DNA of 64,000 nucleotides from Tremella fuciformis. Its lineage: Eukaryota; Basidiomycota; Tremellomycetes; Tremellales; Tremellaceae. The stretch spans positions 3,038,001 to 3,102,000 of the forward strand of contig CP136490.1 of NCBI GenBank assembly GCA_032768795.1, read 5' to 3'. The position numbers and the translations under genes were made by a program. The notes under the pieces are model-generated. The model was given only the letters and a program-made list of their open reading frames with translations. It made no database searches and had not been told where the DNA came from. Below, piece after piece: positions 1-64,000 of the stretch. The number at the start of each line of letters is the position of its first letter. Within the stretch, counting starts at the first letter, position 1.

Positions 1-67
1 TTCTTCACATGCATGCATGGCCAGGATGCTGACGCTACTCCTCCTTCGATCGGATGCATGCATACAG

Positions 68-1017
<950 letters not shown>

Positions 1018-1269
1018 GTGACCCCGTTCCGTTTCGACTCCACCCTTCGACAAGATGGCGGATACATGACAAGAAACTTTCGTACCACCGCGCTGTGTCA
1101 GCTACGCGTACAGCTGCACCGTCGCATTACTCTCAAAACCACATCGTTCGCTCTTCGTCCCGATCGTTTCTGTACCTATATGCGTATCCCTTAGCTCGTA
1201 GCTCGTACTCCGTAGCTGCCGAGGCATGTATGACCGTGTCCATGTGAGATGTGCATGCCTCATGCGCTG

Positions 1270-2197
1270 TCAGCCTGTATCTGGAGGCTGCTCGACTGGA
1301 TCTATCGGCATGTCTCCATCCACGGCCGCTATGCCTCCTGCCGCACCTTGCAGCGCCCTCAGCGTCGCGGCCATATCCTTCAGCGTGCGCGCCTCTATCC
1401 TGCTTGCGTACAAGCCCAGCTCCACCTCGCCGTCCTCGTCGACAGCTCCGTCGCCGGCAGTACCACTTGGGAGCTGGCCGGTACTCGGTCCGGGCAACCG
1501 TGCTGCAAATGGCGTCGGAAGGCTCTTTGGGGGTCGGAGAGTGGTAGATGGGACCCGCGTATGCCGCAAGTAAAAGATGGTCTGTCGTAGGACATATTGG
1601 ATCTTCTGCATTATTGTCAGCGAAATCATCGCGACGTTTACATCTCCGCTGGGCGCCCCGCTCGTCCCTCATTCCGCTAATTGCGGAACGGTGGGAACTC
1701 AGCTACGCTCTCGTAGAGCGCGGAGGAGGAGATGGCGAAGGCCCAATGGGCGCAATACTCACGTCCAAGAGGTCGACGTATCGTTCTACGCTGTCTCGTG
1801 TGCGAAGGCCCGACTCTTCTTCTGACAGAGCGGAGTGCGATCCGGGATCGCTCGGCGCGGTCGATATATGTGCGAGGATGGGCTTGACACACAGCAAGAG
1901 CTCCGGCACAGCCTGGGTGTCAGCCAACCGCCATCAATGATCCCTCGACCGAGGCGGGGCTTCTGCCGTCCATCGAGCCGCACTATACAAAGTGCGGCAA
2001 GACGTCCTGCAGCCGCGGCAGGCTCAGTGCCGGTGTGGCAAAGTGTGTAGACTCGCCTTCTCTACGCCTGTCAAGGCGGTGAACAGACTGTCGGCATCGA
2101 GGCTCTGGAGCTCGAGGAGCGCGTCGACGTCGACGACGGCCGCTCCGTCCGCAGCACCATTGGGCGCCCCGCTCGACCCGCTCGGCGAGTGGTCCAT
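1270..2197 (-). CDS. MED11: Mediator subunit 11-like protein
   Basis: Proposed Mediator head subunit of RNA polymerase II transcription. Exons: 2197-2057, 1912-1763 and 1605-1270, about 208 residues. Two helical stretches fit the Med11 pattern: an N-terminal leucine-rich helix (V-D-A-L-L-E-L) followed by A-V-P-E-L-L-L, then a second helix pair with R-Y-V-D-L-L-D-K and Q-T-I-F-Y-L-R-H. The C-terminal helix contains A-R-T-L-K-D-M-A-A-T-L. Intron 1 seems to use a GC donor (gcgagt at 2056-2051) and ends ctgacacccag. Intron 2 is gtgagt to atgcag. The assignment rests on helix pattern and length, not on a strong motif; it could be another small coiled-coil protein. The 3' end faces histone H3. Confidence 0.5.
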
Positions 2198-2450
2198 TCT
2201 TCCTGCGTCGGGGCAGCGGAGTTCAGCACATCGCTCGCAGTGCCCGCGAAAGACGGTAAGGTATCGACGATGATAGACTTATATGGTTGTCCAGAACGGG
2301 TCCGTCGGCCTGGTCAGCGGAAGGCGTGTGGCACATGTCGAAAGTGGCGGGCAATCTCCCCTTAGTTTCTGCCTTCCTCATCGAATCAGGCCGGCCCAAG
2401 CCGATATGTAGCGGCGGGCCGCAGCTTGGCAAGAATCGCACCCGATTGGC

Positions 2451-2457
2451 ATATAAA
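2451..2457 (+). promoter_or_regulatory. TATA-like element
   Basis: The run atataaa lies 91 bp upstream of the ATG at 2548. It is the only clear core-promoter-like motif in the 350-bp spacer 2198-2547 between the divergent Med11-like gene and the next plus-strand gene. Confidence 0.35.
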
Positions 2458-2547
2458 CAGCCTTGTGGATGTCTTCGCGGTGCCCTCCCTCAGCACACTT
2501 GTTGTCCACCCAACTTGCCCATCCCCAAACTTGCAGCCAGAGCAACA

Positions 2548-3183
2548 ATGTCCCGCCCTCCGAGAAACAACCACTTCGACTATGACGAGTCCAGCTCCCA
2601 CGGCGCCCGCGCGCCCGCAGGAGCCTCGGTCACTCTAAGCGACCTAGACGGTGTCGTCATTGTCGATCCTGACGAAGGCGTCTACGACTACACCGCCCAC
2701 TCTTGCCTGTTGTCCTTTGAAGAGGGCATCTCTCCGCCCGCCAACACGCCCACGTTCCGTCGCTCTTTCACGCTGGACGACCCAGTCGTCTTTGCCGAGC
2801 TCTCTCGTATCTCCCGCTCTGGTCCTGAAGAAACGCGCCAGCTGACACATGGCGACCTCGCGCAGATCCTGCGCGCGGCTCCGTGCGCCAGGGCTATCTC
2901 CCGCGGGGAGGCGTACCACTGTAGCAGCGCGTCGCTCCGCTTGGCCTCCTGCCCCGGCTCGGAGCACTCCCGCACACAGCACTGTGCGTTGTATACCGCC
3001 CGCCCGTATGCTGAGTTCTATGGAGATGCGGGTGGCGGCTGGCGCTTACAGTCGTGCTCCCGGCCTGATCTGCACGGACTACCGCCAGACGAGCTATCGC
3101 GCGCGTTGGCGGCGCACGAGAGCCCGTCTAGCCCGTCGAGTCGAAACAGGCTTGGTGGCAGAACCAGGACGCGCAGACAATGA
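2548..3183 (+). CDS. Hypothetical protein, intronless
   Basis: Single open frame of 211 residues starting at the first ATG after the TATA-like element. I do not recognise the family. The N-terminal half is acidic (several D/E-rich patches around residues 30-60), the middle carries helix-like segments, and the second half is cysteine-, serine- and arginine-rich, ending in a basic tail. No signal peptide or membrane segment is visible. Coding nature is supported by length and by the absence of competing frames with intron signals, so confidence is moderate. Confidence 0.45.
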   Translation: MSRPPRNNHFDYDESSSHGARAPAGASVTLSDLDGVVIVDPDEGVYDYTAHSCLLSFEEGISPPANTPTFRRSFTLDDPVVFAELSRISRSGPEETRQLTHGDLAQILRAAPCARAISRGEAYHCSSASLRLASCPGSEHSRTQHCALYTARPYAEFYGDAGGGWRLQSCSRPDLHGLPPDELSRALAAHESPSSPSSRNRLGGRTRTRRQ

Positions 3184-3283
3184 CAATGACCACTCGTTGG
3201 TCTTAGCATAAGCTCATGTGGGCTCATCTTCTCCTTAAACCCCCGTTAGACTAGATGCAATTCACATTCTGTCTAGGTGCTAG

Positions 3284-3637
3284 CTAGCCCGTCTGTCCCA
3301 CTTGACTCAGCTTGAGCACGTATCCCGCCCGCGGCTGACCTTGAGAGCTCATCACCGGCGCTCTGAGCGCCGTGGGTGTCCCGTCAGCCAGAGAGGGAGA
3401 GGCGAAGAACGCTTGTCCTGCCGGCGAAGCAGGATCAACGAGGGTTGTAGCCTGCTTGGCGGCAGCTGAGTCAGAGGCCGCGTTGTTCAGAGGCGGGAGG
3501 GAGGAAGTCGGGCTGGGTGTCTCCGCTTCCGACTCTCGAGCTGCTGGAAAATGAGCTGAGCATATCATGCCCCAACGGCTCCACTGACCAGGCCCCGGCC
3601 GGGGATTGACGAAAAGCTTGATGATGATGGGCGCCAT
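3284..3637 (-). CDS. Small hypothetical protein
   Basis: About 100-117 residues starting M-A-P-I-I-I-K-L-F. A plausible in-frame intron (gtcagt donor at about 3588, ttttccag acceptor) would remove part of the frame without shifting it, so either form is possible. The short hydrophobic start is followed by a proline/alanine/serine-rich linker and a C-terminus with G-Y-V-L-K-L. I do not recognise it. It is convergent with the plus-strand hypothetical gene upstream. Confidence 0.35.
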   Translation of the reverse strand: MAPIIIKLFVNPRPGPGQWSRWGMICSAHFPAARESEAETPSPTSSLPPLNNAASDSAAAKQATTLVDPASPAGQAFFASPSLADGTPTALRAPVMSSQGQPRAGYVLKLSQVGQTG

Positions 3638-4021
3638 GATGACGAGTCGAAGCTCAGGACGAGTGAATGAGCGGGATGTATAGGGTACTTTCGCCCACTG
3701 GACGCTTCTCTCTCTTATAGCTTGCACTGCACTGCGATGCACGGCAAGGCCTCCCTTTCATGCGTTCTGGCCGGGCCTGAAACGCCCATCATTGTGCCGG
3801 GTCGCTCTCCATAATGAGACTTTCTCACGCGTTCCAGCCAGAAACGCACTCCAAGACCGGGACCGTGGCATGAGACAGAAATTGCTTCGACGAGCCGTTC
3901 TCGCCGTCAAATGCGTCAGCAAGTCAGAGCCTGGTAGTGTGGGTCAGTGTGTGCAGTGGCATTGCATGAAGACATTGGCCAGACTAATGACAGGCTACAC
4001 CATCAACAGACCTCCAAGGCT
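3638..4021. other. Spacer without recognised gene
   Basis: 384 bp between the start of the small minus-strand gene and the 3' end of IDH1. Frames here are short and lack splice-supported continuity. It probably holds the promoter of the small gene and the IDH1 3' UTR. Confidence 0.4.
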
Positions 4022-5488
4022 TCATGCCATAGCCTTGTCGAGCACGGCCTTGGTGAACTCGGTTGTGGAGGCATTGCCTGTGTGTGAGCCCACAGCTATT
4101 GTAACGCTCCTCTTAGACTCACCGTGCATGTCGCTTGTTCGCACTTTGCCGTCAGCGATGACGTCGTACACTGCCGAGGCGATGGTGTTGGCCTGGGTCT
4201 CGAGGCCGAGGTGTCGGAGCATCATGGTGGATGAAAGGATCATGGCCGAAGGGTTGGCCTTGTTCTTGCCCATAATGTCTTTACTGCCACATTAGCCTTG
4301 GTGTGGCAGCTTGATATCCACTGACCCAATGTGACGACAGCCAATTTCGAAGAGAGCGTATTCTCGGCCAAAGTTGCAACCCGGAACAACACCAGGTCCA
4401 CCAACGAGCGCACTGCCGATGTTGGAGCAGATGGCGCCGTACAAGTTGGGCTACTGCGTCAGCTCGTCACCCAAGTCGACTCAGCTGCTCACCATGACCA
4501 TGACGTCAAACTGCTGAGGCTTCGAGACGAGCTGCATCGCTGTGTTGTCCACAATCATTGACTCGAATTTGATACCAGTGTGTCCGTATTCTTGTTCGGC
4601 GATGCGCTTGCATGTGTTGAGGAAGAGACCGTCACCGAGTTTCATGATGTTGGCCTTGTGGACACAGGTGACCTTCTGTAAGGAGTTAGCCGATGTGCCA
4701 AGCTTCACCGTGCATTTATGTCTCACCTTCCTGTTGTTCTTCACGGCGAAGTCAAAGGCAAATCGGGCGATGCGCTCGGCCTTGGCTCTTGTCGACACCT
4801 TCAAGCTCTCAACGACGCCAGGGAAGGACTGGTGCTCCAGACCCGAGTACTCTCCCTCGGTGTTCTCTCGGATGATGGCAAAGTCGACGTCCTGGTGACG
4901 GGTCGGGAAGCCAGGAAGCGACTTGCAGACGACGACGGAGGCATAGATATCGAGGGTTTGACGCATAGCGACGTTCCAGGAGTTGTGTCCGGTCTGGTCG
5001 ATAGGAGTGAAGAGGATGCCTGGCGGTCAGCGGCCCGGCCTCCCACTCAAGTGGAGCTGAATTCGACTTACCCTTCAGTCCCACCTTGTTCCGCTTCAAG
5101 CTCTCCATCGCCTGTTGGAAGAGCTCCTCTCCGCCAGTGGTCTCGCCCGACACGTCGTACTGCTCCCAGACTACTGGCACCTTGAGGGCGTCAAAGATCT
5201 CCTTGACAGACTCCGAAACTTCGTTTCCGATACCGTCACCAGGGATGAGGGTCACGGTGTATTTGCCTGAGATCAGCTCCCAGCTCCTACCGTGGCGTGG
5301 TAGCCCGTACCACCGAATTTTGAGGGGAGCTGCTGATCAGCCTGCCTGCTCGCCATTCTGTAACTTTTACTTACGCGCTTCTCGTCGACCAGCGACGCCA
5401 TGGTCCGGCGCGGAATGGCCGCTACGGGTGTGCGAAGCGCATTCCGAGCGACCGAAGCACCGGCAGAACGAAGGGACGGGGTGAGCAT
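4022..5488 (-). CDS. IDH1: NAD-dependent isocitrate dehydrogenase, regulatory subunit 1, mitochondrial
   Basis: Subunit of the mitochondrial NAD-IDH that converts isocitrate to 2-oxoglutarate in the TCA cycle. Eight exons: 5488-5375, 5332-5311, 5266-5072, 5019-4727, 4675-4493, 4450-4326, 4283-4123 and 4077-4022. The first exon is a mitochondrial presequence rich in R, S and A. Then come the LIPGDGIG nucleotide-binding start, [29 protein letters not shown], the I-V-D-N-T-A-M-Q core, G-P-G-V-V-P-G and N-P-S-A-M-I-L-S-S. Match to the IDH1 rather than the IDH2 branch is inferred from [11 protein letters not shown] and the C-terminal [11 protein letters not shown]. Length, about 380 residues, is normal. 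All junctions restore the family sequence. Confidence 0.93.
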
Positions 5489-5754
5489 CGTGAGGGGGAG
5501 GTCGTCGTGTCCTGTCGAGGCGAGACGGGCGGTTGAGACGGCTGGATAAAAGTGAGAAGAAGTCAACGAGGTCGACGGGGGGAATGGAGGTTCTCTGTTC
5601 GTTGTTCGTCACTTTCAGGGTCTAATCGCTCTACCAGTGATCGGGGTTTTCCGGCCGACAACTTCCGAACAAACCACTTCGGCCTTAACGGCGACCGCCG
5701 ACGATCAGCTCTCAAAAGTTGGACAGAGGACGTTTCTATCGCCTTGGTCTTTGA

Positions 5755-7395
5755 ATGGCTCTGGCAGCTCGCAGGCTCGTCAGGATGGCCGAAATCGACG
5801 TCGCGATCAACGCAGAGGCGTCCTCGTCCCGACTACCTCCAGTGCAGCTACATAAACCTGTGTCGTCCGGGTCAGTCGCAGACAAATGGGTCAACCCGAA
5901 TGGTCCACCTGTCGGATCGACATTCGGCGCTCGGCTGTTGACAGAGGACAAGGACATGTGGTCTCACAATGCTTGGTGAGATGGAGCTGGTGTCCTGTCT
6001 TATGAATACTGACCGCTCAGGGATCACGCCACTCTTCCAGATGACTTTGAACAGCGAGCGCAGGAGATCAAACAGCTTCAGATCCAGAACCCTGTGTCTG
6101 CTGAACGGCGAGGTAAATCCAGAACTTTGCTAGCAGTGTCCTGAAATGACGCGTTAGAGCAATACAATGCGACACCGGCCGCATACTGGAACACCTTCTA
6201 TTCTTTGCATGCTCACTCGTCAGTCTCACGGCGAGGGAGGCTGATCGAGGCTGATGACAAGATTCTTCAAAGACCGAGGATGGCTGAGGTTGGAGTTTCC
6301 AGAACTCGTGGCGTGCACGGAAGCAGACGTGAGTGTGGATCACACCTTCCACGCAGTATAGCTCATGTAGCAGGCCGGACCGAAGATCGTCCTCGAGGTC
6401 GGATGTGTACGTTCCATCCTGCCGCAGGAGGCAAGGGGCTGATTGCCTTAGGGCGCGGGCAATACCGTCTTCCCTCTGCTCTTCCACAATGAGAACCCAG
6501 ATCTCCAGCTATTTGCGACCGACTATTCGAAGATCGCTATCGACGTCGTCAAAGCCAATGCCATGTATCCGACCGCCGAGCACGGTAAAGGGCGTCTGCA
6601 AGCTTCAATGTGGGATATCACTTCTTCGCCCGCGACAGCAAACCGTACTGCCGCAGATGTTCCCGGTAGCACGCCATGTCCAATCACTCAGAAGCGCATG
6701 GCACGTCTGGCCGTCAAAGATCGGCAAAGTAAATCGACTCAGCCCGATAGTATAGACACACCGAGTGCTGCCGAATCAGATGAGGCGACAGAAGAGAGGA
6801 CATGGTCACTACCAGACGGGATCAGACCCGGCACAGTGGATGTCATCACCGTCATCTTCGTGTTGTCCGCTCTGCACCCGGCAGAATGGCGGCAGGCGAT
6901 ACACAATCTATTCACTGTGCGCAAGACCTTGTAGCAATTTCTTAAGCTGATCTTCAGGCGCTCAAGCCAGGGGGTTTGCTTCTCATTCGCGATTATGGCC
7001 GCCATGATCTGGCTCAGCTTCGAGTGAAGAAAGACCGCCTGCTCGACCCGAGCATCCCTGATCTTTACATCCGCGGCGACGGTACAAGAGTGTACTTCTT
7101 CACCAAGGACGAGCTTGAGGGCATGCTGGTGGAACCACCCCTCGACGAGGAGAACAAAGCCCGGCATATGTTTGACATTCTGCAAATGGGCGAAGATCGA
7201 CGACTAGTGAGTTCCGTTGCGTGGAGGAGACCGAGCTCATGGCAGATCATCAATCGCAAGGAGCGGAAGCAAATGTACAGAATATGGATGCAGGTCAAGG
7301 CGAGAAAGCTGCCTATACCGAAGAGCGAGGCATCGGTGTCGTTGGAGCAGGGACAAGGCGATCTCGAAGAGGTGGTCGAGAAGGGCGCCGAGTAG
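5755..7395 (+). CDS. TRM140: tRNA (cytosine-32-N3) methyltransferase, Trm140/METTL2 type
   Basis: SAM-dependent enzyme making m3C32 in tRNA. Eight exons: 5755-5975, 6021-6112, 6158-6218, 6262-6328, 6374-6406, 6452-6916, 6958-7206 and 7246-7395. After an N-terminal tail comes the family signature W-D-H ... Y-N-A-T-P-A-A-Y-W, then F-F-K-D-R-G-W-L, and the SAM-binding motif L-E-V-G-C-G-A-G-N-T-V-F-P. Further on are F-A-T-D-Y-S, the catalytic-region D-V-I-T-V-I-F-V-L-S-A and L-K-P-G-G-L-L-L-I-R-D-Y-G-R-H-D. A serine/threonine-rich insertion of about 60 residues sits between the SAM motif and the post-V region. The start could also be the in-frame ATG at 5785. No actin-binding extension as in the S. 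cerevisiae fusion is visible. Confidence 0.9.
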
Positions 7396-7460
7396 TGCTC
7401 TATCGTTGTTGTTGTACTAGCATTTTCGTTGCATCACGCCTTGCCGAATTTCTGCGCTCG

Positions 7461-7679
7461 TCAGCTTGCGACTGGCCTCGATACGGATGTGGCCACCTTT
7501 TCAGCCTTGGCGCGCATCATCTTCCTCTTCTTCGGGCCTGCAGTTGTTTCGCCAGCCTCATCGTCCTCTTTTCGCGGGGCCGGAGGCGCGGGAAGGGGTT
7601 TGCTGTTGGCCTTGGCGATCTTCGACGTCACCTTCTCCTTGCGCGTCGGGCGCTTCATGAGCTTCGCCGAGCGGCCCAT
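7461..7679 (-). CDS. Small lysine-rich conserved-looking protein
   Basis: 72 residues, uninterrupted, starting M-G-R-S-A-K-L-M-K-R-P-T. Both ends are strongly basic (K-K-R-K-M-M-R-A-K near the C-terminus), with a short acidic and proline-rich middle. This composition suggests a nuclear or nucleolar protein. I do not recognise a named family. It is tail-to-tail with the methyltransferase gene (stop-to-stop distance 65 bp). Expression is unproven. Confidence 0.5.
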   Translation of the reverse strand: MGRSAKLMKRPTRKEKVTSKIAKANSKPLPAPPAPRKEDDEAGETTAGPKKRKMMRAKAEKVATSVSRPVAS

Positions 7680-7934
7680 CTTGCAGCACGGCGTCGAACG
7701 TTGAGGTGGTTGATGCTGAATTCTTCATGCTCAATCCGGACCGACTTTATTCGCCTGTTCAGGGTTCGGTCCACGTGGAGCGACGCTCGGGGCCGCAGCT
7801 GCTTCGACAGCCGGGGTCCGGGCTCTGACCACCCAACTCTGTTCTCTCTCGGTCGACATCTCTCTCGACGACCTCGACAGGCAGCCCAAGGATGCTCGGT
7901 CATATAGGGAGATAGGCCTCTCTGCTCGCCCGTC

Positions 7935-10573
7935 ATGTCGCTCTCGCAGGCGCCGCCGGGGCCGAGGCGATTCGGGAGGAGCAAGCCGCCCCCACGACCA
8001 ACGTCGTCCGGGTCCAATTCGTCATCGCACCATTCCTCACTGACCGCCACGCCCAACGGCTCGTCCGTCAACCTTTTCGGGACACTGCAGCCGCCCCCGC
8101 CTGCGGCGGAGAATCACCGGCGCTCGTCCTCGTTTACGACCAACCTCAACCCCGCCTTTGACTCGTTCGAGTCGGCCGCCGACCGCTCGCTGGCGTGGCT
8201 GCACACCTGGGCGCCCAAGGGCGAAGGCAGGGGCCGCGAGTTCCTCAGCAATACGCTGAATGGCGTCGTGACTGTTGCCGGAGCGGTTGGCAGTGGGATT
8301 GGCGAGATCGGCGCCGAGGGCCTGCAGCGAGCGGGCCTGAGCAGGCCGAGCAGCTTCAACAATGCGGCCGCTTCGGCACCCGCAGCGACCATCTCGCCTC
8401 CGATATCTTCGTCCTCGAATGGCTCGGCCTCGCCGCCGCTCAGCGAGGCGCATGCGCAGATGCCCCGTCTCAGCACGTCCATCTCCCCGCCCAACGCGCT
8501 GCAGTCCAGATCGACCTCGGACCTGCCGTTGCAGGTCAGTCGCAAGATTCCTCAGCCGAGCAACCTGGCACGGCTCACGCCAAACTCGGCTCAGACCAGA
8601 CCGAGCATCTCTCACCCCGCGACCAGCACTGCTGTACCTACTGCCCCTAGTGTTGCGCGTGCTTCGTCCTCTACTGCTGCACCTCAACAAGTGGGACCAC
8701 ACGGACCCAGCCACCTGAACCCTCGCCGTCCATCCGCCTCGGCTCATTCGAGATCGCCCAGCATAGGGTTCGGCGTCTCCCCACAGCCAGGAGGCGTGTC
8801 TCGCTCGAGCTCACGAGCGACGACAAATGCTGCAGGAGGCCTGAGAGCAGGTATGCCATATAAGATTGGCTTCCAGCCTCAAGGCGTCAGAAACGACCGA
8901 ACTGCGGACTACATGGATGAGCGGCGCAAATGGAGCGACGAGCGGGACAAGGAGGAAGGTAGATTGGGAAGGCGCTGGGCAAAGGTCAGTCCGGTACTTC
9001 ACATGAGGCATGGCTTATATGTAGCTGGTCGAGCTGCACTTCAACCCAACGACCATGATCGACTCGCCGCTCCCTACATTACCTAGATCAACCTCGACCT
9101 CGTCCTCGTTATCCGTGGCTGGCGAGAAGCGCCGCTCGATGCTCTCTTTAGACGGGGCAATTGATGCTATCAAGGTCAGGGATATGTGGAAGGGACTCAA
9201 AGGCGCTACGGCACCGCCAAATGCGGCCGAAGACGCTCGCAAGCGAGGTGAGTGTATGGCCAGTCCAGACCCTCTCGCTAACGTTGAGCTGCCGAACAGG
9301 CAATTGTCAAGTGGGAGGACGACGCCGAGGTCAAAAAATGCCGGATATGCCAGTATGTCGTTTCGTGCCGTTGATGATCCGTTTCACAGTTAGATCATCC
9401 TTCTCGCTGTCCAACCGCAAACACCACTGCCGGGTCTGCGGACGCATTGTCTGTTCCCTTCCGCCGACTCCGCCAGCATTGCTCGCAGTGCAAGTGCAGC
9501 TCTTCTCCCCAGCCGACCCGTCTGCTGCATCTCACCTAGCGACTTCTAAGTCACAGGACCTCCTGCCACCGGGAACGCGACAAGAAAAATGTTCGCTCCT
9601 ACTTGTGGCCGACTGGAAAAGCGGGCGGGGCGAAGAAGTCGAAGAAGGTTTCGTGGGGTGGATGAAGACTGGCCCCGAAGATGCCTTGCTGTCTGGTAGT
9701 CCTGGCAGATCAAAAGTGGAGAAGCGAAGAAGTCGGGTCAGCATCACGTCTTCCTCGGCCGGCTCCTCTGTAAGCAAAGGTGACGGCGAATTGCCTCTGC
9801 CTCAACAACCGAAAGAGGTGCAGGTCAAGGGCATCAGGGTTTGTCGCGAATGCTGGGCGACCGTCTCGTAGATTCTCTTTCTCTGGCTTTGTAACGCGGG
9901 CTGATCTCTAGGCGCAAACAGAAGATGGCCGACCGGAGTCGCGTCGGAGGCTATGCAAGACTCTACCACATGCTTCGCAACCTTCAAGCGGAGATCGAGA
10001 ACCTCATGCCTGATTACGAGGACGCCCTGTCGGAGCTTTCGTACGTGTCCTTCGGATCTCTGACCGGGCGCAACTGATGGCAACAGCATCGCCGAGCCGG
10101 TCGACCCTCCTCCACCACTGATAAAAATGCACAAGGACCTCTTGACGCTGTTCCAGCAGTACGAGCATCTGTCGAAACGACTGTCCAGTCTCCCATGCGA
10201 AGAAGGCAGCTCGCAAGCGACCGTCCAAAGCGCAGTCGCGCGTTCTGCCGCCGGATTTCTCGGCAAAGAGATGCTCAAGCTGCAAGCGCTTCCCAAGCTG
10301 CAGAAAAGGGCTACCGAGGCCAAACGTCGGTCAGTCAAGATGCAAGTGCTGGAGACGGATCTCAACTCGCTCGGACTGAGTGGGACGGCTGAAGAAGAGG
10401 AAGAAGATGTTGCATCCACGCTTCAGCCTCTGCTGGAACAAGAAGCGCAGCTCGAGGTGTACATGGCGGAAGCGAATGCTCAACGCAAGTACGAGGATGC
10501 CAAGGCGCTGTCGGAAGCTCTGAGGGAGATACGAGCCGAGATTGGGAGGGTGACCAGTCGTGCGATGCGGTAA
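7935..10573 (+). CDS. PEP7: Rabenosyn-5/Vac1-Pep7-like FYVE protein
   Basis: Endosomal tethering factor: FYVE domains bind PI3P and the coiled-coil binds Rab5-type GTPases and the Vps45/Pep12 machinery. Exons about 7935-8984, 9025-9247, 9301-region to about 9352, 9393-9867, 9912-10040 and 10087-10573. The long serine/proline-rich N-terminus has no clear motif. Then come W-K-G-L-K-G, V-K-W-E-D-D and C-R-I-C, followed by the FYVE core N-R-K-H-H-C-R-V-C-G. The last zinc cysteines (V-C-R-E-C) come over 100 residues later, because of a long insertion typical of fungal members. The C-terminal third is Q/E/K-rich coiled coil. The junction 9247/about 9300 leaves the frame off by one base with the canonical gtgagt and cag sites (see findings). 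Confidence 0.82.
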
Positions 10574-11394
10574 TGTTGTACTCGAGTAGTTGTGCTCCCA
10601 CTTAAATGTATCTGGGTGTGGTGTAAAGTTGAATCGGTGCCTGTTCTTATCTCGCGCCCTGCTCGGTCACCTGCCTCAGCCCGAGGAAAGGGGAAAGCGA
10701 AACCAACCTATCGCCGTCCAACCCGAAGACTTCCAATCCCCCTCCCCCCTTTCCTCCCTTCCTCTTGGTTGATCATTGATCATCATTCCATCACCATCAT
10801 ACCATCATTCCATCAACGACCACGCTACTCGAGCACACTCGGTCTTCTCGGCGTCGCCTCTGCCCCATACTAGCTACTAGCTCTGGGAACGTTGCGAGGC
10901 ACCTCACTTGCCCCTCTCATCGTCCGGGGCTCAGCAGCAGCGCTTCCGACGGGGCCATAGGGGGACAAGGTCGCCTTGGTCAGCACAGAGTCATCAGCAA
11001 GGGGCGAGCGGGCGTACTTCTCGCCACTCACTCGTACTCTGCACATCAAAACGCTCATCATTGTCTATTCCGTCCACAATAGACACTGACGCTGCGATAC
11101 ACCACTCCTGCCACTTTGCGCAGACGCCCGTACACACTACACTTTGCCACGCTGCGCTGTACGACACTACACTTGCCACGCACCACTGAAAACGAAGGGC
11201 CCAAGATCCGGCCGTCCTTTCTTCCTCTCATCAGCCAACAGCTCGTCGGTCATCTCGCCGTCTCGCGCCACGTCTCATTCGCATCCACCCATCGCCGTGG
11301 CCTTCTCTTCTCGACTGGGGCGCTCATTATCCTCTTCGACCCTTTCTTACCTGCCATCACATCCTATCGCTGAATAGCAACATACCTAGCCGAC
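10574..11394. other. Spacer and 5' leader of the Zn2Cys6 gene
   Basis: 821 bp with no supported gene. It contains a pyrimidine-rich leader with TC tracts (about 10740-10860 and 11200-11380) typical of basidiomycete promoters and 5' UTRs. No TATA box near the ATG. Confidence 0.45.
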
Positions 11395-14391
11395 ATGGTC
11401 GGCTCGCCAGGCGAGGTCAAGAAGGAGATCAAGAAGGAGGTCGAGAAGGAGGCCAAACCGGCCAAACCCAGCTTTAGCTGTGCCGAATGTCGTCGGTGCG
11501 TTCCTCCTCGCTTTCCTGCTTGCGGTTCGGCTCCCCGCTTGGGCGACGCTGATGAGCAGGCTCAAGCTGAAATGCTCCCGTGTCTGGCCGTGCACCTCGT
11601 GTGAGCGACTTACCGACCCAGAGGATCGGAAGCTTCGCGAGCAACCGGCTGATCGCTGATCCCAGGCGTCAAACGTGGTTGTCCGCAGATTTGCCCCAAA
11701 GGCGAACTGCGCACCGGCTCAGGCAGGCGGTGAGTCGTTCGAGCTTCTTTCACGAGGTATGATGCTCATTCCCAGGGTTATCCTCGCAGATACGGAAGAG
11801 GTGAGACCATTTCTGCGGGAGACGTATCAGCTCGTTCAGAGAACTGATGGATTAGTTGCATCAGCGGATACAGGCTCTCGAGGTCGCCCTCGCCGATACA
11901 CACGCGCAACTTAGCAACGCCCCACATCCGCTCCTGTCCAGCACCTACACCTATGCGCCGTCCCGCGGTCCAACCGTACCTCAACCCCGCTCCAAGCCGA
12001 TCGACGCTCTCGGCGCACCGGTCGGCGACGAGGTGGAAGGGGCGTTCGGAACCCTGACCATCACGCCCCAAGGCGAAGCCCGCTTTGTCGGCAGTTTTGC
12101 CGGTAGCGAATACCTTAGAGAAGAGGGTGAAGATGATCAGGAGACTGAGGCGCCCAACATGCCCTTGACTCCGCCGCAGAGCGCTATCGATGACGGCACT
12201 GTCTTTCCGCGTGGCCCAGCTGAGCAACCTTTTGGGTCGTATATCATCACCGGGCCGACTGCGGTCGATGTCGAGGCTTTGCGGGAAGAGCTGCCTGCCT
12301 GGGACACGGAAGGGCGGAGGTTGTGCGAGAGCTATTGGGACAACGTGAACTGGATGTGAGTCGTGTTGTGCTCTCATGAGCGTAGCTGAAGCGTCAAGGT
12401 ATCAAATCATTCCGCGGATCATGTTTGAAGGCGACCACCTGCTGAATGCGTACGATACCGAGTCGAAGCCCAATCCGCACAAGCTTGCCTGCGTGTTCTT
12501 GGTCATGGCGCTAGGGGCGATGTTTGACCTCAATCGTCAACCATGTGAGTCAATTCCTAGAGTCGGCTTGCATCCAATGACATCGTACAGACGATCCTCG
12601 AGGATACAAGCTGTTCAGCCTCGGTCGTTCTTGTTTGGGCATCATTGGTCTCGAGCACTCCAGTCCCGCTACAATACAGGCTCTTACGCTCTGCGGGACT
12701 TTCATCCTCAATGACAAGCAAGGCAACGGCACCGAAGTCTTCTGGCCCGTTCTGGGCTCCGCGGTCAAAATCGCTTTAGCCCTTGGGCTGCATCGTGATG
12801 GCACCCTCTTCCAAGGCCTGTCGGAATACGAGACGGAAGAACGGCGCCAAGTCTGGTGGGAGCTGGTCACCTACGATCGGCTACAAGCGATGTGCTTCGC
12901 TCGTCCGTACGCCACCAGTAATCGGGCCTCGGATACCAAATTCCCGCATTGCGATGATGAGAAACTGTCGAATTTTGACATTTTCCATACCGCCAAGTAT
13001 CGCCTCATTGCATTGTTTGAGAAGGTCATAGATGTGCAGACTCAAGTGGCGCCTGTTTCGCAGGCAGCAGTCACGGCTCTGGACAAGGAAGTGGAGGACT
13101 GTGAGTGAATCCGGTGACATGGGATTCTCAAGCTGAGTCGTAGTCAAAAAGTCGTTGCCTGAGACGCTGCTCCCCTCGGTCCCAATTGAAGAGCTGCCGC
13201 TCGATCGCATGATACATCCTCATCTTGTGCGTGAGAATGGACGCGCAACACCGGTCGTCTGACTTTCAGGTGATACACCGCCTCAACATACGTCTGTTGG
13301 TCGCGCAAACCCGGCTCCTCCTCAACCGACCATTCTTCCTTCGTGCCCTCAAGGACAAGCCGGAAGACCCGGCAGGGTCCAAATTCGGGGCGTCTTTCGT
13401 GGCTTTGTACGAATCGGCCCAAGAAATCGTCCAGCTAGTCAAGCAGCTCGTGATCTACCACCCATCACTCATAGCCCGTTGGTGGTTCTTCTGGTTCCAT
13501 GCCTTTTCATCAGCTGTATGCTTGTAGGTGCTCCTGAACGACTCAGACGCTAGCTGACGTCGCAGGGCGGCGATCGCCATTCGTGCACCAGGATGTGCCT
13601 TTGCCACACCTGCCCTGCACGGCATGATTATCGTGTGCGACATCTCCGCTGCCGCCCGAGACGGCTGCCGTGCCAAGCGCGGCCTGCCGGTTCTCCTTCG
13701 CTTGCGCAAGAGAGCATACGACGCTCTTCTCCTGGCCACCCAGTCAAATTCAGCCCACTCTCCGCCTGCAGATTCCCAGGACGGCGACGATGACCTTTCT
13801 CATCTCTCGTCTTCCGCCAGACTCCGCAGAGTGTCTTCGCCGCCAACTCAGAGGGCCTCAATGAGTCCCGGCCTGGCAGGGATGATCGATCTCAATACGC
13901 CTGTCGAGCAAGTCACACCGCCCACCGACCCGACAGCGAACCTGGTCGAACACGGCATGTATGACGGGATTGTGCAGAGCTTTCCGAGCGACCAAGGGTC
14001 TCATCCCAGTATGAGCCAACCCATGTCGAATATGGCCCCCCTTCAGACCCCTCAGACGCAGACAGCAGCGCACTTCCCGACTCCAGTGTCGATGGTGATG
14101 ACTCAAAACATGCCAAATCATTCCCAGTCACAGTCGCCCAACTGGCCTCTGTTCTCACCGAGCTCTGCTCTTCCCGGCTGGCCGATCGACACGCCCATGT
14201 CGGTCGTCGACGGGCACATGAATGGCTACGACTACAGTATCACATCATCCATGCAGATGAGCAGCGATAGTATGGACCTGGACATGTCCCGGGCTTTGGG
14301 CTTGGTGGGCGGTGGTGTACAAGGGGACGACATGGATCTTGGGTTCGATTTCGAGGCGTTTGTGAGAAATATGGGCGAAGGTCAGATGTAG
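11395..14391 (+). CDS. Zn2Cys6 fungal transcription factor with Fungal_trans domain
   Basis: Nuclear regulator. Ten exons: 11395-11495, 11560-11600, 11666-11729, 11776-11800, 11856-12355, 12399-12544, 12591-13100, 13144-13226, 13270-13523 and 13566-14391. A lysine/glutamate-rich N-terminus leads into the binuclear zinc cluster C-A-E-C ... K-C ... P-C-T-S-C ... C-P-Q-I-C, which is spread over three small exons. A short coiled-coil dimerisation segment follows (residues about 80-110). The middle carries the fungal-specific regulatory domain with the hallmark L-G-L-H-R-D-G and R-R-Q-V-W-W-E. The C-terminus is glutamine/methionine/serine-rich and probably activating. The target pathway is unknown. 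Confidence 0.9.
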
Positions 14392-15485
14392 CGAAGGGGG
14401 CGGTATGTATCATGTAGCTCCTATCACGTAGACACTTTTGTACGACTTTGGATTCTAGAAGCATGAATGATGATTGGGTTGGTTCCAGGTGACGTCAGGT
14501 GAGATGACCACAGGCACGGCAATGGCTGTACATGTATGTCGCGCGTCTTCTTCTGTTGATGGTGATGGTGTGTTGTGATGGTGTCCGGGGCGGATCAGCG
14601 ATCTGTTGTCACGTCGTGTGTGTCGGATCAGCGTCGTCGCTAGAGTGATAGTGTTGAGAACTGCGACTGAGTAGCTGATATGTCCATGTATGTGCGAGTG
14701 CTTGCATGATGGGAAGCCGGGAATCCCGGCTTGGCTACGAGGCGCGTGCCGGCGGCGTCGAGCCGGGTGGACGACCTCCACTTGGTAACGGGCGGGGTGG
14801 CAAAAGAGAAAAAACTCTGGTCGTGTCGGAGATATACCCCGTCTGGAAAAAAAAGAGACGAAGGCTTCCAATCTTCAGGGACCAGCTTAGTCTGCTCGCT
14901 CGGCTAATGGCCACCTGTCTGGCTGACATGGGTTGCTGATCAAAGGTATCAGACACTTTGGGCAGTGTAGTCATGGTCGGAGTGCAGCGAGTCGGGCATG
15001 CATACGATGGCTGCATGCACCGATCGGCCATCAACGGGCTTCATGCCTGGCTGCATGCATGCATGCATCGTGTCTGTGAGACACCGACCGACCGAGCCGC
15101 GAGCGAGACACCCAAACCAACTACCGATGTCCGTCTGTCTGTCTCTTTCTTTGCCCAATCGTCAGTGTTACTTTGTCTCACGCACCCTCGCACACCCACC
15201 ACCGCGCCCCCTCCTGCAAACCGCTCCCGCTGCTCGTCTGGAGTATCGCGCCGCTGGATTGGGTCGTCGTCGCGACGGACAACACCCCGAGAACACCGAC
15301 GCCGAGGAAGAAACTCGCCTGGCTGCGGAGGTGAGTGACTGGTGTTCCTACTGCATCCCTTCCACCCCTCGCATCTACGCCCTTCCTCTCGCGCGCCGTG
15401 CTGCATCGCGCCACCACCGGAGTGGCGGTGCTGCTCGCTGCATGCATAGTGTCGCCGCTGGCGTGTGAGCGATCACCATCACAAA

Positions 15486-15498
15486 CCCCCCCCCCCCC
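15486..15498. repeat. Poly-C homopolymer (13 C)
   Basis: Thirteen consecutive C residues in a pyrimidine-rich stretch. Prone to length error in sequencing and to slippage. Confidence 0.9.
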
Positions 15499-16684
15499 CT
15501 CCACCCTGCAGTTCTTCACCTGTCGGGCGACCCCTCTTGTGTTTACAACATCTACATCTCTCGTCGTACCCTTTTGCGCATAGCGATAGGCCACCGCTCA
15601 CTCGTCAGATACATCGCGCATCCCCTTCCTCTCTCCACGCTTTCTGATCACGACGCATACATCGACCACGACGACCACGAAGACGGTGAGCAATCCCTCC
15701 TTGTGTCTCATCTCTGTCCATCTCGCTCCCCCTCTCGGCCCATCTGCGATCGCTACGTCTCTCGTACCCTCTGCCTGCTGCATGCCCCTTCATATCACCA
15801 TCATCACCTATACTGCGCTCTCTTCCTCAACCCCCCTCCCCCCCAAGCAAACCCCTCGGAGTCCTAATCAACGTCCCGTCTTCCACGCCGTCGTCGTGCC
15901 CCGCATCTTCCCACCACACATCTGACCCTCCCTCTCGCCTCGCTTCGCCCGGCTGTCTCCCCTTTCTCCCGGATCACACCCATCTGTCCCTCTGCTTCTC
16001 CCGGTCGGTGTGGGTCGTGGTAGCGGTTGCGGTTGCGTCACGCATCCCAGCGACTATCACCCTCCCCTCCTTTGCGCACCATCTCCACCCCATCTCCATG
16101 CATCACCGACGCCCCCTGGCTACTGCTGCCGCCTCGCCGGTCGGCGGCACTGCCACTACCATCGCGTGTCACCTGTGCATGCCCTATCACCTATGCCTTT
16201 GCCTTACTCTCTTCGATCGCTGGCCCTCTCCCTCTTGGGTGCAGGCAGCTGCCTCTCTTGGCTTTGGGAGATGGATGGTTCGGCGGTGTGTGTGTCCCTG
16301 AACCTTCCGACCCGAGGCGCCATGCCCACGCCTACCCACCCAAGGGGTAAAAAGACGGCAGGGTCGAGGGATCTTCCCCCGTTCCTGGGGCTCCGGTGGT
16401 CCGAAACTGGACCGACCGCATCAGCCCTTTCCCATCTTTTTGTTTCCAACAGCCGCACAGTGTTACGTAACTATCTCCCCTTCTCCACCAGGCTACATCC
16501 ACTGTCCCCCTTGTCCCAGACAGTGTCTTTGCGTGTCTCGGCGAGGCGACTCGCGACCTGCCCTGCGCTGGCACTACCGGTGGCGAGGCAAGCACCCAGT
16601 TGCCTGCGCGGTACCAGGTGTCTACTGTCTACTGTCTACGGTGCTGTACGGGGGCGTTTGTGGTAGCCTTCCTTTGATCTTGGC

Positions 16685-16702
16685 TGTGTGTGTGTGTGTG
16701 TG
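16685..16702. repeat. (TG)9 microsatellite
   Basis: Nine TG units about 180 bp upstream of the ATG of the Sds3-like gene, inside its presumed leader or promoter. Confidence 0.9.
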
Positions 16703-16880
16703 TCAAAGGACGTGCACCGGCAGGTCGCGGAGGGCGCCGTCGACTCCCTCTCTCCCCCTCTCACTTGCATCCCCGACTCGATCCCAGATGGCCACCTACC
16801 TCCTCACATAGCTCTCTTATATCTGCTGTAACTCCCTCGATCACTTCGACATCCTCATCACCCGGACACCGACACCGACG

Positions 16881-19389
16881 ATGAACGGCACGCTGACCCT
16901 ACCAAGCATCCCACCACCCCTGCATTCTCCCATCGCATCGCTTGATCGACCAAGGCGCGCTGCCATGTCCGCCGCCATGCCATTGTACCAGGTCCCCGAA
17001 CCGTCGCGTCCCTCGCGCAGGCGAGCGACAAACGCTTCCAGACCACCCAACAATCTCACCCCTTCGCCTGTCCCTACCGTAGACTCTGCCCATAGCATCC
17101 CGGCCTCGGCCTCGACGTCGACCCGTTCCACCAGATCTTCTGCTCGACAACAGCGCAGCGGCTCCCGGCACGAGCCGTCGCCTGACAAGTTGCCGCCCGC
17201 TTCTTCCAACGCCAGCGACGCCCCTTCCACACGTCGCAACTCGCGCACCAGCACCAGTGACATTGGCTCAACATCGCCGATCAACACCGCCGGCAACCTC
17301 CCCAATGGGCATCACCCCGATGCGGTGGCGGTCGACAAGCAGAAGGACAAGGACGCGGTCGTGCCCGCTCGCACCACCCTCAAGCTCACATTCGGGGGCA
17401 ACAAGCGCAAAGCGCCAGCGGCAGAGGCGGTCCCCGAAATCAGCGATGCCCCCAAGATGAAACGGCAGAAGTCCAGTCAGTCATTGACCGGTGACATCAG
17501 ACCCAGTGACATCTCTCCATCCGGCAAATCGACATCCTCGCCGCCCGACCAGGTCTCCGACGCCGTGAAACCATCCACGACGTCCTCGCCCAAGACACCC
17601 AGTGCCGAGGTCGTTGACGTGTCCATCGACGAGCCCATGGCCGAGCCCGAAACCAGCGTGATCCAGGAGGCGGAAACCGTCAAAGCCGATGATCCCGAGA
17701 TCAAAGGAGGGGACGAAGTCGTCGGGGACAAGGGTGACGACAAGCTCGAAAATGGGAATCCTACCACCCTTGAGGCTGATGTCGTTCCCGGTGCTCCTCT
17801 GGCGCAGAGAAAGCAGCGCACAAGGAAGAAGTATTTCCGTAAGGGCGAGAGTGGGTTGTTCACCTGCTACATGCATGACGAGCTGACAGACAGTCGACCC
17901 TGAGGACACTGTAGCCCTTGCCGCGCGCGATGCGAAACATCATTTGATCGACGAGTGCGTGTTATTTTTAAGGACAGCGAAGTGTGAAGCTTACCAGATA
18001 GGGCCATTGTCTCCATCGACGAGCAGATTGCTGCCGTTCTAGCCGAGACCCACCCCCAACTCCTCGACTTTTACGCCTCGCAAGAGAAGAAGCGCGACAA
18101 GCTCTTGCGCCAAGTACACCTCCGTCACGCGTACGTCTGCTATGTCTGGCCTGTCCTGTGTGTCGTCAGCTGACCAAGACAGTGGGGATCTGCATGATCT
18201 TCAAGTCATGCGTGACGAGGAGAAGCGTCGTGTACGGTCCACTTTCTGGAACCGCACAGAGCAGCTTCGCGATCAGTTCAACGAGGATCATCGATTGAAA
18301 AAGCGCGTCTTGCAAAAGGAAAAAGACGAGCTCGACCCGTACAAGATCCAGGTCAACATTTCAGCCGAACGCAGGTGGCGCTCGGGACTCCTTTCCCACG
18401 ATTCTACCAGGTTTGTCCCGGTGCGAGTTGGCGATCGGCTCTTGCGGCGCCGAGATGTCGATCCATTGCCGCTCAGCCTGCGCTTCGAGGACATCAAGAG
18501 CGATCTGGTTGCTCTCGGTTTACAGTACGATGACCCGACTCACGAGGTCACCCATCCTCCCTATGAGCCTCGCGCGAAATCCAAGTCTCGCCGTCGGTCC
18601 CGTGTCGAAGCCTGGATTGCTACTTCGGCGAACAACAATTTCGAGAAAGCCCCAATACCATCGAACATCTACACCTCGTCGACGCCGCGTGCAAGAACCG
18701 CAAAATCCTCCGTGGCAACGCCTTCACTACCTTCCGTTGCGAAGCCGTCCTCCAAGCCGTCTACCACGTCGAACCGGAACAAGAGTCAGCCGGCTGCCAA
18801 AACCGGTCCCGAGGAAAAGCCCGCTTCCTTGAACGGGGACAAGTGGCCCACCTACAAACCCGAGTCGTACGAGTCGTGGAAGAAGCGGCATCCGGGGTAT
18901 TATCAGGATTCCACGAGCGTCAAAGACACCAAGCCGAATCTCGCATCATCCTCCACCTCCGTCGACAGCGAGAGGCGGCAGATGCTCCCTCCCCCTTTGC
19001 CTGCCTCGTCAAATGCGTCCGCCCAAAAGTCCACTACCGAGGCACAGGGGCGTCCCACTTCGTCCGCCTCATCCACCTCGGGCTTCCCTGACTATTCTCG
19101 GCCAGCATCATCATTGCTGTACTCGAGACCTGGAGACTCGGGCCGCAAACCGGGCGAATGGCAGAGTCCGTTGCTCAGACCTGCGTGGGAGAAGACTGAA
19201 TTGGACAAGGCAGCCAAATCGCGACCTGATGGCTCTGCCACCGCGTCCACTGCATCCGCTGCGTCTGCCACGGCACCGAAAACTTCAGATGCCTGGTCAG
19301 GATACTACCGGAAACCTGGAATGAATCTGAAGGGCTTTGACGCGGCTACTAGCCTCGCTCTGAGGTCACTCGATCCTTGGATAGGGTAG
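16881..19389 (+). CDS. Sds3-like protein, possible Sin3-HDAC complex subunit
   Basis: Exons 16881-17838, 17894-17954, 18002-18130 and 18183-19389. The first 300 residues are disordered (S/P/T-rich, with K-L-T-F-G-G-N-K-R-K and basic patches). The middle carries an Sds3-like helical stretch: T-H-P-Q-L-L-D-F-Y followed by E-K-K-R-D-K-L-L, H-D-L-Q-V-M-R-D-E-E-K-R-R-V, and a charged coiled coil to K-E-K-D-E-L. Sds3/Dep1 proteins scaffold the Rpd3-Sin3 histone deacetylase complex; assignment here rests on this pattern only. The C-terminal 350 residues are again low complexity, with W-P-T-Y-K-P-E-S-Y-E-S-W-K-K-R-H-P-G-Y-Y and P-G-Y/G-Y-Y-R-K motifs. All four exons join in frame. Confidence 0.5.
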
Positions 19390-20233
19390 ACTGAGGGGTG
19401 CTCCACCTTTCCCCGCTTTTCGTGCCGGCTGTCCCCTACCTATCGGCCTGTATGTACCACCAGTCGATGTCCGTCCTGTACTCTTTGCCACATCGCCACA
19501 TCGCCCATCAACCCACCGACCACTACATCATCCTCCACGCTCATCGCATATCACACATTCATGAGTCATCCGACTAGCACTGCACATTGCACGGCATTTG
19601 GCATACGCATCAAGGAGAGGTCATATTTTTATTCGCTTAGACCGTATTGTTTGTAAGCATCGACGAGACGAGATGAGATGAGATGAATCGCGTGTCAATC
19701 ATTTGCCACCGTCGGATAACGCCGAAAACGCCGTTGACCTCTTGCTCTTGGGCGTTGCAGTCTTGAGGTGTTGGATTGGTTTTACTGGATCTTCTCTGCT
19801 GAACTCGTTTGGCCACTCTGCTCGTTCTGTCTCAGTTGTCCGACTTGACCGGCCTCTCGACTAGAATTGCCGAGGGAATATTCTAATATCGACCAGAACC
19901 CGAGCCAGAGGGAGATAGAGTCTTGCCCATCATGGTGAGTGGTTGTGAATTGGCTGGATCATCTGGGCGACTCGAAACGAAGTGAAGGACGACAGCGAGC
20001 ATGAAAAGGGGAATCGGGGCACCTTTAAGATGTGGGAGTTCTGCGGAGAGGAACAGACGGGGTGCAGGAGGAAGAGCTGGCGAGGAGGGGAATCTTGAAA
20101 GGGCAAGAGCTGACGCGTGATCTTCCTTCGACCTGTTCCATGTTGTGTCATCTCCACAGCCTCGTGAGTGCAGTCGAGGTTGAATACACAAAGTGGAAGC
20201 TGATCGGTAGCTCCTAAAGCCAAGCACTCGAAG
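19390..20233. other. Spacer with a possible small minus-strand gene
   Basis: 844 bp upstream of SMB1. On the minus strand, 20040-19782 has splice-like signals. One reading gives a hydrophobic stretch G-A-P-I-P-L-F-M-L-A-V-V-L; another gives L-W-L-G-F-W-S-I-L-E-Y followed by a Q/S-rich tail ending at 19782. The readings are in different frames and I could not settle a model. A small membrane protein gene is possible, not shown. Confidence 0.25.
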
Positions 20234-21019
20234 ATGGTCACGCTCATCAACTACCGGCTCAAAGTCACACTGTGCGTGTGCTGCAACCGACGAGAAGCGA
20301 GAGAGGGCTGAGACGCAGGAACGACGGCCGGTCGCTGGTGGGCCAGATGCTGGCGTACGACAAGCACATGAACTTTGTATTGGCAGAGTGCGAGGAGTTC
20401 CGGACAGTCAAGGTGGGTCCCGACCCCGGGCGGGACTGGCCACAGCCCAGCCGGGGCAGAATGAAGGAGGGACGGCGGTGCTGACGGCCCAAAGGGGAAA
20501 AAGGCAAAAGACACACCCGCAGGCGAAGCAGCCCCGACGGTGCAGCAAAAGCGCACGCTCGGTCTCGTCATTCTGCGCGGGGAGACCATCGTCTCGGTGA
20601 CTGTCGAGGGGCCGCCCCCCGCGCCCGCAGAGGACAAGGGGATCGCGGCGGGGCCAGGGCGCGGCATGCCGGCCGGACGAGGGATGCCCCTCGGGGCTGG
20701 CGCAGCGATGGCCGCGCGGCCCATGGCGTATGCGAGGCCGCCGCCGGGCTTCCCGCCTGGCATGCCGGGCCTGCCGCCAGGTATGCCGCCTGGATTCCCG
20801 GCGGGCATGCCCCCAGGAATGCCACAGGGGTGAGCTCCTCACCTCTCCAGTCTGCAGCACGCTTGCTGATCCCAGTATGCCGCCTGGATTCAGACCGCCC
20901 GGGTTCCCCGCAGGCATGCCACCAGGATTCCCGCCACAAGGGCAGATGCCACCTGGGTCAGCTCGCCACCAGTCCTAAGAATTCACTAGCTGACGACCAG
21001 TTTCCGTCCTCCGCAATAG
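20234..21019 (+). CDS. SMB1: Small nuclear ribonucleoprotein SmB/B'
   Basis: Core Sm-ring subunit of U1, U2, U4 and U5 snRNPs in pre-mRNA splicing. Exons: 20234-20271, 20319-20412, 20495-20829, 20876-20956 and 21001-21019. The Sm1 motif begins [10 protein letters not shown] and continues [17 protein letters not shown], with D-C-E-E-like A-E-C-E-E-F. The Sm2 motif is L-G-L-V-I-L-R-G-E. The tail is a proline/glycine/methionine-rich region of repeated P-P-G-M-P units, as in SmB of other fungi and animals. The last exon is tiny (19 nt). Confidence 0.95.
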
Positions 21020-21283
21020 CACTAGCACCAGCAGCAGTCTCGGTTCTTTCGGTATGGCAGTGGGACGGGGCGGCGGGATCGCTCGATCGATCGTGTACGG
21101 CGCGGCGTGGACAGAGCAACCTCATGCATGTGCATTCAAACGCCTGAGTCTGGACGGGATGAAGACACGGAAGACTGGTGTATGCACAATGGCGCCTGCG
21201 CGCAGAAAATGGCAAGATGTAAAGTAATTTAGCGCGCCACTGTCCATGCTGTGCTTCTCACTCGTCCGCTCTCCCTTTGCATC

Positions 21284-24200
21284 TCACACAGACGGGTGGT
21301 TGCCCGTCGTGTCCTGTTGACCCATTCCAGGTCCACCTTGCGGCGCGCCATACGTATCCGTCGCGCTCCCCGGCAGACCCAAGTTCCCCACAATTCCTGG
21401 GGGAAGTCAGCCTCGTACACTCTAAGCAGGTTCGAGTGGGGAAACTCACCATCCACCAAGGTATTCCAGAACAGGCTGCTGTTGCCATCGCCAGACTGAA
21501 AGTCCATGCGCAGGCCGCCCGTCAGTGCTCCAGGTACGACGCCCGGGTCAGCCATGCCCATACCGAGCATGGGCCCGCCGCCTGCCAAGTTCGGATCGGC
21601 CCAGCCGCCTAAGCCGCCATTGTACGTGGCGCCGTTGAGAAGACCGGATCCTGGCCCGCCTAGGAAGTTCTGCTGGCCGAGACCCGTGTGGGTGAGATCG
21701 GCGGGGTCGACGGCGAATGGCAGACTGGGGTCGGTGAACGGGTCGAAGGTGATGGCTGGGTCTTGCGGCCCGAACTGCGTGTTGCTCATGAGCCAATGGT
21801 CCAGCCTAATTCGTCAACTACGACCATACTAGACGAAATAGTATGTAGCCGGACTCACAAGTTCTGCGGGTGATCCTCTTCGTGGCTGCTACCTTGTACA
21901 GAGTGGCCGGAAACGCTGCTGACCTCGCGATTGCGGAAAGACGTCAACGGACTGCGCATCGGCGTGGCGGCGCCGTACACAGTCGACCCGCTCTGAGGTG
22001 TCTGCTGCAGGGCCGCGCGAGAGAGCTGTTCTTGTGGTGCATTGGCCTGAGCAGGTGGGGCAGACCCCATGTTTGGCTTGTCCCGCTCGGACGAGACGGC
22101 CATACCGGGCTTGTCGGCGAGCAAGACGGAGCCCCTCCGAGCCCGTCGCCGAGACTCGATCTCCTTTGCGCGGCGGTGAAGGGTATAAATGATACCGACC
22201 TCTTTTTGCGAGAAGTCGTCAGCGTTCGGGTCCGTAGGATGCTGCTCCATGAAGCTCTTCATGAGGGCCCGCATGTCGTCTGCATGCGGTCCTGAGGGGT
22301 CGATGATGACGCTGATACCGGCAATCATGGCAGAATTAAACTCTCTGAACGACCCTCCAAGTAGGGTTTCGAAAAAGTCGGGACAGTCGACCTTGAAGGC
22401 ATTTCGGACTTTCCAATCGGTGACGGCCGCATCGAAGCAGGCTCGTCGGGACAGAGCATACCGCGTCGACCGGAGCTTGCGCAAGAGCCAAGGTCGATGA
22501 AGAATGATGATGAAGTGCAGTACCTCGGTCTGGATATAGTATCGATGTACGGGTAGGAACCACAGATCTGATCATCAGCAAGTGATGAATGGGAAATCTC
22601 GGGTACTCACCTTTGTCATACGAGCGATCTGGGTCGATCATTCGGAAAGTGGCAGGCAGCTCGCGCACAAATGTCTTGAAGTCGGCGTCAAGTTCTTCGA
22701 CATCACGATATGTCGTCACGCCCTGCAATCGTTGGAAGTGGGCGGTCATCTGAGCGTAAGCTGAGAAAAAGAGCTGAGCTTCGAGAAAGCTGACCTTGGC
22801 AACGACCAGTCCGAGCTTGTATCGCAGAATCAGATATGTTGCAAACGTAGGCTCTTCCAACGGTTTCGGTTTCGTGTCGTGATCAATCGACAAGTCGCGA
22901 AGATCGATGTTTGATGGGGGCCTACTGATCAGCTTAGGTGTCAGATTTTGTCACGCCAGCTGCGTACTTTGTGTCGACAGTGGAAGCGTCGATCGAGGTC
23001 GGTCGGCCGAGCAAGCACGAGTAGCTACGATGTCAGTCAGGATTGCCAAGCGATGGCAAGGCAACCCACGTAGCATCCGCATGGGCCAAATACGACCAGA
23101 GCCGCCGCCTGTACTCCGAGACATACGGATCGAGCCGCAATTTTGTGCCATCACGGTGCAAGCCGATAGCTTGACCCATGGTGAGCGCCGAGCGGAACTC
23201 ACACCATCCTTCGGCCAGACGTCTTTCGTGCATCAACACGAGGTACAGTCCTGTCTGTCGTGTGAGCTTTGAGCAGGTCAAATGCCTAAGAACCCACCAA
23301 GATTTTGGTCTCAACGAGCTGGAGGCTCTCAGCCTTGACCGCCGAAGACAGCATAGTGGCTGTACGCGCTTACTGTCAGCTTGGTTGAGTAATGAAGCTG
23401 ATACTCACAATTCCAGTACATTTTGAGACTATAGGTACGGCGTCGCTCTTCCGGCCCGACCCACTCGGTAGGAGCGACACGGATAGCCATTGCGAAGACG
23501 ATGAATGCCAGGGGAAGCGAGATGACTGACACTGCTTCAAGATTACGGGACTCGTAAAGCACGCCAAGGGCTGATGATGAGCGCGAAAAGTCTGATGACC
23601 AAGATTCTCACAGCGACGGAAGAGGTCCTCCGCGATTGGATACCGAACAAAGTTGATCTTGTTGAAGAACCAGTCGACCAAGTCGGTTGCAAGAGGCTGT
23701 GGTGGCAATTCGGACATGAGGGACTGCACCTGGATAGGGTCGACGCCGCAATCTTGGAAGAGGCGCTGTAGTCGCTCTGTTGGAGTGCCATGATAGTCGA
23801 TACCGAGCGGGATCTCGGACCGAATAAGCTGGGAGGTCAGCTGTCATGCGGGTCATCGCAATAAGATAGCTGACTGATTGAGGGAGAGGGTTTCTAGTCA
23901 AGCTATCCCTATCAAGTGTGCTCGCCACTGCCCCCTCCTCTCCCTCGGTACTGTCGCCGCGGTCCATGGGTCCGTCATCCGGTCGCATGCGGCGCTCCGC
24001 GCTGGCTTCTTCAGGCGACTGCTCCCTGTCATACGTGGGTGAGGCCAGGTCGATGCCTCTGTCGGCACCATACAGCAAGGCGCGGTAGCTCAAGGGCGGG
24101 GGAGAAGCGACGGGAGGATGATCTGCAGTCAGTGGGGAACAAGAGTCGAAGCGAGGAGGTGACACTCACTGATACGGAACTCTCTCAGCGCCGAAGATCC

Positions 24201-25033
24201 ATCTATGCCTTCCACACGGTTGACCATGGCGTTGACGAGACCCTCCAGTCTCGAGACGCGCACGGTCAACGTCGGCAGCTGGCCGTTCGTTCTCGGTGGC
24301 GGAGGCATCATGCCGAATCTGGCCCCGTTGCCAGCTTCGCTCGACCACTGGGCCATGATACCGTTGGCTGCCTGGGCCTGAGGGGAGACGCGTTCGAGCT
24401 GAGCACTGGTGCGGGAGGGTGAGTCGTCGCTGTGCACGGGGACGCAGAGCTCGGGTACGCGACGGGCGGTACAATGGTTGCAGGGAAACTTGCGATCGCA
24501 GCGTTGCTTCCTTTTGGAGCACTCCTTGCAGGCTAGCGCGACGCGGCGTTTCTTGGCTTTCGGCTTGTCTTCGTCTGCACCTACGCCTGTGGCGCCATTG
24601 CCGCTGCCTTCGGTGCCGTAAGAAGGCGATGGTGCGCGGTCATTGCGAGAGAAAGCAAGGCCGAGGCTTGAGCGGTCGCGGTCGCGGTCGAGAGCTTGGA
24701 CGTGCGCAAGAGCCGTCGGGTTGGTGCTGGGGTTCGAAGCGGTGTTGCGGTCGTAGTCGTCTCGGTTGGATGATGAGTGATTCCAGTACTCGCGTGGGAC
24801 CGGGAGCATAGACGAAGAAGGAGAGGAAGAAGTGGGCTTAGTCGGGGAGAACCTCTGTCCGATGGTGCCGGGAAGATGATTCGGTGGCGGGGGCAGAGCT
24901 AGTGACGGCGAGTCGGATGACGTTTGGGTCGAGGACGGGTGTGGGCGGGGGAAGGGAGGATACGGGTTGGACGGTGGCGATTCCCATTTGATCGATGACG
25001 ACGAAGGCCGTGGCTGCGACTGTGACTGGGAAG

Positions 25034-25068
<35 letters not shown>

Positions 25069-25610
25069 AGTTGTTGATGGCGATGGCTGGAAGGGCGACG
25101 CTCCCTCTCTCTACCTCGGGACAGGGGTATCTCGAGAGGCGGCAGACGAGCAGGATGGTCAATGACGCTCGGCGACGCAGTGTTTGGGCTCCATCGCAGG
25201 TCGGCCACCGCCACGGGGTCGTCGCGGTCGCGCTCGCGGTCGCGAAAGGCGGCGAGGGGCGGGAAGCTCCTGGACGATGACGAAGATTCCGACGAGAGCA
25301 AGGGGGGCAGCTGCTGCTGGTGGAACGACGAGCGCGACGAGCTCGCGGCTGATCCCGGGGCCGTCGAGGGTTGTCCGCCACCGCCAACGGCACCAGGTAA
25401 GATCATTCCGCTGACAGCGCCCATGGTCATGGAGGATGCACCGCCGCCGGCGCCGACGTTGGTGCCGGTGTGGCCGTTGTGGCCGTTGGTGTTGTGGTGC
25501 ACGACGAGCTGTCGGGGCCGATATCTCGGGCTGGCGCCTCTTTCCGAGCCCGACGGGTCGATGTTCATCGGAGTTGGAGCAAGGGGTGTGAGTGCAAGGG
25601 AAGGGGCCAA
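21284..25610 (-). CDS. Large Zn2Cys6 transcription factor with polyglutamine tract
   Basis: Nuclear regulator of about 1,170 residues. Exon 1 runs 25610-24170; later exons start at 24122, 23828 and onward to 21284, split by about nine short introns that all restore frame. Exon 1 is low complexity with a polyQ run (CTG repeat 25035-25067), then a basic patch and the zinc cluster C-K-E-C ... R-C-D-R-K-F-P-C-N-H-C ... L-C. A coiled coil follows (T-L-T-V-R-V-S-R-L-E). The Fungal_trans domain contains I-G-L-H-R-D-G-T-K and Y-R-R-R-L-W-S-Y-L. The C-terminal part is G/P/N-rich, ending P-S-V. The final intron (gtgagt to cccag) removes an alternative read-through ending at 21229. The alternative start is the ATG at 25568. 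Targets unknown. Confidence 0.88.
25035..25067. repeat. CTG/CAG trinucleotide repeat (11 units)
   Basis: Eleven CTG units on the plus strand, read as CAG (glutamine) in the minus-strand transcription factor. Adjacent Q and S codons extend the glutamine-rich region. Confidence 0.95.
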
Positions 25611-26868
25611 GGTGGGGAAGGGGTGGGTGGACAGAGCGGCGCGCGCAAGTCGGCTAGTGCGATTGCGACTGCGATCCGACCGGGAGGTGCATGTGACCTA
25701 CGTTGGTTCACCGCTGGTGGTGGTGGCACTGGCACTTGGTCTTGAAGCTTGTAGGAGAAGCTATGGACATGGAGCAAAGGAGCGCAAGCCAAAGAAGACG
25801 AGGAGGGGTGGTGTCAATCCCGACGCATGGCGTCTGGGTCTACTCGTGTACACCCCCTGGCCGCGGCCGTAGCGCGATACGGCAAGGATGGGCTCGACGG
25901 GTGGCCGACGAGGCGAGGCGAGGCGGCCGGCAGGCGAAGACGGGTGTGAGTGTGGGCGTGAGTGTGGATGGCGAAGGGATACGAGTTGGGGCCGGCCCTC
26001 ACACACTCTTGGTCGATCGAGCAGAGTCGAGGACAGAGGAAAGGCAGCACGGGAGCGGTGCGGTGCGTGGCTTTGTTCAACACCCAACTGGGCTGGGTGG
26101 ATGCTCGGAGATGCGCTCGCTCGCCCGATCGTGCGTGCGTGCGGCGTGGTCTGGCTCACTCACGACTAGCGACTAGCGTCTAGCGAGCGAGGCGGTCTGG
26201 GCCTGTGTGGCGCAAGGAGGGAAGAGGGTCGTCTGTCCACTGCTGTGAGGTGCAGCAGTCACACACAAAGAAAGAAAACTTTTGCAACGTGCTTGTCGAA
26301 GCGAGCGAGCGAGTAGTGTTGGATGAATGTGGCAGGCGTGGCAGCGAGGAGGGGAGGACAGGACAGGGGAGGGGGAGGGCGTCGACCGGATACGTTCCGT
26401 TGGTATCCGTCCCTTGTTCAAGGCCGAGGGTCGTCCTTTCGGAGGTCAATGCTGCTCAAGGCTGATTATGGCTGATGTCGACCGACTAGCAGCGATCACG
26501 AGCACAGCAGAGCAGAAAATGTTGAAAGGACAACCTGTCAGCAACTCTGCTCAACTTCATCTGCAACTCTCTCTAGCCGACAAAGCCGGGGCCTCGAAAA
26601 AATCCCAAATCCAGCAATTGCCCTTGCCGTCACACAGAGGGCAATCGACGGGGAGAGAACAGCGGTATCATCAGAACAGAACAAGACAAGCATGGATTGA
26701 GACGAGGATTCGTAATCAGGGTTGTTCGCGCTGGCCGTGTCGGCCGTAGCGTCCGAGATGTGCGAAACGAGCGATACATGATCCGTCATATCCAACCAGG
26801 TACGACCAAAGAAAGGGTATCGAGTGCGAGCAGGTATCGGATGCCAGTCTGAGCGCGAGAAAAAATGT
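25611..26868. other. Spacer: promoter/leader of the Zn2Cys6 gene and 3' region of the UBL3-like gene
   Basis: 1.26 kb with no frame I can support. GC-rich with C/T tracts (minus-strand sense) near the transcription factor start, then less structured sequence. Frames here are short and overlap on both strands, as expected by chance in GC-rich DNA. Confidence 0.4.
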
Positions 26869-27731
26869 CTACATGATCGTACACCGGCACCCTCCGACCT
26901 CGTTCTCTGCGTTGGGAGGCCGCGTCCGGGAGGTGGTAGGGAAGATGTTTCCCTTTTTGGGATCTGACCATGAGTATGATTCTGCTCGTAGAACCCGTGA
27001 ACCCACCATCCTCATTGCGGATCGAGAAGGATCGTACAGATATGTGGATCACGGTCGGGATGGCCGGCGGAAGAGCCACGGGTAAGCTGTTGGCTGATGT
27101 GTATGAGCATCGCTCGTGGGAAGAACGGCGGATACTCACATGATAGGGTCGAGTCGTCTTGCAGCACTCGGCCAGCGTGTAGGACTCGCAGGAAGCTGGG
27201 AGATGGTGGCTGGGCAGGGGCGGTCCAATCTGCCATTCAGTATTATTATATGACTGACCCAGACTCGGGCTAAAACTCGGCACAGGACAGGGCCGAGTGC
27301 TGGGAGGGACGAGCGAAGGGTCGTGTCTCACCTGAAGGCCACATGCTCCATATGAGCTCTTTCTGCCATGTCAGCTTCACTGCCTGAGAGCTGTTGAGGG
27401 CGCTCACCATCCTCCCAACGGTCGTCTCTGGCTCGAAAGTGAATACATGGCTCTGACCCGAGATGATGAGCACCCGGAGATGGACCAAGGGCACCGGGGG
27501 CGTGATCGCATCCCGGTCCCTGCTCGCAATGGAAATAGACCGCACGGGCGCCAGGCCAATCACGGGCGAGCCGGTTCTCGGCGGCTGAGAAGGCGAGGGG
27601 GGCGAGGCCGGGATGGGCGACGAGGCAGAGGCAGAGGCAGCGAGAGGGTGTTCTATGGTCGTCGGCGGCAGAGCAGGCTGAGATGGGCCGGCGAGCGAGG
27701 GGGACGACGGGGGCGGTGCTGTCGATGCCAT
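26869..27731 (-). CDS. UBL3/MUB-like membrane-anchored ubiquitin-fold protein
   Basis: Ubiquitin-fold protein tethered to membranes by prenylation; in animals and plants this family sorts proteins to vesicles or recruits E2 enzymes. Exons: 27731-27408, 27362-27332, 27229-27140, 27093-27007 and 26963-26869. A P/S/A-rich N-terminus precedes the fold: L-R-V-L-I-I-S-G-Q-S, then K-E-L-I-W-S-M-W-P-S-D-W, then S-F-L-R-V-L-H-A-G-R-V-L-Q-D-D-S-T-L and P-T-V-I-H-I-S-V-R. The chosen last exon ends G-G-C-R-C-T-I-M. That provides a CaaX box (C-T-I-M) preceded by another cysteine, matching the family's C-terminal anchor. The intron before it is 43 nt (gtgggt..gtcag). Without it the frame runs on to a CaaX-less end at 26786. 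Confidence 0.82.
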
Positions 27732-28656
27732 CGTCGATGGCGGCGGCGCCGGGGCGTGTGATGCGATGGGCGATGTGTGTAGTATGGGGAAGAAGAAGAG
27801 CCAAGAGGGCTTGGGCTTGGCTACGAGGGGAAAAAGACGGACAGACGGGCCGGCAGAGCAGACAGAGGTGACTGTTGGCCGAAGACCGAGCGGGCTCGCT
27901 GACTCCGGAACGACGACGACCTCGTTTTTCCCCGAGTTTTAGGTCACAAGACGAGCGTCACCTGGTCGTCCCTTTGCCCTTCCTCGTCGGTCGTTGGAGG
28001 TGGGGTGATACGTGTAAAGACGAGAAGGCTGTGCGATGCAGCGAGACGAGATGTGATGAGACGACGAGGATTGAGAATAGAACCAGAGTCGAGTGTGGGA
28101 TGATTCGGGGGAATTGATGATGTCAGGCAGGCAGGCAGGCTTGATAGGAGAGTAGTAAAGGGAAAAAAGGGTGACCCGCGGGGCCAGAGGAGAGAAAAGC
28201 GGGAATTGAAATAGTAAAGTGAAAGTACTGCCACTCGTTTGAGGATGACGAGTGCCCCTTATCTTCTACGAGCACCTCTTACGAGTGGATGGTCGTTGGG
28301 CAGCAAAAGGTGCATGTGGCTCGTGTGCTGTCAGCAATCGCAACCATCCGACCCATCCATCACTTTGACCGAGCTAGCGTAGGCGTAAAAAGAGGGCGCT
28401 AACCTGCGGATTTGCTCGTTTAGCCGGGCAAGACACGGGCCCCGGACGACATACCCCGAGTCCGTCCCAGGCCAAAGCCGCGAGACACCCTTCTCGGGAC
28501 ACTAGACGGGATACAGGACATGCATACAGTTCTGTGAGCGGCTATGGCGTCTCCGCAAGCATACGAGTACAACAACAGCTGCTGCTACAGTATGCACTGT
28601 TCGGACACGGGCTCGGTCTGTCGAGTCTGGACCATTGATCCCTGCGTCGGAGACAG
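27732..28656. other. Spacer without recognised gene
   Basis: 925 bp between the start of the UBL3-like gene and the stop of the next minus-strand gene. It contains purine-rich stretches and short direct repeats (caggcaggcaggcagg near 28124-28140). Likely promoter and 5' UTR of the UBL3-like gene. Confidence 0.4.
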
Positions 28657-29831
28657 TCAAGCCTGTGGCGGGAAGGGCGCAGTGAACATGGTCATGGCGG
28701 TCTCACTTTGCCCGTCAGCTCGGCTATAGCCGACCGGCCCACCAGATCTAACACTCACCGTACGAGGTTTCTCCAGCCGGGATACTTTGCCCGCGCCCAT
28801 AAGATGATGCGGTCGCCAGCTTGGGCGTCGCGGACGAGCGGGTGGTCCAGCTCGAGCACGTTCTGATGCATGCGGTAGTACTGGCCCGCTGGACGTCAGC
28901 TATGACCTCTTTGCGAAAGACAATCGGGCGGCAGCTTACCGTGCACATTGTACTGGATCGTCGTGCGGGTCCCTTCGACCTCCTGACCATTGCGAAACAA
29001 GGACGCCTCGAACCAAGAGTAGCTCTGCTCGTATGTCCCTACCAGTCAGCGGTCTCCGGCGAGTAGAGTCAGAGACGTGCCGTAGTACTGCGAGCCGTTC
29101 GTGCTCCATCCTTGGTCCCTCGAGAGCGTCTCGATGACCACTCGCCGCAGCCAGCGCTTGACCACCGGATTGCGTCTCTGGCTGGTCGCATCTGCTCCGT
29201 CTTTGGCTGTCCCAGCGGCCACCGCCAGGCTGCTGCTAGGGGCAGAGGCGAAAGGCGCAGAAGGGAACAGTCGCTGAGGGGTCGCCGTGCACCCCACTGG
29301 CTCCGAAGCCAACACCCACACCTCGCCGTCTCCCTCACGCAGCACGTCCCACCCGTTCCGATCATCTGAGTCGCCGACCAAGTCATGCTCCTGCCCATTG
29401 GTGAACGCGCTCGAGACCATGCTTCTCATCCGGGGGCTCTGCGAGCCGGCGGTGACAGTCACCTCGCGCGCACACATCCGGCGGCAGGCGCTCCAGTACT
29501 CGGCATGGTCCAGGATGCGATGCGCAACTTCGGCAGGCAGGCCCCTCCGCGCGAGGTACGCCGCCGTCAGGCGTATGTCGCCGGGACTGGGAAAGTAGTG
29601 CTCGTGTGCCGTATCGGGTGTGCCCATGGGCAGAAAGTAGCTCAGCGGAGAGCGGTGCGGGTCGGAGGGTCGGTGAGGTGAGGCTGGAGGCGGGTCCAGT
29701 GGGGGTGGTACTGCCGGTGTGGGCTCGGTGCGAGATGGACGGACGCGCTCGGATGGGCGCGAGCCCGGGGTGCTGGACGGATTGGAGGATAAGGCATTGC
29801 CAGACGCAGGCCGAGATTGCCCTACGCCCAT
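28657..29831 (-). CDS. Conserved fungal protein of unknown function, N-myristoylation candidate
   Basis: Exon 1 runs 29831 to about 29089; further exons end at the stop TGA 28659-28657. The protein starts M-G-V-G-Q-S, a possible N-myristoylation site, then a proline/serine-rich linker. A helical region follows (R-L-T-A-A-Y-L-A-R-R-G-L-P-A-E-V-A-H-R). The C-terminal part is beta-rich and has features I know from unnamed fungal proteins: R-R-V-V-I-E-T-L-S-R-D-Q-G-W-S, then Y-G-T-Y-E-Q-S-Y-S-W-F-E and L-W-A-R-A-K-Y-P-G-W-R-N. The first intron needs a GC donor (gcacgt) to keep Y-G-T-Y-E intact. The function is unknown. It is divergent from the sideroflexin gene, 276 bp apart. Confidence 0.7.
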
Positions 29832-30107
29832 CTTGAGCAGTAGTGCAGATGATTAGTTGTAGATGGTGTAGATGTATAGTGGCGATCTCTACCTCGCTCG
29901 CATCTCTTCCTCTTGGACAAACGCAAGGCAATGACGCGCTGAAGCAGCGAGGACCGTGCATGGGATTTGCCACCACGTGTCATCCGGCCGGCACAGATCT
30001 CCGAGGCCGACAGCGAGGAACGGGTCGAAAAGTCCATTCTCAGTCGAGTTCGGATTGCTTCAGCACTCGCCCACTTGACTGACCAGCTGGACGCAGCCTC
30101 GCACATC

Positions 30108-31489
30108 ATGTCCGTCCATGCAAGTACCGAGCAGCCGCGCTACGATATCTGTGAGTCCGGTCCGCGGTTCATCGAGTGCAGAGAGTCTGACGTTGAGCGA
30201 AACCCCGCTTTGACCTAGGTACATACAGTGAGCCTACTTCTCCCTACTCTCGCTCGAGGACAGGCAGCTGACGACTCAGCCGGCCGCCTTGCGTATTTCT
30301 ACTCGACGACCTCGCCCCTGACCCTGCTTGCATCTTCCGCGAAACTTGAAGATGCGCAGAAGGACGTCAAAAAGTACGAAGGGCTGATCAAGGATGCGGG
30401 CCGCGAGGGCTGCTGGGTGGACGCGCAGGACCGGGATCGGTACTATGAGGCGCGGCAGCGTGGGCCTCTCACTACATTGCGCTACGCTGCGGCGAGCAGG
30501 GGAGTGAGCTGACGCATAGTGGTCGACTCGTCCATCCATCCCGATACCGGCAAGCCCGTCCTGCTGCCATTCCGCATGTCGGCCTTTGTGCCGACCAACC
30601 TGATGTGCGTGGATCCCCCTTGGTCTTCCCAGTCGTTGACGGCTGACGCGCAGAATCTGCGTGAGCTAGGCAGCCGAGTATGGGGCTTATGAGAGCTGAC
30701 GCCCAGGCTGGCATGCTCATGCCGAATCCGAGCCTCAAGAGTGTCATCTTCTGGCAATGGGCGAACCAGACCCTCAACGTCGCCGTCAACTTCAGCAACG
30801 CCAACAAGTCGATCCAGATGACGCCCGCGGAAATCGGCACCGCCTACGTCGCCGCGACGTTCACGTCCGTCTTCCTCGCTGTGTCGCTCACGCGGCTCGT
30901 GCCCCGCCTGCGCGTGTCCAGCGCGACCAAGGAGGTCCTGGCGAAGCTGGTGCCGTTTGCGAGTGTCGCTTCGGCGGGGGTGGTGAACATCTCCTGTATA
31001 CGGTGGAAGGAGATGCGCGACGGCGTCGAGGTGTACAAGCTCACGCGGGACCCGACGACCGAGGCGGAGGAGAAGCATGTGCTGGGCAAGAGCCCAAAGG
31101 CGGGCCAGATGGCCGTCATGCAGTCGGCGGCAAGCAGGGTTTTCACCAACGTGTACGTCTTACCGGATCTGAATTTGACAATGGGCAGCTGACGGTGTGA
31201 TAGCCCCACGCTCATCCTGCCTCCGATGATCATGACACTTTTGCAGAAACGAGGGGCCTTTGTCGGCCCGAGGGGCCACCTCTACTCCAACCTCACCCAG
31301 CTCACACTCAGTGAGTGCCAATCATCTTGCAATCCGTCGGTCGCTGACATACCAGTCGGCCTATCACTCGGGCTCTTCCTTCCGCCTGCCATTGCCTACT
31401 TCCCTCAGCGCGCAAGCACCGATCCGAAAAAGCTCGAGCCAGACTTCAGGGAACACCAACCCCCGGTCTACTTCAACAAAGGTCTCTAG
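30108..31489 (+). CDS. FSF1: Sideroflexin, mitochondrial inner-membrane amino-acid transporter family
   Basis: Multi-pass mitochondrial carrier; sideroflexins move serine and related substrates. Exons: 30108-30150, 30219-30227 (9 nt), 30280-30459, 30520-30604, 30654-30660 (7 nt), 30707-31152, 31204-31310 and 31356-31489. Joined, these give the family start Y-D-I-C-T-Y-T-G-R, then P-L-T-L-L, H-P-D-T-G-K-P-V, L-L-P-F-R-M-S-A-F-V-P-T-N, and G-M-L-M-P-N-P-S. Next come W-Q-W-A-N-Q-T-L-N-V-A-V-N-F-S-N-A-N, several membrane helices, and the C-terminal L-P-P-A-I-A-Y-F-P-Q. The two micro-exons are required to keep the conserved Y-T-G-R and P-T-N-L-I-I-C-A-G-M segments. The length is about 335 residues, normal for the family. 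Confidence 0.92.
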
Positions 31490-31624
31490 ACTGCTGCATC
31501 AATTCCTGCTTCCATATCTGCCATACCGATGCATATATACCCTTGCAATCTGCTGAAGAAGAAATAACTTGTAAATGCAAGCGGGAAACCCCAATTTTGC
31601 GGACACAAAGTCGCCACAGTCGGC

Positions 31625-33321
31625 TTACCTACACAGTTGCTGCAAGTTCCCAGAAGAATCGTTCACCCAGTATTGGTCGTCGCCCTCCGGCATCTCCATC
31701 TGATATCCATCGTATCGTTCAGCATGGTCCTGCAAGTGCTCAGCGAAATTGTCAAGGGTGGTGCAGGGCGGGTCGAGTTCGTCTCGACATGCTTGAGAAT
31801 ACTGTTCATCAAGAGAGAATTCGCCGGCAGGCTGCTGTATATCGTCCCAATAATATGATTCGTACGGTTCCGGCTGTCTCGTCGCTAGTTTTGGTGTATA
31901 GTAGTCCAGATCATCAGTGGCGCCAAGATCGTATTGGCTTTGACCGTAATCTGGAATGTCGCGCCCTCCGTGAGAGCCGTGATTCAATGTTCTATCTTCG
32001 TATCTCGGGCTATAGTCCACGTAGTACTGATGCGGCGCGCGGGAGTTTGTGGCTTGGGCGTACTCGCCGTGTCCGCGCTCGTATCCCCCTTCGTAATCGT
32101 CCTGATACTCGTCCTCGTACTCGTCCTCGTACTCGCCCTCGTACGCGTCGTCATGAAGGTCGCCGCCCTCGTACACAGGCCATATCTCTTGAGGTTGATA
32201 CGGCTCGATCAGCCGTCCATTCATTACGCTATCCTCCTCGTGACGCGGATAAGGGGCATTACTTCTGGCAGCGTAGGCCTGCTGTGATGTAATGGGAGGC
32301 GCGTCATACGAAGACCGGCTGATTTGCGCCGTCGAGTGCCAGTCATGGTCTCGAGATCGTGACACTCCAGGTGAAAGGTGTGCTCGAGAAGCCGGACCGT
32401 AGTCGACCCCGAAAGAATGCGAGGTATTCTCCCAGCCAGGCTGATCATATGAGTCCTCGTAGTCGCGCGGCGTCCCCGAGGTGTGACGCTGATCTCGATC
32501 AGACCCGGTCGGGTGGGACTGTGAAAACTGGTCTTGTCGTCAGCGAGGGGCGGAAAGTGCTAACGCCAAGTGCCTCACCTAGTGACGCAGCCGTTCGAGG
32601 AATGTACATCGAAATCAAGGCTTTGCCTTGTCCAAAAAGCCCTCGAACTTTATCAGGCGGGATCTCATACTCAGCAAAAGAGCTACAAGCCTTGACGTGT
32701 AGTACTCACTGTAAGACGCCGAGATCGGCCTGTCGACGCCGGGATGATCATGCCAGTCGTATGACGTCCACGCTTCTTGAGTGGTTGGAGATCGTATAGC
32801 CAGCGGTTGGAAGATGGTGAGGTGGCGCGGGCGGTGGCAGGAGACGTTGGCCGCCTTATCGAGGCTTTCTCTCTCCGGCGCATCTTACGGTCGTGCAGAC
32901 CTGTCGTCAGTCATTCACACTCGATGGTCAGCTCACGTTGAGCATGTTCCAGGGGTACATTCGGGTATGCCTCTGACAACGGACGATCTTCTCGGTCGCG
33001 TGCAGCCGTTCGCGTCTTGCGCCGGGTCTGTGCTGGCCGTCAGACGGCTGGGCCTTCTGAAGAGCCCCACTAACGTGGGCGTCGATGTTGCCACTCGTCT
33101 TGGATGTGAGGCCCAGCTGTCGGCTGGGCTCGATCGCTCTGCTCGTGCTGTTGTCCTTCCATACCGTCACTCCCCTTGGCGAGTCGGCGTCGCAGGTGAT
33201 TCCTCCCGTCTCGGGCATGCTGCTCGGTAAAGCCCTTGATCGAGCTGAGATAGCGGAGAATATGATTATGTGGCTCGATCAGCTGAGGGGGGACCGTCAA
33301 GATGGGCGGGTTAGCAGACAT
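31625..33321 (-). CDS. Acidic, tyrosine-rich hypothetical protein (model uncertain)
   Basis: Exon-like start at 33321 (M-S-A-N-P-P-I-L-T-V-P-P-Q-L-I-E), then basic segments around 33200-32690, then a long C-terminal exon (about 32530-31625). That exon is disordered and rich in Y, D, E, S and Q, with Y-E-G-E-Y-E-D-E-Y-E-D-E-Y-type repeats encoded by 32090-32160. Several introns with gtgagc/gtgagt donors and CTGAC sites are visible, but I could not fix all junctions. The C-terminus could be extended by splicing past 31625. No family recognised. Its 5' end lies 141 bp from the transposon target-site copy at 33462. Confidence 0.5.
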
Positions 33322-33461
33322 GCTCGTCCTCGGCCAGCTCTCGCTGCTACCCCTCGCAGACCTAAGCAAGCCAAGGAGTCAAAATATGATCATGCGACAT
33401 GATGTGAGCGGGAGATCAATCTCGGCGTCGGTGAATCCCACTGGAACCCCGGACTCCCTCC

Positions 33462-33468
33462 ACCTTGT
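33462..33468. repeat. Target-site duplication, left copy
   Basis: ACCTTGT directly outside the left terminal inverted repeat, identical to 39409-39415 outside the right one, same orientation. Confidence 0.85.
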
Positions 33469-33488
33469 ACCGCGTCGAGATCGTCCCA
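33469..33488. repeat. Left terminal inverted repeat
   Basis: 20 bp beginning ACC and containing GCGTCGAGATCGTCCCA, the exact reverse complement of 39389-39405. One mismatch (third base) against the right repeat over 20 bp. Similarity fades beyond base 20. Confidence 0.85.
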
Positions 33489-33548
33489 CGCCGGTTGAAA
33501 TTTTTCGCCCGTCCGTTCACTTCATTCATTCGCCTCTTCACCCCGCCA

Positions 33549-34949
33549 ATGCTCATTTCACCAACATCCACCACCAAGGGACAGGGGGGGCAGACCAGTG
33601 AATCCCCGGCTCCCCCCCTCGATGGCAATGCCTCTGGCCTGACCCGCCATGCATTGAAACGCAGGCATGGCGACCGACCGACCGAGACCAACCGATCAAG
33701 CGAGCGGGCGAGCGAGCGACCGGTCGAGCGACTGGCGGACGAGGGGGTGACCGGAGGGGCAAAGTGAGTACGCTCTCTGCTCATCACCAGGCTTCGTCAT
33801 TCATCTCTGCCTCACTGCCCCTTGCAGGGCCAGGCGAAGCCATGCCAAAATTCTGTGCCAAGGCCAAGGCTGACTGGACTTAGGAAAAAATCACGCCCTT
33901 CCCGGCACCTCTACTCGGAACAAGTGTTCAACAAACACCCCCTCGATGTCACAACCTTCTCAGAGCCAAGCAATCCGGTGCTCCTTGAGCTTCTCCACCG
34001 CTTTCTCGATGCAAATCACCCACGCAGCTCGCAACGAGTCAATGCTACGCTTGAGGAGCTTCAGCTTGCCTATGCAAACATCCCTCGACAAGTTATTGCT
34101 GGCCCTGGCAATCAAGCCATCCGCTCTTCTCACTCGACACTCCCCTATCACATCATCCGCCTGGAGAAGATCATTGGGCGGGCCAGTAGGAGGGAGATCC
34201 TTGGCGTCTTTCGAAGATTTGATTCCTATGGTCCAGGCAAGCATGTTCCCAAGACAAACAGCCGGACAACACATGACTCCGACAATCATTTCCATCCTTA
34301 CCACTTTGCGATCATCAAACGACAGAGCAACACTCTGGGCACCACCAAAGACACCCTACAATCAGCTCGGAAGGCTCTGCACACCCCAACTTCATTGGAG
34401 CTTCGACGGCGTCAAGCTGCATATCACCTCACCAATACCTTGGACCGGCTGGTAGCAACACCGATTCGACGCTACTATGCAAAACTGGATCCCACCACCA
34501 CCGACTATGCCTTCCATGTTGGTCACTTTGCCAACATTGCTGCCGATGCCAACAACACTCAGCCACTCAATCAACAACTTCGATTTGGTGGGCTGGCCTC
34601 AGGCGTTGCATTTGGTTATGGGGAAGCTCGAAAGCCTCACCTCGATACCAATGACTCACCGGGGATCCCCTCCCTCATTGTCCAGCTGGATGGTCCTCCG
34701 GCTTTCACCCGTTTCCCCCAGCTCAACCTTGATGTCAAACTGTGTGCTGGCGACGCCATCATTGCACCAACAAGATCCCTCATTCACCACGGTCTGGGTG
34801 CTGGGAGTGTCACGGAGGAAAGGGTGACAGCAGTTTTCTACACCTGTCGGCACATGGAGAACCTAGTTGGGAAATCTTTGGATGGAACAATCACAGAGGG
34901 GGTCTTTGCTGGACTTGCTGACCACGATATCCATATACTTGATGAGTGA
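33549..34949 (+). CDS. 2-oxoglutarate/Fe(II)-dependent oxygenase-fold protein (TET/JBP-like candidate)
   Basis: The long final coding block (about 33870-34949) is certain. The 5' end is modelled from an upstream ATG at 33549, with a gtgagt donor at 33764 and a ttgcag acceptor at 33827. A second small intron (about 33855-33883) may follow. The catalytic core shows the double-stranded-helix facial triad: H-L-D (34638-34646, the H-x-D), a distal I-H-H-G histidine (34792-34803), and an arginine (E-E-R-V-T-A-V-F-Y) suited to bind 2-oxoglutarate. The strand pattern L-D-V-K-L-C-A-G-D-A-I-I-A precedes the distal histidine. This order fits the 2OG-Fe(II) oxygenases that basidiomycete transposons carry as TET/JBP relatives; substrate (methylcytosine, thymine or protein) is not known. 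The N-terminus is basic and disordered. Confidence 0.65.
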
Positions 34950-34976
34950 TGTACAAATTGTGGCAGGTGTTCTACC

Positions 34977-36507
34977 TCACAACTCGTTCCCGAGAAGCGG
35001 CTGGAGTTTGTCGCGTACCCAAGGTAGTACAAGATAGAACACTTCCCAAGCCGTTTCCCACCTGAGAGGCGGGCAAGTAGCACCCAGACCCAGCCTCGTT
35101 TCTTCCAGCAAATTGCTAGCCGCAACAGGTAGCCACCGGAGATGGCCGTCTGCCTCTATGTCTGTCATACATTGTAACAGATTCTCCTCCTCCTCTGACG
35201 GTATAGATTGTAGGCATTGCTCTCCTCCCCAATGTTGAGGATTTTCCCAGAAGCTTTCTCGCGGACCTCCAGATGGGTTCAGTTTGTCACGCTGCTTTCG
35301 AACTTTGTACGTGTTGTGAAAAAGACAGTGCTCATTGAGCGTCTCTTGCAGCAGTGGTGCAAATATCCACCAGAACAATGCACTGTCTGTGAGCTGGCGG
35401 CAAGCTGACGTGCGTACTGAAGGATTGCGGAGGGAGTCACCTGTGAGTTCCATTTGTTGGGACAAACCCCCCCGCCATCCCCTCATCAAGTTTCTTCTCC
35501 ACAAGTCTGTCTACCTCCTTGCAGATCACACCCCATGCACGCTCAATTGTGATGTTGCGAACTGATGGCAGTTGAATATGGGAAGGAATCTCGTTGAGAT
35601 CTTGGTGTGAATATGTTGTCCTCCTTTTTCAGCCATTGCAGTACGTTTAGAACAGAGCACGGTAGCCTTTTGCCTCACCTAAGATGCTCCTGACATTGAA
35701 ACATGAGCCCACATTCCGAGCCTCTGTCTGCGGCAATCTGTACGGGAAAGCCTGTTCTGATCAGCCGCATATGCACCCGCTTTTGTTGTTACACACCATG
35801 AGTTGCTCGTACGGTCTTGAGAAACAACCATTTGACGTTGGATGCAAGTCTGTTGCTGGGGAACACATGGAGAGCTAGGAATTTGCCAGAATACACGTCT
35901 CGGATGCCGTATATCCCAAACCCATGCTTTGACAGTTTGTCATGTCCGTCAACTGACCACTGCTCGTTTGCTCCTGCCGAGACAATAGGGGCTCGATGAG
36001 TGCGGCCTCTTTGCCCAAGCCGTCGCGCAACAAGGGCAGCTGGGTCCATATGGCGTAAAGCTTGTAGAACGGCAGATCTGCTGTGAGCGACATGGCATTT
36101 CAATGTGCTCACTGAGTTGTGTGGACTCCTACAAGGCTCAAAGCATGCTGTGAACCACGGAAGCCTCGTCCTTGATGGTAGAGCGGGAGCAATGTCAGTG
36201 CTTGTTCCAGGTCTGCTCCTCGTAAAGAAGCCTTCCTGTACCCCTCAATACCAAGCTGTTCTAAGCGTCGAAAGAATGTAGACCTCCCGCTGAGATGAGT
36301 CTCCAACATATCAAGTTATGTGTATGCGTACCCAAATGACAAATGAGGATACTTCTGCTTCAACTCGTTGTTGATTGCCTTGAAGACTCCATGATGTTTG
36401 TTGATCAAGGTTCGTAGTATGATGGTATCGTCTTTGGGATCAACTGCATGGTCAACACCTGAGTGAATCTTGGTAGAGTGCTTGCCTTGGTTTCGAGGGA
36501 TAGACAT
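34977..36507 (-). CDS. DDE integrase core-domain protein (transposase candidate)
   Basis: Six exons: 36507-36332, 36289-36113, 36080-35797, 35751-35679, 35623-35441 and 35382-34977, about 430 residues; an upstream in-frame ATG at 36618 is possible. The N-terminal part is helical and helix-turn-helix-like (R-R-L-E-Q-L-G-I-E-G-Y-R). It is followed by H-M-D-P-A-A-L-V-A-R-R, typical of the basidiomycete integrase-core family. The catalytic D is in W-S-V-D-G-H-D-K-L-S; the second D is in A-A-D-R-G-S-E; a candidate E is in I-E-R-A-W-G, about 43 residues on. Spacing of about 62 between the two aspartates fits an RNase H-fold integrase. The C-terminal block has G-G-E-Q-C-L. It probably mobilises the surrounding element. 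Confidence 0.8.
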
Positions 36508-36669
36508 GTTTGTGGGATATGAGATAGGTGGAACGAAATGATCAATGGGACCCTCCGTGCTAGTTGCACATTCAGGGTCAGTGCATAACGTAGATGTTAC
36601 GTCAACTCTGCCAAACAACCACCATGCCTGGGCAGGACGCGCTCAGCATAGAAGACATGCATAGATGTG

Positions 36670-39222
36670 TCATTTCAGCCCAAACGGCTCGTTCAGATCC
36701 AGTACCTCACAAATCAAAGCCGAAGGTGGTCTTGGCCCAATGGGGATATGGTCATACACACACTGACCTGTTTTTCGCCAGTCCTCACTGATCTCCGGGT
36801 TGCTCTGCCACAATTCTGCTTCTCCTTCCTCTCGTCGCCAGAATGGAATGTCTGCTGGATCACACACATACTCATAAAGGAGCTCAGATGGGTTGGTGAA
36901 AGGTTTGAGCTTGGCCTCCTTGCAGACGGGATTGCACTTGTGCCCGTAAAGAAATGCCTGCACCCCAGGATTACCTGCATCACCTGGGCCAAGAGTCCGA
37001 GCAAAGCTAAACGTCTGATTAGTTACTTGCTGATGGGTGCTTTATGATGACAACGAACGAGTGGGCCATCAGATCAAAAAGCCTGACTTGATAGGTGTTT
37101 GTTGCCTTCCCTATGTTGCGAGACCTGGCTGCTTCATTGGGCCAATACACAAAGCCTGATATTAGCATAGCAACTGAAGAGTTACCGGACATACCTTGTA
37201 CATCTGCTGGAACACATTCTCCATTTGTCGCCTTCTCGAAATGATAATGCAGCCATGCATGTATCTCTTGCTGAAGCACCATTGGCACGTACTCCTCATG
37301 AGCCGGCTGTGTGGTCTGGCGTTGGATGCCTTCATAGAAGGATCCAAAGAATTTCTGTTCGCGGACATGGTGTCCAGAAGGGGCAATGGAAAGGTCGGGC
37401 TCAATCAACCAGCTCCTTAGGGGCAGGCTATCCTCTCGAGAGCACTCCATGGCAATGAAACATGGGGTGATCCCAAAGCCTGGCCTATGAGTCGCCTTGC
37501 TGCTGCAATAGTACGGCTCACTGTGTGCAGTGCGAGCATTCTTCTTCCTCTTCAGGCCCCCCAGGAACTCGTCAAGGGACCGAGCAAGATAGACACCATG
37601 GGTCACATCAAGCCAGTTGAGATGGAGCTGCTGGTCCTCGTCGAGTGGAGCTTTAGGATTTGTGACCGAAAATGGAGCCTGGAGCGTGGCTTGCATAGTG
37701 AAATAGCGTTTAGCCACCCAATGAGTCTGTGAATTGCTGGCCAGTCGCATCTGAAGAATTGTCAGACACTGTCATTCTGTCACAACGACTTACCTTGTAC
37801 GCCAGCCTGAACATACCCTCCCCAAAATGCTCCTTCTCAACAAAAGCTTCCTCCACAATATCATGCCCAACTCTGACAATGTTGTCCTCCTCCTCTACAA
37901 AGCGCGGATAGATGCGTCGGATGTGAACCTTCTCAAAGCCACTGGGGGTAGTTGGGCCATTTTGTCCGCCGCTGTTCCGAGCGCGAGAAGTTGAAGGAAT
38001 GAACATGCTTTGAAAGAGGCTTTGCGAGGGGGGAAGTGCTAAGCTGATCAGCATGTTGTCTGCCCAAACCTCCTGACTTACTACTGGTGATGTATGACGG
38101 AAGAAGCTCATTGACAGTTTGGGAGGCACGTGTTGACACGGACATGCTTTTGGTCCCCTTTACCAACTTGATTGGTGTGAGATCCTCGACAGAAGAGTCA
38201 GGACTATGGCCTCGCTTCTGCTGGTCAGCTTACAAATAAGCCATCTGCCAACATTACGAACCCGTGTAAGAACAGTGGGCCGAACTGTGAATATGAGGTG
38301 GATATATCCATGTGCAACGTCCAAGGGTTTTCCGTAAAAGCCTTCTTTTGGCTTGAAGCGTTTGCGAAAGAATGTTGCAAGCAGCAGTTCACCCTCCTCA
38401 AAGTCATTGTCAAGGATGGCAGGCTTGCCAGCTTTGTCGTGCAAAGCCTTTGATGCCAATTCGCTTGCATGTTACCACCTTGATTCCTTCGCAGGAGAGG
38501 AAACACTGACTAGACTAGGTCAAACCCATATGTCGCAAAGCCCTGACCGGGCCCATTCCAACAGAGAACCACTTTCTCCCATGCAGCCAGCAGCATCTCC
38601 CTCACGAGCATGTTCCAATCTGGGTGAAGGTCGGGCACCTGGTAATTCCAAGGTCGAGGCTTCTTAGAAGAGTCTGATGCATCAGGCTTTGCAGGAAACA
38701 TTGCCACACACAACTTACCAGCTACAAAGACACTGATTTTCACAGCCGGATGATGGGGAACACCCTGATCCATGCCAGATTTGCGAGTTGCACGACTGCT
38801 GATGATCTGCTTGGAAGTGAGGGCATTGAAGGTTTGTCGAGAAGCTGCATTTGATTGACGATCCTCTGCAATGGCATCCAAAGATTTGGGATGCGCGGAA
38901 ACATCTGTTGATGAATTGATGCTGTGAAGCTTTTGCTGCCCAGTGCCAACATACCAGGAGCTTTGCACGCCGGGCATGTCCAAAGATCGGTTGATGTGCC
39001 ATCTATGTCTGCAAGGCCGAAAGCCCCGCACTGTTGACAGCAGCGAGCACGCAGCTAAAGTCAGCCTTTTGCATAAAGCTGGAAGAGATTGCTCACACCC
39101 GTCACCATTGGCAGCATCTGAGGCTTGTCCATTGCCATGGCCATTGCTTTGCAAAGCCCGCAGACATCACTGTTGGCGGGCATGGCAGGACGATCACAAT
39201 TGCACGAGCTGCACTTGGTCAT
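36670..39222 (-). CDS. Alpha-type protein kinase with N-terminal cysteine-rich domain
   Basis: Ten exons: 39222-39097, 39054-38955, 38904-38719, 38673-38511, 38463-38262, 38217-38082, 38038-37794, 37750-37195, 37155-37055 and 37014-36670. The first two exons encode two zinc-ribbon-like modules (C-S-S-C-N-C ... C-G-L-C and C-C-Q-Q-C-G ... C-P-A-C). The kinase domain begins F-V-E-K-E-H-F-G-E-G-M-F-R-L-A-Y-K, with the lysine of H-W-V-A-K-R-Y-F. It later has A-D-V-Q-G and the alpha-kinase C-terminal signature G-P-G-D-A-G-N-P-G ... F-L-Y-G-H-K-C-N-P-V-C. The usual L-T-D-P segment after the D-x-Q-G is not evident and may be lost or spliced differently (exon 9 borders are the least sure). Such kinases are expanded in basidiomycetes; here it sits inside a transposon. 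Confidence 0.75.
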
Positions 39223-39388
39223 ATTGATTCAGCAGCACAATGATCATGCGAGGTTTGGGGGGAGATGATGAGTGTCACTTGGCAAGGTGAGCACAGTTGA
39301 TGCATCTTGCAGTCGAACAAGCCATAGAAGTTCATTCAATGTCCATCATGAAAAGAGAAGTGTGCGTTGAGAGAAAAGAAAACGCCGA

Positions 39389-39408
39389 TGGGACGATCTC
39401 GACGCCGT
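39389..39408. repeat. Right terminal inverted repeat
   Basis: 20 bp ending CCGT. Contains TGGGACGATCTCGACGC, complementary to 33472-33488 of the left end. Confidence 0.85.
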
Positions 39409-39415
39409 ACCTTGT
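39409..39415. repeat. Target-site duplication, right copy
   Basis: ACCTTGT immediately outside the right inverted repeat; matches 33462-33468. Confidence 0.85.
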
Positions 39416-39604
39416 CCCTTATGTGCTGTAATCGCCTGGCTGTTTGGCGTTTGTTCCTTTGGTTTTGTGATCACTACGCCGCGCCGTGCCGACACACATA
39501 CAGATTCGTGTCATGCCTGGCCCGGCTCGTCCTTAAAAGGTTCCCCGCTGCGATCACCGCGGCGCCCGCCGCCGCCGCCGTCGCCGTTGCCGCCGAACCC
39601 CACG

Positions 39605-41663
39605 ATGACTCAACCCGACGAGGAAGAACAGGTGCCGGTCACCTCGGACACGCTGTACAACTCGGACATTGATTACGAGTCGGACGAGGACGATGATGAT
39701 GATTATCTGCAAGACGTTTACGACCTTGACGACCGTGAGTCTGGCCCGCGCTGTCCCGCTCGGACTGATGTATGAACAGTCGATGCGGGATATACCCCGC
39801 AAGCCCTCGCGCAGCTCGTCCTCCAACTCAAAGAAGAGGGTGTGACGGGCTTCTTGCGATCTTACCTCACTCCACTCCCCGACGGCACCGTGCCATCTCT
39901 CCGAGCGCTGCTCTGGTCCCTCAACATCGTCTTCGTGAGTCCTGCCCGTGCATAGCGTCCCGAGCTCATCGAGTACAGCCAGAACACCTGCGCGATCCCC
40001 GGATACCCGAAAAGTACCTCTTGCCCCTCGCACAAAACGTCCTCACCCGCTTCCTGCGCAATCGCGAGCGTCTCCGGCAGTACAATACGGTCGACGACGC
40101 CATCGAGCTCTTCCGGAAGGCGAAGAATATCATCGTGGTCTCCGGCGCGGGTATCTCCACTTCCTGCGGCATTCCTGATTTTCGGAGCAAGAATGGGCTG
40201 TACTCGATTCTGAGCGAGCAGTGCAAGTTTGAGCTGGATGAGCCAGAGGAGGTGTTTGACCTGCGGGTCTTTCGTGAGCGCCCAGAGATATTCTAGTGCG
40301 TGTTCCTTAGGTCGAGTACAAGCAAGTGGCTGATGCCAATAGCTCCTGCGCGAGGACTATTTGGCCAGGGGCCATCTCGCCCGGACCATGTCACAGGTGG
40401 ATCAACATGCTCGAGAATCGGGGAGTACTCCTTCGGAATTACACCCAGAACATCGATTCCCTGGAGAAGCAGGCCGGAGTCACAAACGTTTTGCAGTGCC
40501 ATGGATCGTTCTCGTCAGCAAGCTGCTTGGTGGGTCTCCTTCTTCTCTGCCTATGAGATGTCGCTCAACTCGGTAGAGGTGCAAGAAAAAGGTGCCGGCA
40601 TCATACATCGAGCCTTATATCTCATCCTGCACCGTCCCCTATTGTGAAGATTGCAGAGCCGCGAAGGAGATGCGCATGAAGGCCATCAAAGCATCGAAAC
40701 GGGCAAAGCTAAAGGCCCATGGCAAAGGCAAGGCGAAGGCCACTCGTTGGGACAGTGAAGAAGAAAGCGAGGACGACGAGTGGGGCGGGGGCGAGCCTGG
40801 CGTCATCAAGGTCTGTTCTGCTCGGCTCGCTGAATACATTGCCTGACGCTCAGCCCGACATCGTCTTCTTTCACGAAGATGTCGGTGATCAGTTTCCTAG
40901 ATGCGTAGAAATGGATCGCAAACAAGTTGATCTTATGGTGATCATCGGAACTTCGCTGGAAGTGCAGCCTGTCAGCGATATTCTTGGTACGTTGCGCGAT
41001 TCAATCCCGCTTCAACCTAATGGCAGTTCACATTCCACATTCGGTCCCTCAGATTCTGATAAATCGAAATGCCCTCCGGCATGCAAATCCAGATGTGAGT
41101 GAGCCCCTCTTCAGCAACTAGGTCTCATCGGCAGATCTGCCTGCTGGGTGATGCCGACACGATTGTTCAGTATATCTCTTACCGGCTTGGCTGGGAAATG
41201 CCACCATCACTTCATACCAACTCTCCTAGTATCCCTCAAGGTCCTCCGGTCGTTGACCCAGAAGACGTCAGATTCATCAGCAGTGAAGACTAGTGGGTCC
41301 GAGCATGCTACGAGGATTAAGCTAATATCAAGTCCGTTCATGCACTATCTCACCACGAAAGACGATCTGGAGGACGTTGAGATTGGGTCGACCACTCGCA
41401 CCAGTACCACCCCGCTCGTCTCGACCGATTCTGATCGTACACCCTCTCCTGTCGAACTCCCCGAAGATTCACCATCGCCGGGCGACGAAAAGGGGACTGA
41501 CAAAGCTGCCGCGATGGATCTCGAAGTACCAGAGACAGACAATCATGACCCAGTCACGACAACGAACGGTCACGCAACCCTCGACGAGTCTGACAGTAAG
41601 AGCGACCGACTTGACCCCCGCGAGGATCGATCGGAAAGGAAACGAAGCAAGCTCAGCGCTTGA
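39605..41663 (+). CDS. Sir2-family NAD-dependent protein deacetylase (class I sirtuin)
   Basis: Nuclear deacetylase implicated in silencing. Nine exons: 39605-39734, 39780-39934, 39979-40295, 40343-40529, 40577-40810, 40854-40986, 41027-41094, 41135-41292 and 41333-41663. The N-terminus is highly acidic, followed by the Sir2/Hst1-type helical segment and then the catalytic motifs: [21 protein letters not shown] and C-H-G-S-F. The zinc pairs S-C-L-R-C and Y-C-E-D-C follow, then [12 protein letters not shown] lysine-rich then acidic insertion (K-A-K-A-T-R and S-E-E-E-S-E-D-D-E) follows the second cysteine pair. The C-terminal tail is disordered. Skipping the last intron would stop translation at about 41295. 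The transposon ends 196 bp upstream of the ATG. Confidence 0.9.
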
Positions 41664-42071
41664 TGTGGAATTGTCGAGAAGAGACGAGAAGCAATAGAAT
41701 CGAACTCTGTGGTGGCGCAACTTGTATCTAGCATTTTTCAGTCCACGCCTTCGACAGTATCTCGTCGTGGCTGCTCCGCCATGCATCTGTACATCATCTC
41801 ACTGACACACTGACCTCGCGTGTTGCTTGGTGACGTGCATGTATCCAGGACTTATGTGCGTTCATTGCCATGGGAAAAGCGGTGAGTGATCAACAGGCAC
41901 CAATGACGAAGGTCCTTTCGGTAGCGGTGACAAGTGACACATTGACGAGTAAGCGAGGGCGGCGCGCACGCCAAGAGAAACACAGTCACTGGGACTGAAG
42001 GCTATGAGGGCGCCCGCCACTATATAAAGACGACATTTGCCACTCGTTTCCTTATCACTCAGTCGGGCACA
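41664..42071. other. Spacer and promoter of the first carboxylesterase
   Basis: 408 bp without a supported frame. Holds the Sir2 3' UTR and, near its right end, a TATA box. Confidence 0.5.
42021..42028 (+). promoter_or_regulatory. TATA box of the carboxylesterase gene
   Basis: tatataaa, 44 bp before the ATG at 42072. One of the few canonical TATA boxes in the window, fitting a regulated secreted enzyme. Confidence 0.6.
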
Positions 42072-44208
42072 ATGTTGTTCAAGGCAGCTCTCTTACCACT
42101 GCTCACCCTCGTCTTGGCCGGGCCCATCGCCAAAAAGAACGGTGACGACTGTTCTTCCCCGACCGTGACCATTTACCCACCTACGGACCCATTCGGTGAT
42201 GGCATCCAGATCACTGGCATCAGCAACGCCAGCACCGGGCTGGACTCGTTCCTGGGCATCCCCTACGCTCAGCCCCGTGCGCATCTCTCAAGCAGCAGAG
42301 ATTGATATCGTGGCTGACGATAGCCACCGGGTCCAAGCGCTTTCAAGCTCCCTACTACATGGTCTACGAAGGCGATGTGAATGCCACGGCACAGCCCCCG
42401 GCGTGCCCTCAGCCAGGCATCACCAACAACACCGAGGACTGCTTGTACCTCGACGTGTACCGCCCGACCGATCTCGACTCTGACTTGGGCTTGCTCCCTG
42501 TCCTGGTCTGGGTGTGAGCTGCCTCGCCCGCCCGCTTGTGCCCAGCGCACGCTGATGACCAGACACGGTGGCGAGTTTACCGTGGGCGATGTGAGCCTGT
42601 ACGATCCGACGTACCCGATGATGCAGGGCATCCAGACTGGCAAGCCGTTCATCTTCGTCTCGATCCAGTACCGTCTTGGCATCCTGGGCTGGGCGTGGGC
42701 TCTACCGTATCTCGACAGCATACTGGCAGCTGATGGTTAGAGGCGGGTCAGAGATTGCAAACATCAGTGCCGGCAACAATGGTCTCAAAGACATCACCCT
42801 GGCCCTCCAGTGGGTGACGGACAACATCTGGGCTTGGAACGGCGATCTCACCAGCGTCAGTCGTCTGGCCAAGCCTGACCGAGTCTTGAGTGATTGGTAG
42901 ATCACCGTAATGGGACATTCGGCCGGAGCAGTTGCAGTATCGCTGTTATACCTGGGGCCCGACGATCCCAACTTCATCAGCGCGGTACGCGCCTTCTCTC
43001 GCCGGCTTGCTCGCGGACTGATTCGCAGATCATGCTGTCTGGCTCGCCGTCCACTTTTCCCTTGGCGCCCACGAAGGACGCCTTCCAAGACGAGGTCGAC
43101 CTCTTTGTCGAGCTGGTCAACTGTACCAACGCCACTGAGGGCGTCATAGAGTGTCTCCAGGCAGTGCCCGTCGACATTCTGGTCGAGTCGCAATCCATCA
43201 TTGCGGGCCTGACGAACAAAATGTTCTGGGGTGCGACCATCGACGGGTACCTCGTCCCCGGCTCCCCACATGACTTGCTCGCCGCCGGCAACTTCTCGCA
43301 GACCCCGTTCATCTCCGGCGACGTTTTGGACGAGTAAGCCCCATCTCTGTCCTAGATGGCTTTGCTGAGTCCGCAGAGGGACGTACGTGGCCGTGACTGC
43401 CAATGTCAGTTCCCAGGACGACGAAATAGCGGTCGCCAACGACTACTTGCCCAGTCCTCTGCCAGTCGACATCGCCGACGAGATCTTCGAGCTATACCCG
43501 GACGACCCGACAGTCGGCTCGTGAGCACCTCGAAGTACGCCGCCCACTGCACTGTGAGCTGACCGCACCCAGGCCGTACGGCACAGGTAACGACACGTTC
43601 GGATACCCCAAAGAGTGAGCATCTCTCCCTTGCCCTTGCATTCCTGAAGGCCAGGGTCAAGCAACTCGCATCAATCTTCGGCGATGTCGCGTTCCACGCC
43701 CCCAGGCGCTGGTTCCTGGAGCAGGCCACGGCGTACGGCCTGAGCGCGTGGTCGTACTCCTGGGAAGAACCGCTCCCCGACCCGTCCTTAGCCCCATACG
43801 GAGGTGCGCTCCTTCCTACCTGCTACATCTGCAGCCTCGATTGACCGTCAGTGGAACACGGCACCGATGTGGTCTACTTCTTCCAAGGGGTGCAGGGTCT
43901 GCCGGCATACGGCTACTCGGATGACCAGGTCGCGCTGGCCGCCTCGTTCATCGATACGTTGTATGTCTTTTCCTCGTCAGAACTATCACCGCGGGACGGG
44001 GCTGAGCGCCAGGCTGAGCTTTGTGTACTACGGACAGCCCGAAGATACTTCTCCTGGTTTCGAGCACCCGTACTGGCCTGCCTACGCCGAGGACGACAAT
44101 GGTGCGCTGCTCAGGTTCAAAGCAGCCAATATTACCATTATAACGGACGACTTCCGCAAGAACGGCACCGACTTTTTCAATGCGCATGCTACCGATTTAT
44201 TCTACTGA
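42072..44208 (+). CDS. Secreted type-B carboxylesterase/lipase (alpha/beta hydrolase)
   Basis: Extracellular esterase. Eleven exons: 42072-42276, 42324-42513, 42563-42694, 42741-42855, 42901-42984, 43029-43333, 43377-43520, 43573-43614, 43655-43803, 43852-43960 and 44013-44208. A hydrophobic signal peptide (residues 1-17) is followed by F-L-G-I-P-Y-A-Q-P and the E-D-C-L-Y-L-D-V disulfide/signature region. Then come the oxyanion-type H-G-G-E-F, Y-R-L-G-I-L-G-W, and the nucleophile elbow V-M-G-H-S-A-G-A. A catalytic histidine is not certain in the C-terminal third. Several N-x-S/T sites suggest glycosylation. The C-terminus ends D-L-F-Y. It is a paralogue of the gene at 55789-57903. Confidence 0.88.
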
Positions 44209-44613
44209 GTCATGGTCCGAAAGCTGAGGTCGAATTGTACATATACGAAACGAACGGACAGGGATTTTGGCGAGAAGGCAAAAGCAGATGTACATAGCAG
44301 CAAGATAGCAGACAACCCATGCAGCCGTCTTTTCATGTTAATTATTACCTGATCCAGGGTGATTCGCAACAGTCTATGCATCTCGTACACCCTATCAAAA
44401 GCTAAACACCGTGCGGGACAATGAAGAAAAATGCGATCTCTGCCTACAGTCCACCACTTATGTCCGTGCGACATGACCGAAATCAACGATGCCTGGGACG
44501 GGACACCGTCACTTCCGGATCAATGCCACGCGCGACTCCGCGGGGACCTTTCTTGTCTTCTCCGTTCTTCTTCCCGAGATACCGCCAGATCACGGCACAA
44601 AGGACGTGTGCGA
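44209..44613. other. Convergent 3' spacer
   Basis: 405 bp between the stops of the carboxylesterase (+) and GLT1 (-). AT-richer than the flanks; no gene seen. Contains the terminator/polyadenylation regions of both genes. Confidence 0.5.
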
Positions 44614-47600
44614 TTAGGCGACGGCCACCGCGACGTCGGCAGTGTCCATGCCTGCCTTGTCGCTTCCACCGTTCGGGAGCTTCTCGCGAAGGTCCTGGGC
44701 AATAGTCTTCGACACGGGAGGCTTGTTCCATTGGCGGCGCGGGATGGCACCCTGGAACGGCAAACGAGTCGAGCCGGACAAGTACGAGTCGACCTCCTCA
44801 GCGGCCTGTCGGCCTTCCTTGATACCCCAAACCTGGAAATTAGCGTTGTCCCTAGTATGAATCGCTGGATACTCACAACGAGAGATTGGCCACGACGGCA
44901 GTCACCGGCAGCGAAGACACCGGGAACGTTGGTGGCGTAGCCCTGATTATCATCAGCATGAGCCGCGGCGCATGATTTTCGGACTCACGCCTGCAGTCTT
45001 GATGTTGGTGCGGGCATCCTGGTCCACACCGAAAGCCTTGACGGCCTCGGACTGAGGGCCAAGGAAACCAAGGGCGAGGAGACAAAGCTGGGCGGGGAAG
45101 AATTTCTCGCTACCCTTGACCTCCTCCATCTTCCACTGACCGCCGACCTGGGTCCACTCGACCTTGACGGTGTCGAGACCGGCGAGCTTGCCTTCGTCGT
45201 CCAAGACGTATCGCTTGGTCGAGATGCAGTACTCTCGGGGGTCTTTGCCCGAGCTCGAGGTGCTGACGATCTCCTGGTGGCCGTAGTCGGTCTTCTTGAT
45301 ACGAGCAAACTGGGGCCTGCAAAGGTCAGCACAGAAATGGTGTGATCCGTCGGACTGACCAAGGGTTGTTGGGCGCTCGGCTCGCAGGAGGCTCGGGAAG
45401 AAGCTCGAAGTTGGTGACGGACTTGGCGCCGTGACGGGCACTGGTACCAATGCAGTCGTTACCTAAAGGTGTCAGCAAAGGTGTCAAGAATCGAGCAGCG
45501 CAACGACTCACCAGTGTCACCACCACCGATGACGATGACGTCCTTGCCCTTGGCCGAGATGTAGTTGCCATCCTCAAGCTTCGAGTCGAGGAGCGACTTG
45601 GTGTTGGCCTGCAGGAAAGTCATGGCCTGGTAGACACCCTCAGCCTCACGGCCGGGAACCTTCAAGTCACGAGGCCAGGTAGCACCTGCAAATCAGCTCA
45701 ATGCAAGACAGTCGTAAGAAAACAAGACCTACCAGTAGCAAGGACAACGGCGTCGTTCTCCTCCTTGATCTGCAGAGCGTCCGTGTCGACACCGATGTGG
45801 GCGTTGGTGATGAAAGTGACACCCTCAGCGGCCATGAGGTCGAGACGGCGCTGGAGGACGAGCTCCTTGTCGAGCTTCATGTTGGGAATACCGTACATGA
45901 GCAGACCACCGATCCTGTCGTTCCTGTCGTACACGGTGACGGTGTGGCCGGCCTTGTTGAGCTGATCAGCCGCAGCGAGACCGGCGGGACCAGAACCGAT
46001 GACAGCGACGCGCTTGCCAGTGCGGTGGGCAGGCGGGTTCGGGGCCATCCAGCCCATCTCGAAGCCCTTGTCGATGATGGCACACTCGATCGACTTGATG
46101 CCGACGGGAGCCTCGTTGATGCCGAGGACACAGGCCGACTCGCATGGCGCGGGGCAGACACGACCAGTGAACTCGGGGAAGTTGTTGGTCTTGAGCAACC
46201 TGTTGAGCGCATCCTTCCATTGGCCCTCGAAGACGAGAGTGTTCCACTTGGGGATGACGTTGGCGATAGGGCATCCAGTGTCGGACTGACAGAAGGGAAT
46301 ACCACAGTCCATGCACCGGGCGGACTGGTACTTGAGCTCCGACTCCGACAGACGGTTGGAGATCTCCTTCCAGTCCTTCACTCGCTTGCGAGGGGGGCGG
46401 TAAGCCTCATTCAGTCGCTTGTACTTCATGAAGCCACGGGTCTTGTCTAGCTTGGCAAGGCGCTCCTTGGTCGTAGTCTCGTCCACCATGGCGTCCTCGA
46501 CGTCGACAACGCTGGGCTCGGCATGCTTGGGCTTGGGAGAAGCCGAAGGGGTGAGCAGCGCCGAGGTCGACACGGTGAGGGCGTTGGTGTCCTTGGGCAG
46601 GACGGGATCGAAGCCAGTCGCGACGAGGTCGATCTGCGAGGCGGTCTGCGAGGGGATGAGGTCGATGACCGACTGCCTCTTCTTCTCCTCGGCGGCACGG
46701 GCGGCCTCCTCTTCCAGCACACGCTTGTAGTCGAGCGGCATGATGCGCACGAACATGGGCAAGAAGTGGTGGAAGTTGCGAAGGACACGGTCGGCGATCT
46801 CGGAACCGGTGTAGTGACGGTGGTCCTCGATGAGTGAGCGCAGCTCGGCAATCTCCTGAGGATCATTGACGGGGCCGAGCTCGACGGTTCCGCGGTTGAC
46901 TTTGGGCGCGAAGCTGTGCGCCATGTCGAGAACGTAGGCGATACCACCAGACATGCCAGCGGCGAAGTTGCGGCCAGTGAGACCCAGAACGACGACACGA
47001 CCACCAGTCATGTACTCGCAACCGTGATCACCGGTGCCCTCAACGACGAGAGTAGCGCCAGAGTTTCGCACGGCGAAACGCTCGGCTGCGATACCACGGA
47101 TGAAGGCCTGGCCGGACGTGGCACCGAAGAAGCACACGTTACCGATGATAATGTTCTCCTCGGCCTTGAACGGGGACACCTTGGGCGGGTAGACGACCAA
47201 TCGACCACCAGACAGACCCTTGCCGACGTAGTCGTTGGCGTCTCCCTCGAGCTGGATGGTGATACCAGGGGCGAGGAAGGCACCAAGGGACTGACCAGCA
47301 GAACCCTTCATGTTGATGTGAATGGTGTCGCGAGGAAGACCGGCCTCACCGTACTGCTTGCTGACTTTGTACGACAAGGTGGTGCCGAGGGCACGGTCGG
47401 TGTTAACGACCTCACAGTCAATCTCGACCGGAAGACCCTTCTGAAGAGCCGGCTCGGCCTCGTCGATGAACTTGTTGTCCAGACGAAGGTAGAGCTTGTG
47501 CTCCTGAGGACGGATGCGGTAGGTCGCGACATCAGTGCGGAGCAGGTGCGCAGGCTTGAGGATGGGCGAGAGGTCAAGGTGCTGGGTCTTAGGGGTACGA

Positions 47601-50600
47601 AGGGACTCATCGATCTTGAGACGGTCTGCACGGCCGATCATCTCGTTGATAGTCCTGAAGCCGAGCTTGGCCATGATGCCACGGAGTTCCTCGATGATGT
47701 AGAAGAAGAAGTTGATGACCTGCTCGGGCTGGCCAGCGAACTTGGCACGGAGCGCGGGGTCCTGGGTAGCGATACCGACAGGGCAGGTGTTCTTGTGGCA
47801 AGCCTTCATCATGATACAGCCCATGGCAATAAGGGGGGTGGTGGCGAAACCCCACTCCTCAGCACCAAGAAGGGTGGCGATGGCGATGTCGCGACCGGTC
47901 CTAATCTGACCATCGGTCTGGACGGTGACACGGCCTCGGAGGTCGTTAAGCACCAAAGTCTGGTGAGTCTCGGCGAGACCAAGCTCCCAAGGGAGACCAG
48001 CGTACTTGATCGAAGTCCACTTGGCGGCACCGGTACCACCGTCGTGACCGGAGATGGTGATGTGGTCGGCCTTGGCCTTGGCGACACCAGAAGCGACGAT
48101 ACCGACGCCGACCTCAGACACAAGCTTGACGGACACACGAGCGCGGGGATTGGACGATTTGAGGTCGTAAATGAGCTGCTTCAAGTCCTCAATCGAGTAG
48201 ATGTCGTGGTGTGGGGGAGGCGAGACAAGTGTCACACCGGGAGTCGAGTGACGGGTGCGACCAATGGAGGCAGACACCTTGTGGCCGGGCAGCTCACCAC
48301 CCTCTCCGGGCTTAGCGCCCTGCGCCATCTTGATCTGCAGCTCGTCCGAGTCGGCGAGATAGTTCGATGTGACACCGAAACGACCGGAGGCGACCTGCTT
48401 GATGGCAGATCGGCGCGAGTCCCAGACGGGCTTGAGCTCCATAGCGTGGGTGAACGGCTTGCCGTCGGAATCGGCGCCCGGGCCGGCGATGGGCAGGGAT
48501 CGCTCGGCGTCCTCACCACCCTCACCAGTGTTGGACTTACCGCCGAGACGGTTCATGGCAATGGCGAGGGTCGTGTGCGCCTCCATGGAGATAGAGCCGT
48601 AAGACATGGCACCGGTGACACATCGTCGGACGATCTCGTTCCAAGGCTCGACCTGGTCGATGGGGACAGGGGTGCTGTTCTCAAAGTCAAACTCGAGCAA
48701 ACCACGAAGAGTGCCTCGCTTGATCGACTCGCGCGAGTTCTTCGAGTAGCTGTCGTACGCTTGCTGGTTCTTCTGCCTGACGGCATCCTGGAGCTGTGCA
48801 ACCGACACGGGGTCGTTGATGCGCATCTCAGAGCCCTGACGGTAGTGGTATTCACCAGACTCCGGCATGCCGGGAACCGAGACGATGTCACGGGTCGGCC
48901 AAGCTCGCTCGTGGTACTCGAAAGCGTCCATGGCGAGGAGCTCGAAGGTTGCACCCTGCACACGAGAAGCGGTGCCGATGAAGCACTCGGAGACAATCTC
49001 CTCGTGGAGACCGAGGATCTCAAACAGCTGAGCACCCTTGTACGATGCCAGGGTCGACACACCCATCTTGGACATAACCTTGAGCATACCCTCCGCCTGA
49101 GCAGTCATGTAGTTGGTGACGAGCTTCTCGGCAGTCTGTCCATCCTTGGCAAGGCCCTCACGTTCCACCTTGTGGATCATCTCCATGATGAGCCAAGGGC
49201 AAATGGCATCGGCACCGTAGCCAACAAGGACACACATGTGGTGCACCTCTCGGGCCTCACCGGTCTCGATCATGATGGCGACATCGGAACGCTTCTTCTG
49301 GTTGACGAGGAAGTGGTGGACACCACCAGTGGCGAGGATGGCGGAGAGGGCCACGCGGTCTGCGCCAACGGCTCGGTCGGAAAGGATAATCACCTTGAAG
49401 CCCGCACCGACAGCAGTGAGCGCCTCCTGCCTGACACGGTTCAGCGCGTTGCGGTAGCCAGGAAGACCCTCGGCCTTGTCGAAGGTGATGTCGATGGTGA
49501 TCGACGGCCAGCTGGCGTGCGACGCCTTGAAGTGCTTCATCGCGTTCATCTCCTCAATGGTCAAGATCGGAGTCTTGAGGTGCAAGCGATGGCATTGAGT
49601 GTTGCGCATCTCGAGAAGGTTGCCCTCGGGACCGACCATGGTCTCGAGCGACATGACAATCGACTCTCGGATAGGGTCGATGGGCGGGTTGGTGACTTGC
49701 GCGAAGAGCTGGCGGAAGTAGTCGAAGACGGATCGGGGTGCATTGGACATGCATGCAATAGCAGCGTCGTTACCCATGGATCCGAGAGCCTCGTGACCTT
49801 CCTGCACCATGGGCAGCATGAGCATGTTCAGCTGCTCGATGGTGTAGCCGAATGCCAACAGCTTCGGGTCGGTGCTGAGGGGCTCAGAGTCGAGCGAAGG
49901 CGCCAGCGACTGCTGGCGGGCCACTCGGCGGACAACGTCGGGCAGCTCAAGCATCTGGGTCTGAATCCAGTTGGCGAAAGGCTGGCGGCGAGCAGTAGTG
50001 AGCTTGAGCTCCTTGTCATCGACGATACGGCCCTCCTTGGTGTCGACCAAAAGCATACGTCCGGGCTTCAACCGGTTCTTCAAGATGATCTTCTCCGGCT
50101 CGATGTTGATTGTTCCGACCTCGGACGCGCATACCATGATGTCGTCCGATGTGAGGACGTATCGACAGGGTCGGAGACCGTTTCGGTCAAGGTTGGCACC
50201 GCAGAAACGGCCGTCCGAGAAGGTAAACAGAGCGGGACCGTCCCAAGGCTCCATCAATGATCCAGCCCATGCGTAAAAGGCCTTCTTCTCTGGCTCCATC
50301 AAGTCGTTATTCTGCCATGCCTCGGGCACCATCATCATGACAGCCTCGGGCAGGGTCAAGACACCGTTGACCACGAGCAGCTCCAATACGTTGTCGAAGG
50401 CAGCCGAGTCGGACCCGCCGTTCTCGACGATCGGGTAGAGCATCTGAAGCTCGTCGCCAAAGTGCTCCGACTTGAGGTGACCCTCTCTTGCGCGCATCCA
50501 GTTCTTGTTTCCCCGGACGGTGTTGATTTCACCATTGTGTGCGGCCCATCGCATAGGCTGAGCTCGGTCCCATGAGGGGAAGGTGTTGGTCGAGAAACGA

Positions 50601-51304
50601 GAGTGGACGAGGGCAAAGTGAGAGGAGTAGAGAACGTGGTTGAGGTCGTGGAAGTAGTTGTACACCTGGACAGGGGAGAGCTGTCCCTTGTAGACGATGT
50701 TTGTCGGAGTCAAGGAGCAGATGTAGAATTGGGCGGCGAGGGTGATCTTGTGTGTGGCAGATTTGCGCAATACGTAGAGTTGACGCAGGAAGAATCGCTC
50801 GTCGAATGCGCCATCCTGGCTCTCCTGACCAGGACCGTAGTGCTTCTCAAGCACAACGAAGGGCTGCATGATCTTGGGCTCGCGGCTCTTCGAGGCGGGG
50901 CCCAGGATGGAGTTGTCGGTGGGGACCTCTCGCCAGCCGAGCACTCGGAGCTCGAGCGACTTGGCGATCTGCTCAAAGGTCGCCTGCTGCGAAGCGTAAT
51001 CCTTGGGGGAGAGGAAGACATTGCCGACGGCGTATTGGCCTTCGGCGGGGAGTTGAGCGTCGAACGAGTGGGCAGACTCGCGGACAAAGAAGTCGTGGGG
51101 AATACCGGTCATGACACCAGCGCCGTCGCCGTCCCTTGCGTCGGCACCGGCTGAGGCAAGTCAGCTTTCGCCTCTGTTGGATGTCCGATCGATCGACTCA
51201 CTGGCACCCCGGTGGGTCATGTTACAGAGGATGTTTCGCGCATCGCTGACGATCTTGTGGCTGCACTTGCCCTTGATATGGCAGATGAAACCGACACCAC
51301 ACAT
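44614..51304 (-). CDS. GLT1: Glutamate synthase (GOGAT), single-chain NAD(P)H type
   Basis: Converts glutamine plus 2-oxoglutarate to two glutamates. Exons: 51304-51202, 51150-45733, 45685-45512, 45462-45360, 45316-44999, 44942-44877 and 44832-44614, over 2,000 residues. The N-terminal class-II amidotransferase domain opens with the nucleophile in M-C-G-V-G-F, then [15 protein letters not shown] and [10 protein letters not shown]. The central FMN/synthase domain has G-A-M-S-Y-G-S-I-S and G-H-D-G-G-T-G-A. The Fe-S cysteine cluster shows C-H-K-N-T-C-P-V-G. The beta-subunit part has C-M-D-C-G-I-P-F-C and two Rossmann motifs (G-S-G-P-A-G-L-A-A and G-G-G-D-T-G). The ATG at 51304 puts Met directly before the catalytic Cys; a further upstream exon with a propeptide is possible (in-frame P-P-P-D-A before it). 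Confidence 0.95.
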
Positions 51305-52194
51305 CGCGTCAGGCGGTGGTCGAAGGAATGAGGGCTAGCTGCAAGAGACCCGTCAGCGCCGGTCCTCTCTGAAGGCTCCAAGCGGCTCGCAGCATCGAGT
51401 CAACTCGGCCGACTTACAGAGCGTGGGAACTGATAGAGGCGAGCGAGAGATGGGAGTGGGCCGGCTCTCGAGCCCCTGTACAGTGGGTATGGGAGGTTCA
51501 CAGGCCTAGAGGAATGCTTCTTGACGATGCTTTTGGTCTTTTGAAAACAAAGATGGAGTTGTGTTGAATGGGAAGAAGGGGAAATCGAGTAAGGCAAGAC
51601 AATTTTCTCGACTTTGGTTGGCCGCGGCCTCAGAGAGAGGGAGAGAGGGTGAGGGTGAGCGGGCTTCTTTTCCACCTTCAAAACGCCGAAATCTCATTTG
51701 TCCCGTTTGATCCGATCTTAAGGGTCCCAAGCTGTCCCTGATGTGGGGTCCCTAACATCCAAGCACTAAAGACCCTGAGAAAGGACGGCTTCCACTCGGG
51801 ATAGTCGGAATCGGTCCCCCCGCCCCCGTCGGGGAACAGTGCACGAGCGAATCAGATTTCGAGGCACATCAAAGTCCCCATCAGAGATAAAGGTGGGCGT
51901 GGGCTCAAAGGGCCCAGATTGATCCGATAACGTCCGAGCGTCACCCAAGGTAAAATGCTACATCACCCCGAGACGTCAACGGGCCTCATTCCCACTCGGT
52001 GGCCGCTGAAGATGGTGATCGCGAAGGCCGGCGAGGTGACATCGAATGCACAGCGCTTCCCGCTGTCCGGAAAGGCCTCGCACCAGACTCGGGCAGAAGT
52101 CATAGCAATGGCCGTGCGAGCTACCTCGATGATCTGGGCCCCTCGATTGATTGATGAGATGAATGGGCATGAAACACGGATGACATGCCAATAG
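51305..52194. other. Promoter region of GLT1 and 3' region of BOL1
   Basis: 890 bp. A ttgcagctag acceptor-like site at about 51323-51332 with a CTGAC upstream suggests a leader intron of GLT1. The rest has purine/pyrimidine tracts, and no frame I can support. Confidence 0.4.
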
Positions 52195-52783
52195 TCATGG
52201 TACTCGGGCCGCTGTCTCCTTGTCCCATTCTTCTGGCGTCTTCAGTCTCAGGCTCAAGGCATGTAGACCCTGATCGAACTCCTCCTTCAACAGGCTGTTA
52301 ACCATCCTGTGCCGAGCGATTGGAGTCTTGCCCTTGAAGGCCTCGGATACGATGGCGACGGCAAAGTCTATCGCATCAGCCTGCGCACCGGGATAACTGC
52401 AGCGAGATAGGCGAGACACTGCATCAAAGCCCCCAGGGCATACTCACGCGTCTCGCCGGTGCCACCGCCCACGGCCCGCATGGGGGCGTGATGCGCATGT
52501 TTGCTAGAATCGTTGGATATACGAATAAGCTCGGGCTCGTACGCCTCAATCAGCTGAACATCAGCATGTTGCGCAAGCTTTCAATCCTCCTGCAGCTCAC
52601 CTTTTGCTGGATGGCAGTCTCAACCGGGCCCGGCACCCGGGTTGGACTCCGAGCCCGAGACGATGATGCTTCAGCGGACATGTCGCGTACCGAACCTGCC
52701 AGTTTGGAAGGGGCCGGGGGAGTGATGATGGATCTGAATGACGGTCGCAGAGGGGCAATTGCAGCCCGAAGAGGCGTGAACAT
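52195..52783 (-). CDS. BOL1: BolA-like protein, mitochondrial (BOL1 type)
   Basis: Assists insertion of [4Fe-4S] clusters together with monothiol glutaredoxin in mitochondria. Exons: 52783-52601, 52554-52448 and 52367-52195. The first exon encodes an R/A/P-rich presequence, then V-E-T-A-I-Q-Q-K-L-I-E-A-Y. The BolA fold shows N-D-S-S-K-H-A-H-H-A, G-E-T-H-F-A-V-A-I-V-S-E-A-F-K-G-K, the invariant R-H-R-M-V-N, and L-H-A-L-S-L-R-L-K-T-P-E-E-W. The histidine of G-E-T-H and that of R-H-R are the usual ligand positions. It is divergent from the next gene with 147 bp between start codons. Confidence 0.92.
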
Positions 52784-52930
52784 TGGCTTGCTCAACGGGA
52801 AGAAGCAAAGAGGCAGAGAGGAAAAGTCAATCGCGCTCGGACAGCGCCCGGACAGAAATTTCGTCACTGCCAGACGACTTCCACTCGTCGCTTTCTTCTT
52901 TCCATTCACACCTCATCCGACACATCCATC

Positions 52931-53893
52931 ATGAGCTTCAGACCCGCTTCGACCCTGCTTCGCGCATGTATACGACAATCTCGAGTGGCCGGCCCGTCGA
53001 CTGTGCCATCTCTGAGGGTTCAAGCCATCCATTCCACACCAGCGGGTACGTTCTAAGCCGATCTTACCTCGCTCATCCTGATATACAGCCTTTCGCAAGA
53101 GGTCAAAAGTGGACGTAGAAGAAGCCTTCGAGGATGAGGATGCTATGGAGGAAGAAGACGACTTGTTCACTGCCGCCGAGCCGGCTCAAGTGGACCGACC
53201 CTCGCCAGAGGTGGTGCGGGCAGAGCTCTCTGCGAAAATCCTCAACCTCGCCAAGCTCCCTGCGGCCGAGCGGAAGCACGCAGCTGCTCACATGCGCACT
53301 GGAACATTGCGCAGGATCGTACAGGTCTCCAAGGAGAGTGATCTGGACAGCTTGAAGGGTCTGGTCCGCGCTTGGAGATTGGCCGGGTTGAGGGTGACGA
53401 ACCAGACTGCAGACGAGATCATCGGTGGGCGGCTTGATAGTCAATATCGACACACACAGCTGAAAGCAGGGCGTTGCTGCAATCTAGGTCGGCCAGATAT
53501 TGCCCTGGAGCTGTCTGAGAATCACGCTCAATGTAAGTCAGTTGGATTGCCGACCAACACACGAGCTGATGGCCAGACGGTTTCCCACCCCTCTCCTCAC
53601 GCTCCTCCACCAAGCTGCACCACGCCCTCTTAGCTGCCGGGTCCGAGACTCTCCCCCATCTTCTTCCCAGCAGACCAGTTTCGGCAACTCTGGCGCTTCT
53701 ACGCCTGTCGCTCCTTCCCTCGGAGGCGGATCCCACTGCCGAGACTGCCCAGCTCACCGGCCAAATACGAAAGGTGAAATGGGACGTCAAGCCCGAGACT
53801 GCGGAGGCATGGCGTGCTGCTGCACTGGTCAAGCTGCAGGAGAGGGGAGGAGCGTGGGCAGAGGCCGCCCAGCGGGTCCAGGCAATGGCGTGA
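52931..53893 (+). CDS. Putative mitochondrial protein of unknown function
   Basis: Exons: 52931-53045, 53089-53425, 53488-53532 and 53577-53893. The N-terminus (M-S-F-R-P-A-S-T-L-L-R-A-C-I-R-Q-S-R) is a clear mitochondrial presequence pattern. Then an acidic stretch (E-E-A-F-E-D-E-D-A-M-E-E-E) and a helical body with A-A-E-R-K-H-A-A-A-H and A-W-R-L-A-G-L-R. The last exon has repeated L-L and A-E-A-W-R-A-A-A-L-V-K-L-Q-E-R. It may be a mitoribosomal or mitochondrial assembly factor, but I recognise no family. It shares a short promoter with BOL1. Confidence 0.65.
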
Positions 53894-53962
53894 AGCAGCG
53901 AATCGGGCGTACGTGTTCACCCACGCAGAGTGAATATCGTCTATGGTCTAAGTTGCATCATA

Positions 53963-55503
53963 TCATATCTGCAGATGCACTGCATCGGCAGGCTCGCCAG
54001 GCAGAGGTCGCAGCTTGTCCTTGTCCACATCGATCCACACTCCAGCAACGGCCTTGGCCACGGACAACAACCTCTGATCCTCGTATCTGCCAGATGAGCC
54101 GACGCCCTGCCATGCCAGGGGCGAGGGACTGACCTAGGTCCGACCAGTGTGAGACCGATGGGCATTCCGCTCTCGCTTGCGAATCCCGGCACATGCACAC
54201 ACGGCACATGCAGCGCGGTCCACATCGAGTTGAATCGCGCATCGCCCGTCTTCATGCCCTTCGGCGCTTCAGACGGCACGCTCGGGGTGAGGATCGCATC
54301 GTATTGCGCCGCGATGCCATCGATGACCGGGCGCAGCGCGGCGATCTCGTCGTACGCCTGCAGCTGCATCTTGCGCGTGATACCCTGTCGATTCTCGACG
54401 TGGGCGTGGAGGTCGTCGGAGAGACCAGCGGGGTCCACGCGCGCCTCTGCTAGCATGTTGACGCGTCCCTCGCCGTTCATCATCCATCGATGGCGCAGCC
54501 CGGTGATCCCGTCAAAGGCAGGCGGGAGATCGATCTCCACAACCGTCGCGCCGGCCGCTTGGAGGGTCTGCTTGCCCAGCTCGTACGCTCGCACGAGCTC
54601 CGGTGACGGGCCGCCATTCATGGGCCACGCGTCGGTTTTGGTGAATGCGAAAGAGCACTCGCTGAGTGGTTTGGGCGTCAAAGGTGGCGGAACGTCGTCT
54701 CGCAACTCAAAGACCGACGCGAGAAGCTCGAGGTCAGCGAGAGACCGCGCGTACAGCCCAAGTGTGTCGAGTGAGATGGAGTAGATCTTGAGGCCTTCGC
54801 GAGAGATGGCGCCCCACGTCGGCTTGATGGCAAATATACCGTTGTAGCTCGCCGGGCGGATGGTACTGCCTGTACATCAGCACTTCCCTCGGATTCGCTG
54901 GAAGACGTGCCGCCCGTTTGGGTGCCAAATGCTACTTGGCACTGATAGTCACTGACAGCAGCGCCCGAGCCCGAGGACGAGCCGCCCGGTGTGCGTTCCG
55001 GGTCATACGGGTTCCGCGCAGGCGGCCCGTCCGTCGTAGCTGCAAACTCGGTCGTGTGCTATCCCTCAGTGTCCATCATGCCAGACCAGGCAACACTGAC
55101 CGTCTTGCCGTAGACGAGCGCCCCGGCAGCTCGACACACAGCGACACACGCTGCGTCTATTCCTGGCCGGGAGTCTTTGTAGATGGGCGAGTTGTGCTCG
55201 GTCGGCATATCCTTGGTCACTGCCCTTAGCCCCAGTACGGGACGCCGCAGGTGACTCACGGATCATATCCTTGACACCGAGTATGACGCCGTGCAGTGGT
55301 CCCCGCTTGTTCTTGGGCACCTCGTCCAGCCGCTTGGCCTCCGACAAAATATGCGCCCTGTCAATGTACGCCCATGCCTGCACTGCGTCATTGCGCTCTT
55401 CGTAGCGAGCCAGATGCGCCAGTGCCAGGTCGGTCACTGTGAGCTTGCCGGCCTGGATGAGTGCGACTGTTTCGCTGGCTGTGAGGTAGTTCGGGGCCGC
55501 CAT
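53963..55503 (-). CDS. Amidase-signature family hydrolase
   Basis: Hydrolyses amide bonds; substrate unknown. Exons: 55503-55260, 55219-55101, 55058-54911, 54869-54134 and 54086-53963. Catalytic Ser-cis-Ser-Lys elements are present: the lysine in G-V-K-D-M-I, the cis-serine region P-G-G-S-S-S-G-S-G-A-A-V, and the nucleophile context G-T-Q-T-G-G-S-T-I-R-P-A. This is followed by G-L-Y-A-R-S-L-A-D-L-E and P-V-I-D-G-I-A. The third intron needs a GC donor (gcacgt at 54910-54905) to keep G-G-S-T-I-R intact. Neither a signal peptide nor a membrane segment is visible, so it is likely cytosolic. About 455 residues. Confidence 0.88.
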
Positions 55504-55788
55504 CTTCTGAATGACCACGCAGCTGCTCTTGTCGAGCACCAAGTCTCAAGCATCATCCAGCAGTACCTCAATGTCCAGCTGTATCGTGGCCGATTCATGG
55601 CCGGAAGACCGCTCCGGTATCCAGTACATCGGAACCCACCCGAGCACCGTTCCGACCTGATTCCGACTGCGTTTAAGACTCGAGAAGACAGATTATACAT
55701 TGGTTGACGAGGTGAAGATCATAATTATACTGACTACGCTGACATTGCGTGCTTTTCTTCCTCGCCCTTTGACTGACTGCTATGCAGC

Positions 55789-57903
<2,115 letters not shown>

Positions 57904-58360
57904 TGACTATGTGACAGACCTGAACACTGCTCGCTGATGGGGTGATGCATGACTTGCTCCCCTCCCTGCAGCCAGCCCGTCTTATGCATGCACTGCAGGC
58001 ATCGGTCCCCGGGAGGGTACGTCACTTTGACCGGTCCCCGCAGTGCCACCCCGGTGCCTGAATTTGACATCTCTCTCCTCCCGTGGAGTTGGCCTCCATC
58101 CCGTCCACTCTGGAAAGCCTAGTCGTGTATCGCCCAATTATTGTGGGGAACACTTCGACATTCCCAGCGATGGCGCAACTCTGTCAAGGCTGGCTGACGG
58201 ATGGGGAAAGGCAGCGGTGAGGGCTGCCGATGGCAGAGTTGATTTGCGAGCGGTACGTCCCTAGTTTTCGAAGATGTCGCATGAATGACTTGATCCCGCT
58301 TAATACCATGGCTGACTTGCAGGACTACTCGTAGCCCCTGTAGACTCCGACCTGCTACAG
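57904..58360. other. Spacer with a dispersed-repeat copy
   Basis: 457 bp between the carboxylesterase start and the arrestin-like gene stop. It carries the 58097-58140 repeat copy (see repeat entry). No gene seen. Confidence 0.45.
58097..58140. repeat. Dispersed 44-bp repeat, copy A
   Basis: Matches 60311-60354 in direct orientation at 38 of 44 positions (shared core tcgtgtatcgccca). Five of the six differences are transitions. Weaker similarity continues to about 58150. Confidence 0.7.
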
Positions 58361-59684
58361 CTAATCGAAAACTTCCTTCATTCGCTCATGGTGCGCTAGA
58401 AAGACGAACACGTCCATTGCGTCAAGCTTTTGGCCGCCCACAAACTTCTCATCGAGGGTCTTTAGTTGGCCATCAAAGACGTGTTCACTACTGATCAGCT
58501 CTACAACAACGCTCAAGAGAAGATGGACTCCAGGCCCGATGGCTAACCTCGCATTTCACCAGGCGCCAGGTCCGGCTGATTGAGCACCAACTCCCGCCTG
58601 TGTCTTGAATTCGTCAAACCAAGACTGAATAGTCAGCTAAACACCTCATGTGACACCGCTGAACGGACCTCACTGCCGTTCGGCACGAATGAGGGACAAT
58701 TGGGATCTTCAGGGTTGAGCTGGTTGAGGAAATTGAACCAGAACTCCCTGTCCGCGTGGGTGAATTCTCGGCATTGATCCTTCTTCTCCTTCTCGCACAT
58801 CGAGCACTTGACGTTCTGATACGAGAGCCACTGTCCTCGTGGCCACACGATGAGATCTTGCTTGCCCCGGTCGAGAGTGATCTTGCGCGGGGTACCCTTT
58901 ATATCGAGACTCGCCTCGAACTCGACGGCTCCCTCGAAAGCATACACAACGGCGAGATGTACGCAGGGCGGAATGCCATGCTGACTGCCGGGAGGCGGTC
59001 GGATGGAGAACCGGACACCTTGAGCACCCGCGGGTGAAAGGAAGGCAGGTTTCGCCGAGAAGACGCCACGAGCGATTCGTTCTGTTTCGTCGCCTTGCCC
59101 ATCTCCAGCCCCGCTCCTACGTGTGCAAACCCAGCATCTCCGCCGACATCCGCATGCCCTCTCGCATCTTTACTCCGCTCTTTTGGCTGCTGTTCGGCGA
59201 TGACCTTAAAGGGGCCTGCCCCAACTACCACTGGTACGCTATCGCCCTGTTCATGCGCGGTGAGATGCACCTCGACCTTGGCTTGGGGAATCGCCGACGT
59301 GCCGTGATGATTGACCTGCAGAAGAACCAGCGCAGCGGTTCTGCCGTACCAGGTGCCTGGACTGATGACTCGCAAGTCCACACTTGGGGCGTCATCGCCC
59401 GTGTCCCCTCTTATTGGACGACTGGCCACGGCCCCACCTGGATACTGCTCCAACGATTTCACTTCCTTCGACTTGCCCGGTCTCAGCTTGTGGAAGAATG
59501 CCTTCATCTTGACCGGTAGAATTCGGCCCAGATAGGAGGGTCGGCGGCGCGATGGGGCTGTTGGATAGAGAGGGGTGGCCGTGATCTGGTACGGATAAGG
59601 ATACAGTTCGGGGGCGCTGGCGACGCCTGCAAGGTCGTGCTTGGCTGTGGGACTTAATCGTCTTTTCAATGAAGAGCTGAACAT
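58361..59684 (-). CDS. Arrestin-like hypothetical protein (one junction unresolved)
   Basis: The start at 59684 (M-F-S-S-S-L-K-R-R-L-S) leads to a beta-rich region with V-E-V-H-L-T-A-H. A second block in another frame has V-R-F-S-I-R-P-P-P, then P-P-C-V-H-L-A-V-V-Y-A-F-E-G-A-V-E-F-E-A-S-L. Later there are C-S-M-C-E-K-E-K-K, and after two introns a last exon with K-F-V-G-G-Q-K-L-D-A-M-D-V-F-V-F-L-A-H-H-E-R-M, stop at 58361. The beta-strand alternation resembles arrestin-related adaptors that link membrane proteins to ubiquitin ligases; this is inference from strand pattern. The splice between the two frames around 59100-59210 is not settled. Confidence 0.45.
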
Positions 59685-60766
59685 GGCTTCACAACGGCGG
59701 GGAACAGCAGTGTCTGTGTCACGTCGCTGGTGGCGAGAGCGAGAAGGACTTCTAGTCTCGACTGTCGCTTCATTGGTCCAGACAACAGAGCCATCTATGC
59801 GTGTTGGCCGCGCTTCATGTCGAAAACACACACACACAGCACACACGTTCCAGGGAGGTCAAGCGAGGTGCCACGCGTCCCAAGCACATGGCAACCAGCA
59901 GCGAGCCTGTCCAGTGGCGTTTGCAGACTTGAGGAATGTCGAACTCTTATTAACCTACTTTAGGGGACGTGCAGTCCTCATCTCAGTGAAAGGCTCAATA
60001 TCCAGCTCAGTTGGAACCGGTGGGCCCCCTTTTTTAAGCGTACCTAATCTGGACTATATACAGGTTTGTGCTATGAGCAGTCCACAATTCGTGATGTGAC
60101 GCAGGAAGTCAAGTCGCCCGGTTTCGAGTGTTTAGGATCTGGTCAAACTGGAGCTCTGGCTGTTGTATGTGTGTACGCGCTAGTGAGTGCTCGTCTCACA
60201 ATTGTACCTCAGATACAGTGCGGCCAGCTCTACAAAAGAGGGCAATCTTGGTCATAGGCAACTTGGACTGCCAAGTGACCATCCACGGCCATAGAACATG
60301 AAAAGTGCCCCATCCCGTCCGCTCTGGGAAGCCAAATCGTGTATCGCCCAGTCAGTACCACCGTGGGGGACCAGGTGGGAATCCTGGGTGCTGTGGTTTT
60401 TGACTGTTGGACCTCGCTCAGGAGCTATCCACCGTTCAGGGGTCGTCGAGCGTATCCCTAAACCGCAGAGTTGCCTGACTCCGCTTGCGATGAGTTCATT
60501 TGCGTAGCTACTCGTACAGCGCTATGTTGCGGGACGTAGAGACCTGCTGGCAGACCCGGGAAACGCTCTGTGAAATGCTCGTCTCATCAGACGCTGTTGG
60601 CAGGTGAGAGAAGGTGGCAAAGCCCTTCACAGGTTTCGTCAGTCGTGAAAGAAGGGTTACGTAAAGTATTCTCAACTCCGGTGGCAACACGGCCAAAAGT
60701 CGAACACGATGCAAGTTGCATTTCCACTGTCTCTTTTCTCTCTTCAACAGAGGACGTCGCCTAGCC
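59685..60766. other. Spacer with a dispersed-repeat copy
   Basis: 1.08 kb with only short, unsupported frames. Includes an (AC)-rich run (59825-59845), copy B of the 44-bp repeat, and the promoter of the J-protein gene. Confidence 0.45.
60311..60354. repeat. Dispersed 44-bp repeat, copy B
   Basis: Direct-orientation partner of 58097-58140. The two copies bracket the arrestin-like gene, 2.2 kb apart. Confidence 0.7.
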
Positions 60767-61942
60767 ATGCCGCCCATACTCACAGAGGAAGAGGCGGCAC
60801 TCGACCCCTACACTCTGCTCCAACTCACTGCCGAAGCTTCCGAGAAAGATGTTCGTAGAGCCTACAAGAAGCAGTCGCTCAGATACCACCCGGACAAGAA
60901 TCCGACGCCAGAGGCGGCCATCATGTTCCGACAAATCTCTCTCAGCCTCGAGATCCTCGTAGATCAGGCGAAGCGAGCGTACCTCGACGGCAAGCTCGAA
61001 AGCGATCGCCGCAAGCGCGAGCGGTACGCGGAGATGGACAAGAAGAGGAAAGCTATGGTTGATGTGAGTTATCCATCTTGGTGCCGATGTTCACGCCGGG
61101 CTGACGAGCAGGCACTAAATCAGCGCGAGGAGGAGGCGAAGCGCGCCAAGGTGGAAGCTGTGGAGAAGAGACGGCAAGCCGCCATCGAAGAGGAGATCAA
61201 AGAGCAAGGAAAGCGGATGCTCGAAGAGGCCCAGCGCAGGGCGACCGCCGCCCAAGCAGCCGCCAGACAATCGGCGCCGACTCCTGCAAAGCCCGCCTCG
61301 AATGGCAATGCCCAATCCAATGGGCAAGCAGAACTGACCCCGTCGACCTCGAAACAGCCGCCAATCACACCCATAGATCTCACTTTGACTCTGCAACTGC
61401 CGGCATCCGCCTCGTCAGACAATACGGCCTTGCAGACCGAGTTGAGCAGCCGATACGGGCCCATCTCGCACGTCCATCTCCGGCCCGCCCCAGCAGAAGA
61501 CAAGCCAGGCAAGAAGAAGAAGGGTCCCAAGGGCATTGTCGAATTTGCCGCGGGCAATTGGGGCGGATGCTGGGCTTGCTGGAAAGATCACTCCAGGGAC
61601 GAGGCGAGGCATGAGGGAGTCGCTGGCATGAAGGCAAAATGGGCTTTGGGGCGTACTCCGGACTGGGTGGAATGGGCAGACAGAACGGGACAGCAGCCAA
61701 AAGGGTCTCAGCAGAATGATACTTCGCAGGACAGTGACACTCGCCCGTCGATGCCCTCCTTCGACTCGGCGCCGGATTTCGGAGGCACCAGCATGGCCGA
61801 GCTATTCAGCCGACACCAACGGGAAAAGGACGATCGGGCTCGGCGGGAACAGGACGAAAGCATGACGCTTCTTCGCATGAGGCAGATGGAAAGACAGAAG
61901 CTGGAAGAGCAGATCAGGAGAGAGGAAGAACTAGAAGTATAA
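60767..61942 (+). CDS. J-domain and RRM protein, DNAJC17/Cwc23-like
   Basis: Spliceosome-associated co-chaperone family. Exons 60767-61063 and 61112-61942; the 48-nt intron (gtgagt, CTGAC, cag) is in frame, so read-through would also be open. The J-domain is at residues 12-80, with Y-T-L-L-Q-L and the catalytic Y-H-P-D-K-N. Then come an alanine/glutamate/lysine-rich coiled coil, a serine-rich linker and a divergent RRM (G-P-I-S-H-V-H-L-R-P, then K-G-I-V-E-F-A). The C-terminal helix is charged (R-R-E-Q-D-E-S-M-T-L-L-R-M-R-Q-M-E). About 375 residues, normal for this group. Confidence 0.85.
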   Translation: MPPILTEEEAALDPYTLLQLTAEASEKDVRRAYKKQSLRYHPDKNPTPEAAIMFRQISLSLEILVDQAKRAYLDGKLESDRRKRERYAEMDKKRKAMVDVSYPSWCRCSRRADEQALNQREEEAKRAKVEAVEKRRQAAIEEEIKEQGKRMLEEAQRRATAAQAAARQSAPTPAKPASNGNAQSNGQAELTPSTSKQPPITPIDLTLTLQLPASASSDNTALQTELSSRYGPISHVHLRPAPAEDKPGKKKKGPKGIVEFAAGNWGGCWACWKDHSRDEARHEGVAGMKAKWALGRTPDWVEWADRTGQQPKGSQQNDTSQDSDTRPSMPSFDSAPDFGGTSMAELFSRHQREKDDRARREQDESMTLLRMRQMERQKLEEQIRREEELEV

Positions 61943-62186
61943 CGCCCTCGCTTCGCGTCTCACTATTGTTGTTGTACCACCTCCAAAGAAACGACTGAAC
62001 AGATAGTCGACGCAATGCATGCGCAGATGCAGCATTGTCTGTTTTGAGGGCTGTTGAAGCAGGGCAAGTTTCGGGTTTTGTCGATGTTTTTGCGGTTTTG
62101 TCTGTTTCTGTTACTCTCCCACCCTGCCTCCTTCCCCCGTCCGCATCCCTCCCACTCGCCCGCCTCGCCATCACCCCGACCTGCCT

Positions 62187-64000
62187 CTACCATACCCGAG
62201 TACCGGCACTCGCGACCGTAGCGCTTTTGAGCTCGCTGTATGTCCCCTCCACGCAAGCCTTCAGGTCTCGGTATGAAACCACAAGACACGATTGCTCATC
62301 ACGAGAGACAAGCATGACTCGCTCATCAACCCCTGCGTCAAGCTGCACGTCAGCCTATGACGCGGGTTCCTGAGCAACTGACCTTGTTCAGACATGTCAA
62401 TACATGCGAGAGATCCAGGACGGGCGAGCCGTCTGCCCCGGTGGAATGAAAGACGTAATCGCGGAAGAGCTTGAGGATATACCTGTCACCCGTTTCTGAC
62501 CAGCGAGGATCTCGCTCGAACCTGATTATCAGTCAAACACGTCTCGCAGATGGGTTCCCGCACTCTTTCCGCTCGTTGACGAAAGCGAGCTTGGCCATCA
62601 ATCGAACCAAGCGCCCGTTCTCCACCTCGGCTCCCAGCTCGCTCTCCAGAACGTCCACATAGCTACAGTCAGTGATGATCCCGGTAAAAGGAGCGAGACC
62701 GAGCTCACTTCATCGAGGCATCGATTTCATTCAGGATCCTGGGGCCGATGGCACGGATGACCTCGTCGATATTCTTGATACCCCGTGGGGCGAGCAGATA
62801 CTGTACAAGAGAGCGGACGTCTGGCGAGTACTGCCGACCAATGTGCTCAAGTGCGGCTTGAGCCGCCTGTGCTGCCTGAGCAGGATGATAGAATTCGCAA
62901 CCCAACGACATGATGAGCCGCCCAAGATTGGCCAGATCTTCTTGCTGCAAAATCAGCCCTGCCGAAACTGGCTCATGTGGCAGCTGACTTGTTGCTGCAC
63001 AAGGTTGGCTGGCTGATCGTGAGTCATGACATCTAGTATACCACAGCCATTGAGCCGAATGCGGTTCTTCCCGGTGATGAGGAGTTTTGTCGGGTCGAGA
63101 TTGCGAGCGGCCAAGCCTGACGAGTGAATGGCTTTCAGAGCATTGGAGATCTGGGTGATATAGCTCCACAGCAATCTCTCTTGTACTGGCATTCCAGCAC
63201 GTCGCCTCGCCATCGGCCCCATGGTGCGTGGGTCCGCAAGATGCTCGTCAAATACAGTCGCTGATTCAGGGAAGTAGTCGTAGACCATGATCAAGGCTGA
63301 CATAAGATGCTGCCAAATGAGTACAAATAGGACTCACAATCATCCTCGAAGGCCTTTGTAGTGAATGCCTCTCGTAATCCAACGATATTGGGATGTCTCA
63401 TACGTCTCCAGGTGTCCACGTTCGCAAAGGCGACCTCGCTGGACACGCGATATCCTTCCACCCTCCGTAAGATGTATACATTGCCATCGACTGAGCTGAC
63501 TGCCTTGTACACCGGCGATGGATGACCATATACCCGGCTGGGTGGCGGCAGCGGTGCGCCCAGCGGAGAAAGCGAATGATATGACCCAAGTTCTTGAGGC
63601 AAGTTGAGATTTGGTATCTGCGGCTTGGCGTAGGTAGCATGCTGTCTGGCCTGAACCATGCGTCGGAGGTCGTCGGGAATGAAGAACGAGTGCAAGAGGT
63701 TATGCGACATGGGTGGGTTTGCGACGTGCGGTAGGGGAGAGACGTAGAGATTTTGGTCGAGAGGAATCGTACGCGTTGCCGTCGGCATGTACATGTTGCT
63801 GTCCATCCCGGGGGCGTGTTCGTACATCGACGCGTCGTACAGGTCGTGTGATCTAGACGTCGTAGAAGGTTCCGAGAGCTGAGGAACCAGACCTCCCGCA
63901 TTGGCGATGACAGGCCATGTCTGGGCAGGAGGATGGCCGATGGCAGGTGATTCTGGCCTGCCAGTCAGCCGGGCTGTCTGCGGAATGTCGTGGGTTGGAC
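62187..64000 (-). CDS. PAN3: PAN2-PAN3 deadenylase subunit PAN3 (5' end off the window)
   Basis: Adaptor of the cytoplasmic poly(A)-nuclease: binds poly(A)-binding protein and recruits the PAN2 exonuclease. Visible exons: about 64000-63338, 63296-62989, 62944-62709, 62662-62564, 62521-62383 and 62342-62187. The order is a linker with L-P-Q-E-L-G-S-Y-H, a pseudokinase with [21 protein letters not shown] and V-Y-D-Y-F-P-E-S. It then has a degenerate catalytic loop (A-A-R-N-L-D-P instead of H-R-D), then [10 protein letters not shown]. The conserved C-terminal knob contains [12 protein letters not shown] and [16 protein letters not shown]. The N-terminal zinc finger and PABP-binding motif lie beyond the right edge. 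Confidence 0.93.

Follow-up and report, generated by a model that had tools for sequence, protein, structure and literature searches.

A recently mobile, self-contained DNA transposon encoding an integrase-type transposase, a putative TET/JBP-like oxygenase and an alpha-kinase

The 64,000-nucleotide stretch of DNA analysed here (the window) contains a DNA transposon at positions 33468-39409 (5,942 bp). The first-pass annotation rightly saw in it a self-contained, recently mobile element whose transposase is of the DDE integrase type and which also encodes a 2OG oxygenase and an alpha-kinase. We observed an rva_4-type DDE transposase gene, TA...TA terminal inverted repeats (TIRs), 5-bp target-site duplications (TSDs), identical copies elsewhere in the genome and purifying selection. 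Taken as a whole, the element is probably a complete, recently mobile and, quite likely, autonomous IS3EU/GingerRoot-related transposon, its enzymes having the roles proposed below and its oxygenase being an exchangeable module. Its features are as follows.

33463..33467, no strand: left 5-bp TSD, CCTTG; same letters at 39410-39414
33468..33488, plus strand: left TIR, TACCGCGTCGAGATCGTCCCA; inverted repeat common to 5/5 full copies
33549..34949, plus strand: putative TET/JBP-like 2OG oxygenase gene, 426 aa; proposed exons 33549-33763 and 33884-34949, from the ORF and relatives
33816..33887, plus strand: stretch lying mostly in the proposed intron; 88% identity to a sister family that has a different oxygenase domain
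34977..36507, minus strand: transposase gene, 6 exons, 432 aa; PF24764, E=9.6e-13; DDE triad D162, D221, E264
36670..39222, minus strand: alpha-kinase gene, 726 aa in 9 hand-assigned exons; Cys pairs at the N-terminus, plus an alpha-kinase domain
39389..39409, minus strand: right TIR, TACGGCGTCGAGATCGTCCCA on the minus strand; inverted repeat, from copy and flank comparison
39410..39414, no strand: right 5-bp TSD, CCTTG; from copy and flank comparison

A search of the element's own genome for further copies with the same ends, as suggested by the first-pass annotation, found five full-length copies rather than none. Three of these are identical over 5,942 bp and the other two are mutually identical over 5,937 bp, with a divergence of about 8% between the two subfamilies. 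Flanks and TSD differ copy by copy among all five. The copies are identical and hence probably recent, and the recent mobility that had been suspected is borne out by identical full copies lying at different sites with TSDs of their own. We also found five paired non-autonomous insertions with TIRs the same as or similar to those of the window element, and the TIR pattern had 23 matches in the genome compared with one for a reversed-pattern control. A chance origin of the TIRs was ruled out by the multiple copies with the same ends. Contig 10 further holds two single TIR ends, and contig 5 has a kinase-bearing fragment close to its end; no partner end was found for any of these.

The inverted termini, previously put at 20 bp, stood up to this comparison as 21-nt TIRs with one mismatch, the outer T/A counted. 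By contrast, the 7-bp duplication ACCTTGT did not, the TSD being the 5-bp CCTTG. That count was wrong because the outer A and T are part of the TA...TA ends of the element itself: ACCTTGT takes in the A that closes the right end and the T that opens the left one, and in this register seven matching bases occur in only one of the five full copies. The TSD was 5 bp in 11/11 complete insertions and 6 bp in none of them; apart from the non-autonomous insertions, the TSDs were read from the flanks. All 11 have TAC...GTA termini.

After hand splicing, the transposase matched the profile PF24764 (rva_4), confirming the integrase-type assignment, with a triad spacing of D-58-D-42-E whose roles were assigned by eye. 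The splice model is backed by P0002, an intron-free database protein that matches the transposase exons of a sister family at C1:5708373-5715240, whose layout is the same and whose TSD is likewise 5 bp. Homology searches scored only proteins sharing short words, and those for relatives of the transposase and of the oxygenase covered top candidates only. Among the top candidates scored, the closest named relatives of the transposase, as well as the named relative of the oxygenase, came from Kwoniella, Tremella and Cryptococcus, and weaker transposase matches came from Agaricomycetes (Mycena, Sistotremastrum, Trametes and Polyporus). On these relatives, the host is probably a Tremellomycete. A KDZ/Kyakuja origin was ruled out by the PF24764 transposase and the presence of TIRs. 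The genome also holds a further rva_4 repeat family, which shares a near-identical piece of 2.46 kb that lacks TA...TA ends.

The alpha-kinase call was likewise upheld by hand splicing, with PF02816 matching the 416-aa C-terminal part at E=5.6e-9 (36.8 bits against a cut-off of 21.3, profile positions 1-185 of 185). Candidate sequence motifs (VAK, DVQG, GPGDAG and HxCNxxC) were located in it, and the N-terminal Cys pairs, judged by eye, are putatively zinc-binding. An Alpha_kinase search of the element's own genome gave no matches, but the window's gene and the controls were silent as well, so that this search is uninformative on other kinases; it probably missed the window's gene because the latter is split into short exons.

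As had been proposed from the letters alone, the three genes look intact: their frames are open in the hand-spliced models, there are no indels in the compared exons, and all three are under purifying selection. Between the two subfamilies, dN/dS was 0.111 for the transposase, 0.138 for the alpha-kinase and 0.064 for the oxygenase (over 352 codons of exon 2). These values speak against the view that the element picked up its oxygenase and kinase by chance and carries them passively, without needing them, since selection on both is strong and on the oxygenase stronger than on the transposase. Moreover, a kinase, a transposase and an oxygenase are all retained in the sister family, and their order is unchanged. 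Passive carriage would fit the insertion of non-autonomous copies, whose ends match or resemble those of the full element, and Kojima argues for passive passage of TET genes between transposons (PMC12730594); we nevertheless judge it very improbable here. On our preferred reading, the transposase would excise and re-insert the element, and the alpha-kinase may phosphorylate a protein, from the host or the transposon, with a regulatory role in transposition, repair or chromatin.

The oxygenase has the HxD...H...R pattern of the 2OG fold (H324xD326, H373/H374 and R385), which is kept in the aligned relatives. It has HxD and therefore not HxE, described in PMC12730594 as the hallmark of the PE type. 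For part of exon 1, a Helitron copy shares the reading frame. No 2OG Pfam family was matched in a Pfam search, nor was any relevant structure in a PDB search, and AlphaFold gave unusable models from the oxygenase alone and with three sequences (mean pLDDT 31.5 and 34.9). Its database relatives numbered two among the top candidates scored, neither with a Pfam domain; the named relative is labelled an Fe2OG dioxygenase domain protein in one source. The earlier 2OG assignment holds by motif pattern and relative; the enzyme is divergent and putatively TET/JBP-like. The scarcity of relatives and the lack of sequence match to Pfam Tet_JBP or solved TETs would also suit an AlkB-like enzyme or hydroxylase that acts on RNA or protein; it would then tune translation or proteins of chromatin and would not erase methylation from DNA. 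We consider this rather unlikely, as rust IS3EU elements and fungal Helitrons carry TET/JBP genes (PMC12730594), and as the layout HxD...PQLN(L/M)...GD...H...R...TC is, by eye, common to the window and sister oxygenases. The domain of the sister oxygenase differs from the window's and is TET-like, its best PDB matches, though weak (E 0.07-0.1), being to Naegleria Tet-like dioxygenases.

If the window's enzyme is TET/JBP-like, it would oxidise methylated bases on the element, and this oxidation could relieve the element from silencing and mutation through host CpG methylation. In the window element, transitions affected 9.7-10.5% of CpG compared with 2.4-5.5% at other C sites, and the observed/expected CpG ratio was 0.62 compared with 0.89-1.06 in the flanks (17/17 flank windows). 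The ratio was 0.54 in the sister family, 0.84 in a Helitron and 0.62-0.86 in non-autonomous copies. The CpG-biased mutation and a C5 cytosine methyltransferase gene present in the host agree with an anti-silencing role, which the enzyme may have. Because the oxygenase-carrying elements are also CpG-depleted, protection would be incomplete at best. CpG depletion could be due in part to a different compositional origin, and raised CpG transitions can arise without methylation.

Helitrons generally lack TIRs and TSDs. Two in the same genome, at C1:2378423.. and C1:4687959.., carry an oxygenase 61-62% identical to the window's; an oxygenase fragment on C9, interrupted by internal stops, was left aside. 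The Helitron relative, together with a sister IS3EU-like family whose different TET-like oxygenase lies behind a conserved leader, is best explained by an oxygenase that behaves as an exchangeable module. We tentatively extend this to a scheme, possible though not favoured, in which a TET-like oxygenase with the common leader serves in this fungus as an exchangeable anti-silencing module across IS3EU-like and Helitron elements, with two or more catalytic versions that differ greatly. The one in the window would then add a TET/JBP-like type to the published PU, AG and PE types, and it may differ from TET in the base on which it acts or in what it produces.

This kind of element had been thought undescribed, but the same three-gene kit is known from rust fungi (Pucciniales), where TET+ IS3EU elements carry a transposase, a TET/JBP oxygenase and an alpha-kinase (Kojima 2025, PMC12730594). 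The window element is a rearranged version, differing in TSD, gene order and its divergent oxygenase. TET/JBP-like and alpha-kinase kits are thereby extended to an apparent lineage outside those described in Kojima 2025. The genome is compact and offers identical, probably recent copies, and each of the three genes shows past selection. With a relative on a Helitron and a different oxygenase in the sister family, the idea that these enzymes form a portable counter-silencing module can be tested directly. The alpha-kinase, maintained by selection, is given no role in the passages of PMC12730594 on these elements; an alpha-kinase is also mentioned in a Microbotryum genome paper (PMC4469406). No literature was found that pairs Tremella with IS3EU, or with transposon, dioxygenase or demethylation.

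TET+ IS3EU and the window element share a DDE transposase (probably IS3-like in the window), an oxygenase (putatively of TET/JBP type in the window) and an alpha-kinase in one TIR element with TA...TA ends. They differ in the TSD, given for IS3EU as 6 bp or "usually" 6 bp (PMC10045372, PMC12730594), and in the TIRs, which exceed 30 bp and end TAYGG..CCRTA in TET+ IS3EU; the window's right end, TACGG, fits TAYGG, whereas its left end, TACCG, does not. Transposase and kinase lie in opposite orientations in the published elements, with the TET/JBP gene between them in all TET+ IS3EU families described there (PMC12730594), compared with oxygenase (+), transposase (-) and kinase (-) in the window. 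The published hosts are rusts, and the window's host is apparently not one. Because its TSD is 5 bp while the source says "usually" 6, we class the element as IS3EU-like only. The consistent 5-bp TSD, the short TIRs and the unlike gene order and orientation could also mark a distinct DDE superfamily, one characterised by 5-bp TSDs and with a separate history. We find this improbable: the TA...TA ends, the rva_4 integrase-type transposase and the unusual cargo of kinase and TET-like gene all fit IS3EU, and shifts in TSD length are documented within related families.

Among other systems, Styx of Zymoseptoria (PMC10853768) resembles the window element as a fungal IS3EU-related transposon with extra genes and recent activity; it has a 6-bp TSD and four coding sequences, with no TET or alpha-kinase named in the passages describing it. 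TET+ Kyakuja/KDZ elements likewise bear a TET/JBP gene on a transposon, and the first-pass annotation had tied such genes to KDZ-type elements; they also occur outside these (PMC12730594). Two Kyakuja families have the 7-bp TSD of that annotation, lack TIRs and use a transposase other than the window's. TET+ Helitrons (Kojima 2025; also in this genome) move by a rolling-circle Rep/helicase, unlike the DDE transposase of the window element.

Comparison of copies within the host genome assembly (28.1 Mb, 11 contigs) fixed the ends of the window element exactly, and the near-perfect inverted termini described in the first-pass annotation are present in the sequence as terminal inverted repeats (TIRs):

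33468-33488, left TIR, TAC(C/G)GCGTCGAGATCGTCCCA
39389-39409, right TIR, TAC(C/G)GCGTCGAGATCGTCCCA, inverted

We found 17 matches to the element body in this assembly, five of which, the window copy included, are full-length copies sharing these ends. Those in the window, C4 and C8 are 5,942 bp long with no differences among them, and those in C2 and C3 are 5,937 bp and likewise identical; 442 substitutions and 45 indel columns separate the two subfamilies. The 60-nt flanks of the five copies reveal no evident kinship and their target site duplications (TSDs) all differ (CCTTG, CACGT, GCGGC, TCGTG and CATGC), indicating that these are independent insertions and ruling out assembly duplicates as their source. 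The window element is real, complete and recently mobile.

The 7-bp duplication ACCTTGT of the earlier reading has to be corrected to a TSD of 5 bp, the outer T and A belonging to the element; a 7-base match in that register occurs in one of the five full copies, that in the window. A 5-bp TSD was found in all 11 complete insertions examined: the five full copies, five paired non-autonomous insertions (553, 664, 704, 2,923 and 2,013 bp; a 6-bp TSD in none) and one complete sister element. Three further TIR matches, single ends without a partner, were left out of this count.

Insertions with TIRs near those of the sister family (TACCGCGTCGAGATAGTGCCA), and the sister element
C3:1577849-1578512, non-autonomous insertion, 5-bp TSD
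C4:1236477-1237180, non-autonomous insertion, 5-bp TSD
C5:1227177-1230099, non-autonomous insertion, 5-bp TSD
C6:1584268-1586280, non-autonomous insertion, 5-bp TSD
C1:5708373-5715240, sister element, 6,868 bp, 5-bp TSD TACCC

The larger of these non-autonomous insertions look rearranged or nested. Another rva_4 integrase repeat, at C1:3309200 and C3:2420477, has a near-identical 2.46-kb core and lacks TA...TA ends.

Genes were spliced by hand with the two subfamilies as guide. The proposed DDE integrase-type transposase (34977-36507, minus strand) was borne out as a 432-aa protein matching PF24764 (E=9.6e-13), with residues D162, D221 and E264. So was the alpha-kinase (36670-39222, minus strand), whose 416-aa C-terminal part of 726 aa matches PF02816 (E=5.6e-9); Cys pairs at its N-terminus, seen by eye, are putatively zinc-binding. 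Segments of a database protein, P0002, align with the transposase exons of the sister family and lack the introns, lending support to the splice model. As P0002 lies on a 1,356-base contig labelled 'lgn' (which we take to mean Logan assemblies), it is probably a transcript of the same or a near-identical organism; for the three genes of the window element itself, no transcript turned up.

The oxygenase (33549-34949, plus strand) consists of a single long ORF and a proposed first exon. Its assignment as a 2OG oxygenase holds for the HxD...H...R pattern, which is kept with neighbouring residues among the relatives aligned, and gained no relevant Pfam or PDB match. Among the matches listed from 5.8 billion proteins, by a word-based search that misses distant relatives, there were none beyond P0017 and P0001, a Kwoniella shivajii protein whose alignment covers 50% of the query at 44% identity. 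The sister element keeps the order of kinase and transposase and carries in the same slot, behind a conserved leader, a different, TET-like oxygenase (HFDRGD...PQLNMEIEL...GDILFF...H...R...FTC), whose best PDB matches are Naegleria Tet-like dioxygenases, weakly (E 0.07-0.1; a third, at 0.56, is unrelated). Upstream, the two families share 88% identity over window 33816-33887, mostly in the proposed intron, despite their different oxygenases, which suggests that the catalytic part was exchanged behind a common leader.

Helitron Rep domains are found roughly 4 kb away from two more copies of the window-type oxygenase (61-62% identity; a TGA falls within one of the matches):

C1:2378423-2385062, Helitron copy with oxygenase relative, left coordinate not a determined end
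C1:4687959-4694598, Helitron copy with oxygenase relative, left coordinate not a determined end

Part of the proposed first exon has the same reading frame in a Helitron copy. Compared over 5.7 kb, the two copies show 99.4% identity, and their common region has, by eye, a terminal CTAGT beside a short hairpin; Helitrons end in a CTAGT-type terminus next to such a hairpin. A small extra open frame in both perhaps encodes an OB-type protein. Genome-wide, 70 Helitron_like_N matches, many with the same score and some being exon pieces of one gene, reflect a large and apparently recent Helitron burst in this 28-Mb genome. Helitron matches on C7:1088935-1136786 repeat at a 23,668-bp period, suggesting a tandem repeat with units of this size or an assembly effect.

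Nei-Gojobori counts between the two subfamilies gave dN/dS values of 0.111 for the transposase (432 codons), 0.138 for the kinase (726 codons) and 0.064 for the oxygenase (352 codons of exon 2), with no indels in the exons compared; the proposed first exon of the oxygenase, which has indels, was left out. By these counts all three genes were retained under selection, with the tightest constraint on the core of the oxygenase; this is a record of past selection that does not prove present activity.

C-to-T type changes, in either direction, reach 9.7% and 10.5% at CpG and 2.4-5.5% at CpA, CpC and CpT. Observed/expected CpG stands at 0.62 for the window element and 0.54 for the sister element; the Helitron part has 0.84, the five non-autonomous insertions span 0.62-0.86, and all 17 flanking 3-kb windows fall within 0.89-1.06. 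Both mutation bias and depletion are consistent with CpG methylation of the element. The host has an intron-rich C5 cytosine methyltransferase gene (C3:1695113-1695280 and flanks), three of whose five tested pieces match PF00145 at E below 0.003, one above the curated cut-off. Escape from methylation is the likely role of the oxygenase; a strong protective effect is disfavoured because the oxygenase-carrying elements are themselves CpG-depleted. For the kinase, regulatory phosphorylation is our guess.

The element had been called apparently undescribed, and its kind was reported in 2025: Kojima 2025 (PMC12730594) describes TET+ IS3EU families from seven species of rust fungi, plus a single family from Tuber indicum. 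In all of these the TET gene lies between the oppositely oriented transposase and alpha-kinase genes; the rust families have a 6-bp TSD and TIRs of >30 bp (TAYGG..CCRTA), and TET genes pass from superfamily to superfamily (PMC12730594). IS3EU has TA..TA termini and usually a 6-bp TSD (PMC10045372), and the IS3EU-related Styx a 6-bp TSD (PMC10853768). The window element works like all three, but its TSD length, TIR length and gene order set it apart, as apparently do its oxygenase type and host. We therefore call it IS3EU-like rather than a standard member; it is a new version of the kind described in 2025.
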